Below, in pieces: positions 1 through 64,000 of a DNA stretch of 64,000 bases. The DNA comes from Cordylochernes scorpioides (taxonomy: Eukaryota > Arthropoda > Arachnida > Pseudoscorpiones > Chernetidae), in contig CP092886.1 in NCBI GenBank assembly GCA_030710605.1, forward strand, positions 160,006,000-160,069,999. The letters are read 5' to 3'. The position numbers were made by a program, and so were the translations under genes. Each line of letters starts with the position of its first letter. Position 1 is the stretch's first letter. The notes below the pieces were generated by a model. It saw only the letters and a list, made by a program, of their open reading frames with translations, searched no databases and had not been told where the DNA came from.

Positions 1-26
1 AGTGTCCTCTCATAGAGGTTCTACTG
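1..26. mobile_element. Right end of a pogo-like MITE
   Basis: The first 26 bases match the terminal part of the short pogo-like MITE found whole at 5603-5777 and 12501-12675, ending in TTCTACTG followed by TA. The left part lies outside the window. Confidence 0.7.
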
Positions 27-169
27 TATTAAAGTTTTTCAAAGACTACATCTTTCAAATGCAACTTGAAGAATTCAACTATCGACAGATTCTACAATTG
101 ACTCGCAGTTTGAAATGCATTCAATAGAAATTCAAACAGCAATGACAGGGACAAGTACCAAAATATGGT

Positions 170-322
170 GGTTTGAGGTCTGAACCATGGTTCAATGAGG
201 AATGCTACATGGCTAAGAAAAATATTAAAGAAAATTTTAAACCATATTCAACACAGAATAATATATCAAACAAAGATTTGTTTATTGCAAGCAAGAAAGA
301 ATACTTATCATTAATCAATTGA
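170..322 (+). pseudogene. LINE coding fragment (endonuclease-RT linker)
   Basis: The plus-strand frame from 179 reads SEPWFNEECYMAKKNI and continues through SKKEYLSLI to a stop at 321. A PWF-(D/N)-x-EC block followed by Lys-rich sequence is typical of the linker between the APE endonuclease and the reverse transcriptase of non-LTR retrotransposons. No endonuclease or RT core is present nearby. The related block at 645-810 may be the downstream continuation, separated by about 320 bases. The identification rests on one motif, so it is tentative. Confidence 0.45.
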
Positions 323-644
323 TGAATGAACAAATTCAATAACCACTAAGACTATATATTCCGACACCCCTCTACACTTGACCCATTCATGTATAAAACT
401 ATAAAGAGGATTTATAATTATGTATATTACATGGTTGCATATTCCTCTTTCACTCATACTAATCTAAATTTCCATCAATACTATTAATTATTGTTTTTTA
501 AAAGAAGTAACTGCTTGCTGTCTATTGCTTGCTTATAAGTTTATGCCAAGCCCTTTCTTGCTTCTCTCCCCTTATTTGACACATTGTAAATAACATTGCT
601 GATTATTGTAACTATATATTATTATTAATAATCTAAAAAGAACC

Positions 645-810
645 AATACTTTGAAGAAATACAGAATAATCTCTAATGTTAGAAACACTTCACAATTTTG
701 GAAGATAATAAAGACTTTTAAGCAAAAAGCCACCGTTATAGGCAATATTCAGATGTCCAATTACATCTATGAATGCCAGAATATTAGTGAAGAGAGAAGG
801 ACAGTATTTT
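645..810 (+). pseudogene. Probable continuation of the same LINE fragment
   Basis: Plus-strand reading gives SNVRNTSQFWKIIKTFKQ and then GNIQMSNYIYECQ. The pattern 'FWK-I-(x)-FK-K' resembles the stretch just before the RT domain of LINE ORF2 proteins, which is expected to follow the PWFNEEC block at 179. The open frame runs to 959, but the rest has no recognisable domain. Not an independent gene. Confidence 0.35.
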
Positions 811-1078
811 CTATTTCATATTTTTGTTATTGTCCATATTTGGACATATTAATTACTTCACATTGTTTGAATGATAACATGAGGAGAGTAATTGTTGGAG
901 GAATCACTGATGAGACGTCCTTTGGATCACCACCTGCCAGGAAAAGGCTAAATAAATAAACTATACAAATAAAAGGTAATTGATTTTTTATTTACCTTTG
1001 TTTGTGATAATGGAAACTGGCTTGGAAAATATATATAACATGAACAATGCCGACAAACCGCAGCTTGGTATATTAATA

Positions 1079-2170
1079 CAGTCGAACCTCTTTAATTCAG
1101 CACCCCAAGGGATCAGAGCTTTCGTTTGAATTAAAGGAAGTGTTGAATTAAGGTTAGATAATTAGCTAATCATCTAACTCGCCAAAATAATATTTTTTAA
1201 AATTGCTTTGTAATATAAATTAATCATATTAATTGAAACTATTGTGTGTGTCCTTTTTTGTATTATTTTTTATTTTCATGATTAACTTTAGTTTCAGGGA
1301 CAAAATGGCAATACTACATATATTTGAAACAGAAAATAATTACAAATAATAGTTTACTCTAATTGAAGAATATAGCAGTTGAAAGGAAATAAATATGGAA
1401 AATAAAAAGAAAATTTAAAAATAATATTTAAAAATAATCTTGAAGAGAGAGAGAGAGATCTTTTTAAAAATTCCTTTAAAGATGTCTATTTTTGCACTGA
1501 AATCCTATTCAGGATATATTCCAGATGGTCTATTTAAAAAAAACATGCATGTCTTTTTTCCTCTGGAATGTGTTTTAAATAACTATTGTATTAAAGACAT
1601 CCACTGCTGCTGCAGGTGTTATTGGTTTTGTGTTTAAATCTTTTATAATAATATGGAAATGGAATATTGAAATAAAATGTTATCATAATCATTGTTGCTA
1701 CATTTGATGAAGATTTATTTTTTGAAAGGAAATTATTTGTAAATTTTAAAATAACTTAAATATTTCAATGCTGAAATTTAAAAAGAAAATAATATTATTA
1801 AATAGCGCGCGATTCCTAAATTCCCGCGTAAAAAAAAAACAATAACACTCACGACATTGCGCAACGGCACTGCAAACTGAAGCTTAAACTAACAGAAACC
1901 AAAAGTGCGCAGGCGCGATTCAATCGGCACCCGCTGTCGTCACCGCTTGCCGCCGCCGTAATACCTTTTTAGTGGTAAAGTTGTATGTAAAAAAACATTC
2001 AAGTGTCGAAATTCGAATTTTAAAATAGTCAAACTATCGGAACTGTCGTATTATCGATACTGTCGAATTACGGTTTGTTATTTGATAGGCCGGAGGTCGG
2101 GACATCAGAATATGGTCAAATTAAGGTAGAGTGTCGAATTTGCGTGTGTCGAATTAACGAGGTTATACTG
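1079..2170. mobile_element. Non-coding pogo-like DNA transposon, copy 1
   Basis: It begins CAGTCGAACCTC and ends GAGGTTATACTG, imperfect inverted termini flanked by TA on both sides, as for pogo/Tigger elements that duplicate TA. The 1.09-kb interior has no transposase and includes a GC-rich block around 1895-1960. The same element lies in the opposite orientation at 15606-16719, so it is a non-autonomous family. Confidence 0.75.
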
Positions 2171-2282
2171 TATGTACACATAGCCTATGTAGAGCAAAGC
2201 AGGAATGCCATCACAAGGTTTGTTTAGATCATCTTTAGTGAATTAAACAATGTTCCTCTAGTATCACATATACGCTTGCATG

Positions 2283-2412
2283 GCTGCACGCACATGCAGA
2301 CTAATGCGCACACATACACAAACGCACTCACATTCACACACATACATGCGCACACATGCATAAACGCACTCACATTCACACACATACATGCGCACACATG
2401 CACACGCACACA
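2283..2412. repeat. CA-rich minisatellite
   Basis: A 42-base unit starting AACGCACTCACATTC recurs at 2321 and 2363 inside a longer (CA)-rich tract. It creates open frames on both strands made only of Cys-Val or His-Thr repeats; these are not genes. Confidence 0.75.
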
Positions 2413-2413
2413 A

Positions 2414-2905
2414 ATTATGGGAGATGGTATGGAGGAATGGCATAGACTAGGGGTTGGCAACTGAGTCGAAAGAATAAAGAAATGAAAATTTTATTACAAA
2501 TTTCAAAGTTTTTAAAGAGCCACAAAATTTTTTCTTGCCAACTATAAATAGTACTCGCATAAATAAAAACTTTATTCATGCGAGTACTATAAACAGCATC
2601 ACATCCAAAGAGCCACATGTGGCTCGCGAGCCGCAGGTTGCCAACCCCTCGCATAGACCATTGATTTCCAACAAACTCGGGTTCGAATATCACATTGGAC
2701 ACTTTTTGCTGGGGAAAAAATTGTTTCAGTGACGTCTGGATTCTTGTAAAAGTCCAACTTCACCAGTAAGTAAAAGTATCCAAACAGGGCTCTGGCACAC
2801 TTGTAAGTACAAAAGTCGAACTGCTTTCTATATGGACAGTAAAGGCTGTAACTACCCCAGTCCATGTTTAGTGTCTCATGTGTGTGTGTACTAAGGATAA
2901 TAATA
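2414..2905 (+). mobile_element. tRNA-derived SINE, split by a hAT MITE
   Basis: The 3' portion from 2659 matches the complete SINE at 50571-50875, including the B-box-like GGTTCGAATA, a CATTGGACAC block, the 'aaagtccaa' segment and a final 'ctaaggataataata'. The 5' tRNA-like part lies before 2448, and the two halves are separated by the 203-bp hAT MITE at 2448-2650. Confidence 0.65.
2448..2650. mobile_element. hAT-type MITE with perfect 8-bp target duplication
   Basis: Termini TAGGGGTTGGCAAC and GTTGCCAACCCCTC are inverted repeats resembling hAT/Charlie ends. GCATAGAC occurs immediately on both sides (2440-2447 and 2651-2658), the 8-bp duplication expected of hAT transposases. A hairpin around TAGTACTCGCAT lies at 2549-2593. 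No coding sequence. Confidence 0.8.
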
Positions 2906-3364
2906 CTAATTTTAAAAAGCAACTTATTATCACTATTAAAAATAAAAAATGCATATCCTGACTGCTCACATGAGCATTTTAGTTTGCAGAGCGCCATCTA
3001 GTATAACAAAAATCAACTAAATGTTGATTTATCTTGTTCCATGAAATTTGGATAATTTCTATTTTTTCACATTTATAACTATTGTAATGCTAAAATGTAA
3101 GGGATGTATGACTCGTTAACATACTCAGTATAATTTTCCTTACATTTTGTTATTGGGCATTTTCAACTTTCATTTAAAAGCTTTGGTATATTTGGGGTTA
3201 ATATATACTCAATAATATATGTTTATAAAAGCTTCAACATATTGAATATCATAATGATTTATTGCCATCATGGAATGTAAATTTCAACCTGTTTGCACAA
3301 TTCATTTTGCATTCTTATATTTTGATAAGGCACAATTTGGATTATATTACCTTGTATTATTATA

Positions 3365-3537
3365 CAGTAGAACCTCTCTGTAAAGGACATCTAGTTGCAG
3401 AACCAAAGTGTCCTTTAGGGAGAGGTATCCTCTTACCAGAGAGTTGCTAAATAGCAAAAATGGTAATTTGGGCGATGAAAACTGTCCTTTATAGCGAGGT
3501 GTCCTCTAGGTGAGTGTCCTCTCATGGAGGTTCTACT
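3365..3537. mobile_element. Pogo-like MITE
   Basis: About 173 bp with inverted termini CAGTAGAACCTC and GAGGTTCTACT, preceded by TA. The interior alternates 'gtcctttagggagaggt' and 'gtcctcttaccagagag' segments, as in the copies at 5603, 12501, 18564 and 23587. Confidence 0.75.
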
Positions 3538-3763
3538 TTATCTTCTAATTTCTGATTCTTTGAAATATCAAATCACTTCTTTCTTGGTCTACCTATTCCT
3601 TTTTCCTTGAAGGTGTGGTCCCACTATGGTCAATAGGCACCACAGTCAATACACATGACCTCCTGATGATGCTTGAAGTATGTCTCCTGCAAAATTTCAT
3701 TTGATTGCTTCATTTAGAAAGAAGACTAAGGTATCTATTGAATCTATATCAAGGGGTAATCTA

Positions 3764-3889
3764 ATACAAGGGAATAAGACCAAATCCAAATAAATAGTGT
3801 CTGAAGATGGTAACAATGCTGTTACCGAAACATCACACACTATTTATTTATTTGGATTTGGTCTTTTTAGGTTGTGTTTATAATCTACT
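3764..3889. mobile_element. PAL-1 palindromic element, truncated left arm
   Basis: Family PAL-1: arms reading 'ggtaataagaccaaatcc' inverted around a central motif with CTGAAGATGGTAAC, a stem, GAAAC and CACACTATT. This copy begins inside the left arm and is cut at 3888 by a Helitron end. See 4361-4577 for the full form and the hammerhead-like fold. Confidence 0.7.
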
Positions 3890-3920
3890 AGATGGGTGAC
3901 CCGTGCTTCGCCCCGGGATT
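3888..3920 (-). mobile_element. Helitron 3' terminus
   Basis: On the minus strand the sequence reads CCCGGGGCGAAGCACGGG, then TCACCCAT and CTAG. A short GC hairpin about ten bases before a terminal CTRR is the Helitron 3' signature. The element would extend to higher coordinates; its 5' end was not found. Confidence 0.55.
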
Positions 3921-4360
3921 GACCCGTGTGCATATCTACCCGTACAAAAGCTACATACCTATACTTTCGATATTTGCGGACCTATAATGAGGTATTGTTA
4001 ACAATAGATTATTTAAGGAGCGACCTGCTCCAACACAATAGTTACAAAAACCAAAAAGCGAGTGGGGGGGGGGCATGATGGGGGGGGGGGGGGGGGGGGC
4101 AAAGGTGGCGTGATTGTAGCCAACCAATAGGAGAGCGCCATTCCAAAAAAAAAGCAAACGGTGACAGAGATGAAGAATTATTAAGAACGCATGACACTCG
4201 TAACTGTATATAGAATAATCAAAATTGTGCCTTCTCATCTATAGAATCTCTTCTTCAGACTTCTTTGTCAGTCTTGCCTCTTGAATATTCTTTCACACTA
4301 AATGTCACAAACTTATTCTTCTTTCCAGTTCTTTGTCATTGTCCAAACTTTACAACAAAT

Positions 4361-4577
4361 AAACACAAGGTAATAAGACCAAATCCAAATAAATAGTGTG
4401 TGACTGTTACTTTTAACAGTAATTATTTACAACATGTGATATAATTTCTCATTCAGTACTTTTGTCTGAAGATGGTAACAACGCTGTTACCGAAACGTCA
4501 CACACTATTTATCTATTTGGATTTGGTCTTATTACCTTGTGTTTATTATCTATAATCCAAATTGTGCCTTATCATTT
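4361..4577. mobile_element. PAL-1 palindromic element
   Basis: A full-length copy. The arms 'aaacacaaggtaataagac' and its complement enclose a central region, and the right half holds the hammerhead-like block at 4463-4502. The tail 'tccaaattgtgccttatca' is shared by all copies (7056, 10398, 12985, 15421, 18819). The near-perfect inverted arrangement of one block fits inverted pseudo-LTR pairs of Penelope-like elements; that origin is inferred. Confidence 0.7.
4463..4502 (+). ncRNA. Hammerhead-like motif in PAL-1
   Basis: Order of parts: stem I strand TGT (4463-4465), core CUGAAGA (4466-4472), one unpaired U, stem II GGUAACA/UGUUACC (4474-4480 and 4485-4491), GAAA (4492-4495), then AC/GU pairing with no loop (4495-4498), C at the cleavage position (4499), stem I strand ACA (4500-4502). 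All core bases fit the hammerhead consensus. The extra U before stem II and the loopless stem III are not canonical, so cleavage, if any, may need a dimer. Confidence 0.45.
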
Positions 4578-4608
4578 ACAACAAATAGAAAACTGACCAA
4601 ACAAAATA

Positions 4609-5144
4609 TTGACTCTTTTTTTTTTTTTTTACGGTAGACACCAGCCAACTTAGGTCAATCCAAACGATGTTAACCAGTGCCCAAACAAGTAGACTAGTTG
4701 CTCAGGCCCTATATAATTTTTACAAGGCAGTAGGTGTAAAGAGGGAGAAAAGAGAACTCGGAAGCTATTGTTCTTACACCTCAGAATGATGACGAAACAT
4801 CGAGGGGCCATCGTGTTGGTCGACGATGAGATTGCGGAGCTGGTGATATGGATGGCTGTCCTGGAGTAAACCTCCTTTGTGTGTCTGGATGCTATATTTA
4901 TGGCGAACTAAATAACTTAGTCCCTATTTCTGCTCCGCGCTTATGGAGTTGAGGACTTGAGGCGATGGCGTCGACCTTTTATATTAAGTCTTACTTTTCC
5001 TTATTACTAATAATTGTATATAGTTGCGGAACTACTGGTTTCCTGTGCTGCTCTTTTCCTATTATTGCACCTTGTACGGAGAATCTGTATAAGACTAACG
5101 TCTTAATAAAGGCTTTGTGTGTTTGACTCTTTTTTTTTTTTTTT
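4609..5144. mobile_element. 492-bp insertion flanked by long direct repeats
   Basis: The string TTGACTC followed by a run of about 15 T occurs at 4609-4630 and again at 5123-5144. The interval 4631-5122 reads like one inserted unit, starting ACGGTAGACACC and ending AATAAAGGCTTTGTGTG. It contains CCUC, then GACGAAACAUC, then GAGG near 4778-4804, a possible decayed hammerhead with an intact stem I. No coding region and no second copy seen. Confidence 0.4.
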
Positions 5145-5602
5145 CTTTGAATTCTGACCATTACTTCTTTTCTGTATCTTTCATCCTCATTGATAATACT
5201 TTCTAGATAAGATTTCATTGGTTTAATTTCCATGTCATCAATATATATTTTTGTATAATAGACAGATTAAAGGTTAAAATTTTCAACCTTAAATGAAATC
5301 AATCCTGGTAGATCCCTAGAATCCCAAATATGCAAACAAAGACTGACTTCAGACACATAATGAGAGCAAATGGTTTAGAAAAGATGATGTTGGGGAAAAT
5401 TGAAGAAGAAGACCTGCAATGAGCTGGCTAGAAGGGGTCCATATTTGTCTATTTAGTCACCAAAAGTCAAACTCAACTTGATGTAGATGGTTGTAGTTTA
5501 ATCCAGGATATATTTCTTCTATAGTTGTCTTACTTTTAATATTTATATTGTGTGTGTGTGTATGTGATCTCATGTTTTTTTTTATATTTTTTTATTGTAA
5601 TA

Positions 5603-5777
5603 CAGAAGAACCTCCATGAGAGGACACTCCTGCTAGAGGACACCTCTCTATAAAGGACAGTTTCCATTGCCAAAAATACCAGTTTTACTAACTAGCAACT
5701 CTCCGGTAAGAGGACACCTCTCCATAAAGGACACTTTGGCTGTGCAATTAGGTGTCCTTTACAGAGAGGTTCTACTG
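5603..5777. mobile_element. Pogo-like MITE
   Basis: 175 bp with termini CAGAAGAACCTC and GAGGTTCTACTG, flanked by TA on both sides. Same family as 12501-12675. Confidence 0.8.
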
Positions 5778-5797
5778 TATATATAGTTTTAATTATC

Positions 5798-5912
5798 CCT
5801 AGTACATGGGTACAGTCCATGATAATAGTTGGCAACTGCTTTCATTGTAAGTGAACCACATGTCTATGCATGTGGAAAGCAGTTTGACTTTGCACTTACA
5901 AATGTGCCATGT
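5798..5912 (-). mobile_element. SINE fragment (3' half)
   Basis: The minus strand matches the 3' half of the SINE at 50571: 'cacatgtctatgcatgtgg' complement, the 'aaagcagt' block and the final 'ctagtacatgg' complement. The tRNA-like head is missing. Confidence 0.6.
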
Positions 5913-5949
5913 AATTGTTACCATGATGTGGTTGTATTACATTTTCTTA

Positions 5950-6105
5950 CACTATTTTTTTATCAGACTGGTCGGTAGTGGACTTGTGGATCTCATGAAA
6001 TCAAAGCCCACCCTGGACTGATGAGGGCCATTAGCCCAAAACCCTGGTCTTCAGGTGGGCGCTTCTCAATTTTCCAAAGCTGGTGTTTTGTCTTTGTTAC
6101 CAACC
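5950..6105 (+). mobile_element. HH-a repeat, copy 1
   Basis: Family HH-a: 'catgaaatc', a GCCCACC block, a hammerhead, then 'ttttccaaagctggt'. Other copies are at 20615-20800, 21050-21310 and 41425-41580. Short, non-coding and dispersed, so retrozyme- or SINE-like in kind. It lies directly upstream of an HH-b repeat. Confidence 0.6.
6006..6060 (+). ncRNA. Type I hammerhead ribozyme, one core mutation
   Basis: Core CUGAUGA at 6018-6024. Stem II is GGGC/GCCC (6025-6028 and 6034-6037) with loop CAUUA. The next bases are AAAA (6038-6041) where GAAA is required, so G12 is lost. Stem III is A-U plus two C-G pairs closed by CU (6041-6048), with C at the cleavage position (6049). Stem I pairs 6012-6017 with 6050-6055 and continues past one bulged C. 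The G12 change should abolish or strongly reduce cleavage. Confidence 0.7.
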
Positions 6106-6244
6106 AGAGTTTGCTAGTTTGTGGAGATGGTCAATAGATGGCGCTTAGTTTTGGCATCTATTTGACAGTAGAGGTGACATATTTTTATTTAAAATAAAGA
6201 AGGCATATCCTGACCAGGAGCACATGTGCTTAACAAAAGGCAGA

Positions 6245-6258
6245 GCGCCATCTAGTGG
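6245..6258 (-). promoter_or_regulatory. CTCF consensus site in HH-b repeat
   Basis: CCACTAGATGGCGC on the minus strand matches the published CTCF core consensus CCASYAGRKGGCRS at all 14 positions. CTCF is conserved across bilaterians; binding here is inferred. Near matches occur in the other HH-b copies (46179-46192, 43569-43582). Confidence 0.4.
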
Positions 6259-6338
6259 AACAGAAATCAACTACACTTTGATTTAGCCTGTTCCCTAATT
6301 TTGGCCAACTCATTTTCTTGACAAATCAAGAAAAGCCA

Positions 6339-6380
6339 TTCATGAATGCATTTCGCGCTGTTGGCACTCGTCAGCATGGA
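6339..6380 (-). ncRNA. Type I hammerhead-like motif (HH-b copy 1)
   Basis: Minus strand: stem I UCCAUG (6380-6375), core CUGACGA (6374-6368), stem II GUGC/GCGC (6367-6364 and 6358-6355) with loop CAACA, GAAA (6354-6351), stem III AU/AU with loop GC (6351-6346), U at the cleavage position (6345), stem I CAUG (6344-6341). Stem I has four pairs, then a mismatch. Every conserved core base is present. Confidence 0.6.
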
Positions 6381-7055
6381 GCCGGCTGTACCACTGCGAT
6401 CAAAAATTATATATATATATATATATATTTTTATATTGTTATCAAATACCATCAATAACCTTTTGGGGAACTTTGAATCAAATTGGGGGTGTGTTGGACT
6501 ATAATCAGTTGGTTCAAAGTAGGTTGAGATTGAATTATTATTTTATCCTTTTTGTCCCTAAAGGCCAAATCCTTGAGAACTTCACAATTCCATATTTGTG
6601 ACTTGTATACCAGCACAATTAGCCACTGGGACTATCTAGCATTTTTCAGGGGTCTAGTGAGGAAGTGTAACTTGGACCTGACTTTGTCTAAAAATGTAAT
6701 CTTCATATTCTTTTCATAATTCTCTTTGTCTTCTTCTTCAATGTTGATCCTTTCAAAGGATGCACAGATTCTGGGTTTATTATTTGAATGTTTGCAGACA
6801 TTCTTCACCAACAGCTGAAGTCTTCAGCCAGATGACTGAATCCAGAGGGAGTGCCTGCAGTATCTCAAGCATGCATCAGGCTGATTAGAGAAGACACAAA
6901 GAAGCCAGCTTGAAAGTAACATCTTTCTCCTTGTTTAACCCTAATCATGTTTTGATTTTCCAATTTGGCTACTTAATGCTTCTTGTAGCTCAGCACACAT
7001 TTTACCCTTTCAGTAGGTCTTGTACCACTTTTGACTTTCAATTAATTGATGTAAT

Positions 7056-7170
7056 GATAAAGCACAATTTAGATTATAGATACAAGAAAATAAGACCTAA
7101 TCAAATAAATTGATAGTGTGTGACATTTCGGCAACAGTGTTGTTACCATCATCAGACAAAAGAATACATT
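7056..7170. mobile_element. PAL-1 fragment (one arm)
   Basis: One arm with the outer tail 'aagcacaatttagattata', then 'agacctaatcaaataaa' and the complement of the GAAA/CTGA motif (TTTCGGCAACAG ... CATCAGAC). The opposite arm is missing. Confidence 0.65.
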
Positions 7171-7237
7171 TTATTGTCTTATTTTATTGTAAAATTAATT
7201 GATACATTTTAGTGCAGAGCAATTGTGACAGCAATTA

Positions 7238-7452
7238 CACTCATGGACAAAACTTAAGGAAGTTGTACCTTTTAGCATGCATATCAGGATTTAGACAATA
7301 ACTCTGAAAGATATTTGATACACACAGTGACCTTTATTGAAGACACATGAGATAACTAAGTGTGAACAAAATTGCCTCTTTCTCCCTCAAAAAATATATG
7401 ACCAGCGACATCAAAGATTTTCCACTTCCTTAAGTTTTGTCCTTGTGTGGAA
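7238..7452. mobile_element. Tc1-like MITE (GGACAAAACTTAAGG family)
   Basis: Inverted termini ATGGACAAAACTTAAGGAAG and CTTCCTTAAGTTTTGTCC enclose about 170 bp with the marker 'accttttagcatgcatatc'. Other copies lie at 8725-9325, 50880-51010 and 51160-51465. The ends resemble Tc1-type terminal repeats. No coding sequence. Confidence 0.65.
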
Positions 7453-7589
7453 ATTGAAACTTTTGTTTTCTTTCCAGGTTTTTAAATATAATTGGTTGAA
7501 TTGAAGAGTGTGCCCCTATTATAGTATTGTTGTGTGTCATCCCCGCCTTTGTCTCATCAGTATATTCAACCTAAATTTTTTATTTTAAG

Positions 7590-8120
7590 ATATTGTTACG
7601 TGTAAAAAAAAGGCCTCTAAATGGTTAAAACCTCCGCCAATAGATGGCGCTTTCGCCGGATTCCCTTGCTGGCTGATGAGGGAGTCGCCGACTGCTGTGG
7701 TCCCGTTTCCTGGGGAGGTTGGATGTAAATACGCTTTTGTGTTGGCCCCAGGATGTAGGGTCATGTAAATACCCATTGTCTGTTGTTTTATTTAGATTTA
7801 ATGTCAGTAATAGATGACAATAAAAGAAGTGCTTCAAGTCTGCCTGCTGCCTCCTGTCGTTACTCTGCCACTGCCATCGTCACCAGGCTACTGCTGCTGC
7901 TACTACTCTTCTGGTAAGTCTCTCGTGTCCCCCCACCAGTGGTAGGGCCGAGAGATACTGCCAGAAGAAGGGAGTTTCCACAGGAGAGGTGGAACTCGGG
8001 AAGTCTTTGGGTGGCCTGCGGGGAAAAGCCGCAGGGAAGAGCAACCGGAGCCCGAGTAGGTAAACCACGAAGGGAAGAAGCGCGTTGTCGCAAAGAACCA
8101 GAGGGTAAACACGCGACAAT
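7590..8120 (+). mobile_element. GC-rich LTR-like segment, unclassified
   Basis: A block far richer in GC than its surroundings, starting TGTTACGTG and containing ACAATAAAAG and a CTGCTG repeat. It looks like an LTR plus leader of a retroelement, but no second LTR, primer site or coding domain was found. The short open frames on both strands have no recognisable domain. A near-CTCF site, CCAATAGATGGCGC, lies at 7637-7650. Confidence 0.3.
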
Positions 8121-8540
8121 ATCATTCTTTCTCCTAGAACTTCTTCAAATAACCTCTTGTAATTTAAAAATAACATTGCTTGTTGTTCAGATAATTTTGA
8201 TTTTATATGTATAATAAAATAGTGATTTTTCCACAACACTTATAATGTTTTATCACTGTTGCAGACATCCCCGAGTCCTGTTAACTGCCTCAGTGTGGCG
8301 GGGAGGTGACCCTGGTCAGGACAGGTGAAGTATGTCTGGAGTCTTGTACTCCTGGTAGGGCCACTCTAGACATGAAGGCTGTCCTACTAAGCCCAGCTAA
8401 GTGTTAACAAGCAATGAGGCAACGTCCTATTCCTATTTTCAAGTGCCTCAGATGTTCCCATCAACAGGAAGCGCACTCTCCATATGATAAGGAGATAAGC
8501 ACCACTATTGTAGATGAATCAACATTAAGCTAAAAAAATA

Positions 8541-8632
8541 ATCACTATCCAGAATTGTCCAGCTGAGAACACAAAATAAGAATCACTAGCCAGAATTGTC
8601 CAGCTGAGAACACAAAATAAGAATCATTCGCT
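8541..8632. repeat. Direct duplication, 46-bp unit x2
   Basis: The unit beginning CCAGAATTGTCCAGCTG and ending 'cacaaaataagaatcac' occurs twice in tandem with almost no change. Confidence 0.75.
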
Positions 8633-8724
8633 ATAACATGCCGACTTGAAATTTTATCTAATATACTTCATGTCCCATCATTTTAACATTTATCTCATAT
8701 ACTTTAAAATCTTCTTAAAATATA

Positions 8725-9325
8725 CACTTATGGACAAAACTTATGGAAGTTATACCTTTTAGCATGTATATCAGGATTCAGACAATAACTCTGAAGCCCA
8801 GATGAAAAAGGAGGAAGGAGAGCAGTAATAAGTTCACTAAAAAACCTGGGTTCAGCTGGCCCGGCTGATTATACCCTGTAAGGGCTCCTGATCCTGGGAT
8901 ACAGGATGAGCAGCATCTGTACTCCATGTTAGGAGTGGCTGCACATGGCATCTGTACTTCATGTCAGAGGTGGCCATTTCATATTGGAGCTAAGTCAGCT
9001 TGCTACTGAGTAGTTCTTCCAGCCTTAATGACAAAAGCAAACGCATTCTACTTCACCCAATCATTATGGATGTCAAATCTCCTTTGATGAGCTCTACTCA
9101 TCCCCAGCAGATACCATCTCAAGCTCTACAAGCTTGATACCCTGATATGATTGAGTGAAGATAAGAAAGAAGACTCTGAAAGATATTAAATACAAAGTGA
9201 CCCTTATTGAAGATACACGGGATAACCAAGTGTGAACAAAATTGCCTCTGTCTCCTTAAAAAAAATAGATGACTGGTGAAATTAGAGACTTTCCGCTTCC
9301 TCAAGTTTTGTCCATGAGTGTATAT
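8725..9325. mobile_element. Tc1-like MITE interrupted by an insertion
   Basis: The same family as 7238-7452, starting ATGGACAAAACTTATGG and ending AAGTTTTGTCCATGAGTG. The left half stops at 'aataactctgaa' (8796) and the right half resumes with 'gactctgaaagatatt' (9171), so the 375 bp between them is a later insertion. Confidence 0.65.
8797..9172 (+). mobile_element. Unclassified retroelement with GATAAGAAAGAA tail
   Basis: Inserted in the Tc1-like MITE. Its last 110 bases ('gatgagctctactcatcc' to 'gataagaaagaa') recur at 9731-9836, again ending in 'gataagaaagaa' inside another MITE. The shared 3' tail with variable 5' length suggests a retrotransposed SINE or LINE tail. Family unknown. Confidence 0.5.
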
Positions 9326-9593
9326 TATAAATATTATCAATAGATTCCAAACTGTTCCATCTTCAAGAGGGAGGAGGCAGCCGCAGAACATCTTCTCTCA
9401 AGCATGGGGGCCACTAGGGAAGTCTTGTATCATAATCCTTAACAGAGATCTTACCTTAATCTCTCAATGTATATAGTCTCCATGAGACATCATGTAATGA
9501 ATGATACATGGGATAATAACAATAAAAAAATGATTAAATTCAATAAAAATATTCTGTGTATATGTGTGTTCATTTGATTTTATTAAAATATAT

Positions 9594-9897
9594 ACTGAGT
9601 AAAACCCCGCTAAAACAAACCTGGGATATAGCTAACCTTCCCTCATAATGAACCTGAAATAATCCCCATTTTTATTTTATAATGCAATTAACTATGGCTA
9701 TATCGAACCATGGCTATATTGACTGTATTGACTCATCCATTGATGAGCTCTACTCATCCCTGGCAGACACCATCAAAAGTCTCAAGCTCTACAAGCTTGA
9801 CACCCTAATATGATTGAGTGGAGATAAGAAAGAAGATGGCTATAGTGAACCACAGTTTCAGTCCCATTGGGGTTGGCTATTGAGAGTTTACTGTAAT
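9594..9897. mobile_element. MITE interrupted by the GATAAGAAAGAA element
   Basis: Left part contains 'aacctgggatatagctaac' and 'atggctatatcgaacc'; right part contains 'atggctatagtgaaccac' and ends GAGAGTTTACTGTA. The repeated 'tatggctata' segments and approximate inverted ends suggest a pogo-type MITE split by the 9731-9836 insertion. Confidence 0.4.
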
Positions 9898-10059
9898 TAG
9901 AATGAATAAATTGAGGTGTGAGAAATTGTGATTTAAAGTAAAAGGACTATTTAAGGAGTTCAAGTTCATGAAATGCATAGACACTTGAAGTTGCAAGTTT
10001 TCAACAATAGGAATTTTCAAAAGAGAAAAATGAGCAACAATATAACTGGTGGTATTATT

Positions 10060-10145
10060 GAGCATACAACCCAGGATTAAATCCAGCATTGGGAACTTTT
10101 TTTTTCAGAAAAAAAAAATTGCTTCAATGATCTCTTGTAAAAGCA
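10060..10145 (+). mobile_element. SINE fragment
   Basis: Contains AACCCAGGATTAAATCCAG, matching the B-box region of the SINE, then CATTGGGAAC and 'cttgtaaaag'. Flanks do not match the rest of the SINE. Confidence 0.45.
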
Positions 10146-10397
10146 TTTGATTATATTTACAGTTTAAGTGTAAATAAAATGTAAATTGTGTGTAGTACCA
10201 CAGTAACAAGTTTGCTTTAATTTCCTTTCTTCTGAAATCGCAGCAAAATAATCAGATTATACTTTACCCCAGAGATCATAGCAAAGCGCAATGGGCGAAG
10301 CTGTCATTCAGTCAGTATATAATAATTATTAAAATTTTATAACTTCAAAATATGCAAAAATGGTTATTTATCTCATTTTAGTATTTGAATAGCTTTA

Positions 10398-10627
10398 TAA
10401 ACACAAGGTAATAAGACCAAATCCAAATAAATAAATAGAATGTGACGTTTCGGTAACAAGGTTGTTACCATTTTCAGACAAAAGTACTGAAGTACTGAGT
10501 ACTTTCAGTACCTTTATCTGAAGATGGTAACAACGCTGTTACCGAAACGTCACATTCTATTTATTTATTTGGATTTGGTCTTATTACCTTGTGTTTATAA
10601 TCTATAATCCAAATTGTGCTTCATCAT
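10398..10627. mobile_element. PAL-1 palindromic element
   Basis: A full copy with near-perfect inverted arms. The right arm holds CTGAAGA (10518-10524), stem II GGTAACA/TGTTACC (10526-10543), GAAA (10544-10547) and ACGTC; the left arm has the complement. Stem I is weaker than in the 4361 copy. Confidence 0.75.
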
Positions 10628-10867
10628 TTGAATAGCTTCATGTTCACCTATATATTTAGCTACTTACATGCAAAATGTTCCAATGGTTTATTCAGTGCTT
10701 TTGGTGGATAAAGGTTACAAACATCAATTTACCTTGACAAAAATAGATTCAGTAGGGAGTGGATGTTTGCCCCGAAAATATTGTTTACCAAACGTTCGTT
10801 AGGCACACATGTTAGGCTTAGGTAAAAACCATGCGAAGCCAAGTACATTCGCTAGTTATTAATAAAG

Positions 10868-11175
10868 ATAGTGGGTCGGTAAAAGGGTGGTCCAAACCAT
10901 TGGTTTTCGACCACTACGATCTGGGATCGAATCCCGCATTGGACACTTTTTTCTAATTACAAAAAATGCTCCAATGGCCCCTGATTCTTTCAAAAGTCCA
11001 ATCCCACCAGCGAGTGCAAGTAACCAAACAGGACTCTGACACATTTGTAAGGGCAAAGTTGAACTGCTTTTCACATGTATAGACATGTGGTGCACTTATA
11101 GTAAAGGCAGTCGCCATCTACAACCCACCATGATAATCATGGCCTGTACCACACGTACTAGGGATAATAATAATA
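10868..11175 (+). mobile_element. tRNA-derived SINE
   Basis: A 5' tRNA-like head with GTGGGTCGGT and B-box-like GATCGAATCCC, then CATTGGACAC, an A-rich stretch, the 'agtccaatcccaccagcg' body and 3' 'gtactagggataata'. The paralogues at 50571 (plus) and 51815 (minus) keep all these blocks. Confidence 0.75.
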
Positions 11176-11320
11176 TTAATAAAGATAATTATTTTGGGGG
11201 ATATCATCTACTATTTCAATGTAGTTGATATCAACTTGAATAACTGAAATTTGATAGAGAGAAGAATATCTATTAATTCTTTTTAAAATTTACTTTTGAA
11301 TACTTCTGTGTGTACTTTAA

Positions 11321-11951
11321 CAAAATAACTATGGTGTTTTATTATTGGCTTAACGAAAAACACAACTTTTCACACACAGCATTTATTTACTTTATAATTT
11401 ACACACATTAGCAACTCGAGAAAACAGGGAAAAGAATATATTTATGTGCCACAGTGTGTATAGTAAATAAAGTTTTAACAAAATAACTATGGTGTTTTAT
11501 TATTGGCTTGACAAAAAACACAACTTTTCACACACAGCATTTATTTACTTTATAATTTACACACATTAGCAACTCGAGAAAACAGGGAAAAGAATATATT
11601 TATGTGCCACAGTGTGTATAGTAAATAAAGTTTTAACAAAATAACTATGGTGTTTTATTATTGGCTTGACAAAAAACACAACTTTTCACACACAGCATTT
11701 ATTTACTTTATAATTTACACACATTAGCAACTCGAGAAAACAGGGAAAGAATATATTTATGTGCCACAGTGTGTATAGTAAATAAAGTTTTAACAAAATA
11801 ACTATGGTGTTTTATTATTGGCTTGACAAAAAACACAACTTTTCACACACAGCATTTATTTACTTTATAATTTACACACATTAGCAACTTGAGAAAACAG
11901 GGAAAAGAATATATTTATGTGCCACAGTGTGTATAGTAAATAAAGTTTTAA
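11321..11951. repeat. 158-bp tandem satellite, four copies
   Basis: Starts of CAAAATAACTATGG at 11321, 11479, 11637 and 11794 give periods of 158, 158 and 157. Copies are nearly identical, differing by single bases such as CTCGAG to CTTGAG, so the array is young or homogenised. No open frame spans it. Confidence 0.9.
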
Positions 11952-12324
11952 AAAATAATGAAAAAAAGGTTTCTCAAAAAAATTATATATAAACTAAATC
12001 TCTCTCTTTTGGATTTTTCACCATATTGTAAAAAAAAAATCCTCTTGCATGGAACTTTTTAAATATTAGCATAAATTGATTAATAGAAAATTGTGCATTC
12101 CTCAAACAAAATATATACAAAAAAATAAACTCTAAATATATTTTTAAAATAATATAAAAACAAATTATTAGCCTTTTTTATAAAGGAATAAAAATATTTC
12201 ATTTGCCAAAAAATCCAAAAGACAAATATACATAAACATCTCTACTTAAAGAGATATATAAAAATAAAAGAGAGTTAATAAAGTGAAAAGATTTTTCATG
12301 TGAAATGTGAAAATGTTTTTAATA

Positions 12325-12481
12325 CAGTAGAACGTCCATGAGAGGACACCTCTCTACATAGGACAGTTTCAATTCCCATAATTATAATTTTTACTAAATA
12401 GCAACTCTCTGGTAAGAGGACACCTCTCCCTAAAGGACACTTTTGCTCTGCACTTAGGTGTCCTATACAGGGATTGTGTAT
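12325..12481. mobile_element. Pogo-like MITE, right end decayed
   Basis: Starts CAGTAGAACGTC after TA. The interior matches 12501-12675, but the right terminus has drifted ('acagggattgtg'). Confidence 0.65.
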
Positions 12482-12500
12482 ATTTGTAGATTTTATTATA

Positions 12501-12675
12501 CAGTAGAACCTCCATGAGAGGACACTCATGCTAGAGGAAATCTCTCTATAAAGGACAGTTTTCATTTGCAAAATTACCATTTTTACTATTTAGCAAATCT
12601 CCGGTAAGAGAACACTTCTCCCTAAAGGACACTTTAGCTCTGCAGTTAGATGTCCTTTACAGGGAGGTTCTACTG
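12501..12675. mobile_element. Pogo-like MITE
   Basis: 175 bp, CAGTAGAACCTC to GAGGTTCTACTG, with TA on both sides. Sits 19 bp after the previous copy in the same orientation. Confidence 0.8.
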
Positions 12676-12984
12676 TATTATATTTTATAACTCATCATAG
12701 AAGCTTATTACACATCAAGTTGTTCTCAATAATGTGGTGTGGTTTTATCGATAACTCATCAAAAATTAAAGTGTACTCGCAATGTCATTAGTGTAAGGGA
12801 AGGAATTTTCAATAGTTTTGTTTTTTTAAGACAACTTTTCAAAAGATAAGAACATGAAGACAAGAATTATATTATTTTTGTGAAAAAAAATATTTGGGTA
12901 CAATTACATAATTCATAATCAAACAATTATCTGTATATGAAAAAATAGTACAAATATGATATTGTACTGGGATAAGGTGCATAA

Positions 12985-13143
12985 ATTATAAACACAAGGT
13001 AATAAGACCAAATCCAAATAAATAAATAGTGTGTGACGTTTCGGTAAAAGCGTTGTTACCAAAATGTCATACACTATTTATTTATTTGGATTTGGTCTTA
13101 CTACCTTGTATTTATAATCTATAATCCAAATTGTGCCTTATCA
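12985..13143. mobile_element. PAL-1 palindromic element, short centre
   Basis: Both arms are present, but the right arm lacks the CTGAAGA-stem II block: 'gcgttgttaccaaaatgtc' joins the two arms directly. A natural deletion derivative. Confidence 0.7.
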
Positions 13144-13302
13144 AAGTGCATAAATTATGAAAAAAGGGGTCTCCTTATCGTGCAACTGTTTTAATAAATT
13201 ATCTGTATAGTTTAATGCCTTAAGAATTTCTAATATTTACCATTAATTTCAAGCAAACAAATATAATTTTATATTAAACATTTTATAAATATATGGGGCT
13301 AT

Positions 13303-13436
13303 ATCAACCAATTTTTTATTTAGTTCTCGACGTTTCCGTGACTTGCTGTCACTCAGGAAAATGATTCTCCTGAGAAGAGTGACAGCAAGTCACTAAAATG
13401 TTGAAAATTAAATAAAAAATTAGTTGATGTAGACAT
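13303..13436. mobile_element. Hammerhead-like palindrome (PAL-2)
   Basis: Arms 'ctatatcaaccaatttttt' and complement flank two inverted hammerhead-like blocks. On the minus strand the left block has GUCACG, GAAACGUC and GAGAA; on the plus strand the right block has UUCUC followed by CUGAGAA. UUCUC and GAGAA would form stem I. The right arm lost the GAAA. Confidence 0.5.
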
Positions 13437-13549
13437 ATTTCTCTAAAGAAACTTTCAACCAACAAATGATTTTAAAGAAATGTTTAGAATTATTATTATT
13501 TTTTAAAAATATTGTATAATTCATGGTTTAAGACGAATAATCCTTTCAA

Positions 13550-13917
13550 TAATTATAATAACGAATAGATTCAAAAAGGATAAGTTTCTTTATTTGAAAA
13601 ATCAATTCGAGCTTTCGGGCGCAAGCTGCCCTTCTACAGGAATAATGGATACAATTTCAAGTAGTCATGTATGTACAGTTATATATATTTTATTTAAATG
13701 GTTTTAATAATAAACTAAATCACGTGGGCATGTGATCCACTCACGCTATACAAGACCAAAGCGAGAAACCATTTAAATAAAATATATATAACTGTACATA
13801 CATGACTACTTGAAATTGTATCCATTATTCCTGTAGAAGGGCAGCTTGCGCCCGAAAGCTCGAATTGATTTTTCAAATAAAGAAACTTATCCTTTTTGAA
13901 TCTATTCGTTATTATAA
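13550..13917. mobile_element. Hammerhead-like palindrome (PAL-3), long arms
   Basis: Inverted arms of about 155 bp (13552-13706 and 13761-13917) with few differences and a 50-bp loop. The right arm has stem I AUUC/GAAU (13827-13830 and 13862-13865), core CUGUAGA, one A, stem II GGGC/GCCC (13839-13842 and 13850-13853), GAAA (13854-13857), AG/CU with no loop, then C. A6 of the core is U. Confidence 0.6.
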
Positions 13918-13921
13918 TTCA

Positions 13922-14148
13922 TGGTTGTATACTTTTAATAAAAGGCGTGTATGTTGGATTTTAGATGTTAGTTTATGTTTAAAGAGCTACATGCACTCTT
14001 ATATTAAAAGTATTTTATTTTCATTCCAACATGTCATTATTAGATATTAAAATGAAAATAATAAAATATTTTTAATATATGAGTTTTTTTAAACATAAAC
14101 TATTACATCTAAAATCTACATCTTTTATTGAAAGTATACAACTATGGA
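13922..14148. repeat. Foldback element
   Basis: 'gtatacttttaataaaagg' and 'ttttagatgttagtttatg' at the left return as complements at 14085-14147. No motif of the hammerhead group seen. Its central 'acatgtcattattagatat' recurs at 14191. Confidence 0.6.
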
Positions 14149-14208
14149 TTATACAATATCTTCAAAAAATCCAAATAATTCTAAACATTTTAACATGTCA
14201 TTATTAGA

Positions 14209-14328
14209 TATTTGACATGGACCCAGAGCAGCAGCTTTACACACCCAAGATAGAGGACATTGCGACTGCTGTGATATAGATGCAGGGAGATATCTGAGGC
14301 TCTTCATTGACACGACAACAACATTATT
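14209..14328 (+). mobile_element. LINE 3' tail fragment
   Basis: TTGACATGGACCCAGAGCAG to 'cacgacaacaacatt' matches, in complement, the 3' end of the LINE at 52893-53020. A 5'-truncated copy of that family, ending in a (CAA)-type tail. Confidence 0.6.
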
Positions 14329-14755
14329 AAATATTTTTGCTTCTATTACATATCTCTTTGGAGACTTTCTCTTCCATTTCCAGGCCAATTTTTTTGGTCA
14401 AATTTAATCTCCTCTTTCTTTTGATATTTTTCTGCCACTCTGTAAAATAAGACCATGCGTTATTGAATTGAATTTTGAATTTCAAATTTTCACATGTTGT
14501 TAAAACCCTATTCTAGTGGTTTCCCATTTCAGCTGATTATCTGTAAGCATACGGACATTTCCCTTTTAAAAAACCTTCTATTCAAGTATGCAAATAATAT
14601 TTTACTAAATTAAATCTTTGAATTGTTCCCAAAGATGATGTATGTGTGCAGCAGTGCTGTTACTTGAATTGAAGAAAAGCTTTTAATTTTATGCCATTGG
14701 CAGGAGACCTAATTCTTGTATATTACGGCTACTTTGAGAGAGGCCGCTGCCATAA

Positions 14756-15127
14756 TAAAATAGCCTGAGGAACATGGACTCGTGGAATTTGTTCAAATCA
14801 TTAAGCTTGAGGGATAAGTCTCTTTCAAAGAGACTTATCCCTCAAGCTTAATGATTTGAACATAATATTATGGGATTGCCTATTAATTGTTAGTCATGGA
14901 ATTTGTGTAAGCTTTACACAAGGGGAAGCGGATAGATTGATTTTTATTTCTTAGTTCATTTATTAAATAATTTTTATTTTTTATATCATCCAAGTAGAAT
15001 GAATATCTATTTTACTTTTAGTAATATTATACCTTTTAATTTCTGACATTTTAATAAGAGTTGTTTCTTATCTCCTTGTGTAAGGATTATACAAATTTCA
15101 TGAGTTCATGTTCCTCAATCTATTTTA
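14756..15127. repeat. Foldback with an embedded perfect palindrome
   Basis: Outer arms 'cctgaggaacatggact' and complement 'agttcatgttcctcaatc'. Inside, 14791-14825 and 14827-14861 are exact reverse complements, 35 bases each around a single C. Confidence 0.7.
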
Positions 15128-15420
15128 TGCTAAGCATTTTAATAAGAATATTTGCCTTTAGACAACCAAAATGAAACCACATATTAAAATTATTAAATTT
15201 AGATGGCATACTTTGTGAAAAAAATAAAAACATAAATTTTATAATAATGAAAAAGGAAAGGCACATATCAAATGGCCATTGGTTCATTTTTCTGAAGCAC
15301 TCAGCCTATTTCTTTCTTTAGATAATTTCTAAGATGGTATTCACCCTTTCAGAATATATTTCTCCATTTTTTTTTTTTTTGCAAAATTTCCCCATCACAA
15401 ATAATAATAATATATTTTTT

Positions 15421-15605
15421 AAACACAAGGTAATAAGACCAAATCCAAATAAATAAATAGTGTGTGATGTTTCGGTAACAGCATTGTTACCATCTTCAGA
15501 CAAAATTGCTGAATAAATATTGTCTGAAGATGGTAACAACGCTGTTACAGAAATGTCACAAACTATTTATTTATTTGGATTTAGTCTTATTACCTTGTGT
15601 TTATA
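15421..15605. mobile_element. PAL-1 element split by a pogo-like transposon
   Basis: Both arms lie at 15421-15605. The shared tail 'tttataatccaaattgtgcc' resumes at 16722-16745, after the 1.1-kb pogo-like element inserted at a TA in the right arm. Confidence 0.75.
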
Positions 15606-16719
15606 CAGTATAACCTCGTTAATTCGACACACCCCAATTCGACACTCGGCGATAATTCGACCATGTTCCGATGTCCCGACCTCTGGCCTATCAAATAACA
15701 AACCGTAATTCGACAGTATCGATAATACGACAGTTCCGATAGTTCGACCATTTTAAAATTCGAATTTCGACAGTTGAATGTTATTTTACATGCAACTTTA
15801 CCGCTAAACGGTATTACGGCGGGCGCCGATCGGATCGCGCCTGCGCACTTTGCAGTGCCGTTGCGCAATTTCGCGGATGTTATTGTTGTTTTTTTACGCT
15901 GGAATTTCGGCATCATGCGCTAACTAATAATAATTTTTATTTTTTTATTTTTAACATTGAAATATTTTAGCTATTTTTAAATTTATAAATAATTTCTTTT
16001 TAAATAAATAAATCTTTATAAAATGTAGCCACAATGATTATGATAACATTTTATTTCAATATTCCATTTCTGTGTTATTATAAAAGATTTAAACACAAAA
16101 TCAATAATGCCTGCAGCAGCAGTGGATGACTTTAATACATTAAAATTTATTTATTAAAAAAACATTTTAGAAGAAGAAAGACATGCATGTTTTTTCAAAA
16201 TGACCATCTGGAATACATCCTGAATAGGATTTCAGTGCAAAAACAGACATCTATAACGGAATTTTTTAAAAGATCTTCATGATAATTTTTAAATAATATT
16301 TTAAAATTTCCTTTTTATTTACCATATTTATTTCTTTTCAACTGCTATATTTTTCAATTAGAATAAAATATTATTTAATATATTATATTTAATATTTTAA
16401 TGTTTGTAGAGTTAATATTTGATTATATTACTGAAAAGAAACACATTGCCAGTAAATTTATTTGTTACAATTATTTTTGTTTCTAAAATATGTATTAATG
16501 CCATTTTGTCCCTGATACTAAAAGTTAATCATGAAAATAAAATAAAAACACACAATGGTTTCAATTAATATCATTAATTTATATTACAAGGCTATTTTAA
16601 AAAAATATTATTTTAGCGAGTTAGATGATTACCTAATCATCTCACCTTAATTCAACACTTCCTTTAATTCAACCGAAAGCTCTGATCCCTTGGGGTGTTG
16701 AATTAAAGAGGTTCGACTG
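15606..16719. mobile_element. Non-coding pogo-like DNA transposon, copy 2 (inverted)
   Basis: Starts CAGTATAACCTCGTT and ends AGGTTCGACTG, with TA on both sides. The same 1.1-kb family as 1079-2170 in opposite orientation, including the GC-rich block at 15815-15880. It has no transposase; the 108-residue minus-strand open frame at 15590-15916 crosses the terminus and has no recognisable domain. Confidence 0.75.
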
Positions 16720-17029
16720 TAATTTATAATCCAAATTGTGCCTTATCATTTAGATATTTTTCATGCACATGCAAGCACAATGGACACAACAGATCAGTAA
16801 TAAAAGAGAGAAGCTATGTACAGCGAAAATGAAATGATATATCATCTGAGAAATTCCCCCTCACAATACTATATATATATATAGATTTATATTATTTCAC
16901 AATGTTATATATACTTCAACAATGTTATATACTTCATAATTCATCTTAAACAACTGTGAACACACATTAAAAGTATTTAACATTCTATATATATATATGA
17001 TGCATTAGCATGCCATCTGTTATAATTTT

Positions 17030-17410
17030 TATTTTTAAAAATAAATCAATTTTCTACTGCTCTTACTGCAATGATAAAATAATGGGAGGGCCTGGCTCAT
17101 CAGTGGTGAACCCTCCCAGCAGTTTCACCAGTTTAATCTACCATACCGCTGTAATATTTCATTTTTTGGTTATCATTATATGTATTTCTACTGTCCTCAA
17201 ATCTTATGTCCATAGTTCATTTAAAATACCCCTTCCAAGAGTCTAGATTCAGTATTAGTATAAAAGGAAAACCGAAAAATACAATATAACAGCGGTATGA
17301 TAGATTAAACTGGCGAAACTGCTGGGAGGGTTCACCACTGATTAGTCAGGACCTCCCATTATTTTATCATTGCAGTAAGGGCAGTAGAAAATTGATTTAT
17401 TTGAAAAAAG
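17030..17410. mobile_element. PAL-B foldback (GGGAGGG core)
   Basis: Inverted arms at 17035-17160 and 17285-17408 share TTTCTACTGC, 'cttactgcaatga', GGGAGGGCCTGG and AACCCTCCCAGC. The core also occurs at 25262, 32605, 41985, 43975 and in part at 51265. It contains GGCGAAAC and CTGATGAG in an order that does not give a valid hammerhead. Confidence 0.65.
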
Positions 17411-18383
17411 AATAATATGCGTCAAAAATAGTTCAAATTTTCTATTATGACGCACCCTGGCGTTATGGATATTGTTAATTTATAAGTTTGACCTTATAAC
17501 GCACACCATGGAAATATAATAGGGAAGAACAAGGTTTACCCAATAAGATATAAATACACATTTCAATTTTGATTTCCGATTTGATGAGACTTCTGTATCA
17601 ATAGAGATAACTCTTTTATCTATTGCTTAAAACTATTGTTTCAACACGGATATTATAATTCTAAGTAAACAATATAAACGACAATGGTAAAAGAGAGAGA
17701 TTCCAACTGATTCAATATCTGAGCTCATATATAATTTGACATGATTAAGTAAAAATAAATTTTAAAAATAAGAGTAAAATAGGAATATATACAAATAAAT
17801 AAAGTTATAGATATGATAGAGAGAGGAAAAAAATGTAAACAAAAATGAATAACGAAAGAATGCAACTAAATATAATGAACAATTCTGACATTGTTCCCTC
17901 TGTAAGGTTGAGAAGTGTGCTGGTACATAGATGAATAACCAGTTTTGGCTAAATGCAAAGATCTGGAAGCATGGATCACATTGAAAGCTCTCCTATACAC
18001 AACAACAGTACAGGATGGGAAGTTCTAAGAACATTTTAGGTAAAGACGTCCAAACAGGTTTCAACACTTCACAATGGCAAACTACAGGGAAGAGATTATA
18101 TAGATAGATAAATATATAGTATATATATGTAAATATATATGTTTTAAGCATGAACATAGAGGCTCTCCCATAAATATATCCAGCATTTCTCTTTTAAATC
18201 TTTCATAAAATAGATTCTTTATGTAAGGCAAATCCAATATATAAAATCAAAATATATCTTTTTTTCTTTTTAAAAATAGAGAATATAGCATAACTATAAC
18301 TTTTCACAGAAATGTTTGCAAACATCTGAACAAAACAAAAAGTTTTTTTTTTTCAGCCGATGGAAAATCTTCACAACATCTTC

Positions 18384-18461
18384 TTATTCATCATCCTTAT
18401 CCTTGTCAAGGTAGTTGCTGACGTAGTGGAGCAGCACGTCGTAGCAATACTTGTACTCCAT
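18384..18461 (-). CDS. RPTP exon 12: C-terminus and stop
   Basis: The last coding exon, 78 bp with TAA at 18384-18386. It encodes MEYKYCYDVLLHYVSNYL followed by an acidic tail, DKDKDDE. Known R2B phosphatases end D2 with a D-QYKFCYEVALEYL block, so this is the final helix of D2. The acceptor reads TTCACAG just above 18461, phase 0, and joins exon 11. The acidic tail is an extension beyond the usual end. No polyadenylation signal could be assigned. Confidence 0.85.
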   Translation of the reverse strand: MEYKYCYDVLLHYVSNYLDKDKDDE

Positions 18462-18563
18462 CTGTGAACATTCACCCCCCACATAAAATGGTGATTATTA
18501 TTTGACAACAGTTGGGACAAAGAGAGATTTAAATATTTTCACGTGCAGAGCTCAATTCAAATA

Positions 18564-18743
18564 CAGTAGAACCTCCCTGTAAAGAACAACACCTAATTGC
18601 AGAGCCAAAGTGTCCTTTAGGAAGAGGTATCCTCTTACCGGAGAGTTTCTAAATTGTAAAAATGGTAATTTTGAAAATGAAAACTGACCTTTGTAGAGAG
18701 GTGTCCTCTAGCGCGAGTGTCCTCTCATGGAGAGGTTCTACTG
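18564..18743. mobile_element. Pogo-like MITE
   Basis: CAGTAGAACCTCCC to GAGGTTCTACTG with TA flanks, 180 bp, just upstream of the last phosphatase exon, in the final intron. Confidence 0.8.
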
Positions 18744-18818
18744 TATACCACACCCTAATGAGCTCTGGTAATTTTAAATAAATCTATGTGAATATAATAT
18801 TCTATTTTGGCCATCACA

Positions 18819-19016
18819 TAAGGTAATAAGACCAAATCCAAATAAATAAATATTGCGTGACGTTTCGGTGACAGTGTTGTTACCATCAGACATTTTCAAT
18901 ACTTTTGTCTGATAATGGTAAAAAGCTGTTAACAAACGTCACACAATATTTATTTATTTGGATTTAGTCTTATTACCTTGTGTTTATAATCTATAATCCA
19001 AATTGTGCCTTATCGA
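18819..19016. mobile_element. PAL-1 palindromic element
   Basis: Both arms are present; the central motif has decayed (CTGATAATGG, AACAAACGTC), so GAAA is lost in the right arm. Confidence 0.7.
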
Positions 19017-19838
19017 TTTAGGCCTTCATAAATATGCTGGATTCCATAATGAGACCAAAAATAGATCTACCGTGTTTATATATTGAAACTAGAGCAATAG
19101 ACTGTTTAATGTAATATGGCATCCAGGTATAAGCCGTGTTAAAGTTTACCTTAAGCTAAATAATATAGAGCATTATACCATTGCACATAAAATGGAAAAT
19201 TTCAAGAATAATTAAACATAAAAATACGTCGATGTAATAAATTCAAACGATTCTCACGCCATTTCCATCACAGAATAAGGAGATCAAGCGTCAGATCCCT
19301 TGGATACAAAACATATGTCTGATATGAAAATAATTCATAAATATAACTCTGAAATAAATATGTATTTAAAGGTACGCACACACATGCATTTAAAATGAGT
19401 AATTTTTTTTAAATATTACTATAAAAGGTTATAAATATATAGAATCGAATCAGCAATATTATATTGAGAAATTCGATGCAACCATCGAACATCCGAGTTA
19501 AAGAAACAGTACACTCTGATTGGTTAATTAAACTAACGTGACAGTGAGCATCAAATCAGATGCCATCAGTCCGCTGTCACATGACATTAACATCCAATCT
19601 AATTGCGAATAAAACGGATACCAAATTAAGCCAGTTGATTGACAGACTTGCAAAATTATCTGATAAATTCAACTGCTATAATTGATATTTATTGAACTCG
19701 GAAAAATGCCATTTTTTAAAATCACTTTTTCATAAGCGCTCGCTCTGTTAGCCCATCGCACCTTTTTATCTTTTAAAACCTTGCGCATTTAAAAATAAAT
19801 GTGACATAACGGCCTCACATATCTGACGCTATACAATG

Positions 19839-20460
19839 GAGAGCTATTGGGAGGACGGAAGTGTGGTACTGAGGTCGCCAAGTGGCGCAATGTTAACAGA
19901 AAGCTCTGGAAACAATTCAGTGGAGCCGAAACGAGAAGACCAGGGCAGGGCCGAAAAAAAAATCAACACGATCCAAGAAGACCACTATCTGATTCTGACA
20001 TAGAGGGGGACAGCTACTCATCTCTCCAATAAGCTCTCAAGTGCCTCTGGAACGACGGTTTCAAGAAAATTGTTTATCAGAGCTAATCATAACGGTGATC
20101 TTTCTGTAAGACGACCAATGGTAGGTGTCCCTCTCAACCCTTCTCACAGGAAGCCAGCATGAATTGGTGCCATGGACATCAGTCTTGGAACCAGGGTCTT
20201 ATGCTCTTTTCAGACACGAGACAAGATTCAGTCTAGACCACTGTTTTTCGGTGAATCTTTACCTGGAGAGAACCTGCTTCCATCTCACTAGCATTAGGAA
20301 GAGACTACTCGTATTTTGGAATTGGTTGGGAATGGTCTCGTGTTCAAGGTCCGCTTCACGTGTTTTTGGGGGCACATTGGCAACTCAATGTCACAGGAAC
20401 GATAGTATTGAGCGAGATCTTTCAGGGATGTGTCCCCCAGTTCAATTTTATTGATGATCA
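19839..20460 (+). pseudogene. Tc1-type transposase pseudogene
   Basis: Frames on the plus strand give, in order, a helix-turn-helix piece with ETRRPGQGRKK, then RRPMVGVPLNPSHRKP (20112-20159), then DKIQSRP/RFSLD near 20225. RRPGQGR and RRPMVGVPL are hallmarks of Tc1-family transposases, followed in intact copies by the first catalytic Asp (DESRF). Several frameshifts and stops break it, and the DDE residues are not recoverable. A Tc1-like terminal repeat lies at 20580-20603. It sits in an intron of the phosphatase gene on the opposite strand. Confidence 0.75.
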
Positions 20461-20579
20461 AATATTTCGTAAATACCTATAGAATAAATTTACAAAATTC
20501 CTAATTTTTAATAATCTATTTAAGATATATCTATTTTATTTAATCTATTTTTTTGTAAAATCTACATTTTATGTTTCTT

Positions 20580-20603
20580 CACTTAATTTTGGGCACCAGT
20601 GTA
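20580..20603. repeat. Terminal inverted repeat of Tc1-like element
   Basis: CACTTAATTTTGGGCACCAG followed by TGTA; its complement starts TACACTGGTGCCCAAAA, a typical Tc1 end. The matching left terminus was not found before 19839. Confidence 0.55.
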
Positions 20604-20614
20604 TATAAACAAGT

Positions 20615-20800
20615 TGAGCCTTTCCGTTTAAAATTGCATTGAGGCAATGTAGATGGGTGAATGAGCCACTAAATACCAGTTTTAGTAAATCCGAACAAAG
20701 CCAACCACCTATATACCATGGTTTCAGGCTATGGCCTTCATCAGTACAGGTGCGGCTTCGATTTCATAATATCCTACGAGAGGAGTTATAAAATTGGACA
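20615..20800 (-). mobile_element. HH-a repeat, best-preserved copy
   Basis: On the minus strand: 'ggatattatgaaatcgaag', GCACCTG, the hammerhead, GTGGTTGGC, 'ttcggatttactaaaactg'. Shares 'atgaaatc' and the hammerhead with 5950-6105 and 41425-41580. Non-coding. Confidence 0.65.
20706..20752 (-). ncRNA. Type I hammerhead ribozyme, all core bases present
   Basis: Read on the minus strand. Stem I is CACCUGUA (20752-20745) with UAUAGGUG (20713-20706): eight pairs, one G-U. Core CUGAUGA is at 20744-20738. Stem II is AGGC/GCCU (20737-20734 and 20729-20726) with loop CAUA. GAAA is at 20725-20722. Stem III has A-U and two C-G pairs closed by AU (20722-20715). A sits at the cleavage position (20714), so the predicted cut is between 20714 and 20713. 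Every invariant base of the family is present. It is the same strand as the phosphatase gene, inside the intron between exons 11 and 12. Confidence 0.85.
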
Positions 20801-21049
20801 CGCTTTCCCAACTGATGAAGTAACAAGGCCGTATTCCGTATTCTGGACTAACTATTTATTTATTTATTTACTTTCCTTGTAAGCGATTGGCCTATAAATT
20901 CTCTGAAACTTGGCCTAGTTTTACTTTGTGTTGTGTATCGTATATATATACAGCATATGTGCCCAAAACATTTCTTCATTCTTGAAAATACATCAAGACT
21001 GCATATTTCTAGAAAACTCGGATCAGATTCGAATAGGCGACATCAGTGC

Positions 21050-21310
21050 CACAACACCAGCTCTGGTCAATTTGTAACAAAGCTGACCAGTATACCATGA
21101 TTTAGGCCCTCATCAGGACAGGAATTTCGTTATATCCTCTATGGGAAAAACTATGAAATCAGCTTAATCTGTAAAAAAATATTTAGATGATGGAAGGGTA
21201 GCCACCCCTGTATTGATGAGCGCCATAGCCAAAACCCGTTTTGATTAGTGCCATAGCCTGGAATCATGGTATACTCGTAGGTTTTCCGAATTTGGCAAAG
21301 CTGTGGAGTA
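21050..21310. mobile_element. Two decayed HH-a repeats in inverted orientation
   Basis: The minus-strand copy (about 21060-21150) keeps CUGAUGA and CAUGGUAUAC but has lost half of stem II. The plus-strand copy (about 21190-21305) has UUGAUGAGCGCCAUAGCC and a second partial block GAUUAGUGCCAUAGCC, then UGGAAUCAUGGUAUAC, so it contains an internal duplication. Both are predicted inactive. Confidence 0.55.
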
Positions 21311-21647
21311 CCCACCTGCTTCAAATCTGTGAGCTCTGCTCAGAGTTGACCAAGAAAATTTAATTGTTTTAACGGTTTTAAAATACCAGTGAATTTTCTT
21401 GCGACCGCGAATAATTCTGTAAAATTATTGCAACTGCAAAGATGCACCTCTTTCTGTGTGCCTCCAAATGCGCCCAAATCTCTGAACAATTATCTGGACT
21501 AAGTGATCTACAAACAGATAAACAACAACTATTTGAAGTCTAAAAGGCCCGAGAAAGCTTCTATTAAACATCATTAAGTATTCACAAAACACCCTATCTG
21601 TATAATTTCATGCTAAAAAAGATATTATAGAAAACACAATTTTATAG

Positions 21648-21830
21648 ATTATATAAAAGGGCGTACCTGGATCTGTAAAAGAAAAAAAAAACAATTTTTT
21701 ACTTAAAATATTTCGAGAGATTGCTCCCTCTTTATCAATAATTATTTTTGACTAATAAATATCTATATTTTAAGAAAAAAATTGTTTTTTTTTTTCTTTT
21801 ACAGATCCAGGTACGCCCTTTTATATAATC
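21648..21830. repeat. Foldback with splice-like arms
   Basis: Arms 21648-21711 and 21765-21830 are near-perfect inverted repeats. Each arm, read inward to outward, has a long pyrimidine tract, TTTTACAG, six bases (ATCCAG), then GTACGC. Confidence 0.65.
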
Positions 21831-22138
21831 TTAATTAATGGATCGCCTTTTGACTCAAACCATTTTATAGGTTGGCTTTATAATTAAGTGATATATGATT
21901 TACTTCAACCTTTTAAAACTTTATTCCTACGTTTCGTTAAAAAAAAAAACTTCGTTTATGTTCATTGTATATAAAACATCGACGCGCTCTGTGTTTTCGA
22001 TATCAGATCATTCATAACTTGACCTCTAGTAAGCATTCTTCAATAAAGTTTTCCTTGAAAAGGGCGATTAGAGGATAAATGTCGGGATAAAGGTTTAAAA
22101 AAGTAGAAATAAATCATATTTGTCACTCTACGTAAAAA

Positions 22139-22262
22139 TTGACATGGACCCAGAGCAGCAGCTTTACACACCCAAGATAGTGGGCATTGCTACTGCTGTG
22201 ATAGAGATGCATGGGGACATCTGAGGTTCTTCATTGGACACGACAACAACAACAATAACTCA
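22139..22262 (+). mobile_element. LINE 3' tail fragment
   Basis: TTGACATGGACCCAGAGCAG to 'ggacacgacaacaacaac', the closest match to the LINE tail at 52893-53020 (complement). A 5'-truncated insertion ending in CAA repeats, 27 bases from the exon 11 donor. Confidence 0.65.
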
Positions 22263-22289
22263 ACATAAAGAATTGAGAGGCTAACACAC

Positions 22290-22613
22290 CAAGTTGGCCA
22301 CGAGCTGGGGCCGGTGGCGGCGCACCGTCTTGACGGCCTGGAAGATGTCGACTTCGCCGTGCTGCACAGCTTGCTCGATGGCCACGTTAGCCGCGCAATA
22401 GACGCCAGCGCGGCCCTTGCCGTTCATGCTCACCACCACCACAGGGCCATACTCCGTGCGCTGACGCCAGCGCTCCACCATATTCATAAGCTCAACCAAG
22501 GCCTTGGTTGATGTGGGAACCTTATGGCCCACAGGCCAGCACGTCAGCTGGAAGAGCTGCGTGGTCCGCGGAGCCGCCTTCACTCCGGCCATCAGCTCCG
22601 TCAGTGACACTAC
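22290..22613 (-). CDS. RPTP exon 11: D2 catalytic-site region
   Basis: A 324-bp phase-0 exon, acceptor TTGCAG above 22613 and donor GTGTGT below 22290. It encodes 108 residues covering the D2 WPD-loop region and signature loop: TQLFQLTCWPVGHKVP, then GPVVVVSMNGKGRAGVYCA, then VDIFQAVKTVRRHRP. The R2B D2 pattern (LFQFLGWP, HC-x5-R, VDVFHAVKTLRNNKP) aligns throughout. The signature reads VSMNGKGR: the catalytic Cys is Ser, the preceding His is Val, and the loop Arg is kept. WPD is WPV. D2 domains of tandem receptor phosphatases are commonly inactive and act in binding or regulation. GC-rich third positions contrast with the AT-rich introns. Confidence 0.92.
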
Positions 22614-23586
22614 CTGCAACGGATCAAATTCGAGGCTTTGTCTTCAACTTGCCTTTTTGACTTCAAAAATAATCTGCTCAATTTCTAACCTGGATTTGAT
22701 GATGTCAAAATGCCATTTACTTCAAATAAAAACAAATATTAATTTTGAAAATTTTGAACAGTCTTCGGCTTAAAAAATTAATTACATTTCAAAATTCACA
22801 AAAAAGGGCAGAGGAAGGGTTTACCTTATATCTTGCAATATAAATCATTTTCTTCAAAGTGTGGGTTTGTCGATTTACCAATAGAGAATTTTAGCCTTGA
22901 CACAATTCTGAGTTCTCCTGGCGAGTTTACACATTTAGTTACACTCAGTACTTACTTCTCGGAAAATTAATCACAGGTAGCATGAATCTGTTTGAATATA
23001 TTGCTGTTAAACCTCTAGATAAATATTGGTTTGTAACGGTATCTTAAACCTTTACTGATATACTGGGGTTTTCCATATAATTTATATATTTTAGCTCTTC
23101 AAAATTTTATTTATATTTATAGAAATCTTAAACTATATTTGCATATAAAAATTGCATATCATCTCACAGTACCATTCAAAACTTGAGAAACACTATTCAC
23201 AAATGTCAATTTGCAATATATTACTTGTGAATGGATATTCTCATCAATATACGTATATTTGACAGAATTTAAGAACTAAAATAAATAGTTTGAATGTTTC
23301 ATGTCGTGATTCAGATCATTTGCGCATTATAGAACATGTCGTGATGAACTTTTTATTATTTATTTTTATTTGAAAAGAGAAGTCTTCAGGATTGTAACAA
23401 TATATTACTATGGAACAACTATACCACAGAATTGTTTAGCTCACACTATATACAGCATGTTGTGGATACAGTAATATTGCTTAATGTTAATCATGATATA
23501 TTCGATTGAAATAAATTTTATAAAATGTTAGTCCACACACAATTATAATGTTAATTCATGACAACACAATTCAATAAAAATATATA

Positions 23587-23761
23587 CAGTATAACCTCCA
23601 TGTAAAGGACACCTAATTGCAGAGCCAAAGTGTCCTTTAGGGAGAGGTGTCCTCTTACCGGAGAGTTGCTAAATTGTAAAAATGGTAATTTTTCAAATGA
23701 AAACTGTCCTTTGTGGAGAGGTGTCCGCTAGCGGGGTGTCTGCTAAAGGGAGGTTCTACTG
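23587..23761. mobile_element. Pogo-like MITE
   Basis: CAGTATAACCTCCATG to GAGGTTCTACTG, TA flanks, 175 bp. Confidence 0.8.
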
Positions 23762-24268
23762 TATATATATATATACACACAGTCAAAAACCTCCTTAATT
23801 CAACATACTAATATTGTATTTAATTAAAGTTCGAGTTGAAATATGGTCAGCTAAACTATTTCTAGGTTAATTCAAAGAGGCTATATTAAAAGTTATTATA
23901 ATTTTAGAAAATGAATTATATACCCCGTTGAAAGAATATTATTTTTATTATAAAAGAAGATTCACTCTTTTTTTTTTAAGAGAGTGATTAGAGATCCCCT
24001 GGAAAATCTTCCAAGGAATAAAATCTGCTTGGCACCACTTCATGAATTGGACTTGCATTGTAAATAAAACAAGACGGACTTAGGTCAGAAGGACAGCACG
24101 GGTAGTTGGCGACTTCTGTACACTCCTGGGTTAACCAAATAAATGATGATAAACATTCAATTCAAGTCAGGACGGTTCGATCTTGCGGAATCATAGACCA
24201 AATGATGTTTGTGGTGAAAGACTCGAACTAAGAGGCTCTCGGTTGAGAGAAATTTCTCTTTAACTTAC

Positions 24269-24397
24269 TCTCTTGGACACCTTGAAGATGTACGTCCTGA
24301 TGTTCGGATAGCATCGGGTGGACATGAGCTCCACCGTGAACACCGGCCCATATCTGCGCAGCTTTTCGCCTTCGGTCGGCCAGAATCCGGGGTAGTT
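24269..24397 (-). CDS. RPTP exon 10: middle of D2
   Basis: 129 bp, 43 codons, phase 0 at both ends; acceptor TTGTTCAG above 24397, donor GTAAGT (24268-24263). It encodes NYPGFWPTEGEKLRRYGPV, then FTVELMSTRCYPNIRTYIF and KVSKR. The YWP-x-E-x(4-6)-YG block followed by a beta strand and an IF-K-V/I strand is the conserved path from the pTyr loop to the WPD loop. It joins exon 9 (ending PPQTN) and exon 11 (starting VVSLTEL). Confidence 0.9.
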
Positions 24398-25261
24398 CTG
24401 AACAAATCCATCAAAGTTTGACAATCAAATTTTTAAATAAAATTTTAATTATATTTTGTACTTATGTAATTTTATTTATATATTATAATATAATGTGACA
24501 TTTCTGATCTAGAAAATTTTGTAAAAAATGAAGCATTTTCTCATCCTCGTAACAGTAAAGGTAACAAGTAAGTGCTGTGAGCTGAATCAGATTTTCTTAA
24601 ATTGGTGATAGGTTCGGGGGAAATCAAGTTTTCCATTCACGTTGCTTGGATCAATAAAAGAATACCGGATTTATAGAACTAATATTTCATGTTTGGTCGC
24701 GATATTGATATAATATTTTTGGCATATTTCCAGTGAGCGAGTTGTCTAACTGATTAGTTAAAATTGAATGTTTGATCAAGAGGGTTAAGCATTTATTGTT
24801 TTGCATTGATGATTTAAGATTCTCTATACACACGCTTCCTGTCTCATATATAGGTAGCGAGATACACACAGGATTTACAAAGAGTTTTTAAAAAGATTGT
24901 TTTTTATTTTTTTATTTTAGGGATCGAAAATAGGTTTGGTGGTGGGTTGACGTGGTATTCCCTTTAGGCTTGGACTATTTTGGTATTAAACTAATATAGT
25001 CCAGCTTTCAGGATCTTTCCTGTTCTCTCTTCCTCACGATTGTATGGTAGATTTGGATCCAGATGGATCCGTATGCGCTATTGTAAAATTTTGTCTATAG
25101 AATTGCTTTTCGATAAAGAGGACAGAATAATTATTATAAATTCAATTGCCATCTATCGATAAAATATGTAACAATTAAATTTATTGGCAATGTGTTTCTT
25201 TTCAACAATATCATCAAATATTATCTCTACAGACCTTAAGGTAATAATATAAGTTATTGAA

Positions 25262-25325
25262 TGAGAGGGCCTGGTTGATCAGTGGTGAACCCTCTCAGAG
25301 GTTTCACCAAATTAATCTCCAGACC
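25262..25325. repeat. PAL-B core fragment
   Basis: GAGAGGGCCTGGTTGATCAG and AACCCTCTCAGAGG match the PAL-B core; the outer arms are absent. Confidence 0.5.
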
Positions 25326-25804
25326 GCTCCACTATTGTATCGGATTGGTTTGGGATATACTCTGCATTTTCTATGGAAGGCAGCTTAGGGGTGTTTAGTG
25401 AACCTACGGACATTAGCTTATAAGTCTGTAGAAGTATTATTGTAGAATAATTATTGTAAATTAGTTCATTTGTTTTTTCCTCAATTGTATTTTAGAGTAC
25501 TGACCAAAAATCTCTTTGTGAGATAAGTCAAGAAATTATAGAAGTTCTTTGATTTCTCTCTCTCAAACTCCGATTTTAACCATAAGTTATTACGAACAGA
25601 TGCCAAGGTTAACATACCAGCATTCTATATAAAAACTAACACTTTCAATAGTATTCCTATTTTTTTATTATTTTAACATAAACCAAAAACTGTCAAAAGA
25701 CCTTGTAATGTATGACGCTTTAAGTAAGTTATGTATAGGAAGGATCCTCAAACACCATAGCGCTATGGTGAGAATATCGAGAATACCATAATTGTAGGGG
25801 TATT

Positions 25805-26055
25805 GGATTTTGATTAATTCAAATTGAAGACTTCATCAACCTTTTTATAAGAATTTATTGTCCTTTTAACGTTTCGGCGACCCACTTTCACCCTTTTATA
25901 AAAAGATGGAAAGCTTATTAGACATTAGACAATAATTCACTAATAAGCTTTCCATTTTTTAAAGAGGGCGACAGTGGGTCGCCGAAACGTCAAAGGAACA
26001 ATAAATTTTATAAAAAAGTTGATGATTTTTTCAACTTGAATCAAACTATAATATT
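25805..26055. mobile_element. Hammerhead-like palindrome (PAL-4) beside Penelope remains
   Basis: Inverted arms with 'gtgggtcgccgaaacgt' on each side. The right arm has stem II GGCGAC/GUCGCC, GAAA, AC/GU without a loop, C, then AAA, which pairs with UUU before the core; the core has decayed (UUAAAGA). Penelope-like coding remains begin about 40 bp downstream. Confidence 0.55.
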
Positions 26056-26089
26056 AATCCGATACCCAAATATTTCCAACCAATGGAAA

Positions 26090-26240
26090 AAAACACGTCA
26101 TTCCAATACCAAACCTTTTGGCCCCATCCCAACATAAGATTAATCTCCTTAAACAATTTCCTTGTAAATCCTGTCTCGCTTCCTATATTGGAGAGAAACA
26201 GTGTTGTATAGAGTCATATAATTTGTATATATATAAATAT
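26090..26240 (+). pseudogene. Penelope-like GIY-YIG endonuclease fragment
   Basis: The plus-strand frame at 26158-26205 gives FPCKSCLASYIGEKQC. The pattern (I/V/F)PC-x2-C-x2-(S/V)YIGE is the GIY-YIG start of Penelope-like element endonucleases, with the two Cys of their zinc-binding knuckle. The RT domain that should precede it is not recognisable, and stops interrupt the flanks. The continuation is at 27483-27722 after a minisatellite. Confidence 0.5.
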
Positions 26241-26929
26241 ATGGCATCACAGAAGGTAAACAATGGAGGCATAATAAATATATAATTGTCGTAGCACGGT
26301 GTTATGTTAATTGGCTCTATATAAAGGCTGTATTAAATATAAGCATATAGGCTAAAGGTAAAATAGCAACTGTATAAGGATACAACAGAAAGAAAATCTA
26401 TCTCAGAAAGGTGTAAAATTTATCAAATCATCAATGGAAAAACATTATATGATTAACCCTCATGATAGAACATCCAAATTTAGCTAAACAGTTTTATCCA
26501 ACTGCTAGCAAGATGCCACATTTTATCGTAATGTCTCGACTAAACATGAAAGATTAGTTTTAGAGAGCCGGGCTTCTTTGGTTGATCCAAGCAACATGGA
26601 TGAAAACTTGATTCCCCCGAACCTATCCCCAATTTAGGAAAATCTGCTTGAACACAACACTTACTTGTTATCCTAGCTGCACGAGGATGAATGCGCTTCA
26701 CGTTTACAAGCTTTTCATTATAATATACATATATATATTACATTGTATATATTGAGTATTGTACAAATTATACTTAATTTTATGCCTGCATTTTATAATT
26801 GCAAATCAAAGCCAGCATTTTATCCTATGAAACCTTGAACGTAGTTTTTCACAAAATGGAAGGTTATCCGAGATGTATAGCCAGCCATCAACATTATATA
26901 GAGAAACGCTATCAATGCCAAATTGATGA

Positions 26930-27400
26930 GAAACCTGGACGTCATCAAACACCAAAATGATGAAAAACCTGGACGTCATCGATGCCAAATTGATGAAAAC
27001 CTGAACGTCATCAATACCGAAATAATGAAAACATGGACGTCATCAATGCCAAATTGATTAAAATCCTGGATGTGATCAAACCAAAATGATAAAACCTGGA
27101 TGTCATCAATGCCAAATTGATTTAAAAAAACCTGGACGTCATCGATACCAAATTGATAAAAAAAACCTGGACGTCAGCGATACCAAAATGATGGAAACCT
27201 GGACGTCAGTGATACCAAATTGATGAAAAACCTGGACGTTATCAATACCAAATTGATGAAAAACCTGGACGTCATCAATACCAAATTGATGAAAAACCTG
27301 GACGTTATCAATACCAAATTGATGAAAAACCTGGATGTCATCAATACCAAAATGATAAAACCTGGATGCCATCAATGCCACATTGATGAAAAACATAAAG
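26930..27400. repeat. 33-bp coding-neutral minisatellite
   Basis: About 14 degenerate copies of a 33-bp unit of the type GATGAAAAACCTGGACGTCA plus TCAATACCAAATT. As 33 is a multiple of three, frames stay open on both strands and read as 11-residue repeats (MKNLDVINTKL on plus, VFHQFGIDDVQ on minus). Lacking any other support, I treat these as non-coding. Most units contain GACGTCAT, close to the CRE/ATF core. Confidence 0.8.
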
Positions 27401-27482
27401 GGGTTTTCAACGATCAGCCAGCCCACCAGCCCCGCCAACCTTTTAAACCCCAGTTAAAAACAAGCAAACCAGAATAAAGAAA

Positions 27483-27722
27483 CATATGAACAATATCAAA
27501 ACCAAGAATTCAGGACCACTCATATATCAGCATGTCACGAATACCGGCCATAAATTCAATCTAGATAGCCCTACATGCAATATAGATACCAGGTCAGAAA
27601 GATTGATGGTCGAATCCCTCATATCATTGAATCAGAGCAGTTACAAGAGAATAGATATTCCAGAGCAATTCAGTCATCTCTTACATCATGCAAAATTGGT
27701 CATAAAACGTAGATCTCTATAA
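27483..27722 (+). pseudogene. Penelope-like ORF, C-terminal end
   Basis: An open frame of 78 codons ending TAA encodes SGPLIYQHVTNTGHKFNLD, then RSERLMVESLISLNQSS and PEQFSHLLHH. The (A/I)-x-QH-x3-GH-x-(F/I) block followed by R-x3-ESL is the C-terminal half of the GIY-YIG endonuclease in Penelope-like proteins. Its first half lies 1.2 kb upstream at 26158. The 33-bp minisatellite between them is probably a later expansion. A dead copy. Confidence 0.5.
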
Positions 27723-28572
27723 AATCACAGTTTATTATTTAATGAAAATATGTGCTATATACCTTACCCGTGACTATGGAAATGTTTTTATCAGCGAATA
27801 TTTATTTCACATTCTATTTTAATTACTTTCTGTCATTGAGAGAGGGGAAAATTAAAATGCTTCAAAAGATAAAATATATATAATGAATATCCAAGTACAC
27901 AAAGAGAGAGAAGCATGTTAAAAATCCTATTTTCACATTCAGAAATAAACATACTTAGCACATTTTTATTATTTCTAAACTACTGGATGTGTATATATAC
28001 TTCATTATATGACACATAACGATGCAGTTAATGGGTTAGAGACACACTTTGAAACCAATCACAACACAAGCAGTTCTTATTTGCATCAAAACTTCACATG
28101 CGATGGATTAATGTTAGCCGCTAGCTCTGCATGCAAAGCCTATTTTCTGCTCTGCCAGTCGGTAAATCAATACCTACCTTAATGCCTATTACGTCGTAAC
28201 TCTGTTCTTAAACCCTGGTTAACAAATTACATTTTACTACAAACACCATTCAGCCTATATATAACTGATGCCAAGAATGCTGTAGGAATAAATGGATCAA
28301 CGAATACGGATGCCCTTCCATTACCAAATCAACCAACATTTCTCAAAATTGATTCACATGCCGTCGCATCAATAACCAAATTCGAATAATCAAACACTTG
28401 ATACCATAATAAAGTCATACCTGATGGATATCATTATTTTATTAACCTCATTTTAGCAATTTATTATAATCTCTAACCATATATACACACATTCCACGTA
28501 TCCTATTCAAATTTGATCTTATTTTTAGAAAGCATGAACAAAACATGCGTCTGATATTTTCACATATAAACC

Positions 28573-29260
28573 CTAACTATTTAAAATATGATTTATGTCA
28601 TTTTGACAAATATTCCAATAAAAAACATCGTAATTTTCCCTATAGAGAAAGTAATAATTTTCCTTCATGATTTTTGAAAGAAAGAAATAGTTTTTTACCC
28701 TTCTACTCGAGTTCTGGCCAAGGTTCCGGAATGACATTAAAATGGAGCGTAGACCAGTTACTGGTTCTTCCTGAAACATCACATCAAGAAAAGATGGCAT
28801 AATTCTCATGGCAATAGGACACCGCGCGATATCCGTCACAAATAAATATTTGAGCATCGAATTGAGAAACAATTATGGTCTCTGACTTTTGTTGTCTACG
28901 AAGCGTCCAATGAGAATGAATATGGCGAAATTGGTCATCGAGTTGAAGATGCGAGAATAGATTGGTCAACATCAGGAAGGTCACAACTGGGACATTGGTA
29001 ATAAGATTGACAGACAAACTCTTGTGTGGACGTGTAGTTCACTTGTCGGTGAAACCCCTCCTCGGTGGGTCGGCGCTTTGACCAATCATTGCAACAAGGC
29101 AGATATCGCCGTTCATCCATAATGATTGTTGGACAAACATATTGAACAGTGCTCGTCCTTGGACGGCAGTCTCTCCTTCTTTAGCACTTAGCAAGGTGAG
29201 ACATTTTATAACCCGACATTTATATTTAAAAAATAGGACTATGCTCACCATCTATTCGGG
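28573..29260 (-). other. Unassigned overlapping open frames
   Basis: Three minus-strand frames of 60-100 codons overlap here, with phrases such as RRPTEEGFHRQVNYTS and YYQCPSCDLPDVDQSI. The block is less AT-rich than its flanks and might be a decayed transposase, but I recognise no motif and no splice sites that would add it to the phosphatase. Confidence 0.2.
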
Positions 29261-29559
29261 AGTTTTCTAATAAAGAAAGAGGACTCCTAACAATTTGTAC
29301 AAACTTTGTTCTGGATACATCATGTGCCCACAGAATGAACACATCAGGTTTCAACTAATTCTGAGACGCATGCGTTTTATGCCCCCATCTGCTATTGCAT
29401 TACCACCCCTCTTTTTTTGCGAACAAAATTGTCGCAAAACTTTACTAAATAAAGTAAGTTAAGTTATCCAAACAGTTTAATTATATCATAACTCTTTAAA
29501 AAAAGACTCTTCATCCAGGAAATGTTTTAGCTATAAAACCCTTTATGGCCGAAGTATTT

Positions 29560-30140
29560 CTTTTTTTTTAAGAACTACGAATGCCGGCCAGACATCCTCT
29601 ATCTTCAAGATCTATCCTAACTCTCCATATCGCTGATTATAATTCAGAGATGCGCATTCAGCGCAGGAGAGGAATATTTGATCCAAACTTATTCTCACAC
29701 GACCACGATAGGTTCAGTTTTCAGGATTCTAATCTCTCTATGTCTAAGAAGAGTAGCATGAAGTCATTCGGTTGTTAATTCTTACTGTAGATTTTTGCTG
29801 TTATTTACTACAAGGCAAGCGTGCACATTTGAAATCATGTTAGTAGGATGCGGAATAATGAGGTATGTGAATGTGTGGTGACACAGATGACACAGATGAG
29901 AATATTAGAGGATTTCACACCACACGCATGTTGGGGTGTGGAAGGTCGTTTGATGTTTTCCTTCTCTCCCAACACGCGACCACTTGCCTGGAAACATGAC
30001 GACATTGCACAATCCCTGCAAGGAAGTACCGACCGTAGTCTCTGCCAACAGATTCCACACGACGATGAAGTCACAGAGCACCATCGCTTCACATATAGTG
30101 GGAAATATATATTTGAAACTTTTCCTTATTTATAATGCTT
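29560..30140 (+). pseudogene. Possible Tc1/mariner transposase remnant
   Basis: Plus strand 29581-29740 reads MPARHPLSSRSILTLHIAD, then PNLFSHDHDRFSFQDSN. The spacing from a basic 'RHPL' block to 'LF-x-(D/H)-x3-RFS' is that of Tc1 transposases just before and at the first catalytic Asp, here His. Later parts to 30135 are open but not clearly alignable. Weak identification. Confidence 0.3.
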
Positions 30141-32229
30141 GCTCTTGTCGGGGATATATTATATTATTTTTCTCAGGTTTGAAATAATATATGCTTATCA
30201 AACATTTTTTGTCAGTTCTTTTTTCTCACAACACATATAAATGTCAAAAATGTCCTTGCCATATGTCCTATATATCCTTGTCATGGTGGAATTTGCGATT
30301 CTTCAGCTGCGATTGATTTGCATTCAAAAATTAAGAATGGGGGTTTACATGTAAAAATACTTATTGATATAAAATGTTCAAATTGTGTTTATTCAATTGC
30401 TATGCATTTCAAATATTCATTATGTTTCTTTTTATAAGTTTAACATATGTTACTGATGAAATAAATATTCTATCTTTCTCTAATTAATATACAATAAATA
30501 TACACTTCAAAACACACTGCCATTATTTACTATGATATAATTGTAAATATTTGTAATATACATATATACATTGATGACATTTTTATAGATATAGCATTTT
30601 AGGACAAAATATATTCGATGACATTGGGACATTTTGACTCAATAATTGTTTCCAAAATATGATTGTGTAATACTTCTTTTTCTTTCAAACTTGAATATAT
30701 TTTATAAAATAATATTTGAATAAATTATATAAAAATTGTGTTGTCCGTAAGATATTAATAAACCTTTTTGGGGATGTGTTTTTTTTTCACAATCAGGAAA
30801 ATTGATAATAAAATATTGTTCTTAAAAAATGTATTTCACATGCCAGAAAGTTTTAAGTTTGGAAAAGAATTAAACAAAAGTCAAAATGTCACATTTTTAA
30901 AGCACATTCAAAAATAAATAATTCAAGCTAGGAACAATCAAAATATGAGGGTTCTTTTTCTAAATGGGAATGGGGGAAATGGGAATGCAGGACATTTTGG
31001 TTTGTGTGAAATTGTACATAGATAAAATGGGAAATGTAATGAAATGTAATACAAAGATGGAGTGAATATTTACCAGAAAATTCTCAACCGATAGTCTACT
31101 TACCCGACATGCTGTACTGGCCACACTAATCTTGTTCCAATGGTCCAATATTACCAAAATAAAAAACAAAAAGACACTTGACACTCTGAACTCGGCTTTA
31201 TGAATGGGACTCCAAGACTCAGCGCCAATTGGATGAATGGTCAAAGCAAACAAGAGCCAGAACCCTAAAAATCAAAATTTCAAAGTGGATAATTGTTGCT
31301 TATTGGTGCCATTTTAATTGTTGTTGGTCCAGTTCAACATGAATATGTAGAGAATGGATTGAACGTTATATAATATGCGGAATTTCGAATTTTAAGAAAG
31401 CGATCAGTCTCAAACTTCAAGGCAAGTTTTGAATTAAAATTGGATCTCTCCTTCATTACTCCAACGCCAGATCTCATGCGGAGGTTGATGGGCTCAAATT
31501 TTGTATATAGGCATCAGACCTTTGGAGCCATCTACTTCTCAGACCCAACTCCAAATGTCCTCTTAGAGATTTGCAACATAAAGGGAACACTTAATGCTTC
31601 AATAAATTACGGGTGTAAGGAATAATGTAAAACATCATTAGACACATTGATTACAAGTTAAGACGACGAAAAGTAAAGGATATGGCAAAAATGTTGAAGA
31701 AACTCTATTAGAAGTCATTTTGAAAATCAAAATTGCCTATTTTGTGTAGTGAAGATGGCCTCCTTTTATTGAATGCATTATAGAAGCGAGATTGCACCTT
31801 CAGTTACCTACCTCTTCTAAATCTACCCAACCTTGGAAGATCTTGCAACAGAAAGGTGGAGAAAGCGCGGAATATATTGGGGTATAAAGGGATAACGTTT
31901 TTTACTACTTTGTGTAAATGTTACATGCGCCATCTTGTACAGTTTAAATATAAGGTTAGCATTGTGTCTTTTTTTATATACTTGAGCACTTAGAAGCATA
32001 CATAGCAATATAATAATGGTGTCACATATTTTTTAGAAATAAGAGGTTTTGTAATATTTTTAAAAATCCATTTTAAAACACACTAAAAAGAATCAATTTG
32101 GCAATTTTATATTAAGGTTCTTATTAGTACAATCATAGTATGTTTTTTTTTTTATCAAAGTGAGAAATTTCCCCAAATGTGTCCGATATCTAGAGTCTTC
32201 TGCAAGGCTCTCTCCCGTGGAATGCTTAC

Positions 32230-32361
32230 ATTGGTCTGCGGGGGATTGCAAAGCACGACCACAGAGTTACATTCGTGATCGTACACCATAGACCAGAAGT
32301 CAGCGAGGGTCCGGTGCATCGGCCATTCCGAGACGATGTACTCCTTAGACCTGGTATAGCC
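32230..32361 (-). CDS. RPTP exon 9: D2
   Basis: 132 bp, 44 codons, phase 0. Acceptor CGTCCAG above 32361, donor GTAAGC (32229-32224). It encodes GYTRSKEYIVSEWPMHRTL, then ADFWSMVYDHECNSVVVL and CNPPQTN. In this family the block is GY-x5-(Y/F)IVTQ-P-x3-T-x-DFW-x-(L/M)V-D-x-C-x-S-(I/V)VML; QGP/QHP is EWP here. The intron before it is only 56 bp. Confidence 0.92.
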
Positions 32362-32417
32362 CTGGACGCAGCACGGGCGGTCAGCGGGGGCCCGCGGGGA
32401 GGCGAGGGGAAACTCAC

Positions 32418-32494
32418 GTCCACAAACACGGCGTTGATGTAGTCCGTGTTGTCGTTGCTCTGGAACGATGTCAGATAGGGTCTGAAGTTGTCCG
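32418..32494 (-). CDS. RPTP exon 8: D2
   Basis: 77 bp; acceptor GCGCAG (32500-32495), donor GTGAGT (32417-32412). The first two bases complete a Pro codon begun in exon 7; then DNFRPYLTSFQSNDNTDYIN and AVFVD. DYINA is the conserved 'YINA' of the phosphatase fold, and D-x-FRPYL matches the R2B DRCLPFL block. Confidence 0.9.
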
Positions 32495-32604
32495 CTGCGC
32501 AAACAAGGACGTTAGACTCGATACTTAATCGATAATTCTTTTAAAGTGCCGGATACATAAGCAAAAAAAAAAAAAAAAAAACAGCACAATACAACATCAG
32601 ATAA

Positions 32605-32651
32605 TCCGGCGAATCCACTGAGAGGGTTTACCACTGATGAGCCAGGCCCTC

Positions 32652-32688
<37 letters not shown>

Positions 32689-32720
32689 CGCAGTAAGGAC
32701 AGTAAAATAAGGCTTTATTT
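32605..32720. repeat. PAL-B core with TA microsatellite
   Basis: CACTGAGAGGGTTTACCACT and GATGAGCCAGGCCCTCCCA, then a (TA)n run (about 32658-32683) and 'atcgcagtaaggacagtaa'. One PAL-B half with a microsatellite grown at the junction. Confidence 0.55.
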
Positions 32721-32972
32721 GGGAAAAAAATCACGCAAAATAGTTCAATTGTCATATAAAGTTGAATTTTATATAAACAATTTTAGAATAAACTTATATC
32801 TCACGAAGTCTTCAATATGTATATAGTTAAAGAAAAATGAACATTGCGATCGGTATTCTAAATAATTTGCATCAATATCTTACATCCCGAAAATGCCAAT
32901 TTGTAAAAGATGTATTCATTGACTGGGAGGCTATTAGTGACAACCTATCGCCGTCAACAGAACTAGGCTTAC

Positions 32973-33072
32973 GCGGGACGATGGCCACGTCCCTGTTCTT
33001 GTCCCGGTTCTCTGGTCGATGGCCTCCGGCGCAGTCTCCGATTGACAGCTTAGATGACAGCTTGCAGATTTT
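32973..33072 (-). CDS. RPTP exon 7: start of D2
   Basis: 100 bp; acceptor TTTCAG above 33072, donor GTAAGC (32972-32967). It encodes KICKLSSKLSIGDCAGG, then HRPENRDKNRDVAIVP plus one base. PEN-x-DKNR-x2-D(V/I)-x-P(P)D is the R2B D2 'KNR' motif that starts the fold. It joins exon 6 (ending MREYK) in phase 0 and exon 8 with a split Pro codon, giving PPDNFRPYL. Confidence 0.9.
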
Positions 33073-33275
33073 CTGAAAAACAACATCTTCAATTCATACC
33101 AATATTTTTTTGAATTAATAAGATTAACACAACGAGAGAAAAAAATAAGCTAATATTAATAAAATTACCTTTCAAAAATATTATCTATGGAATTGGCAAG
33201 AGTGTTCAATCACAAGTGCTTCTAGAATCATCGTGGAAGTTGGCGATGGATTTGTCGCGATGTTAGACAAGGACT

Positions 33276-33428
33276 TCAGCTCCACCAGGCGACACCCAGG
33301 CAGTTGACCGCGCGGTCCCGGAGCATCACATCACCACTGTCCAATAACGTTGCTATTCGCGATCTGAGGAATTGACCAACGCCGGGCAAAGGGGCGGATT
33401 CCACCAGTCCGACCAGCGTCCTCTCGGC
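33276..33428 (-). other. Candidate alternative terminal exon or unrelated coding fragment
   Basis: Behind a possible acceptor (CTATAG above 33428) an open, CpG-rich frame of 50 codons runs to TGA at 33276: AERTLVGLVESAPLPGVG, then SRIATLLDSGDVMLRDRA, ending GVAWWS. I recognise no domain. It lies in the intron between exons 6 and 7 and is phase-compatible with exon 6, so splicing into it would end the protein after D1. Equally it may be a chance frame in a GC-richer patch. Confidence 0.25.
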
Positions 33429-35130
33429 CTATAGATCGTTATATTTGCCTTTATTCATTCTCAATAAACTCATATAAAAAGTTTTCTAACTTCTCTTACT
33501 GAGATCAAATCTTCAACTCTCGCCTGAGTTCATACAAGCCTAGCACCTGCTTTTGAGATTACCATTGCCCTCAACTGACAGCGTTTCCCCAAATAGCCGG
33601 TATTAAAACGTCCTCCCGTTGCCATCTCCTCCCACCAGTTTCGAACAAAGGCAATATATATGTGTGAGTGTTATTAAGAAGCTACAATTTCCAACATTGA
33701 CAAAATATTTTGCTGTGTACAGAAAAGCTGCTATAACATAAGGAATAGTGTGATGGTAATTTTAAATCTGTAGACTTGGGAATATCGGCCTCAATTACAC
33801 GGCTCGTTCAAGTCACACAGCTTGAGGCAGATCGATTGCGGCTCGTTGAAAATACATCTTAATCAAACAGGAATTGACTGAACAACTTCCATGTGGTCAC
33901 AATATACGCGCTATACATTTGAATCCAGGTTTCTTGCTGCAACTGCATTTCAATTCATGGTCACAAGAAAGGATTTATTCACCGCAATGTTGTAGGCGTA
34001 GAAAATAGTGGATTTGATTTTATGCGAAACATTGAAATCTATATAACTCAACCCTCTAATCTAAATTCCACAAACTGATTAATTAATCTTCGGAGGAGGA
34101 TGCTGTGTGATTGGTGCGGCATAAATTCCTATCCTATTCTTGACAACAACCAGATGACAGGTCTCAGCTTAATTTACAGAATATATTGACTTGTGTTTTG
34201 GCTATGTTTGCGTTGCTTAAATGCATTTGACCATTTTCTTTCGAAGAGCTAAATTTTCTGGCCAAACCTCGAATGCCAATTAAATACCGTATTTATTTTC
34301 AAAATTCTTTTATTATTATTTCTTGTAATGATAGTAATGCTTCAGGCTTTTCATTTGTGTTCAATTTAACATCGAAGACTGAAGCATATGCGTTGCTTCG
34401 CTAGTTTCCATTGAGATATTAAATTTGACTGTTGATGGTTTATTCAGAGATGAAATAGGAATGACTTATCGCGTGTAAATACACGTGATTCAATTCAGGG
34501 TGTAGCAAATACATTATCCTGTGTATTTTAATAATATAGTTTCTTAAAATGTTTTTTTAAGAGATAGTTGGACAGTAGAGGTATATTGAGATTGGACCCA
34601 CATTCTGGATAAACTCATCAATCTTAAACTTGAAAACGTTGAAGTGAGCGCTATAACACAGAACAAATGCTTCCATCTAAAGAGGAGATAAACAACGGGA
34701 GCAAACAGCATAACAGCTATGCTTACATATAAATTGAAGCAGGCCAAACATCATTCAGATGAAAAAAATCCTAATTTGCGCAACCATCTAAAATGTGATT
34801 AAAGCTTTCTAAGTAGAGAGCAAACAGCGTCATTCACAGAACTAAGTCATCTAAGGAGAAGCACACCAAAGCAACAAAGAATTCGTATAATGGTGGTCGA
34901 AGTTACCTTGTAGATATGTGGCATTCGTTCAGGGGCGCACCATCACTCAACATGCTATACTTAGACTCCACCTAATTCCTTACTTAAATAATTAAAGCCT
35001 CATGTAGGCTAACGAGTTCTCAAGCCTTGTAAATGCAGAGGCCGATTTTAATTTCTTTATAAACAAGTGGAATTTTAAGGGAATACAAATTCATGATTTT
35101 ATCTACTTCATGATGAACAAAATGTATTAC

Positions 35131-35355
35131 AATAAAACGCTGCTTCAGAGGATGAGTTTCTTACTTTATTAAACGTTCTCTCAAGCTTTCGGATACTGCG
35201 AAACCTTCTACAGGAGCATACAACGAAATCAATCTCAATTAATTGAGTTCACTTCTTTGTATGCTCCTGTGGAAGGATTTACAATACCCGAAAGTTTGAG
35301 AGAACGTTTAATAAAGTAAGAAAGTCATCCTCTGAGGCTGCGTTTTATTGTAATT
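35131..35355. mobile_element. Hammerhead-like palindrome (PAL-5)
   Basis: Arms 'tacaataaaacgctgcttc' and complement. The left arm on the minus strand reads AUGCUC, core CUGUAGA, A, a stem II region ending UCC, GAAA, AG/CU without a loop, U, GAGAG; CUC/GAG forms stem I. The right arm on the plus strand has CUGUGGA and GAAAGUUU GAG. Confidence 0.55.
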
Positions 35356-36658
35356 TAAATTCAGAGGATTCTTCCGATTAACCAAAATGTACACAATTTA
35401 GGCTCATTTTCATACGACAATGCCAGTCTCCAAGGTTGAAATAGTAAGAGTCACGTTTATATTTAAAATATTTATTTTTAAACTTTTTTACAAAAAGATG
35501 AATAGACAAATTTTGTTCTAGAACCCAAAGATGCTATCTGTAAAGGTTCCAAACAATACATCTGGAAGGTCGAGTGGGCAATCACTGGGAAACAGATAAG
35601 AAATAAATGATTTGCGAATGTGGAATCCTTCCAAACTTATTAAGAGAAAAGGGAAAATAATTTTAAATCCTAATTCAGTTCTCCAAAGTTTAAATGAATG
35701 GCGCCCAATTACTTTGATGAATACAGAATATAAAATTATTTCATGAGAAATAAAAAGCTAATTATTAAAATAAAATTATATTTTCTAGGATTGTAAGTAT
35801 AATCATTTTTATTAACGCTCTCTATTTATTCTATTTCATTAGCGCAATAAGCTAGCTTTAATTGTCAAACGCTTGTTTCAAAAGTCGAACAGCACAATGT
35901 TAAAACAGCTTCTAGATCAAATGCGCTACTATCTACGCGCAGCCCATTGTTCCTAGATGTACTTACCAGACACTGAGGGCATGAAACACAACTTTTAGAT
36001 ATATGCCATTTACTACGTTCTTAAAACTACTCTTCTAGAATTCTTGTTAAAATGCTCTTTATATGACTGCTCTAATTATACTTTATGTCAGAGCTTTATC
36101 TCGGAATTATGTTTGACTCTCTGCAATCTTTGCTAAATTTCTCTCAAACATACCTACAATTATTCTAATTTTTCTTCTCTTTCAAAATAATTTAATATTT
36201 GGTATGCGCAATTATTTTTGTCATGTGTGTGTTCGTGCAATAAAAAACTCAATTTTCTAAATAAATAAGAAAAAGTCCTTAAATCTGAAACATTCTTTAA
36301 ATATTAACGGATTTCCACTCCAATGCGCACATAGTGTATAATACAGAAATGTCCAATATATTTGGGGAGGGGATAAAGATAAAGGCTTAATTAATATTTT
36401 TGAATACCGTAGGTATAAATATAGAGAGAAATTGAAATTTCCACTTTATATGTATTAGAACATAAAAACGAATTTCCTAGCATTATCAAGCAGAGAGATA
36501 ACGATAGATTTGAAATATATATAAATCTACAAGTCATTACTCATATATTTACAGAAATCAAATCCAGAATACGAATGGAAGATTTATACATGGGTTATGC
36601 AAATTTTCGACACGTTTGGCTGAATTTTCCCCACTACACTTGGCAGCGGCTACTGTAC

Positions 36659-37280
36659 ACACCTCTTTCACATATACATAAATGTATACACTCTGGCCAC
36701 TGTATCCACCTCTTTGGTAAATAAAGGAATGTATACACTCTGGCCACTGTATCCACCTCTTTGGTAAATACAGGAATGTATACACATGGTCACTGTATCC
36801 ACCTCTTTGGTAAATACAGGAATGTATACACTCTGGCCACTGTATCCACCTCTTTGGTAAATAAAGGAATGTATACACTCTGGCCACTGTATCCACCTCT
36901 TTGGTAAATAAAGGAATGTATACACTCTGGCCACTGTATCCACCTCTTTGGTAAATACAGGAATGTATACACATGGTCACTGTATCCACCTCTTTGGTAT
37001 ATACAGGAATGTATACACTCTGGCCACTGTATCCACCTCTTTGGTAAATACAGGAATGTATACACTCTGGCCACTGTATCCACCTCTTTGGTAAATACAG
37101 GAATGTATACACTCTGGCCACTGTATCCACCTCTTTGGTAAATACAGGAATGTATACACTCTGGCCACTGTATCCACCTCTTTGGTAAATACAGGAATGT
37201 ATACACATGGTCACTGTATCCACCTCTTTGGTATATACAGGATTGTATACACACTGGCCACTGTATCCACCTCTTTGACA
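36659..37280. repeat. 47-bp minisatellite, about 13 units
   Basis: The unit CACTGTATCCACCTCTTTGG plus 'taaatacaggaatgtatacac(tctggc)' repeats with almost no change; 46-bp variants with ATGGTCAC replace CTCTGGCCAC at about 36785, 36972 and 37205. The 47-base period shifts frame each unit, giving long minus-strand frames (up to 221 codons) that I reject as genes. It lies in the intron between exons 6 and 7 of the phosphatase. Confidence 0.9.
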
Positions 37281-37299
37281 TACACAGGAACAACATAAT

Positions 37300-39128
37300 T
37301 ATCTAAAGATCAAGTATTAAATTTTAATTTTCCTAACAAGTCATAGAATAAGTGGAGGAAATAAATAATATCGATTGTGCAGGGTCGTTCTCAAATGATT
37401 AAAACCGAAGAAGCGCGTTAAGCATTTGACAACTACGACCTAAAAAGTGCGCCAAAATGTCACCAAAGAAAACTCTTTATCGCAGGACGAAAAAATAATT
37501 CACAATACACTTTCTGTGTAATCATAAAATGAAATTTAGTATAAAATGGGAGAGAAGAGAGAAAGAAAAATCTAAAGTTCACGTTTCATCGTAAAAATAC
37601 ATCCATGAAAGAAAAAATACAGAAAGCTCTATTAGAATTATCTTGCCGGTGAATATAGAAACCTATTATTACATTGGATGCAGCTTAGTGTAACCGCCCA
37701 CAACGTACGCTTTATTATTTCAAAATAAGATTAAGAGCGTGAAAGACTGGATGCACTCGAATGTAAGGAGATGTTTTCTAAAGGTTTCATTGATATTCTC
37801 CTAGTTTTTACTTAAGAAAACTCAAGATTTTTAAAGTTGAGTCTAATGTTAAAATCAATTATGATTATTATATGAGAGACAAGATAGAGACAATCTTTGC
37901 AGAAGATTTCCATAATTTGTGCCGATCTGGAAGTAGAGTAACACAACAAGTTCAGTCTTTAAGCTATACCTCAAGATCAATCCTAATTACATGTTCCAAA
38001 AACAGATGGAAACAGGAATTTCTTCTTTTTTTATATTCTATGATTTTTCAAAATCGTCTGATACCTCTCCCATATATTTCTGTGCTATGGATATAAGCTT
38101 CTAGGGCTGCTACTATACAAGTACAAATACTTGTATATATCGAGCCACGATTTCTAGAAAATAAAAAGAACAAAATAAGCCTGCTTGGCAGCCTTCAGAA
38201 TTTCATTAAAATAGCGCCTACATAGTTGAAAATATTGACATCATTTTATTACAATTTTCAACGATACAGGGCGATACGATGATGATATTTTATAGTTTGT
38301 GGCTAAATTGTTAGAAATGCTTGATGCATTTACTTGTAAATGTAAACACCTATTTACCATTTCTTATATTTAGTTCTAGAAATCCGCAATATACAAATAT
38401 AAATGAACATTTTCTTGATTTTGCTTTATTAAAAGAACTAACCACGCGTTTGGATTCGATAGCGAAAATTTTCTAAAGATTCTAGAGTAGCGTCTTTGGG
38501 GCTCTTAAGTATCGTTAACATGGAGCAAGTTGTTTCTCACCGAACTATGATCTTTATTTTATCAATAAAAAGTGTTTGACAAAAATATTCTGAAATAAAA
38601 TGCTTAATTAACATTCATGCCAATAGATGGCAGTAATCATCAGCAACATTCAGTTTTAGAATCTCTTATATTTCCTTTTTCTTTTATTTATTTAATTCTA
38701 TTATTTTTTATTCAATTTTTTACACTCACATAGTCACACATACATCTTTATATACAAAAGAAACAAGTACCCAATCTCTATATATAAATCGAGAGTTATT
38801 TAGTCTGCATATATGTATACGATACTTCTATACACCTAGATGAATATAGCTTTAAATTATTTTAAATTCTTTAAAAGTATAAATAGTGTATATTCTCTCT
38901 CGTAAGGCAAACTGAAACACCTGTCATAATTTCCTGGAATATGTTAAGTCTTATTTGCTGGAGATCTATTTTAATAGGAATTGTGGTTTCTTTAAAAAAA
39001 AATTATTTTTTCACACGGAAATAATAAAACTATTATTAAATAGTGTAAACACTTTAATTTTGATTGCTAGATTAGGTGTCGTATGGCTCGTATTGAAGAA
39101 AGTGTCACCAATATGACGTCAAGATTAC
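37300..39128. other. Intronic AT-rich sequence, no feature seen
   Basis: No recognisable element or exon. A near-CTCF site CCAATAGATGGCAG lies at 38630-38643 (one mismatch to the consensus). Confidence 0.5.
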
Positions 39129-39278
39129 CTTGTACTCCCGCATGTAATCGTTCAGCCCAGTCAGGGGATTCTTGATGGACTTAATCTGAGTTTCCTCCCT
39201 CAGGATTTTCACGGGAAAGAAAGTTGGGGTGCAGATCCGGGCTTCTTCCAAGCATTCATAGCAAAATCTATACTCCTC
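39129..39278 (-). CDS. RPTP exon 6: end of D1 and linker
   Basis: 150 bp, 50 codons, phase 0. Acceptor CTTGCAG above 39278, donor GTAATC (39128-39123). It encodes EEYRFCYECLEEARICTPTF, then FPVKILREETQIKSIKNPLT and GLNDYMREYK. The first block is the terminal D1 helix (EEQY-x-FIHDAILEA in the family); the rest is the D1-D2 linker, less conserved. The Q-loop Gln expected just before, at the exon 5 end, is Met (LLMNEEEY for VQTEEQY). Confidence 0.9.
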
Positions 39279-39380
39279 CTGCAAGAAAACACGGAAAACG
39301 TTGACATTTTTTCTTAACGATAATTTTAGTTGTATTTTTTTCCGGATCGAGTTTATTCCTAGAACGAGCTCCCAACATAC

Positions 39381-39516
39381 CTCATTCATGAGCAGCTCGC
39401 GGCGCGACTGACGCAGACGGCGAGTGTAGCCGAAGATATCGTACACGCCGTCCTCCTGCGCCAGCTCCAGGTTGGCGTCGATGCAGAGGTAGGCTCCGGT
39501 GCGGGAGCATCCATCG
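39381..39516 (-). CDS. RPTP exon 5: D1 signature loop
   Basis: 136 bp; acceptor GTTCAG above 39516, donor GTATGT (39380-39375). It completes the Ser codon after the catalytic Cys and encodes DGCSRTGAYLCIDANLELAQ, then EDGVYDIFGYTRRLRQSRRE. With exon 4 it forms HCSDGCSRTG, a full HC-x5-R-(S/T) signature, so the D1 nucleophile and Arg are intact. GVYDIFGYTRRLR matches GVVDIYNCVRELR of R2B D1. Confidence 0.93.
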
Positions 39517-39645
39517 CTGAACACAGCCAGCGTTTAGAACCAGCAATGGAGTAATGGGATGATGATTGTGTGATGTGAGATATGATATATATTAATCCAA
39601 ATCCCTGATGTGAAACACAGCTTGCAACATCCCAAGTAGAAGCAC

Positions 39646-39797
39646 CTGCAGTGAACGATGAGGGGCCCAGAGTGCGGGTTGCGGGCGCAGTAGATCCGCA
39701 CCCGGCGTCGGAACTCCAGCAGCGAGCTGGTGTAGGGCACCGTGTGGCTTGGCCAGTCCGTGTAGTGCAGCTGGTAGATCTCCCGGCTCTCGCCGTC
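39646..39797 (-). CDS. RPTP exon 4: D1 WPD-loop region, WPD is WPS
   Basis: 152 bp; acceptor GTGCAG above 39797, donor GTGCTT below 39646. It encodes DGESREIYQLHYTDWPSHTV, then PYTSSLLEFRRRVRIYC and GPLIVHC plus two bases of Ser. The family has HFTGWPDHGVPYH; here the general-acid Asp is Ser (codons TGG CCA AGC). The nucleophile Cys ends the exon. The upstream in-frame sequence means an acceptor a few codons earlier cannot be excluded. Confidence 0.92.
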
Positions 39798-40137
39798 CTG
39801 CACCGTGGCGGTGAGACAGTGTGGAGATATAAAACCAGCGCTTTGCGCCTCACACGGGCTTCTCCTATAACAGGAGGGTATTGAACCCCTTCCCGTCACT
39901 TCTATTTGTGTAATATGTTTTGAAGTATAAAACCTGGTGCATGCTATTACTATGCTTCCCCTGGGTTTCTTGCACAGTTCTGTTAACCTAACGCATATTG
40001 TCCAGTTGTCGTGGCGCATCGGTTAACGTGTCAGATGCGGATAAGAAGATTCTAGTTTTTTTTTAAATTAATAGTGGTAAAGATATAATCTGTAATGTGC
40101 ATTTTTTCGTAAAAAATGGAGGCATTATATGTCAGCA

Positions 40138-40400
40138 TTACATATATAACATTTTGAAAATAGAGCAATCCATACTTAATTCATTAGATAATAAAAGACA
40201 TATATTGGATTTAATAAAATATTTATTTTGCCAATATTTCGGCTGGCTGAACGCCGACCTTAATCGAGGCATTACATTTTTGTATAGTGTATACAAAAAT
40301 GTAATGCCTCGAAAAAGGTCGGCGTTCAGCCAGCCGAAATATTGGCAAAATAAATATTTTATTAAATCCAATATATGCCTTTTAATATATAATATATAAC
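40138..40400. mobile_element. Hammerhead-like palindrome (PAL-6), full copy
   Basis: Near-perfect inverted arms, 'gatttaataaaatatttat' and complement. The right arm has stem I TGCC/GGCA (40305-40308 and 40344-40347), a decayed core (UCGAAAA), A, stem II GGUCGGC/GCCAGCC with loop GUUCA, GAAA (40336-40339), AU/AU with no loop, U. Copies at 41625, 46360, 46675 and 47925 have UUGACAA in the core position, as CUGACGA would look after CpG decay. The arms give open frames in both directions; these are not genes. Confidence 0.65.
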
Positions 40401-40781
40401 ATTAAGTTTCGGGGGGGGGGGGGTGTGATATTCATGTACCATAAGAGGCATCTCTCCCTTTAATTATGGATCAGAACGATGCACTTGTTCAAAAAAACTT
40501 TACTAGTGATGATTAAAAATGAGCCAAAACACTAGTTTCGGCAAATTAAGACAAATAAATATATCTTAAAGTAATATTATATCTGTTATTCATCATACTA
40601 TTTTTATTATTGTTCGGGAATAGCTTGCTCTACTGACAGTATATTATCAAATCAATATCAATTTACCTCAAGGCCTAGTTTAATCAGTATAAAAATATAT
40701 ATAATATTACATTTTTCATATTCCCCCTTTAAATATATGTATACACACTCTCCAGGTAAATAGCTTCCACAACCGCCGTAC

Positions 40782-40907
40782 CTTGGTTAGACGGAAGGTG
40801 CGGATGCTGAAGTTGGCCAGAGGCTCCTCGTTCACCAGCTCCACAGTCAGGCCGTGATAGGCACAGCGGTTGTTGGCTTGCCCTGGCCAGTACTGGCAGC
40901 ACATCAC
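40782..40907 (-). CDS. RPTP exon 3: D1
   Basis: 126 bp, 42 codons, phase 0. Acceptor TGGCAG above 40907, donor GTACGG below 40782. It encodes VMCCQYWPGQANNRCAYHGL, then TVELVNEEPLANFSIRTFRL and TK. KC-x2-YWP-x5-YG-x-(I/L)-x-V-x5-E-LA-(E/N)-x2-(V/I)RTF is the D1 block before the WPD loop. Confidence 0.92.
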
Positions 40908-41141
40908 CTGCCAGGCCACAATTTATACTAACTGTATGTAATATGATTTACATAGGTTGGCACACTTCTATATGGCCTCAAAGTTAGAGTAGAAACCTCT
41001 CACTTGCAGATTGACATATGCTGCTGCTCGAAGAATGTTTTTAGTACAAGAGGTTCTAGTTCGCCACTTTGAGATAAGGTGTTTGGGAGAATCTTATAAT
41101 TAAAAAATCAATAAAACATTTCTCCCCGACCACAAACTTAC

Positions 41142-41239
41142 ACGTATGAAGTCGAAGACCTTCGTAACCATGACAATGACGTAAGAGTCCTGTTCCCAGA
41201 CCATTCGCCAAAAATCGGCGATGGTGTTCTCATTTGGCC
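41142..41239 (-). CDS. RPTP exon 2: D1
   Basis: 98 bp; acceptor GTACAG above 41239, donor GTAAGT (41141-41136). The first two bases complete a Gly codon; then PNENTIADFWRMVWEQDSYV and IVMVTKVFDFIR. DFWRM(V/I)W-(Q/E)-(E/D)-x-S-x-(I/V)IVMVT is highly conserved in receptor phosphatase D1 domains. Confidence 0.93.
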
Positions 41240-41424
41240 CTGTACACACATAGAAATTCGGTCACATATTAGGAATTTTCTATGATTATTTATCTACTTG
41301 TATTGACTATGATATCCCTTGTTATAAGGATGATAAGCGGAGATAAACGTCTCTCCCAATTAACTACAATGAACTCAGTTCTAAGATCGTCACTTCACCA
41401 GCTCTCTTTGAAACATTCAGTCGA

Positions 41425-41580
41425 TTCCATCTCGTAGGATGTTATGAAATCGCCCCTGCGCTGACTAAGGCCATAGTTCTACTGCCATTTATAATTCTAC
41501 TCTTAAACTTTTACCTTTATTGTCCCTGATATCACCCATGGTATACATGTTGGCTTATATCTCTGATTTTCCAAAGCTGG
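41425..41580 (+). mobile_element. HH-a repeat, decayed and interrupted
   Basis: 'ggatgttatgaaatcg', CCCCTGCG, CTGACTAAGGCCATAG (41461-41476), then unrelated bases, then CCATGGTATACATG (41537-41550) and 'tttccaaagctggtgtt'. The hammerhead is broken in core (A8 position) and stem II/GAAA. Confidence 0.5.
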
Positions 41581-41624
41581 TGTTGTGACATATTTCTATA
41601 TTTTAAATATTTTAAATATATTTC

Positions 41625-41890
41625 TATATTAAAAATACATATATTAGATTGAATAAAATATTTATTTGTCAATATTTCGGCTGTCCGGGCGCCAACCTTT
41701 GTCAAGGCATTACATTTTTGTATGAACAAAGTTAGCGCCGAATAGTGTTATGATATCCCATATCACACTATGCGGCGCTGACTTTGTTTATACAAAAAAT
41801 GTAATGCCTTGACAAAGGTTGGCGTTCAGCCAGCCGAAATATTGGAAAATAAATCTTTTATTAAATCCAATATATACCTTTTTAGTATCT
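41625..41890. mobile_element. PAL-6 palindrome, second copy
   Basis: Arms with 'ataaaatatttatttgtca' and the complement of 'ggttggcgttcagccagcc' around a 'gcgccgaatagtgttatg' loop. Right arm: GCC, UUGACAA, A, stem II GGUUGGC/GCCAGCC (41817-41835), GAAA (41836-41839), AU/AU, U, GG. Confidence 0.6.
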
Positions 41891-41984
41891 AAAGATTTAA
41901 ATATGGATTGCTCTATATTTTCAGAACAAATATTTTTATATGAATATACGTTTTTCCAAATAATATATAAAATAGTATTGTTAA

Positions 41985-42080
41985 ACTGACGAAACCGCTG
42001 GGAGGATTCACCACTGAGCCAGGCCCTCCCATTAATTTTTCCATTGCAGTAAGGGCAGTAGAAATTGTTTAAATTTTAAA
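41985..42080. repeat. PAL-B core copy
   Basis: 'gacgaaaccgctgggagg', 'ccactgagccaggccctccc' and 'cattgcagtaagggcagta'. A single arm. Confidence 0.55.
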
Positions 42081-42227
42081 AAGAATCATACGCGTCTATA
42101 TTAGTTTCGAATCTACATATATATATATGCTTGAATCATCTAATACTTTCTATCAAAGCAGTAAGGGGTTTGCAGAGATAGTCTTATTGATTTACATAAT
42201 GAGAAACACAAGATGAGCAAAATATAT

Positions 42228-42490
42228 ATTTTATTATAAACAAAAGACAATTCGCTGATGGAGGAGTTTTTTTATCACGACACAATACAAGCTTTCGGGT
42301 ATAACTGCTCTTCGACAGGTATAATTACGTTACTATAACTCAGAACTTATTTGTATTAATGTATATGGATTTGTTTAATTTCTAAGTTTTAGTTGTAATT
42401 TTACTTGTCGAAGGGCTGCTACACCCGAAAGCTTGTATTATCGTGATAAAAATAAACTCTTCTTTCGGAGAATTGTATTTTATTTATAAT
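42228..42490. mobile_element. Hammerhead-like palindrome (PAL-7)
   Basis: Arms with CAAGCTTTCGGGTATAAC (left) and its counterpart (right). The right arm has stem I UAC/GUA (42402-42404 and 42435-42437), core UUGUCGA, A, stem II GGG/CCC, GAAA (42427-42430), AG/CU without a loop, U. The left arm, on the minus strand, keeps CUGUCGA. Confidence 0.55.
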
Positions 42491-42877
42491 TTTACCGAAG
42501 GGATTATAATATTAACATATATTCCATTATATTTTACTTTCTCTTTGTAGTACATTCTTGGTCTTGACTTGGGTAACGCCAGCCATAACATCGACCTGCC
42601 CACTCTGTGGGAAAGAACTCTTGCAGTCCATCGGTGGCGGAGTCTTTCCCGCGGTAGGCGTCACCAATGAAGACTATATATATTTTATATATATGTATAT
42701 TTATCTTTATATTTATATATTCACATTTATTTATTGATATGTTTTATCTTGATTTAATCTTATCTATTTATATTTATTAATTTATTCTATATTTAACCCT
42801 ATATATAATCTTATATGAGCGATATAATAAAGTAGTTTTCAATTTCAATCTCTCTTTGTAGAGGGCGCTGAGCTTAC

Positions 42878-42914
42878 CTTGGGCAGCGATGTAAGCATTC
42901 GGCTTCAGAAGACT
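42878..42914 (-). CDS. RPTP exon 1 of window: D1 substrate-entry strand
   Basis: A 37-bp exon; acceptor TCCTCAG above 42914, donor GTAAGC (42877-42872). It encodes SLLKPNAYIAAQ plus one base of Gly, giving AYIAAQGPNENT across the splice; the family reads YIATQGP-x2-T. Earlier exons (KNRY motif, YINA of D1, membrane segment, ectodomain) were not found up to 64000. Confidence 0.85.
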
Positions 42915-43514
42915 CTGAGGACACACAACAGAATTGGAATAGTTAGTGAACGCTGTGAGAAGAAAAAATAAAAATGTATAACATAAATTACAACATTCTC
43001 CATGCAGGATCTTTGAGTGAAAACATTTGATAGAGTTAAATTCGGTTCATGTAAAACCTAATTTAAACTTTTGTTTCCGACAATTCTAATTCTATTCCGC
43101 ACCTGGAGGATGTTGGATGCTTCAACTGAAGGAATTCTCTTTAAGTGAAATAGTTCCTTCTAGTGAAATGGGACTTTTATAAAAGGGCCCTAATCCAATT
43201 CTCTCCGGAGGAACACCACTGGGCGGAGCGCCATTAGGCTCTCTCCGGATCTCTCTCAAATACCATCAGCCAAGGCCGAGTCATTTAACCTCCGCCGGTG
43301 GAGCTGAGTCAGTTTGCACTTCATTAAACGGGGATCTGGGTCCCTACACGGTGAGGAGAGAACTATTCCTTTTGATTTCTATCTATCTAATATTTTACTA
43401 TATATATATATATATTAAAAATTAATAATTAAATTAAATATAATTAAAAATTAATATATATATATATTAAAAAACAATAGAAAAAAATAATAAAAGGGTC
43501 AGATGTTGATTTTT

Positions 43515-43735
43515 AAAATAATGAAGGCATATCCTGACCAGGAGCACACGTGCTTTTTAGATGGCAGAACGCCATCTAGTGGAACAGAAATAAACTAAAC
43601 ATTGATTTAACCTGTTCCCTGATATTTGGCCAACCCAATTTCTTGATAAATCAAGAAAAGTCAACCACGTAAGCGTTTCGGGCTATTGGTCCACGTCAGC
43701 GTGGTGCAGACTGTATCTATACGATCAAATATTTG
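43515..43735 (-). mobile_element. HH-b repeat, copy 2
   Basis: All HH-b blocks are present. The hammerhead at 43664-43705 keeps a perfect six-pair stem I (ACCACG/CGUGGU) but has CUGACGU for CUGACGA and a C-U mismatch in stem III. The CTCF-like site at 43569-43582 has one mismatch. Predicted inactive. Confidence 0.65.
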
Positions 43736-43974
43736 GTCCCAGAGGCTTCCTGAGAAATCAAGAAATGGGTATTTAAGGCCAAGTTTGCGTAAATAGGCTT
43801 TTCATGTGAAAAAAATATATATATATAAAGAAAGTCAGATGTTGATATTAGAAATAAAAGAGGCATATCCTGATCGTGCTCACATGAGCATTTTTATACA
43901 TATACGTATATATTTTTTAATTTTCACATGTGAAAATTCGAAGCTATTATACACGCGTATGATTCTTTTTAAAA

Positions 43975-44070
43975 TAAAACAATTTCTACTGCCCTTACTG
44001 CAATGGAAAATTTAATGGGAGGGCCTGACTCATCAGTGGTGAACCCTCCCAGCGGTTTCGCCATATATTA
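43975..44070. repeat. PAL-B core copy
   Basis: 'ttctactgcccttactgc', GGGAGGGCCTGACTCATCAG, AACCCTCCCAGCGG and TTTCGCCA. A single arm. Confidence 0.55.
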
Positions 44071-44074
44071 TATT

Positions 44075-44225
44075 ATATTCTACACAGGAGAGTACATATA
44101 AAACTAATAATAATACTTTTATTGTTATTAGGTTTATATACTCCTGTAGAAGGGCAGGGATCCCGAAAGCTCGAGATTATATTCATAAAAAGAAACTCCA
44201 GAAACTTGTTGTATCTCATAACTCC
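44075..44225. mobile_element. Hammerhead-like palindrome (PAL-8), partial
   Basis: The right half reads CUC, core CUGUAGA, A, stem II GGG/CCC region, GAAA, AG/CU without a loop, C, GAG (44140-44190). The left arm is truncated ('ctacacaggagagtaca'). Confidence 0.5.
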
Positions 44226-44239
44226 TGAATTGCTGAGGC

Positions 44240-46078
44240 TATTTATAAACGGAGCTTCCAAGGGTTGAATGCGCAGGTCTGGTGCTAAGTGTGAGTTATC
44301 CCCTCAAATACCCGGGATTACCCGCGCCGGCTCCTCCTGATCCAAGTCACGGAGTTAGGCTTAGCCAGACTTCCCCGCGCGCAATTCATCACTGCACTAA
44401 ATAGAGGTCTTTGATTTAAAATTACAACCTTTTTTTTTCTATTATAGAAGTAAACTTATAAAAGTTATGTTGTTTCTAGAAGAAATCCAATTTAGAAAAC
44501 TTAATAAAAAGCAAATAAGTTTGAATTTTTTGGAAGGAGAGGTAACTTTTTTCAAAGTTTTCTACCCAAGTCATAAATACTACATTTATCTTAAATAAGA
44601 AATAAAGGCAACTTTTATAAAAAACATTGATGTAATTTGTTTTTGGTACTTAACTTCTTGCGGGGTGTCTTCAAAACTCGAGTTTTTTGTGAAGTTGCCA
44701 ACGAAGTTTCGTGTAGCGCCGCCTCGCTGGAGATATTTGCATCGTCAGTAGCTCTGAAATGTGCTACGATGGGTGCAGCACGATCAAACCTTTATTGTTT
44801 TTTTAAAGACGTTGAAAAAACGATATTTTTACACGCTATTTATTTCTTTATACGATAAAAGCGTGCAAATTTCGGAATATATTACTTTTCATGCGCAAAT
44901 ATACATTTAATGAACAATTATGAATTAGAAATTATCAATAATTCCATATTTTTTTTTGAATGAAAAATGCATGTATGATAATGAAAGTAACATATTCAGA
45001 AATTTCGCTCGTTTCTATCTTGAATAAAAAGAAGCCATGTATAAAAAATTCGTTTTTATTTTCAATGTCTTTGGAAATCTTTAAAAACTAAAATATCAAG
45101 TTTTATTTAGGTTTATAACATCGATAGCTCTATATTGTTGTCTAGGTATAGATTTCATATAACGTTTAAACTGTATTTATCGTCAATAGATTTATAATGT
45201 TTGACGTAGATAATTCTCATAATGTTCAAACTATCAGCAATAGAAATATAGTGTATAAACGTCGAGATACTATAAAAATTTCCATATCACCAATAGTTCC
45301 TGAATTCAGCTGAATAGCTGCTGGCGCCTGAATGGTTCTTGTTGTTTGAATGTTTTCGGATGGTTCACAGAAACGCAAACTACCAAAGGTTATCCGGACG
45401 GCAAAATCTCCCCAGTTCTCGAGCTAGAAAAGCAGCGTTACGACAAGAAGAACAAGGTGCCATGGCTGCTTCTGTTCCGAATTTCAACACAGCTTCAGAG
45501 GTTGGAGCTTCCGAACTCGCATAGACAACCAGGTTGCCGAATGAACTAACACAGATAACTAGATCAATCTGTCCAGAGTACTTGAGCCCTCTTTTTGACA
45601 CCTTCCCAAGCTCAAGCTTTGCAATTGTTTAAACGAATTAAGACCCGTTATAATTTGCCAGTGACCAGTATTAGCCAGTACCCCTATGGAAGTCACCCCA
45701 AGACATGATTCCTAAAGATCTCACGATTATTTTTAACTGTGACATTCAATTATGGACAAAATTTAAGGACATTTCCTATTTGCTTATATAACGGCAGGTT
45801 TCCCATACATGTAAATTCGAATGTTCTCCTTAAAAAATAATAAAATATAATAATACAAAAAATATATATACAGGCTAAAAGATGCAACTTCGTTTAGTTT
45901 TGTTCATGAGACTTCCTTTAGTTTTGTTCATTGAAGAATTATATTCAAATTAAGAAGATATATTGTAAGGATTTTACACTGTACGGGCAAATAATCTTTA
46001 TAAAATATATTTTGAAGATGAAAACGAATTATATACGAAGAGTTTTTGAATGTCGCTTTTAAATTAAACCTGTTAATG

Positions 46079-46080
<2 letters not shown>
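44240..46080. other. No confident feature
   Basis: 44255-44400 is a GC-rich patch of unknown nature (CCCGGGATTACCCGCGCCGG). The overlapping frames at 45339-45600 and 44637-44858 have no recognisable domain. 45745-45925 has 'atggacaaaatttaagg' and 'ttagttttgttca', loosely like the Tc1-like MITE ends. Confidence 0.4.
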
Positions 46081-46122
<42 letters not shown>

Positions 46123-46124
46123 TT

Positions 46125-46345
46125 AAAACAAAGTAGGCATATCCTGACCAGGGGCACATGTGCTTTTCAGAAGGCAGAGCGCCATCTGGCGGAACAGAAA
46201 TCAACTATTCATTGATTTAACCTGTTCCCTGATATTTGGCCAACCCAATTTCTTGATAAATCAAGAAAAGCCATCCACGAACGCGTTTCGCGCTGTTGGA
46301 GCTCGTCAGCGTGGAGTAGGCTGTACCACTGCGACCAAAAAAAAA
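46125..46345 (-). mobile_element. HH-b repeat, copy 3
   Basis: A full HH-b copy adjoining a (TA)n run at 46081-46115. The CTCF-like site at 46179-46192 reads CCGCCAGATGGCGC (one mismatch). A PAL-6 fragment (46360-46500) and an inverted HH-b fragment (46500-46575) follow directly. Confidence 0.7.
46274..46315 (-). ncRNA. Type I hammerhead ribozyme (HH-b copy 3)
   Basis: Minus strand: stem I UCCACG (46315-46310) with CGUGGA (46279-46274), six perfect pairs; core CUGACGA (46309-46303); stem II GCUC/GCGC (46302-46299 and 46293-46290) with loop CAACA and one U-C mismatch; GAAA (46289-46286); stem III AC/GU with loop GC (46286-46281); U at the cleavage position (46280). All conserved core bases are present. 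The stem II mismatch is the only defect. Confidence 0.7.
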
Positions 46346-46359
46346 ATTTTTTTTTGTTT

Positions 46360-46790
46360 TGAAAATAGAGCAATCTATATTTAATTCATTATATAATAAA
46401 AGGGCATATATTGAATTTAATAAAAGATTTATTATGCCAATATTTCGGCTGGCTGAACGCCAACCTTTATCGAGGCATTACATATTTTTGTATACAAAAA
46501 TATGCCATCTAAAAAGCACATGTGCTCGTGGTCAGGAGATACCTTCTTTATTTTTAATATCAACACCTGACCCACTTATATTTTATTTTTCTATTGGTTT
46601 TTAATATATATATATATATATGTCGTATATATATATTAAATAGAGCAATCCATAGTGTTGAACGCCTTGTATGTAATGAATGTAATAAATGTATGTAATA
46701 CCTTGACAAAGGTTGGCGTTCAGCTAACCGAAATATTGGCTAATAAATATTTTATTCAATCTAATAAGGGCCATTTTATTATCTATATAA
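46360..46790. mobile_element. PAL-6 and HH-b fragments
   Basis: 46375-46500: PAL-6 left arm ('ggctggctgaacgccaacc'). 46500-46575: HH-b piece on the plus strand (AGCACATGTGCTC, 'ggagataccttc'). 46675-46775: PAL-6 right arm with CCUUGACAAAGGUUGGCG and ACCGAAAUAUUGGC. Confidence 0.55.
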
Positions 46791-47019
46791 TGTATAACAG
46801 GCTTAACTTACAAAGCGCCATTAAAGGAAGGAGCAGAAAGATAAAAGGATCATCTTACAATTCACATTTACCATGGCAAAGGTTTGATAAAGAAACGCAT
46901 TAGGCAGTTTGGATAACTTTCTGGATATGTGACACCTTCTTAAGAATTACCTTACGCTGGTCCTTCGAAATATTTCTTATTTTCCTTAATAAAAAACTAA
47001 TTGTTAATATAGTGTTGTA

Positions 47020-47475
47020 TACATATTAATTAATTGTTACCACAGAGTGTGTGTAAGCTCACAGGTAAATAGGCGCTAACCGAAACAGAAAAAAAGTTCC
47101 TTTGTTCAATATTAGTTTCCCTTTTTATATTTTGTTCTCTCTCTTGTAAATCAATAAATATAATGTTTAATTAATAATTATTGGAATCGGTTTCATTAAT
47201 AATTCTAAGCAAAGTCAACATATAGTTTCAAAGAGAGTTTTCAAATTACTTTAACAATTTATATCTAATATTGTTGACTTTGCTTAGATTTTTTAAAGAA
47301 ACTGATTCAAAGAATATTAATCTAACATTATCTTTATTGATTTACAAGAGAGAGAACAAAATGCGTGAGAAATTTAGAACATAGTAAACAAAGAGAAACC
47401 TATATTTCTACGGTTAGCGCCTATTTACTTGTGATCTTACACACATACACTCTGTGGGAGCAATTAATTAATTAA
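47020..47475. repeat. Large foldback
   Basis: 'aggtaaataggcgctaacc' (47063-47081), 'gttctctctcttgtaaatc' and 'ctaagcaaagtcaacat' return as complements at 47290-47440. About 200-bp arms with a short loop near 47245. It contains ACCGAAACAG but no full hammerhead order. Confidence 0.6.
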
Positions 47476-47924
47476 ACTTAAAATATATATACAATAATAT
47501 AAGGAGTTCTTCAGGGTGTTTAACAAAAATAAATTGAAAACAAACGACATAACAAATCCAAAAAGATACGGCGAAACTCCAATTTCCTTAAACAACTGTT
47601 GCAATGAAAGTGATGATTTTTATACTAGAGCCTGATTAACAAGTGAAAATGCACAGGTCTATTGAAGAGTTCAATTTATAGAAAAATAAAACTATAGGTT
47701 TAAAGAGGGGAATTTACTGAAGACATATCTCTACTTAGCTAAGTTACATGAATCACCACGTTACAAAAACATATAATTAAATACCTGGAATTATTTAACG
47801 CTAGTTTATAAATAGTAACAGTTTTTGATTATAGATGGCGCGCTATCCCCGTATCCAATTGGGTCAATAATTTCCCTAGTCTGATTTTTATCGTTCTCTT
47901 TATATATATATATAAAGATATATA

Positions 47925-47990
47925 TGGCGTTCAGCCAATTGAAATATTGGCAAATAAATTATATTTTGATCCAATATTTGCCTTTTTAAT
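47925..47990. repeat. PAL-6 terminal fragment
   Basis: 'ggcgttcagccaattgaaat' and 'attggcaaataaat' match the PAL-6 right arm from stem II onward. Confidence 0.5.
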
Positions 47991-48581
47991 TAAATAACCA
48001 ATTATATATCCGTTTTCATACATTAAATTATAGTTTAACACCACTAATGCATTGAATAAGAAACGACGTTCTCTTAGTGATATTCTAGATTTTCATATAC
48101 ATTAATATAGAGATACCATTTTATGCCTTAATTATTTTAATTTGAGCTTTTTAGGAGCTTTTGCTACAGTTTCTGGAATATACCAATATACACAATATAT
48201 AATTCTGTATTAGTAGACTTTACGAAACATAATTTCTTACAACAATGATTAGTTTAGAATGATCCATTATCTATATTTTAAATACCAATCTGAATGAACA
48301 TATGCAAATATCAATAGGAACATATATAATCTCTCTAAAAAAAATTCCCTAGCTTTAATGTCACAGTGAGCTGAGAAAGCCACATTTCCGAAAACGCCTC
48401 GTTTAATAAAAATAAATAGTTAGACTACATTTTGGTTATAAACTATTATTTGTCAAAATAATTTAGGGTAAGGGATTATATTTTTTTGATGGTTATAAAG
48501 TAATATATCACAATATGTTATCTCCCGGAGTTAGAGGTTTGTAATACATTGCTTGTAAAAGCAATAGCTTGATCTGTCCCT

Positions 48582-48595
48582 CACGTGGGCACGTG
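48582..48595. promoter_or_regulatory. Two adjacent E-boxes
   Basis: CACGTG occurs at 48582-48587 and 48590-48595. These match the bHLH/Myc-type site; no gene start is visible near it. Confidence 0.2.
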
Positions 48596-48661
48596 CTGCC
48601 CGATCCAAATATCGAGCTAATTTGGGCGCGCCAGGAATAAAATCGCTCGGTCAGGGACCAA

Positions 48662-48975
48662 TTAGGAGTGTCAATGGCCGCATTGTCCCCACACCAACTC
48701 TAACTATATTTCTCTCAGCTTTTGCCCTCATTATGATTTATTTCCTGTGTTTTACTCTGGGATCTTTTAGGAGTCTCAATGTGTGACTGCATTGTCCCCA
48801 CACCAATTCTAACTATATTTACTTCATTTTTTACTTTCATGATCCTTTGCTGTTTTATTCAGGAAACAATTAGGAGTGCCGATGACCGCATTGTACCCAC
48901 CACTTCTAACTGGATTTCTCTCATCATTTACTCTCATGATGTTTTACTTCTGGTCTTTGGCCCTTTTCATCTAGC
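48662..48975. repeat. About 104-bp tandem repeat, three diverged units
   Basis: TTAGGAGTGTC, TTAGGAGTCTC and TTAGGAGTGCC start units at 48662, 48768 and 48870, each followed by a 'gcattgt-cc-cacac' block and 'tctaactatattt'. The open frame through it is not a gene. Confidence 0.7.
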
Positions 48976-49499
48976 ATGGTCAACTGGTGCAAGTTAGCTT
49001 AGAGGGTGACTGAAAGCCATTATGTTGGAATTTCGGAAACCTGCAGACTTGTTCTAGGCATTGTTTCCTTCCGTAATATGTGATAGACGTTGATGGATTT
49101 AGTCAAGATTCGCAATCAGTATTATCTTTTGGTTTTACTAGCTTCTAGCAATTAAAGATTGTATTAACGCGTATCAAGACTACTGTTGTGTTCTGTAAGC
49201 CAATACACCGATCCACGGGAATAAGGTTAACCAGCATCCAGAACATGCACCGGGCCATGGAACTGTTGAGGCATCATAATGTTGAGCTGATTGCTAGAGG
49301 CGCGTGAGGATTTTACAGGGAAGCGTCTGCAAGCCTCTTACCCACCAGAATCCCATGGCTCAGGATACTTTTTTTTCACGTAAAAATATAAATAATTCAT
49401 TTTATTTGTTCACTTAAAATAGAGGTTTCGCGCATATTGTTTTTTATAGTAATACGAATTCATGTAATATTAATTTAGAAATATGTCTAAAATTTATTT

Positions 49500-49830
49500 C
49501 AAACATAAACAACTGTTTTGGTGTATGGGGTCCCAAGGCATAGGAAGATAGGAGCTCCCTGTTTTAGCCACAATGGAAAACAGCTCTTAAAGCAAATTCT
49601 ATACATAAAAAGCAAGTTTGCTCTAGTTGGAAAAGATAAAAGGAAATTTCATACAAATTGTAAGATCACACGAAGCTGGGTGCTTTGTGGAGCTTTCCAG
49701 TGCAGTCTGGGCAACGCCGATCAATGGCTGCCCAGATCGATGCCAGTTGAAATATCACAGTGGATTGAAGTACCACTGGCCCTGGGGCGTCCAATACTCA
49801 ATAACCTGCCCGACAGTCTGGCCTGAACCA
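49500..49830 (+). other. Unassigned overlapping open frames
   Basis: Two plus-strand frames (49518-49826 and 49627-49833) overlap in a GC-richer patch just upstream of the tRNA gene. I recognise no domain. Confidence 0.15.
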
Positions 49831-49921
49831 TAGAACACAACTTCAAAAGGGAACAATGAGTTCTCGGCCAAATATTCCCAAGAAACAGTTTAATATTAAG
49901 TTCTAAGAAGAAACGTAACAA

Positions 49922-49941
49922 GTCTCCGTGGCGCAATCGGC

Positions 49942-49978
<37 letters not shown>

Positions 49979-49995
49979 GAGCCCACCCGGGGACG
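49922..49995 (+). tRNA. trnN: tRNA-Asn (GTT)
   Basis: A complete cloverleaf: acceptor stem GTCTCCG/CGGGGAC, anticodon stem TTCGG/CCGAA with loop CTGTTAA (anticodon 49956-49958), T arm with GGTTCGAGCCC, discriminator G. A-box TGGCGCAATCGG and B-box GGTTCGAGCCC serve as the internal Pol III promoter, and a run of six or more T follows as terminator. No intron. It does not carry the SINE body, so it is a true tRNA gene. Confidence 0.93.
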
Positions 49996-50002
49996 TTTTT
50001 TT
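49996..50002 (+). terminator. Pol III T-run terminator
   Basis: A T-run immediately after the discriminator base of the tRNA-Asn gene. Confidence 0.7.
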
Positions 50003-50094
50003 GAAATTTTTTATTTTATCATTATTGTTTTTATATCAGCCTCTCAATAATTATTTTCAAATATTTTTCAATTAATTAATATTTTATAGCGCGC

Positions 50095-50215
50095 CATCTG
50101 TTATAAGAAATTTGAACTATTTTTGACGCGTGATTCTTTTAAGTTGAACGCAGTAGAAAATTGATTTAATTTCAAAATAATCATAGGCGTCAAAAATAGT
50201 TCAAATTAATATTTT
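50095..50215. repeat. PAL-B outer arms without core
   Basis: 'tttgaactatttttgacgc' at the left and 'gcgtcaaaaatagttcaaa' at the right face each other around 'gcagtagaaaattgatt'; the same outer ends flank the PAL-B at 17410. Confidence 0.5.
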
Positions 50216-50570
50216 GTTTTATGATTTTTTAAAAGTTGTTTAATTACTGTTTTTATACCCCAAATGGCGCATAGACGATTTCGTCTACGACAAAATGTTT
50301 TTGAAAACTTGATTTTTAATTAAAATTTTATTAGATGATTTTTTACAGAATGAGCAAATAATGATTCTCACCCCAAAATATGTGATTTTTTTTCAAATCG
50401 ACACATTTCAAATTTAAGAAGTAAGTATATGGTGAGTGTGTGAAAACCAAAAATAATATAAAATTGTAAATATAATAAATTATATATATTCACATATATC
50501 ATATATAGAGAAGCGCTAAATAAGATGATATGGGGAAATTATAGATCCTATATTATCTACATTCATGGAC

Positions 50571-50875
50571 AAGGGGGTCGGTGGAAGGCTGGTTAAACCG
50601 TTTAGTTTTCGACCACTACGACCCGGGTTCGATTCCCGCATTGGACACTTTTTTCTGATTAAAAAAAAAAAATGCTCCAATGGCCCCCGATTCTTGCAAA
50701 AGTCCAACCCCACCAGCGAGTGCAAGTAACCAAACGGGGCTCTGGAACATTTGTAAGTGTAAAGTCGAACTGCTTTTCACATGTGTAGACATGTGGTGCG
50801 CTTACAGTAAAAGCAGTCGCTAACTACCCACCATGATTATCATGGCCTGTACCACGTGTACTAGGGATAATTAAA
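50571..50875 (+). mobile_element. tRNA-derived SINE, reference copy
   Basis: The 5' tRNA-like head (GGGGTCGGTGGAAGGCTGG) carries an imperfect A box and a perfect B box GGTTCGATTCCC, then CATTGGACAC, an A-run, the conserved body and 3' 'gtactagggataatt'. About 300 bp. Copies at 2414, 5798, 10060, 10868 and 51815. Confidence 0.8.
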
Positions 50876-50879
50876 AAAA

Positions 50880-51010
50880 AAGGACAATACTTAAGGAAAT
50901 TGTGCTTTTTAGCATGTAAATCGGGATTCAAACAATAACTCTGAAAGATATTAGAGTGACCTTTATTGAAGACGCACAAGATAACATCGTTTTGTCTATG
51001 AGGGTATTCC
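50880..51010. mobile_element. Tc1-like MITE fragment
   Basis: 'ttaaggaaattgtgctttt', 'agcatgtaaatcgggattc' and 'acctttattgaagacgcac' match 7238-7452; the centre is deleted. Confidence 0.5.
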
Positions 51011-51159
51011 TCCTATATATACACCTTTAAGAATGAAGAGGAAGATTGAAGGGCTGGCAGGAGTATCTTGAAGAATTATCTGGAATTGGAACATTGAGAG
51101 AGTTGCAGAAATGTTCACAGAGCTGGATGAAATGGCGTCAGAGATGACTAAACATCATG

Positions 51160-51465
51160 ATCACGGACAAAATTTAAGGAAATGGAAAGCCTTTGATGTC
51201 GCCGATAGTCTGTTTTTTTTTTAAGGAGACAGTGAGAATTTTGTTCACACTTGATTATTTCTTGTATAAAAATTCGAAACTATTACTATTTCTTTTTGAA
51301 AATAAACAATTTATACTGCCCTTACTGCAATGGAAAAATTAATATCTCGTGTATCTTCAATAAAGGGCACCGTATATCAAATATATTTCAGAGTTATTGT
51401 CTGTATCCCTATATACATGCTAAAAGGTACAGACGGCATCGATAAGTTTTGTCCATGAGTCTATA
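51160..51465. mobile_element. Tc1-like MITE with PAL-B piece inserted
   Basis: 'cacggacaaaatttaagg' to 'tgagaattttgttcacact' (51240-51250), then a PAL-B piece (about 51265-51345, with 'ctgcccttactgcaatgg'), then 'gtgtatcttcaataaaggg' to 'aagttttgtccatgagtc'. Confidence 0.55.
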
Positions 51466-51814
51466 TCAGTATAAACATGCATATAGGTGGTAATGTTAGA
51501 TTTTTTAAAATATGTTTCGATCCTCAACATGAAACAGCATATGGGGAAATGTTCGCGCACAGAGAGATTCCGAGATGTCCCAATACTCGGACAGAAGTGG
51601 CGCGTGAAGGACATTTCCAACGATTTATTTAGATTGGGACATCGGCGCCAGATTTATGTCCGGCCTTATATTTATAGAGCGGAAATATTTACAACTTCAC
51701 AACTAAATAATTTGGACGTTAGAGAGGATCAATCACAGGTTATATATTCAATCAATGGTTAGCTACAACATTGTTGGTCTCTCTTCCCCTATATATATAC
51801 TTCTGCTTATCCCA

Positions 51815-52105
51815 GGTACACGTGGTACAAGCCATGATAATCATGGTTGGTAGAAGTAGGCGACTAATTTTACTGTAAGTGCACCACATGTCTACACATG
51901 TGAAAAACAGTTCAACTTTGCACTTACAGGTGTGCCAGAGCCCGTTTGTTTACTTGCACTCATTGGTGGGATTGGACTTTTGCAAGAATCGGGTGCCATT
52001 GGAGAATTTTTTTTTAATCAGAAAAAAATGCCCAATGCGGGAATCGAACCTGGGTCGTAGCGGTCGAAAACCAACGGTTTAGACCATCCTTCCACCGACT
52101 CCCTT
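51815..52105 (-). mobile_element. tRNA-derived SINE
   Basis: The full family in minus orientation, B box GGTTCGATTCCC near 52030-52050 and the head ending near 52103. Confidence 0.75.
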
Positions 52106-52312
52106 CTCTACCATATATTCAAGTTGCCCTCACATTTTGGCATTTTGTAAGAAATCCAGAGAATTAATATTTTACAATAGTTTGAAAGATCTTATCAATG
52201 CCCTATCTATCGTTCCTTTACAAATTCCATTTTTGAAATCTTTCCAACACACATCGTGTGATATTTATACCAGGTTGATTTAAAATAAACGTTCTTCCCC
52301 TATCCCTATATA

Positions 52313-52733
52313 CAGGGTGATCCAAAAGTCCCGCACAACTTTAAAAATTAATAACTCCGCGAATATTTGCGCTAGAGCAATGCGATAAACACCATTGTGT
52401 TCAGGATGCAATGGGATTTTTATGGCAAATAATGAAAAATTCGAAATTGATATTAGTTACAACTTTATTCGCTAGATGGCGCTCTACCAGAATCAGCTAT
52501 TCAGCGGCCAAATTGTTTGATAAATTGAAAAATATAACTGAACGACACGTATTTTTCCTTTTTGAATACCAGGAAAGAACCCAAATAATATCAAATGATA
52601 AATTAATAAAACACCATTTCGCCAATAGTTAAAAGAAACGGTTAACGATTTTTAAATACAATCTGAGATATGTAAAATAGGTATATGCAAATTTAAACAT
52701 GTAGCAAAAAAAAATGATATTTTAGATGCGGTT
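52313..52733. repeat. Left terminal inverted repeat of mariner-like element
   Basis: Matches 62957-63373 in complement with only a few differences. Contains CTAGATGGCGCTC at 52475-52487. The 73-codon open frame here and its mirror at the right end come from the repeat. Confidence 0.85.
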
Positions 52734-52892
52734 TGCTGGAATCCTCTCAGCTATTTATATTTAGAAAATAATAAATTTCTATTTTTTTTAATTGAGAGAG
52801 AACTCTCTCTCAGTATCGATTATATTTATTTTTTAATTCATTTGAAAAATATTTATCTATCTCTGATGATTTATTTTACTCTGGAATGCCGT

Positions 52893-53020
52893 TGTTGTTT
52901 TTGTCGTGTCCAATAAAGAGCCTCAGATGTCTCCATGCATCTCTATCACAGCAGCAGCAGCATTGTCCACTATCTTGGGTGTGTAAAGCAGCTGCCCTGG
53001 GTCTATGTCAATTTTCTGCA
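52893..53020 (-). repeat. LINE 3' tail
   Basis: On the minus strand, TTGACATAGACCCAGGGCAG to 'ggacacgacaaaaacaac'. Shared with the truncated copies at 14209-14328 and 22139-22262, which identifies them as this LINE family. Confidence 0.65.
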
Positions 53021-53149
53021 AGGCTGCGGGCATGAGAATATGTGGCTAGGTGTTAGTTCCACACCAGGACAGTTGTTGCATGTTCTATAGGTTCTTGTGC
53101 CATCTGGATGTATTGTCATCCTTTATAATGTTTTGTTCTAAATCTTGTT

Positions 53150-53770
53150 ATAGTGTTGTCATTTTTCTCTCGGAGTTTATTTAACATTTTGATCTTTTCT
53201 TATTTTTGTTTAATTATCTTGTATTTTGCAAAAGCATTAGCGTCAAATAATGACATTTGTTCTTTCCTTTGGCTCAACTTTCTGGCTTCCTTTGCAAATT
53301 CAAATGCCATTTCATTACCCCCGATCCCAACACGGGCAGGAATCCATTGTAGAATGCAGTTATTCTCCAATGATATCAGTTGAGTAAGTAACGAATGTAT
53401 TTTCTGTGTGATTATAGTATTGCCCTTCTGAATTGCTTCTAGATCGGATATGAAGTCGTTGTACGGTATATTATAATTCTTTCTGCTTGATGCAGAGATG
53501 GTTGGTTAAGGCATACATCAAGAGCTTCCCAGATAGCTGTCAGTTCACAAGTGAAGTTTGACGAAATCTTTCTTGCTCCTTCTTTGATTTTGATGTATGT
53601 TCCATCTTGCAGTATTATGTTAATTCCAGCCCCTTCATTACTTATGGTAAGGTCTGATAATTCATCTGTATATGCTGTTAAATAATTTATCTGATCGCAT
53701 AAACCAATTGTGTCAAGTCCTTTCTTCTTTAGTATGTTTTTGTTCTCTTTTTTTATTGCAGGGTTCATTC
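53150..53770 (-). pseudogene. LINE RNase H domain
   Basis: Minus-strand frame: INYLTAYTDELSDLTISNEG, then GAGINIIL and SSNFTCELTAIWEALDV (first Asp, Glu of the fold; Gly-Ser after YTD replaced). Downstream, about 53350-53270, LQWIPARVGIGGNEMAFEFA is the C-terminal RNase H block (WIP-x-HVGI-x-GNE-xAD); His is Arg and Asp is Phe. Stops occur between the parts. Such a C-terminal RNase H is typical of the I group. Confidence 0.7.
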
Positions 53771-54099
53771 AGGTTAAGATTGATGATTACATTTGATGGC
53801 AATGGGGTAGGAAATATTGGTTATTCTCGAATTTGAAATTCCTTATGTTTCATATTTATGCTCTTTCTAATATTGTTGTCGTACTGAAGTGTTGAAGATC
53901 TTTTGAGCCTTTCTTTTTGTGTCCAGTTTAAATAGGTTCTATGGGATATGTGTTCGGTTTCTTTAGTTTTTAAGCTATTGGTGAATTTTATTGTTTTTAA
54001 TTGTCTTCTGCTTTCAAGTAGGTCTAGACCACATTCTCTCTGAATTTTCTAATTGTTGGTATTTGAAACAGAACCAGTGATTAATTTGGCCGCTTTTGC

Positions 54100-54726
54100 T
54101 TGAACACTGTCTAGTCTTCTTTTTAGTGATTAACTTGAGGGAGCCCAGAAGAGTGTTGCATATTCCATTATTGGCCTTATTAAGGTGATATATGTTGTTC
54201 TGAGAATTTTGGGTTTTTCTCCCCAATTTGTTCCACATAGCCTTCTCAGAATGTTTAGGTTTCTGGTAGCTCTATTTGAGGTGCTAATTATGTGTTCTGT
54301 AAATCGCAATTCCTCATCAAGTATCACACCTAGGTAATTTGGAGAACAAATTTTATCAATTATATGGTTGTTTATGCTTATTTTTGAGTTAAATTCATGC
54401 CAAAGCTCTTGATGTATGCCTTAACCAACCATCCCTGCATCAAGCAGAAGGAATTATAATATACCGTACAACGACTTCATATCCGATCTAGAAGCAATTC
54501 AGAAGGGCAATACTATAATCACACAGAAAATACACCAAGTGAAGGAGACCTATAGGTTTGTGTTTATTGGGTTTATTGTCATTTTGAGTTTCATTGCCCA
54601 CTTCTCATTGATGTGTTCAGTATTTTTATGATATTTCTATACTACTACTTGTGTGCCATATGGCTATATAATCTGCATAACAGGCAACTTTTGTGTCTTC
54701 AGTGAGGTAAGGATGGATGTTGTTAA
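54100..54726 (-). pseudogene. LINE reverse transcriptase, C-terminal part
   Basis: Reads NIHPYLTEDTKVACYADYIA at the junction: the YADD catalytic box is YADY. Further on, YLGVILDEELRFTEHIISTS and YITLIRPIMEYATLFWAP are the thumb-region blocks. An inverted copy of the RNase H segment is inserted at 54418-54540. Confidence 0.7.
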
Positions 54727-54896
54727 GGTTGTGTCGTAATTAGATGTACAACAACTCAAACCTGACCATGACTCTTTTTTAGCTCTTATTCTTTTCGTTT
54801 GGACAACAAAAAATGTCCAATTTATATACACATATATTCTTACATAATGAGACTTTAAAGAATGCAAATAATCTTCATCTATTTACATACACAACA
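54727..54896 (-). repeat. Gypsy 3' LTR and polypurine tract
   Basis: 170 bp, terminal GTTGTG...CACAAC-type ends (ACAACA at 54891-54896). Immediately inward, 54897-54908, the minus strand reads AAGGGGGGAGATG, the polypurine primer for plus-strand synthesis. Confidence 0.8.
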
Positions 54897-54907
54897 CATC
54901 TCCCCCC

Positions 54908-55920
54908 TTAATAATACTCCAGTCGGTCTGGGGGTTTCCTGGCTCTCTGAGGTCTAGGACTGCGGACGGGCACTTGCACAGCGGCAGGCTCCGGTTTAGG
55001 AGTGCAAGAGGGTACGTGCACAGCAACAGGCCCTGGTCTAGGAGAGCAAGAGGGTACGTGCACAGAAGCAGTCTCCTCCTTGTTTCCTGATGTAACCTCT
55101 GGAACCTCCTCTTCACTTTATTTCTGACTTCCACCTACAGGCTTCCCTCCTGATGTTCGAGGAAGTATCAAATTTCTTGTCTCCACTTGTTTCTTTCTCA
55201 CAGGTCGCAATTGGTTGATATGTCTCTTATACACGACGCCCTCGCAACTTATAAGGTAGTGACGGTAGCTCAATAATTTCAAAATGGTACCTTTTTACCG
55301 TTTAGGTCCAGTTGCATAGTTGCGGAAATAATCCTTGCAAATTGTAGTAAACTGCTCCTGCCTTCTTACGGCCTTATGAAATACCTCTCGCGGATTTCCC
55401 ATCTTGGTATTAATTTCGAGGATCTTGATCATAAACTTCTCTTCATTAGCAGTTCCGCGGGGGAATTCCTTTATTACAGCTTGGGGGAATGCTCTATGAG
55501 CAAATAGGTATCTTTGTAGATTCGTCTCTAAATCATCCTTCCCATTATTCTTTCTCAAAAGGTATTTAAACTCTCTTACATATCTCTCAGCTAAACTATT
55601 TGTACTAGGCTTTAAGGGACTGGTCTTAGTGTGCCGTATACCATTCATTTTGGTAAATTGCTCGAATTCACCGGAGACAAACTGTCTTCCGTTATCTGTA
55701 ACCAAAAATTAGGGCAATCCAAATCTGGCAAAAATTTCTCTAAGATTATTTATAATCGTTTTGCTGGTAATATCTTTGATGATAAAATTTCTATCCACTT
55801 TGAGTATGCGTCCACGAGAACCAAAAACATTCTTCCCATGAACGGACCCGCTAAATCAAGATGAAGGCGATGCCACCGGTTTTCGGGCCAAGTCCATTCC
55901 GAGATGGTAGCCGGGGGCAT
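54908..55920 (-). pseudogene. Gypsy integrase
   Basis: Minus-strand frame: VTDNGRQFVSGEFEQF (second catalytic Asp in DNG), then HTKTSPLKPSTNSLAERYVR (catalytic Glu in AER). The C-terminus, in another frame, has tandem VHVPSC-SPRP repeats and ends ARKPPDRLEYY with TAA at 54910-54908, directly beside the polypurine tract. The upstream zinc-binding part (55900-56000) is decayed. Confidence 0.75.
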
Positions 55921-56157
55921 GCTTACCAATTCTTGGCATACTCTACATTCTCTAGGTAACTCCTCGATGTTACTGTCTATGCCTGACCACCAGAAAATAC
56001 TGTCTGGTAATCATCTTCATTTTAACAATCCCCATGTGTATTTCATGCAAGTCATTTAAAATTAAAGATCTTAATTTTTGGGGAATTACCACTCTTTCAC
56101 GCCATTGAAGACAACCAAACTCCAAACTTAATTCCTCATTCATCTTAAATTGAGGAG

Positions 56158-56712
56158 CTAGTGGGTTTTCTCTCGGTACCCTTGTGAATTTCCCACACAG
56201 TTGCCTTCTCTAACATTCCTTAATACTATAGACAGTATTTTATCTTGGGGCGTCTCATATGACACCTCCATAAAAGAGAACGGAACCTCATTCAACCTCC
56301 TGAGAAGAAGTACCTGGTCTTCATCAAGAGACTCCCTGACACTCGATTCTAAAGGAAGACGTGACAATGCGTCAACATTGGAATTATCACTAGTTTTTCG
56401 AAATTCCAGAGTATAATTAAATGCAGCTAATTTTAAAGACCATATTTTAATTCTGGATGATGCACATATGGGAATTGGTTTATGAGGTGAAAATATATTA
56501 ATTAAGGGTCGGTTGTCTGTGACCAATTCAAATTTTCGTCCCAGTAAGTATTGTCTGAATTTCTCAACGCCAAAAGTTATGCTCAACGCTTTCTTTTCTA
56601 GTTGAGAGAAACGTTTTTCCGCTTCAGTTAATGTTCTAGAAGCAAAAGCTATAGGGCATTCTTCCTTTCTATCATTTCTATGACTCAGAATTACACCTAG
56701 TCCATAGTCCAT
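56158..56712 (-). pseudogene. Gypsy RNase H domain
   Basis: MDYGLGVILSHRNDRKEECP, IAFASRTLTEAEKRFSQLEK and FELVTDNRPLINIFSPHKP. The E of 'RFSQLEKKALSI' and D of 'VTDNRPL' are the conserved catalytic positions. It continues to DALSRLPLE, the usual border to the integrase. Confidence 0.8.
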
Positions 56713-57024
56713 TAATAATGATTTACATTTTTAAAATAACATTCGATATTCTTTCGTCCAATTCCATCTACAATTTTTATTCAAAAGTTGATAGAATGCG
56801 CTAAAATGTTTGCTATATTCTTTATGAATCTATAATAATAAATTAAGAGTCCTATGAAATATCTTAATTGCGAAATATTCTTTAGGTTCACGCGTCTCTA
56901 TCACTGCTTTAATTTTATTTTCTAAGGGATGCAGTCCATATTTATCCATTTTAAACCCTAAATATTCCACCGATTTCTTTTTAATTTACATTTATATCTG
57001 TTTAACTTTAAATCTTTTTCTAGC

Positions 57025-57470
57025 AATCATCTAAACACTAGATCCAACTTTTGGTCATGATCTTCAAAGTCTTTTCCTGCAACCAAAATATCATTTATGT
57101 AGCAGGCCACACCTGGCAAATCAGCAAATAGACCTTCCATAATCCTCTGAAATTTATTTGGTGCTACCGCTACGTCATATGGTAGTCTTTTATAAGAAAA
57201 CAACCTCTTTGTTGTGTTTATATCAGCAACAGCTTTAGCTTCTTCCGCTAACATTACTTGTAAGTAAGCCTGTGATAGGTCTAGAGTCGAAAGTACGGTG
57301 CTTTTAGATAATTTTGAAAAGATCTCATCGATCGATGGAAGGGGATATCTATCTAATTCTAGTGCTTTATTAGCTGCACATCTAAAATCACCACATATCC
57401 TTACACTACCATCCTTTTTTAATAATGGTACTATTGGAGCTGTCCAATAGGCATGAACTATAGGTTATAA
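57025..57470 (-). pseudogene. Gypsy reverse transcriptase
   Basis: TAPIVPLLKKDGSVRICGDF, RYPLPSIDEIFSKL, STLDLSQAYLQVMLAEE (first catalytic Asp), FSYKRLPYDVAVAPNKFQRI, then VACYINDILVAGKDFEDHD. The catalytic YxDD is YIND: the first Asp of the pair is Asn, a GAT-to-AAT change, so the copy could not polymerise. Confidence 0.8.
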
Positions 57471-57828
57471 AATGCAAGAATTCACTAAACGATATATTTT
57501 ATTCTCTACTTTGTTTTTTAGAGAGAAAGGTAAACTCCTGGCCTTACAAAACACAGGAGTCACATCCTTTTTTAAATTAAAATTTATTTTAACATCCTTT
57601 AGACAGCCCAAATCTTTGTTAAACAAATCTGCATATCTATCAAACTATTTCTATTAGATTCATTATTTAAAATTTTAATGCTAAACAATCTAGAATAATC
57701 AAGTTTTAAACTGTTTAAGCCATTCTCTTTCTAACAAAATCACCTGGATTTTTCATTTACAACTATTAATCGTAAATATTGGTTGGCTTCTTTTACAAAA
57801 ACATTTTTGACCTATAATCTATATTGAT

Positions 57829-58152
57829 TTACCACAAAAGGATTTTAATCTTAAATTGTTGGAAATAATTTTTACCTTGCCAATAAATCTTATAAATATC
57901 TTTAGGGTTCAACGTAACTGGACTTCCTGTATCTATTGTAAAGCACAAAGAATAATCATCTACTGTTAAATTTATTGTGGCATCAGTTTCGCCCTGTACA
58001 GAATATATAGAGTTCTCTTGTACAAATTTACATCCCCACATTTTTTTACTAGCTTTGCAGACCCTACTTAAATGACCCAGTTTTTTACATTTTAAAACAA
58101 GTCTTTGTTCTATGAGGGCAAACAGAGGCCACGTGTGAATGTCTTTCACCAC
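57829..58152 (-). pseudogene. Gypsy second zinc knuckle and protease
   Basis: KCKKLGHLSRVCKASKK is the second CCHC knuckle; then CFTIDTGSPVTLNPKDIYK carries the DTGS aspartic protease active site. Confidence 0.7.
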
Positions 58153-58600
58153 ATCTATAACACATTATTTCTCCCCTTTGCCTAAAAGGCCTATGATGCA
58201 CCATACTATTATTGTACTCGCCCTTTTTATCTCCGACAGTTCGAACGAGATCGCCACTGCAAAACTTAATCCAGGGTGACATCGTCGTTTTCTTGTAGTA
58301 GTTTCTTTTGCAGGCTTTCCAACTTGATTCCAGCCACAAAACGGTCTCGCATCATGGTTCCCAGCATATCGCAGAAATTACAATTTATTGCTAAATGTTT
58401 CAATTCTCTAAGATATACCGAAATTGATTCTCCTTCCTGTTGAACTCTCTTTAAAAATCTGCATCGCTGTGGTATCACTTTCTTCTTTGGATCCAAATGC
58501 AGCTTAATTCTTTGAATGATAGTATCATAGGGTTGATCTTTCATTAGACCAGGAAGAAGTGTCGTTTCCCTGCTTCAAAGTTTTAGAATCTGGTAGCGAG
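58085..58600 (-). pseudogene. Gypsy gag
   Basis: IIQRIKLHLDPKKKVIPQR, FLKRVQQEGESISVYLREL and MMRDRFVAGIKLESLQKKLL are the capsid-like gag pattern of this group. MCYRCGERHSHVASVCP is a CCHC zinc knuckle. A frameshift separates the capsid and knuckle frames. Confidence 0.75.
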
Positions 58601-58859
58601 GTAAAAATCAGTACTTTAACTCCTCCTACAGATGCCAAAAAGAAAGCCTCAAATTTTTGTACAAAAAGATCGAAGTGTCCTCCACTGGGCTATAGCATCT
58701 AAAACGTACTATTAACTTTGAACTTGTCATGCTGATCTTTTCTACTCCTTTGTTTTCTTGATCCAGATAGTTTAAAAGATGTAGTTGTTATACTTGCATA
58801 TACGCCGTTTTCCTCAGCTTTTTACTGGCTTGTAGATCGCGCATCCTCGTCGCCACTTT

Positions 58860-58998
58860 TGTTGTGTCGTAATTAGACGTACAAGAGCTCAAACTTGACC
58901 ATGGCCAACAACAAATGTCCAATTTATATACACATATATTTTTACATAATGAGGCTTTAAATAATACAAATAATATTCATCTATTTACATAAACAACA
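58860..58998 (-). repeat. Gypsy 5' LTR
   Basis: 139 bp, starting TGTTGTGTCG on the plus strand and ending ACAACA. Inward on the minus strand is AAGTGGCGACGAGGATGCGC, the expected site of a tRNA primer. Confidence 0.75.
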
Positions 58999-59004
58999 GT
59001 TAAT

Positions 59005-59800
59005 ATATAGCGAGAAGAGTAGAGGGCTGAGCACAGATCCCTGAGGTACACCAGCCCATGTTCTTTGGAAAATGTTCCATTGACCCGAACCTTTATCCTT
59101 CTTCCCCTTAAGAAGTCTGCAATCCAGATTGAGGTTTTTCCTCTTACTCCGATGTTGTGCAGCCTTTCAAATAATTTCTACACTCGATCAAAAGCTGAGG
59201 TCATATCCAGGAATACTGCCGTTGTCTTCTTTGGCGGTTTTTCCTAGAAATCTATTATTGATTGACAGGAGTAGAACAGTTTATCAGTTGTACAGTGTCT
59301 GGATCTTTAGGCAGTTTGGTAGTAGTTTATTTAATTATTGTCAGTGAACCAGACTATGAGCCTAGAATGGATAATTCATTCTGTTATTTTACAAAGTATG
59401 CTGGTAAGAGCAATTGGCCGATAGTTCTTGTATTCCTTGGCATCTTTGTTTGGTTTCAGTGTTGGCACTATAATTGATATCTTACAATTCTTTGGTAGTT
59501 TACCAGTTTGCCATGAAATCTTCAGTATTCGTAGGAGTTGATTTTTAGCTTCGTCTCCAAAGTGTTTAATCATTTGACCAAAGATTAGAGCATCTTCAGG
59601 TGACATCTTGGATTTAACTTTCCTATTGATGAGTTTAGCTCATTCAGTGTGAAGTCTCTCGAGTAAATATCTTGTTGAAGGTAATTTCCTGGTTGTTTAA
59701 CTAACCTGTTTACATTATTTTTTAGAGTCCTGCCTTCATTCGTATAGCTGAGTCTGAAAGTGCTTGAAAGATATTCAGCAATTATTTCAGCCATCTGTTT
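59005..59800 (-). pseudogene. LINE reverse transcriptase, N-terminal part
   Basis: Minus strand: SSIGKLNPR, SPEDALIFGQMIKHFGDEAK, KNCKISIIVPTLKPNKDAK, YKNYRPIALTSILCKITE, then TAVFLDMTSAFDRV (first catalytic Asp, AFD) and IWIADFLRGRRIKVRVNG. NYRPI-LTS and AFDRV are core RT blocks 1-3 of Jockey/I elements. The frame is cut at LLFSLYIN by the gypsy. Confidence 0.8.
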
Positions 59801-60099
59801 GTTCGTTCTCGCTATTCATATCGGTTAGAGTATTGGAGGATTAGTGTTGGTTTTGATTGTTTTATAACACAAATAAATTCCAGTGATGGCTTTCCTTTTT
59901 TGGATCCATTTTTTCCGCAGAATTCTGCCCATTTTTCTCTCTCTCTCTTGTTTGAATATCCAAATTTCTTGTTCTATTTTGTGACTAATTTCAATGAGTT
60001 CCTTTATGATTTCTTCTGTTTATTTGTTTTAAGAAGTTGATTGATATTGTCTCTCTCTGCAATCATTGCCTCGATATTGTGGTCCTTCCAGTAAAGTAT

Positions 60100-60853
60100 T
60101 CACAGGTCTATACGTCTACCTCTAGGTATCGATACTTTTGCAGCTTTGGATATGTTCGAAGAGAATTTTTCCAATTTTTTGTCAATCGTTTTGTGATTTA
60201 ATTCTTCGTTGCACAGTTCTTCAAGCTTTTCTGTAATTTTTTTTTCCAATGTTCTTTTATTCTGTTGGAAATTCTCAATTTTGAATTTTATGGTTGTTAA
60301 AATTGGTCTGTGGTCACTGATTGTACTTTTCAGAATTTTCCATTGTGTTGTGGATGCGATGTTGTAATTTATCGCTGTGATGTCTATTGCGGATTCTTTG
60401 CCTGTGGACTTGGATAGATAGGTGTTATTTTTGTTATTTAACGGTGTAAGGTCGAGGTCGGTTAGCATGTCCTCAACCTGCTTACCTTTGTTATCCTGGA
60501 AAGGTGATCCCCAAGTTGGTCTTTCGGCGTTAAATTCACCAAGTATGATTGCGATATCCGAAGACGCTTCACTTAATGTCTCTATCAGGCCTATATTGAT
60601 GCTAGTATTATCGTGGTCATAAACATTTATGATTGGAATTGTTTTATTTGTAAGATAGATTTCTATTGCCTGAGCTTCTGTCGTGCGCTCTAGGCTCACT
60701 CTGATTATAGGCGATTTCCTTACATTTGATTTCTAGAGTTTTAATCAAAACGGCAAGTCCTTCTCCGAATTTTCCCGGTCTGCCTTTCGTAGTGTTGTAT
60801 AATCTTTGATATTGAATCTCAGATTCTGATTCAATTTTGTCTCCTGAGGACAA
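60100..60853 (-). pseudogene. LINE APE endonuclease
   Basis: IIPIINVYDHDNTSINIG-type strand, then SSDIAIILGEFNAERPTWGS (GDFNA is GEFNA), ESAIDITAIN, and TISDHRPILTTIKF with the SDH catalytic His block. An earlier frame (60853-60644) gives AVLIKTLEIKCKEI. The order and motifs fit the apurinic-type endonuclease of Jockey/I LINEs. Confidence 0.8.
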
Positions 60854-61172
60854 GTAATATGTACATTGTTGTCACTGAGAAGGCAAGTCAGCTCTTTATT
60901 TTCCTCTGGGTATCATTTATATTGAGTTGTAGTAGATTGAATTGTGTCCTCGTAGTAGATTTCTCATCATGAGCTCGAGCTGCAGCTCCTGACGCGGCGG
61001 TTACCCCGGACGCGGTAGCATTACTGGAGATATCAGTTTTGCTCTTCATTTGAAAATGGGTGCCGTTGCAACGTTAGTCATCTTCGAAACTAACCAGAAT
61101 TTGGTTAAATATTCCAAGGGTCCAGGGGGGACCGCAAGGAGGTGTGGTCGGACTTCTCCCCTTCCCACTGGA

Positions 61173-62271
61173 ATGCCGTCACTACAGGATAAAGCACTCT
61201 TGGTGAATTCTTTTAATTGTGATTCAGAATCTGCCACTGAAGCTTTACGAGCGTTTAGTTCCTTTAAAGGTATTCGAAGCGGTAAAGGACCAATGAGTTG
61301 CTACTCTCTAAAGCGATTGATTAAAGGTTTTGAGGAAACTGGATCTCTGGAAACAAAACCTCGGAGTGGAAGAGCATCGACATGCAAGTCAGTGGCTGTT
61401 ACGGTTTTGCAGAATGCTGAATCTATTGAAACGTTATCCACGTATGGAGAAGTAAGTGCTAGACAAGTTTCTCGACAAACGGGGATTTCGCATGGAACAG
61501 TTTGGAGAGAACACACATTTAGAATTTTTCTATAAAAATACCATAATAAATTCAAAGTTTTCACGAGTTGAAAGTCAGAGATTTTGAGAAGCGTCAAGAA
61601 TTCGCTTCATGGGTTTTCCGGCAAATTGATATTGATGAAAACTGGCTGTCAAATGTTCTAAGAACTGATGATGCTCACTTTTATCTAAAGGGAGAATTTA
61701 ACATCCAAAACTGCCTCATTTTGGCAACAGAAAACCCTGGGATTTTTACAGAAATATCACTTCATCAGCACAGAGTTACAGTTTTGTGTGGGTTCACTTC
61801 TTTTATTATTGGGCCATTTTTCTTTGAAAAAATCAATGGAAGAACCTTTAAAACCGTTTTTGTAACTGGTGAACGTTATGTTCAACTTTTGAGAGAAAAG
61901 GTTATTCCCATATTGCAGGGCAGACAAGCACTAAGCGAAATAACATTCATGCAAGATGGAGGACCTCCTCATATCTCCCGCGGTGCCAAACAATTGCTGA
62001 AGGATACGCTCGGTGAAATTCGTTGATAAGTCGCCACTTTATATACCAGTGGCCTCCAATATCACCAGACTTGACGCCTTACAATTTCGGTTATGGGCGT
62101 ACATTAAGTCGCGTTTTTATCGATGCCGGCCTACCAGATTGGCCATGTTGAAGGCTTCTATCAGATCCCACGTTTTATAAATTTCAACTATTTAATTGTG
62201 ACTATTCTGTCATCTATCGTCTGCAGGCGGTGTATGAGAATGAAGGGCGCCAAATTGAGCAAGGATTGTGA
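61173..62271 (+). pseudogene. Mariner-like transposase, broken
   Basis: It starts MPSLQDKALLVNSFNCDSES at the ATG inside the LINE target duplication, with helix-turn-helix sequence to ISHGTVWRE, then a stop and frameshift near 61530-61570. It continues KVRDFEKRQEFASW, VLRTDDAHFYLKGEF (first Asp), FMQDGGPPHI (second Asp at 61955), then WPPISPDLTPYNF after another frameshift; the last acidic residue is Asn (62083-62085). It ends YENEGRQIEQGL. Family members use about 41 residues between the last two acids, as here. Confidence 0.85.
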
Positions 62272-62956
62272 CCTAATACAAGAGAGAAGTCAGTTACCTC
62301 ATGTGTTATATTTTGCAGCTCTTTGTTTTGGGTTATGGGAATAATAAATGCTGTCCTCACATCTTGACTCTTTTTTTTCTGTGAACAGTATTTTTTTTTG
62401 TTTGTCATTTTCCCACATCTTATATTATGTCGTGCAGGCCAAAGTGTTATAACTTCTCGAATAACACTGGTATACACTATTTTAACTCTTATGTTTAGTT
62501 TATCGCTTTTCGCTCATTAGAAGAAGTAGCATAAGGAATATTCTCTGTATCCCCCCCTACTTTAGAAATTTTGCGCAAAAAATAATACAAAATGATTTTG
62601 CTACCACGTTTTTCAACGCAAAAGGTCGATTTAAAAATGATTTTTTTAGGGGATACATTTTCAAAATTATGTACAGTATAATAAACAATGATAACATTTG
62701 ACAAACCCATAGGATATTTGGCATAAAGTACGACAAATATATTTTGTCACTCCCCTCTATATTTCATCTTTGGATCATGACAAATATCCAGTTAAATAGT
62801 CAAGTGTCGCCAATTAGTCAAGAAACTATACATTCCTTATAGCACGAAATCCTATTAGTAGTGCCATCATAATTTTTGGTACTATATTAACATTTCAAAA
62901 ATCGTGTATTGATATCAGTAGTTATTTTCAAACATTCAATCTATTTCACAAAACTC

Positions 62957-63373
62957 CATCTAAAATATAAATATTTTTTGCTACATGTTTTAATTTGCAT
63001 ATACCTATTTTACACATCTCAGATTGTATTTAAAAATCATTAACCGTTTCTTCTAACTTTTGGCGAAATGGTGTTTTATTAATTTATCATTTGATATTAT
63101 TTGGGTTCTTTCCTGGTATTCAAAAAGGAAAAATACGTGTCGTTCAGTTATATTTTTCAATTTATCAAACAATTTGGCCGCTGAATAGCTGATTCTAGTA
63201 GAGCGCCATCTAGCGAATAAAGTTGTAACTAATATCAATTTCGAATTTTTCATTATTTGCCATAAAAAATCCCATTGCATCCTGAACACAATGGTGTTTA
63301 CCGCATTGCTCTAGCGCAAATATTCGCGGAGTTATTAATTTTTAAAGTTGTGCGGGACTTTTGGATCACCCTG
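62957..63373. repeat. Right terminal inverted repeat of mariner-like element
   Basis: Complement of 52313-52733; ends GGATCACCCTG followed by TA. Confidence 0.85.
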
Positions 63374-63375
63374 TA

Positions 63376-63975
63376 TATAAAAGTCAGTGTATGTATGTAT
63401 GTTTATGTGTATATTTGTCGGTTATACCCGTCCACAATACGTAACTAATCTGGCTGAAATTTTAACAGTATATAGAGTTGAATCTGGAAAAACTTTAAAG
63501 CGAATTTTCAGGCTTCTGTCTCGAATATTCTTGGAGTTATTAACAAATTATTAACAATTTTTTTCCTATTTCACTCTCAACCAGCGCCTCACTGCGGTAA
63601 CTGCGAGAACTAAAGTTGGGGAAGGATGGACCACGTGGGGCGACGGGGGATTGGTGGAGTCGGACGTTCACAAGAGTGACGACCTTGAGTGACGTAATGA
63701 CGGCGTAGGGACAAGAAATCACTTGCTATCATTTTATATATAATCAAATTTAAAATACTTGTATATTCAAATAAAAAATCAAAATAATAAAATTTTCAAA
63801 TATCGTTGTGAAAATTAACATTTTAATTTTTATATTTTAAAAACACACAAAGTTTGGAGCGGGACGTTTCACAAGAGTGACATCCACGGCGTCAATTTAT
63901 AATTGTAACGAATTGTATCTGAATAAAAACATTTAATCGATTTAAACCCGGGCGTTGCCCGGGTCATTCGGCTAG
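63376..63975 (+). mobile_element. Helitron (Helentron-like), non-autonomous
   Basis: The left part 'aaaagtcagtgtatgtatg' is the usual start of this type. The right end has the hairpin CCCGGGC/GCCCGGG (63947-63953 and 63957-63963), eight bases, then CTAG at 63972-63975 followed by T. No Rep/helicase coding. It abuts the mariner-like element. Confidence 0.65.
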
Positions 63976-64000
63976 TAATTTAATAAAATCAATAAAGTAT

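Follow-up and report, generated by a model that had tools for sequence, protein, structure and literature searches.

An intronic hammerhead ribozyme motif in the pseudoscorpion Cordylochernes scorpioides is very likely an aged copy of a retrozyme-type repeat

In C. scorpioides, a type I hammerhead ribozyme motif (20706..20752, minus strand; here called A1) lies in sense orientation within the last intron of an X-chromosomal gene for a receptor-type tyrosine phosphatase. A1 is very likely an old copy, a monomer decaying neutrally, of a non-coding and non-autonomous element of the animal-retrozyme type. This reading builds on the motif itself, the repeat families to which it belongs, a tandem array, partial tandems, a palindrome, compensatory pairs in a sister family and the position in the intron, all of them observed in the window (the whole stretch of 64,000 nucleotides analysed) or elsewhere in the same genome.

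A hammerhead in the sense strand of an intron

Read on the minus strand from 20752 to 20706, A1 runs CACCUGUA-CUGAUGA-AGGC/CAUA/GCCU-GAA-A-CCAUGG-U-A and then, past the predicted cleavage position between 20714 and 20713, UAUAGGUG. Stem I (20752-20745 with 20713-20706) has 8/8 pairs, one of them G.U; it is followed by CUGAUGA (20744-20738), stem II (20737-20726; 4/4 pairs), GAA (20725-20723), the A15.1..U16.1 palindrome ACCAUGGU (20722-20715), which is self-complementary over 8 bases, and A17 (20714). The original prediction had listed all of these core bases, an eight-pair stem I, an AGGC/GCCU stem II and cleavage at 20714/20713, and the sequence and the layout of the core bear it out on each. 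The type I class holds as well: CUGANGA, GAAA, A15.1-U16.1 and H17 are correctly placed, stem I is open, and a strict descriptor (below) finds the site. The stem III that had been proposed, with three pairs and a two-base loop, is implausible; a hairpin of that shape is too tight for RNA. In a lone molecule, helix III can instead be modelled as an A-U and a C-G pair closed by a CAUG tetraloop and, between two molecules, ACCAUGGU can give 8 intermolecular pairs. Beyond an internal loop (G/GUU) lies an outer stem I (AAGCC/GGCUU), with which the hammerhead spans 20698..20758; in both repeat families described below, stem I is interrupted by an internal loop and loop II measures 4-5 nt. Judged by its sequence, A1 is a genuine hammerhead motif.

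Where does the motif sit in the gene? Upstream lies the D2-domain exon (PF00102; 22290..22616, minus strand), ending at the donor TTG/GTGTGT (22289), and downstream, past the acceptor TTCACAG/ATG (18462 side), the last coding exon, MEYKYCYDVLLHYVSNYLDKDKDDE and a stop (18384..18461, minus strand). For the latter, 18 residues align to the C-terminal end of a phosphatase from Ixodes hexagonus (P0002; 67%, E 0.037). These exon placements on either side put the last intron, by homology, at 18462..22289 (3,828 nt), and A1 lies inside it in sense, as had been claimed. With the spliced phosphatase exons of the window as query, the best match was the C. scorpioides protein LAZ67_X004457, which aligns to the window exon by exon and is identical save at some alignment ends. 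Compared with the exons at 22284-22616 and 18384-18461, the deposited model of LAZ67_X004457 is without the last phosphatase exon, reads into the last intron and stops.

Two related repeat families in the window

A1 is one of five family A copies in the window, alongside three copies of a sister repeat, family B, that are 82-88% alike over about 210-220 nt. At A1, family A similarity usually extends over ~167 nt (20658..20824, minus strand), a monomer near the size of a 153-bp satellite unit found elsewhere in the genome and shorter than the ~300 nt common to many copies. A2 (21041..21158, minus strand), 379 nt upstream of A1 on the same strand, has stem II and the G12 region deleted. On the strand opposite A1, A3 (21189..21329, plus strand) has a mutated core and its 5′ half twice; A4 (5967..6120, plus strand) has GGGC/GCCC for the stem II of A1 (AGGC/GCCU) and G12 changed to A, and in A5 (41416..41589, plus strand) an insertion breaks the hammerhead and the core is mutated. 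The family B copies all lie on the minus strand: B1 (6188..6408; hammerhead 6332-6389) has an intact core and the palindrome AUGCAU, B2 (46122..46341; hammerhead 46267-46324) an intact core, one stem II mismatch and the palindrome ACGCGU, and B3 (43510..43733; hammerhead 43657-43714) a change of A9 to U. The full core is thus kept in A1, B1 and B2, and broken in A2, A3, A4, A5 and B3.

Some of these hammerhead repeats adjoin as inverted pairs, head-to-head and tail-to-tail (21041-21158, minus, with 21189-21329, plus; 5967-6120, plus, with 6188-6408, minus), and opposite-strand copies also lie near each other at several other loci in the genome.

Among B1-B3, 5 of 16 pairs have changed on both sides, spread over all four helices, outer stem I included, in a comparison of three sequences only, with the structure drawn on those same sequences. 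Five such pairs were reached in 2 of 500 shuffles, and slid partners gave at most 1. Outer stem I is paired in 100% of cells in B1-B3 and in 90.7% in 37 distinct family A copies. The putative hammerhead of family B is, in the window copies, kept through compensatory changes.

A covariance model built from B1-B3 only, searched against the window, recovered A4 (E 1.4e-5) and A1 (E 5e-4), the next match having E 1.9; with structure removed from the model, the E-values weakened to 0.02 for A4 and 0.18 for A1. Rfam is less telling. At gathering scores it yields no hammerhead in the window, and a stretch of 451 nt gave none even at E<=10. When the 61-nt stretch of A1 is submitted alone, Hammerhead_HH9 comes out top of 4,227 families, with 14.5 bits and E 0.17 against a cut-off of 52. 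B1, likewise as 61 nt, gives Hammerhead_1 as its top family (19.2 bits, cut-off 34; E 0.008). Since B1 also stays under the cut-off with its core intact, Rfam is not decisive for A1. The sub-threshold alignments are gapped in loop III, that to HH9 also in stem I, and the tested copies probably fall below the cut-offs because their helix III is very short. As they do fall below, counts of ribozymes in arthropod genomes made at Rfam cut-offs may be too low.

Copies across the genome

A first look at the genome gave 2,958 family A candidates. All 40 scored places match (40/40), and the 39 besides A1 are 84-88% identical to it. The core is intact in 35 of these 40 copies (A1 and 39 fetched), a biased sample because the query itself is intact, and the palindrome ACCATGGT is present in 32. 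The family A alignment comprises 38 of the 40, without L033, which is almost identical to L034, and L030, which has an insertion. For family B, 40 of 1,441 candidate places were scored; the 39 besides B2 are 94-98% identical, a range that reflects the places nearest the query B2, which were the ones scored. With 34 of these 39 fetched and two short extra pieces left uncounted, the core is intact in 28 of 35 family B copies examined. Exact copies of the 33-nt catalytic segment number 382 in the genome; its reversed control has 0.

Could A1 nonetheless resemble the hammerhead consensus by coincidence? A strict type I descriptor (core, stem II of at least 4 bp, stem III of at least 2, stem I of at least 5, H17 not G) finds A1 as its only site in the whole window, both strands. 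Applied to both strands of 1,122 Mb simulated by a first-order Markov model with the dinucleotide make-up of the window, it finds 18 loci, a chance rate of 0.0010 per 64 kb. Because many windows were scanned, the evidence from the family outweighs this figure. The number of windows and the want of an Rfam match above cut-off are what would speak for coincidence; against the expected 0.001 per window, the repeat family, the B1-B3 covariation, the structural model built on family B and the 382 exact 33-mers, coincidence is ruled out in practice, its probability being next to nil. Scans of viral contigs with one family A and one family B string gave 0 and 0 matches.

How is the element built? The ends of similarity differ between copies. 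When 73 copies were compared together with their surroundings (stretches of 1.4-1.75 kb), the length shared had a median of at most about 320 nt, and a few pairs share more, as would be expected of segment duplicates. Of the 39 family A loci fetched, 28 show just one copy in about 800 nt by the pattern used, so cis dimers are exceptional outside the array described next. Of 34 family B loci fetched, 7 contain a second piece of the unit, offset by 337-343 nt; two of the seven, L051 and L052, seem to be duplicates of a single segment. The count of seven excludes L058, where an offset of 339 lies beside and not within the family B unit. At L066 the offset is 294.

Clearest of all is the 15-kb tandem array L084/L085 (C23:10,083,075-10,098,525), with 102 hammerhead units. 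Units are spaced 153 bp apart in 98 of 101 intervals and 152 bp in the remainder, 40 units compared show 97% identity, and core and palindrome are intact in 90 of 102. The array offers a ready natural substrate. It would also suit hammerhead satellite DNA that spreads by recombination of DNA arrays, without retrotransposition, but the scored A and B copies are found on many contigs and most fetched family A loci (28/39) hold a lone copy within about 800 nt, which makes such an origin quite improbable.

A somewhat better case, though still an unlikely one, can be made for an autonomous Penelope-like element, with A and B as pieces of its pseudo-LTRs and the hammerheads processing its transcript. 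According to PMC7761336 and PMC6466107, hammerheads of Penelope-like elements have a short helix III, a palindromic loop and tandem copies, and the partial tandems of family B suit pseudo-LTRs. The shared stretches around the 73 copies, however, have a median of at most about 320 nt, the 15-kb array consists of 153-bp units, and three window ORFs that look Penelope-like, tried for a Penelope enzyme, have no Pfam match at E<=1.

An element of the animal-retrozyme type accords with what is seen. Short tandem units (150-450 bp), each with a type I hammerhead, are found in the array and in family B, A1 being a monomer; GC is 39-46% in three units, below 50%, and the longest stop-to-stop frames are 53 and 61 aa in two units, in keeping with non-coding DNA. 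In the sequence features tested, the element is what an animal retrozyme should be, with scores below the Rfam cut-off.

An intact core in a probably decaying copy

Is the hammerhead in the phosphatase intron maintained for the sake of the gene? A1 differs from the majority of the other window copies at 12 of 77 sites (16%). A neutral copy of this age would keep all 15 core bases with a probability of about 0.08-0.13, and the same sum leads one to expect about 0.7 intact cores among the five family A copies of the window. With 8-13% of such neutral copies keeping their core, that of A1 needs no selection, is ruled out as evidence for a gene-specific function, and has probably been retained in the intron by luck. 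Structural selection on single copies was likewise sought in 37 distinct family A copies: compensatory pairs numbered 0, pairing was 92.9% vs 93.5% in shuffles, and slid partners even gave 3 double changes. With no compensatory pairs and pairing slightly below that of shuffles, single family A copies are not under visible structural selection.

These figures bear on the idea that A1 is a kept regulatory ribozyme, which by cleaving the last intron lowers or alters phosphatase mRNA. The sense orientation in the last intron and the fully intact core would fit, and there is a precedent in the conserved, active hammerheads described from introns of human RECK and C10orf118 (PMC3088659). A1, however, is 16% off its relatives' majority, and its core would be intact by chance with a probability of about 0.08-0.13; family A copies lack compensatory changes, hundreds of further copies exist, and the monomer folds weakly. 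We regard a regulatory ribozyme as very improbable. As one aged copy among at least hundreds, A1 is probably no special phosphatase switch; the earlier hint of a special intron gives way to a copy of a dispersed ribozyme repeat and, for the phosphatase gene itself, A1 is most likely ordinary.

Predicted folding of monomer and dimer

As a single RNA, A1 has a predicted minimum that is 1.7-2.9 kcal/mol more stable than the hammerhead fold. Within a transcript of 461 nt, pair probabilities are 0.07-0.23 for helix I, 0.31-0.33 for helix II and 0.0 for helix III, the helices being present in a minority of the predicted local ensemble. Cleavage by the lone motif in the intron is accordingly predicted to be weak. 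Tertiary contacts do not enter nearest-neighbour energies, so the nascent intron may still be cleaved weakly.

For two A1 copies, the predicted minimum is an exact double hammerhead (-36.6 vs 2 x -12.7), as it is for dimers of another family A copy, L024, and of the commonest satellite unit, a result that suits the retrozyme model. It is not the predicted minimum for dimers of B1, B2 and L051, nor for the cis dimer of A2 and A1. In a control with random-stem hammerheads, the dimer fold appeared in 127 of 300 with a palindromic helix III vs 16 of 300 without, so the double-hammerhead fold is partly a trivial outcome of the palindrome and no special proof. On these models, A1 may possibly still cleave, weakly as a monomer and better as a dimer.

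Mixed double hammerheads are likewise the predicted minimum for A1 with L024 (-30.4 vs -23.0 kcal/mol for the separate RNAs) and for A1 with the commonest satellite unit (-30.0 vs -21.9 kcal/mol separate). One can imagine cutting in trans, in which array-derived retrozyme RNA would pair with sense intronic copies through the 8-base palindrome and stem I and cleave host pre-mRNA; we consider this a long shot. If true, one repeat family would act on many genes together.

Discussion

How might such repeats spread? By analogy with the systems described in PMC7229834 and PMC7761336, we infer a cycle of cleavage, circle formation and retrotransposition. Transcription would yield multimers of family units 153 to about 340 nt long, every unit carrying a type I hammerhead, and adjacent hammerheads could form a double hammerhead by pairing through the palindromes of helix III (ACCAUGGU or ACGCGU). 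This would cut the transcript after H17 and release monomers; a host ligase might then close these into circles, and the reverse transcriptase of another element might copy the circles back into the genome.

The model proposed for retrozymes in PMC7229834 has the same outline, with read-through transcripts of arrays that self-cleave to monomers, circularise and spread. As that paper describes them, animal non-LTR retrozymes are non-coding, short tandem repeats with type I hammerheads and a GC content below 50%, several families of which occur per genome; repeats measure 150-450 bp and RNA circles ~170-400 nt (PMC7229834, Cervera and de la Pena 2020). The same paper reports type I hammerheads on small repeats from many invertebrates, arthropods included. 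The repeats found here share the type I hammerhead, the short non-coding units, tandem as well as dispersed, the low GC, the many copies and the presence of more than one family in a genome. They depart from the animal retrozymes of that description in a smallest unit of 153 bp, in their arachnid host and in being known here from DNA alone.

The original prediction had likened the short stem III to that of Penelope-like elements and animal retrozymes, and the accounts in PMC7229834 and PMC7761336 agree. Hammerheads of this build are described as acting as dimers through intermolecular pairing (PMC6466107, PMC7761336). The amphibian motifs, including HHR_Amex1 and HHR_Amex2 of the axolotl, are reminiscent of ours: in the text of PMC7229834, their helix III has one or two pairs and a tetraloop, palindromic in Amex1, and amphibian hammerhead motifs cleave well only as dimers. 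These two form tandem repeats of 330 and 350 bp and are likened to ours by description, not by sequence. Palindromic loop III, tandem copies and a double hammerhead are shared, too, with the Penelope-like variants presented in PMC6466107 and PMC7761336; unlike Penelope-like elements, the A and B repeats were found with no reverse transcriptase in the three window ORFs tried. Among arthropods, pDo500 of Dolichopoda, as portrayed in PMC2837043, is a satellite DNA with a hammerhead, a likeness again of description only. With the RECK and C10orf118 hammerheads, A1 shares the place inside a gene intron, and PMC3088659 also suggests descent from repeat elements; those ribozymes are, by that account, conserved across mammals and cleaved in vitro, whereas for A1 the neutral-decay estimate speaks against conservation.

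The kind of element is therefore already known. The arachnid host group appears to be new as far as our searches of open-licence literature reach, in which we found no paper on hammerhead ribozymes in pseudoscorpions. Abundant hammerhead repeats of the retrozyme type are hereby placed in an arachnid, in two related families, one with near-identical members.

Other features of the window

A third dispersed repeat runs through the window. Most copies have CTGANGA, a 7-bp hairpin and GAAACGTC or a near form, and several stand back-to-back. Copies lie at 3781-3861 (plus), 4462-4526 (plus), 7102-7158 (minus), 10417-10481 (minus) and 10516-10578 (plus), with further ones at 13008-13093, 15439-15507 (minus), 15509-15582 (plus), 18832-18893 (minus) and 18906-18965 (plus). 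We take this repeat to resemble a minimal Penelope-type hammerhead, but with an extra U before stem II. On the minus strand, 55295-57464 and 60100-60732 hold pieces of a Gypsy-like retrotransposon (reverse transcriptase, RNase H and a below-cut-off integrase) and a LINE-type endonuclease domain. A tandem repeat at 36648-37277 comprises 13.5 copies of a 47-bp unit, and a tRNA gene at 49922-49995 (plus) is the sole Rfam match at gathering score in the window.
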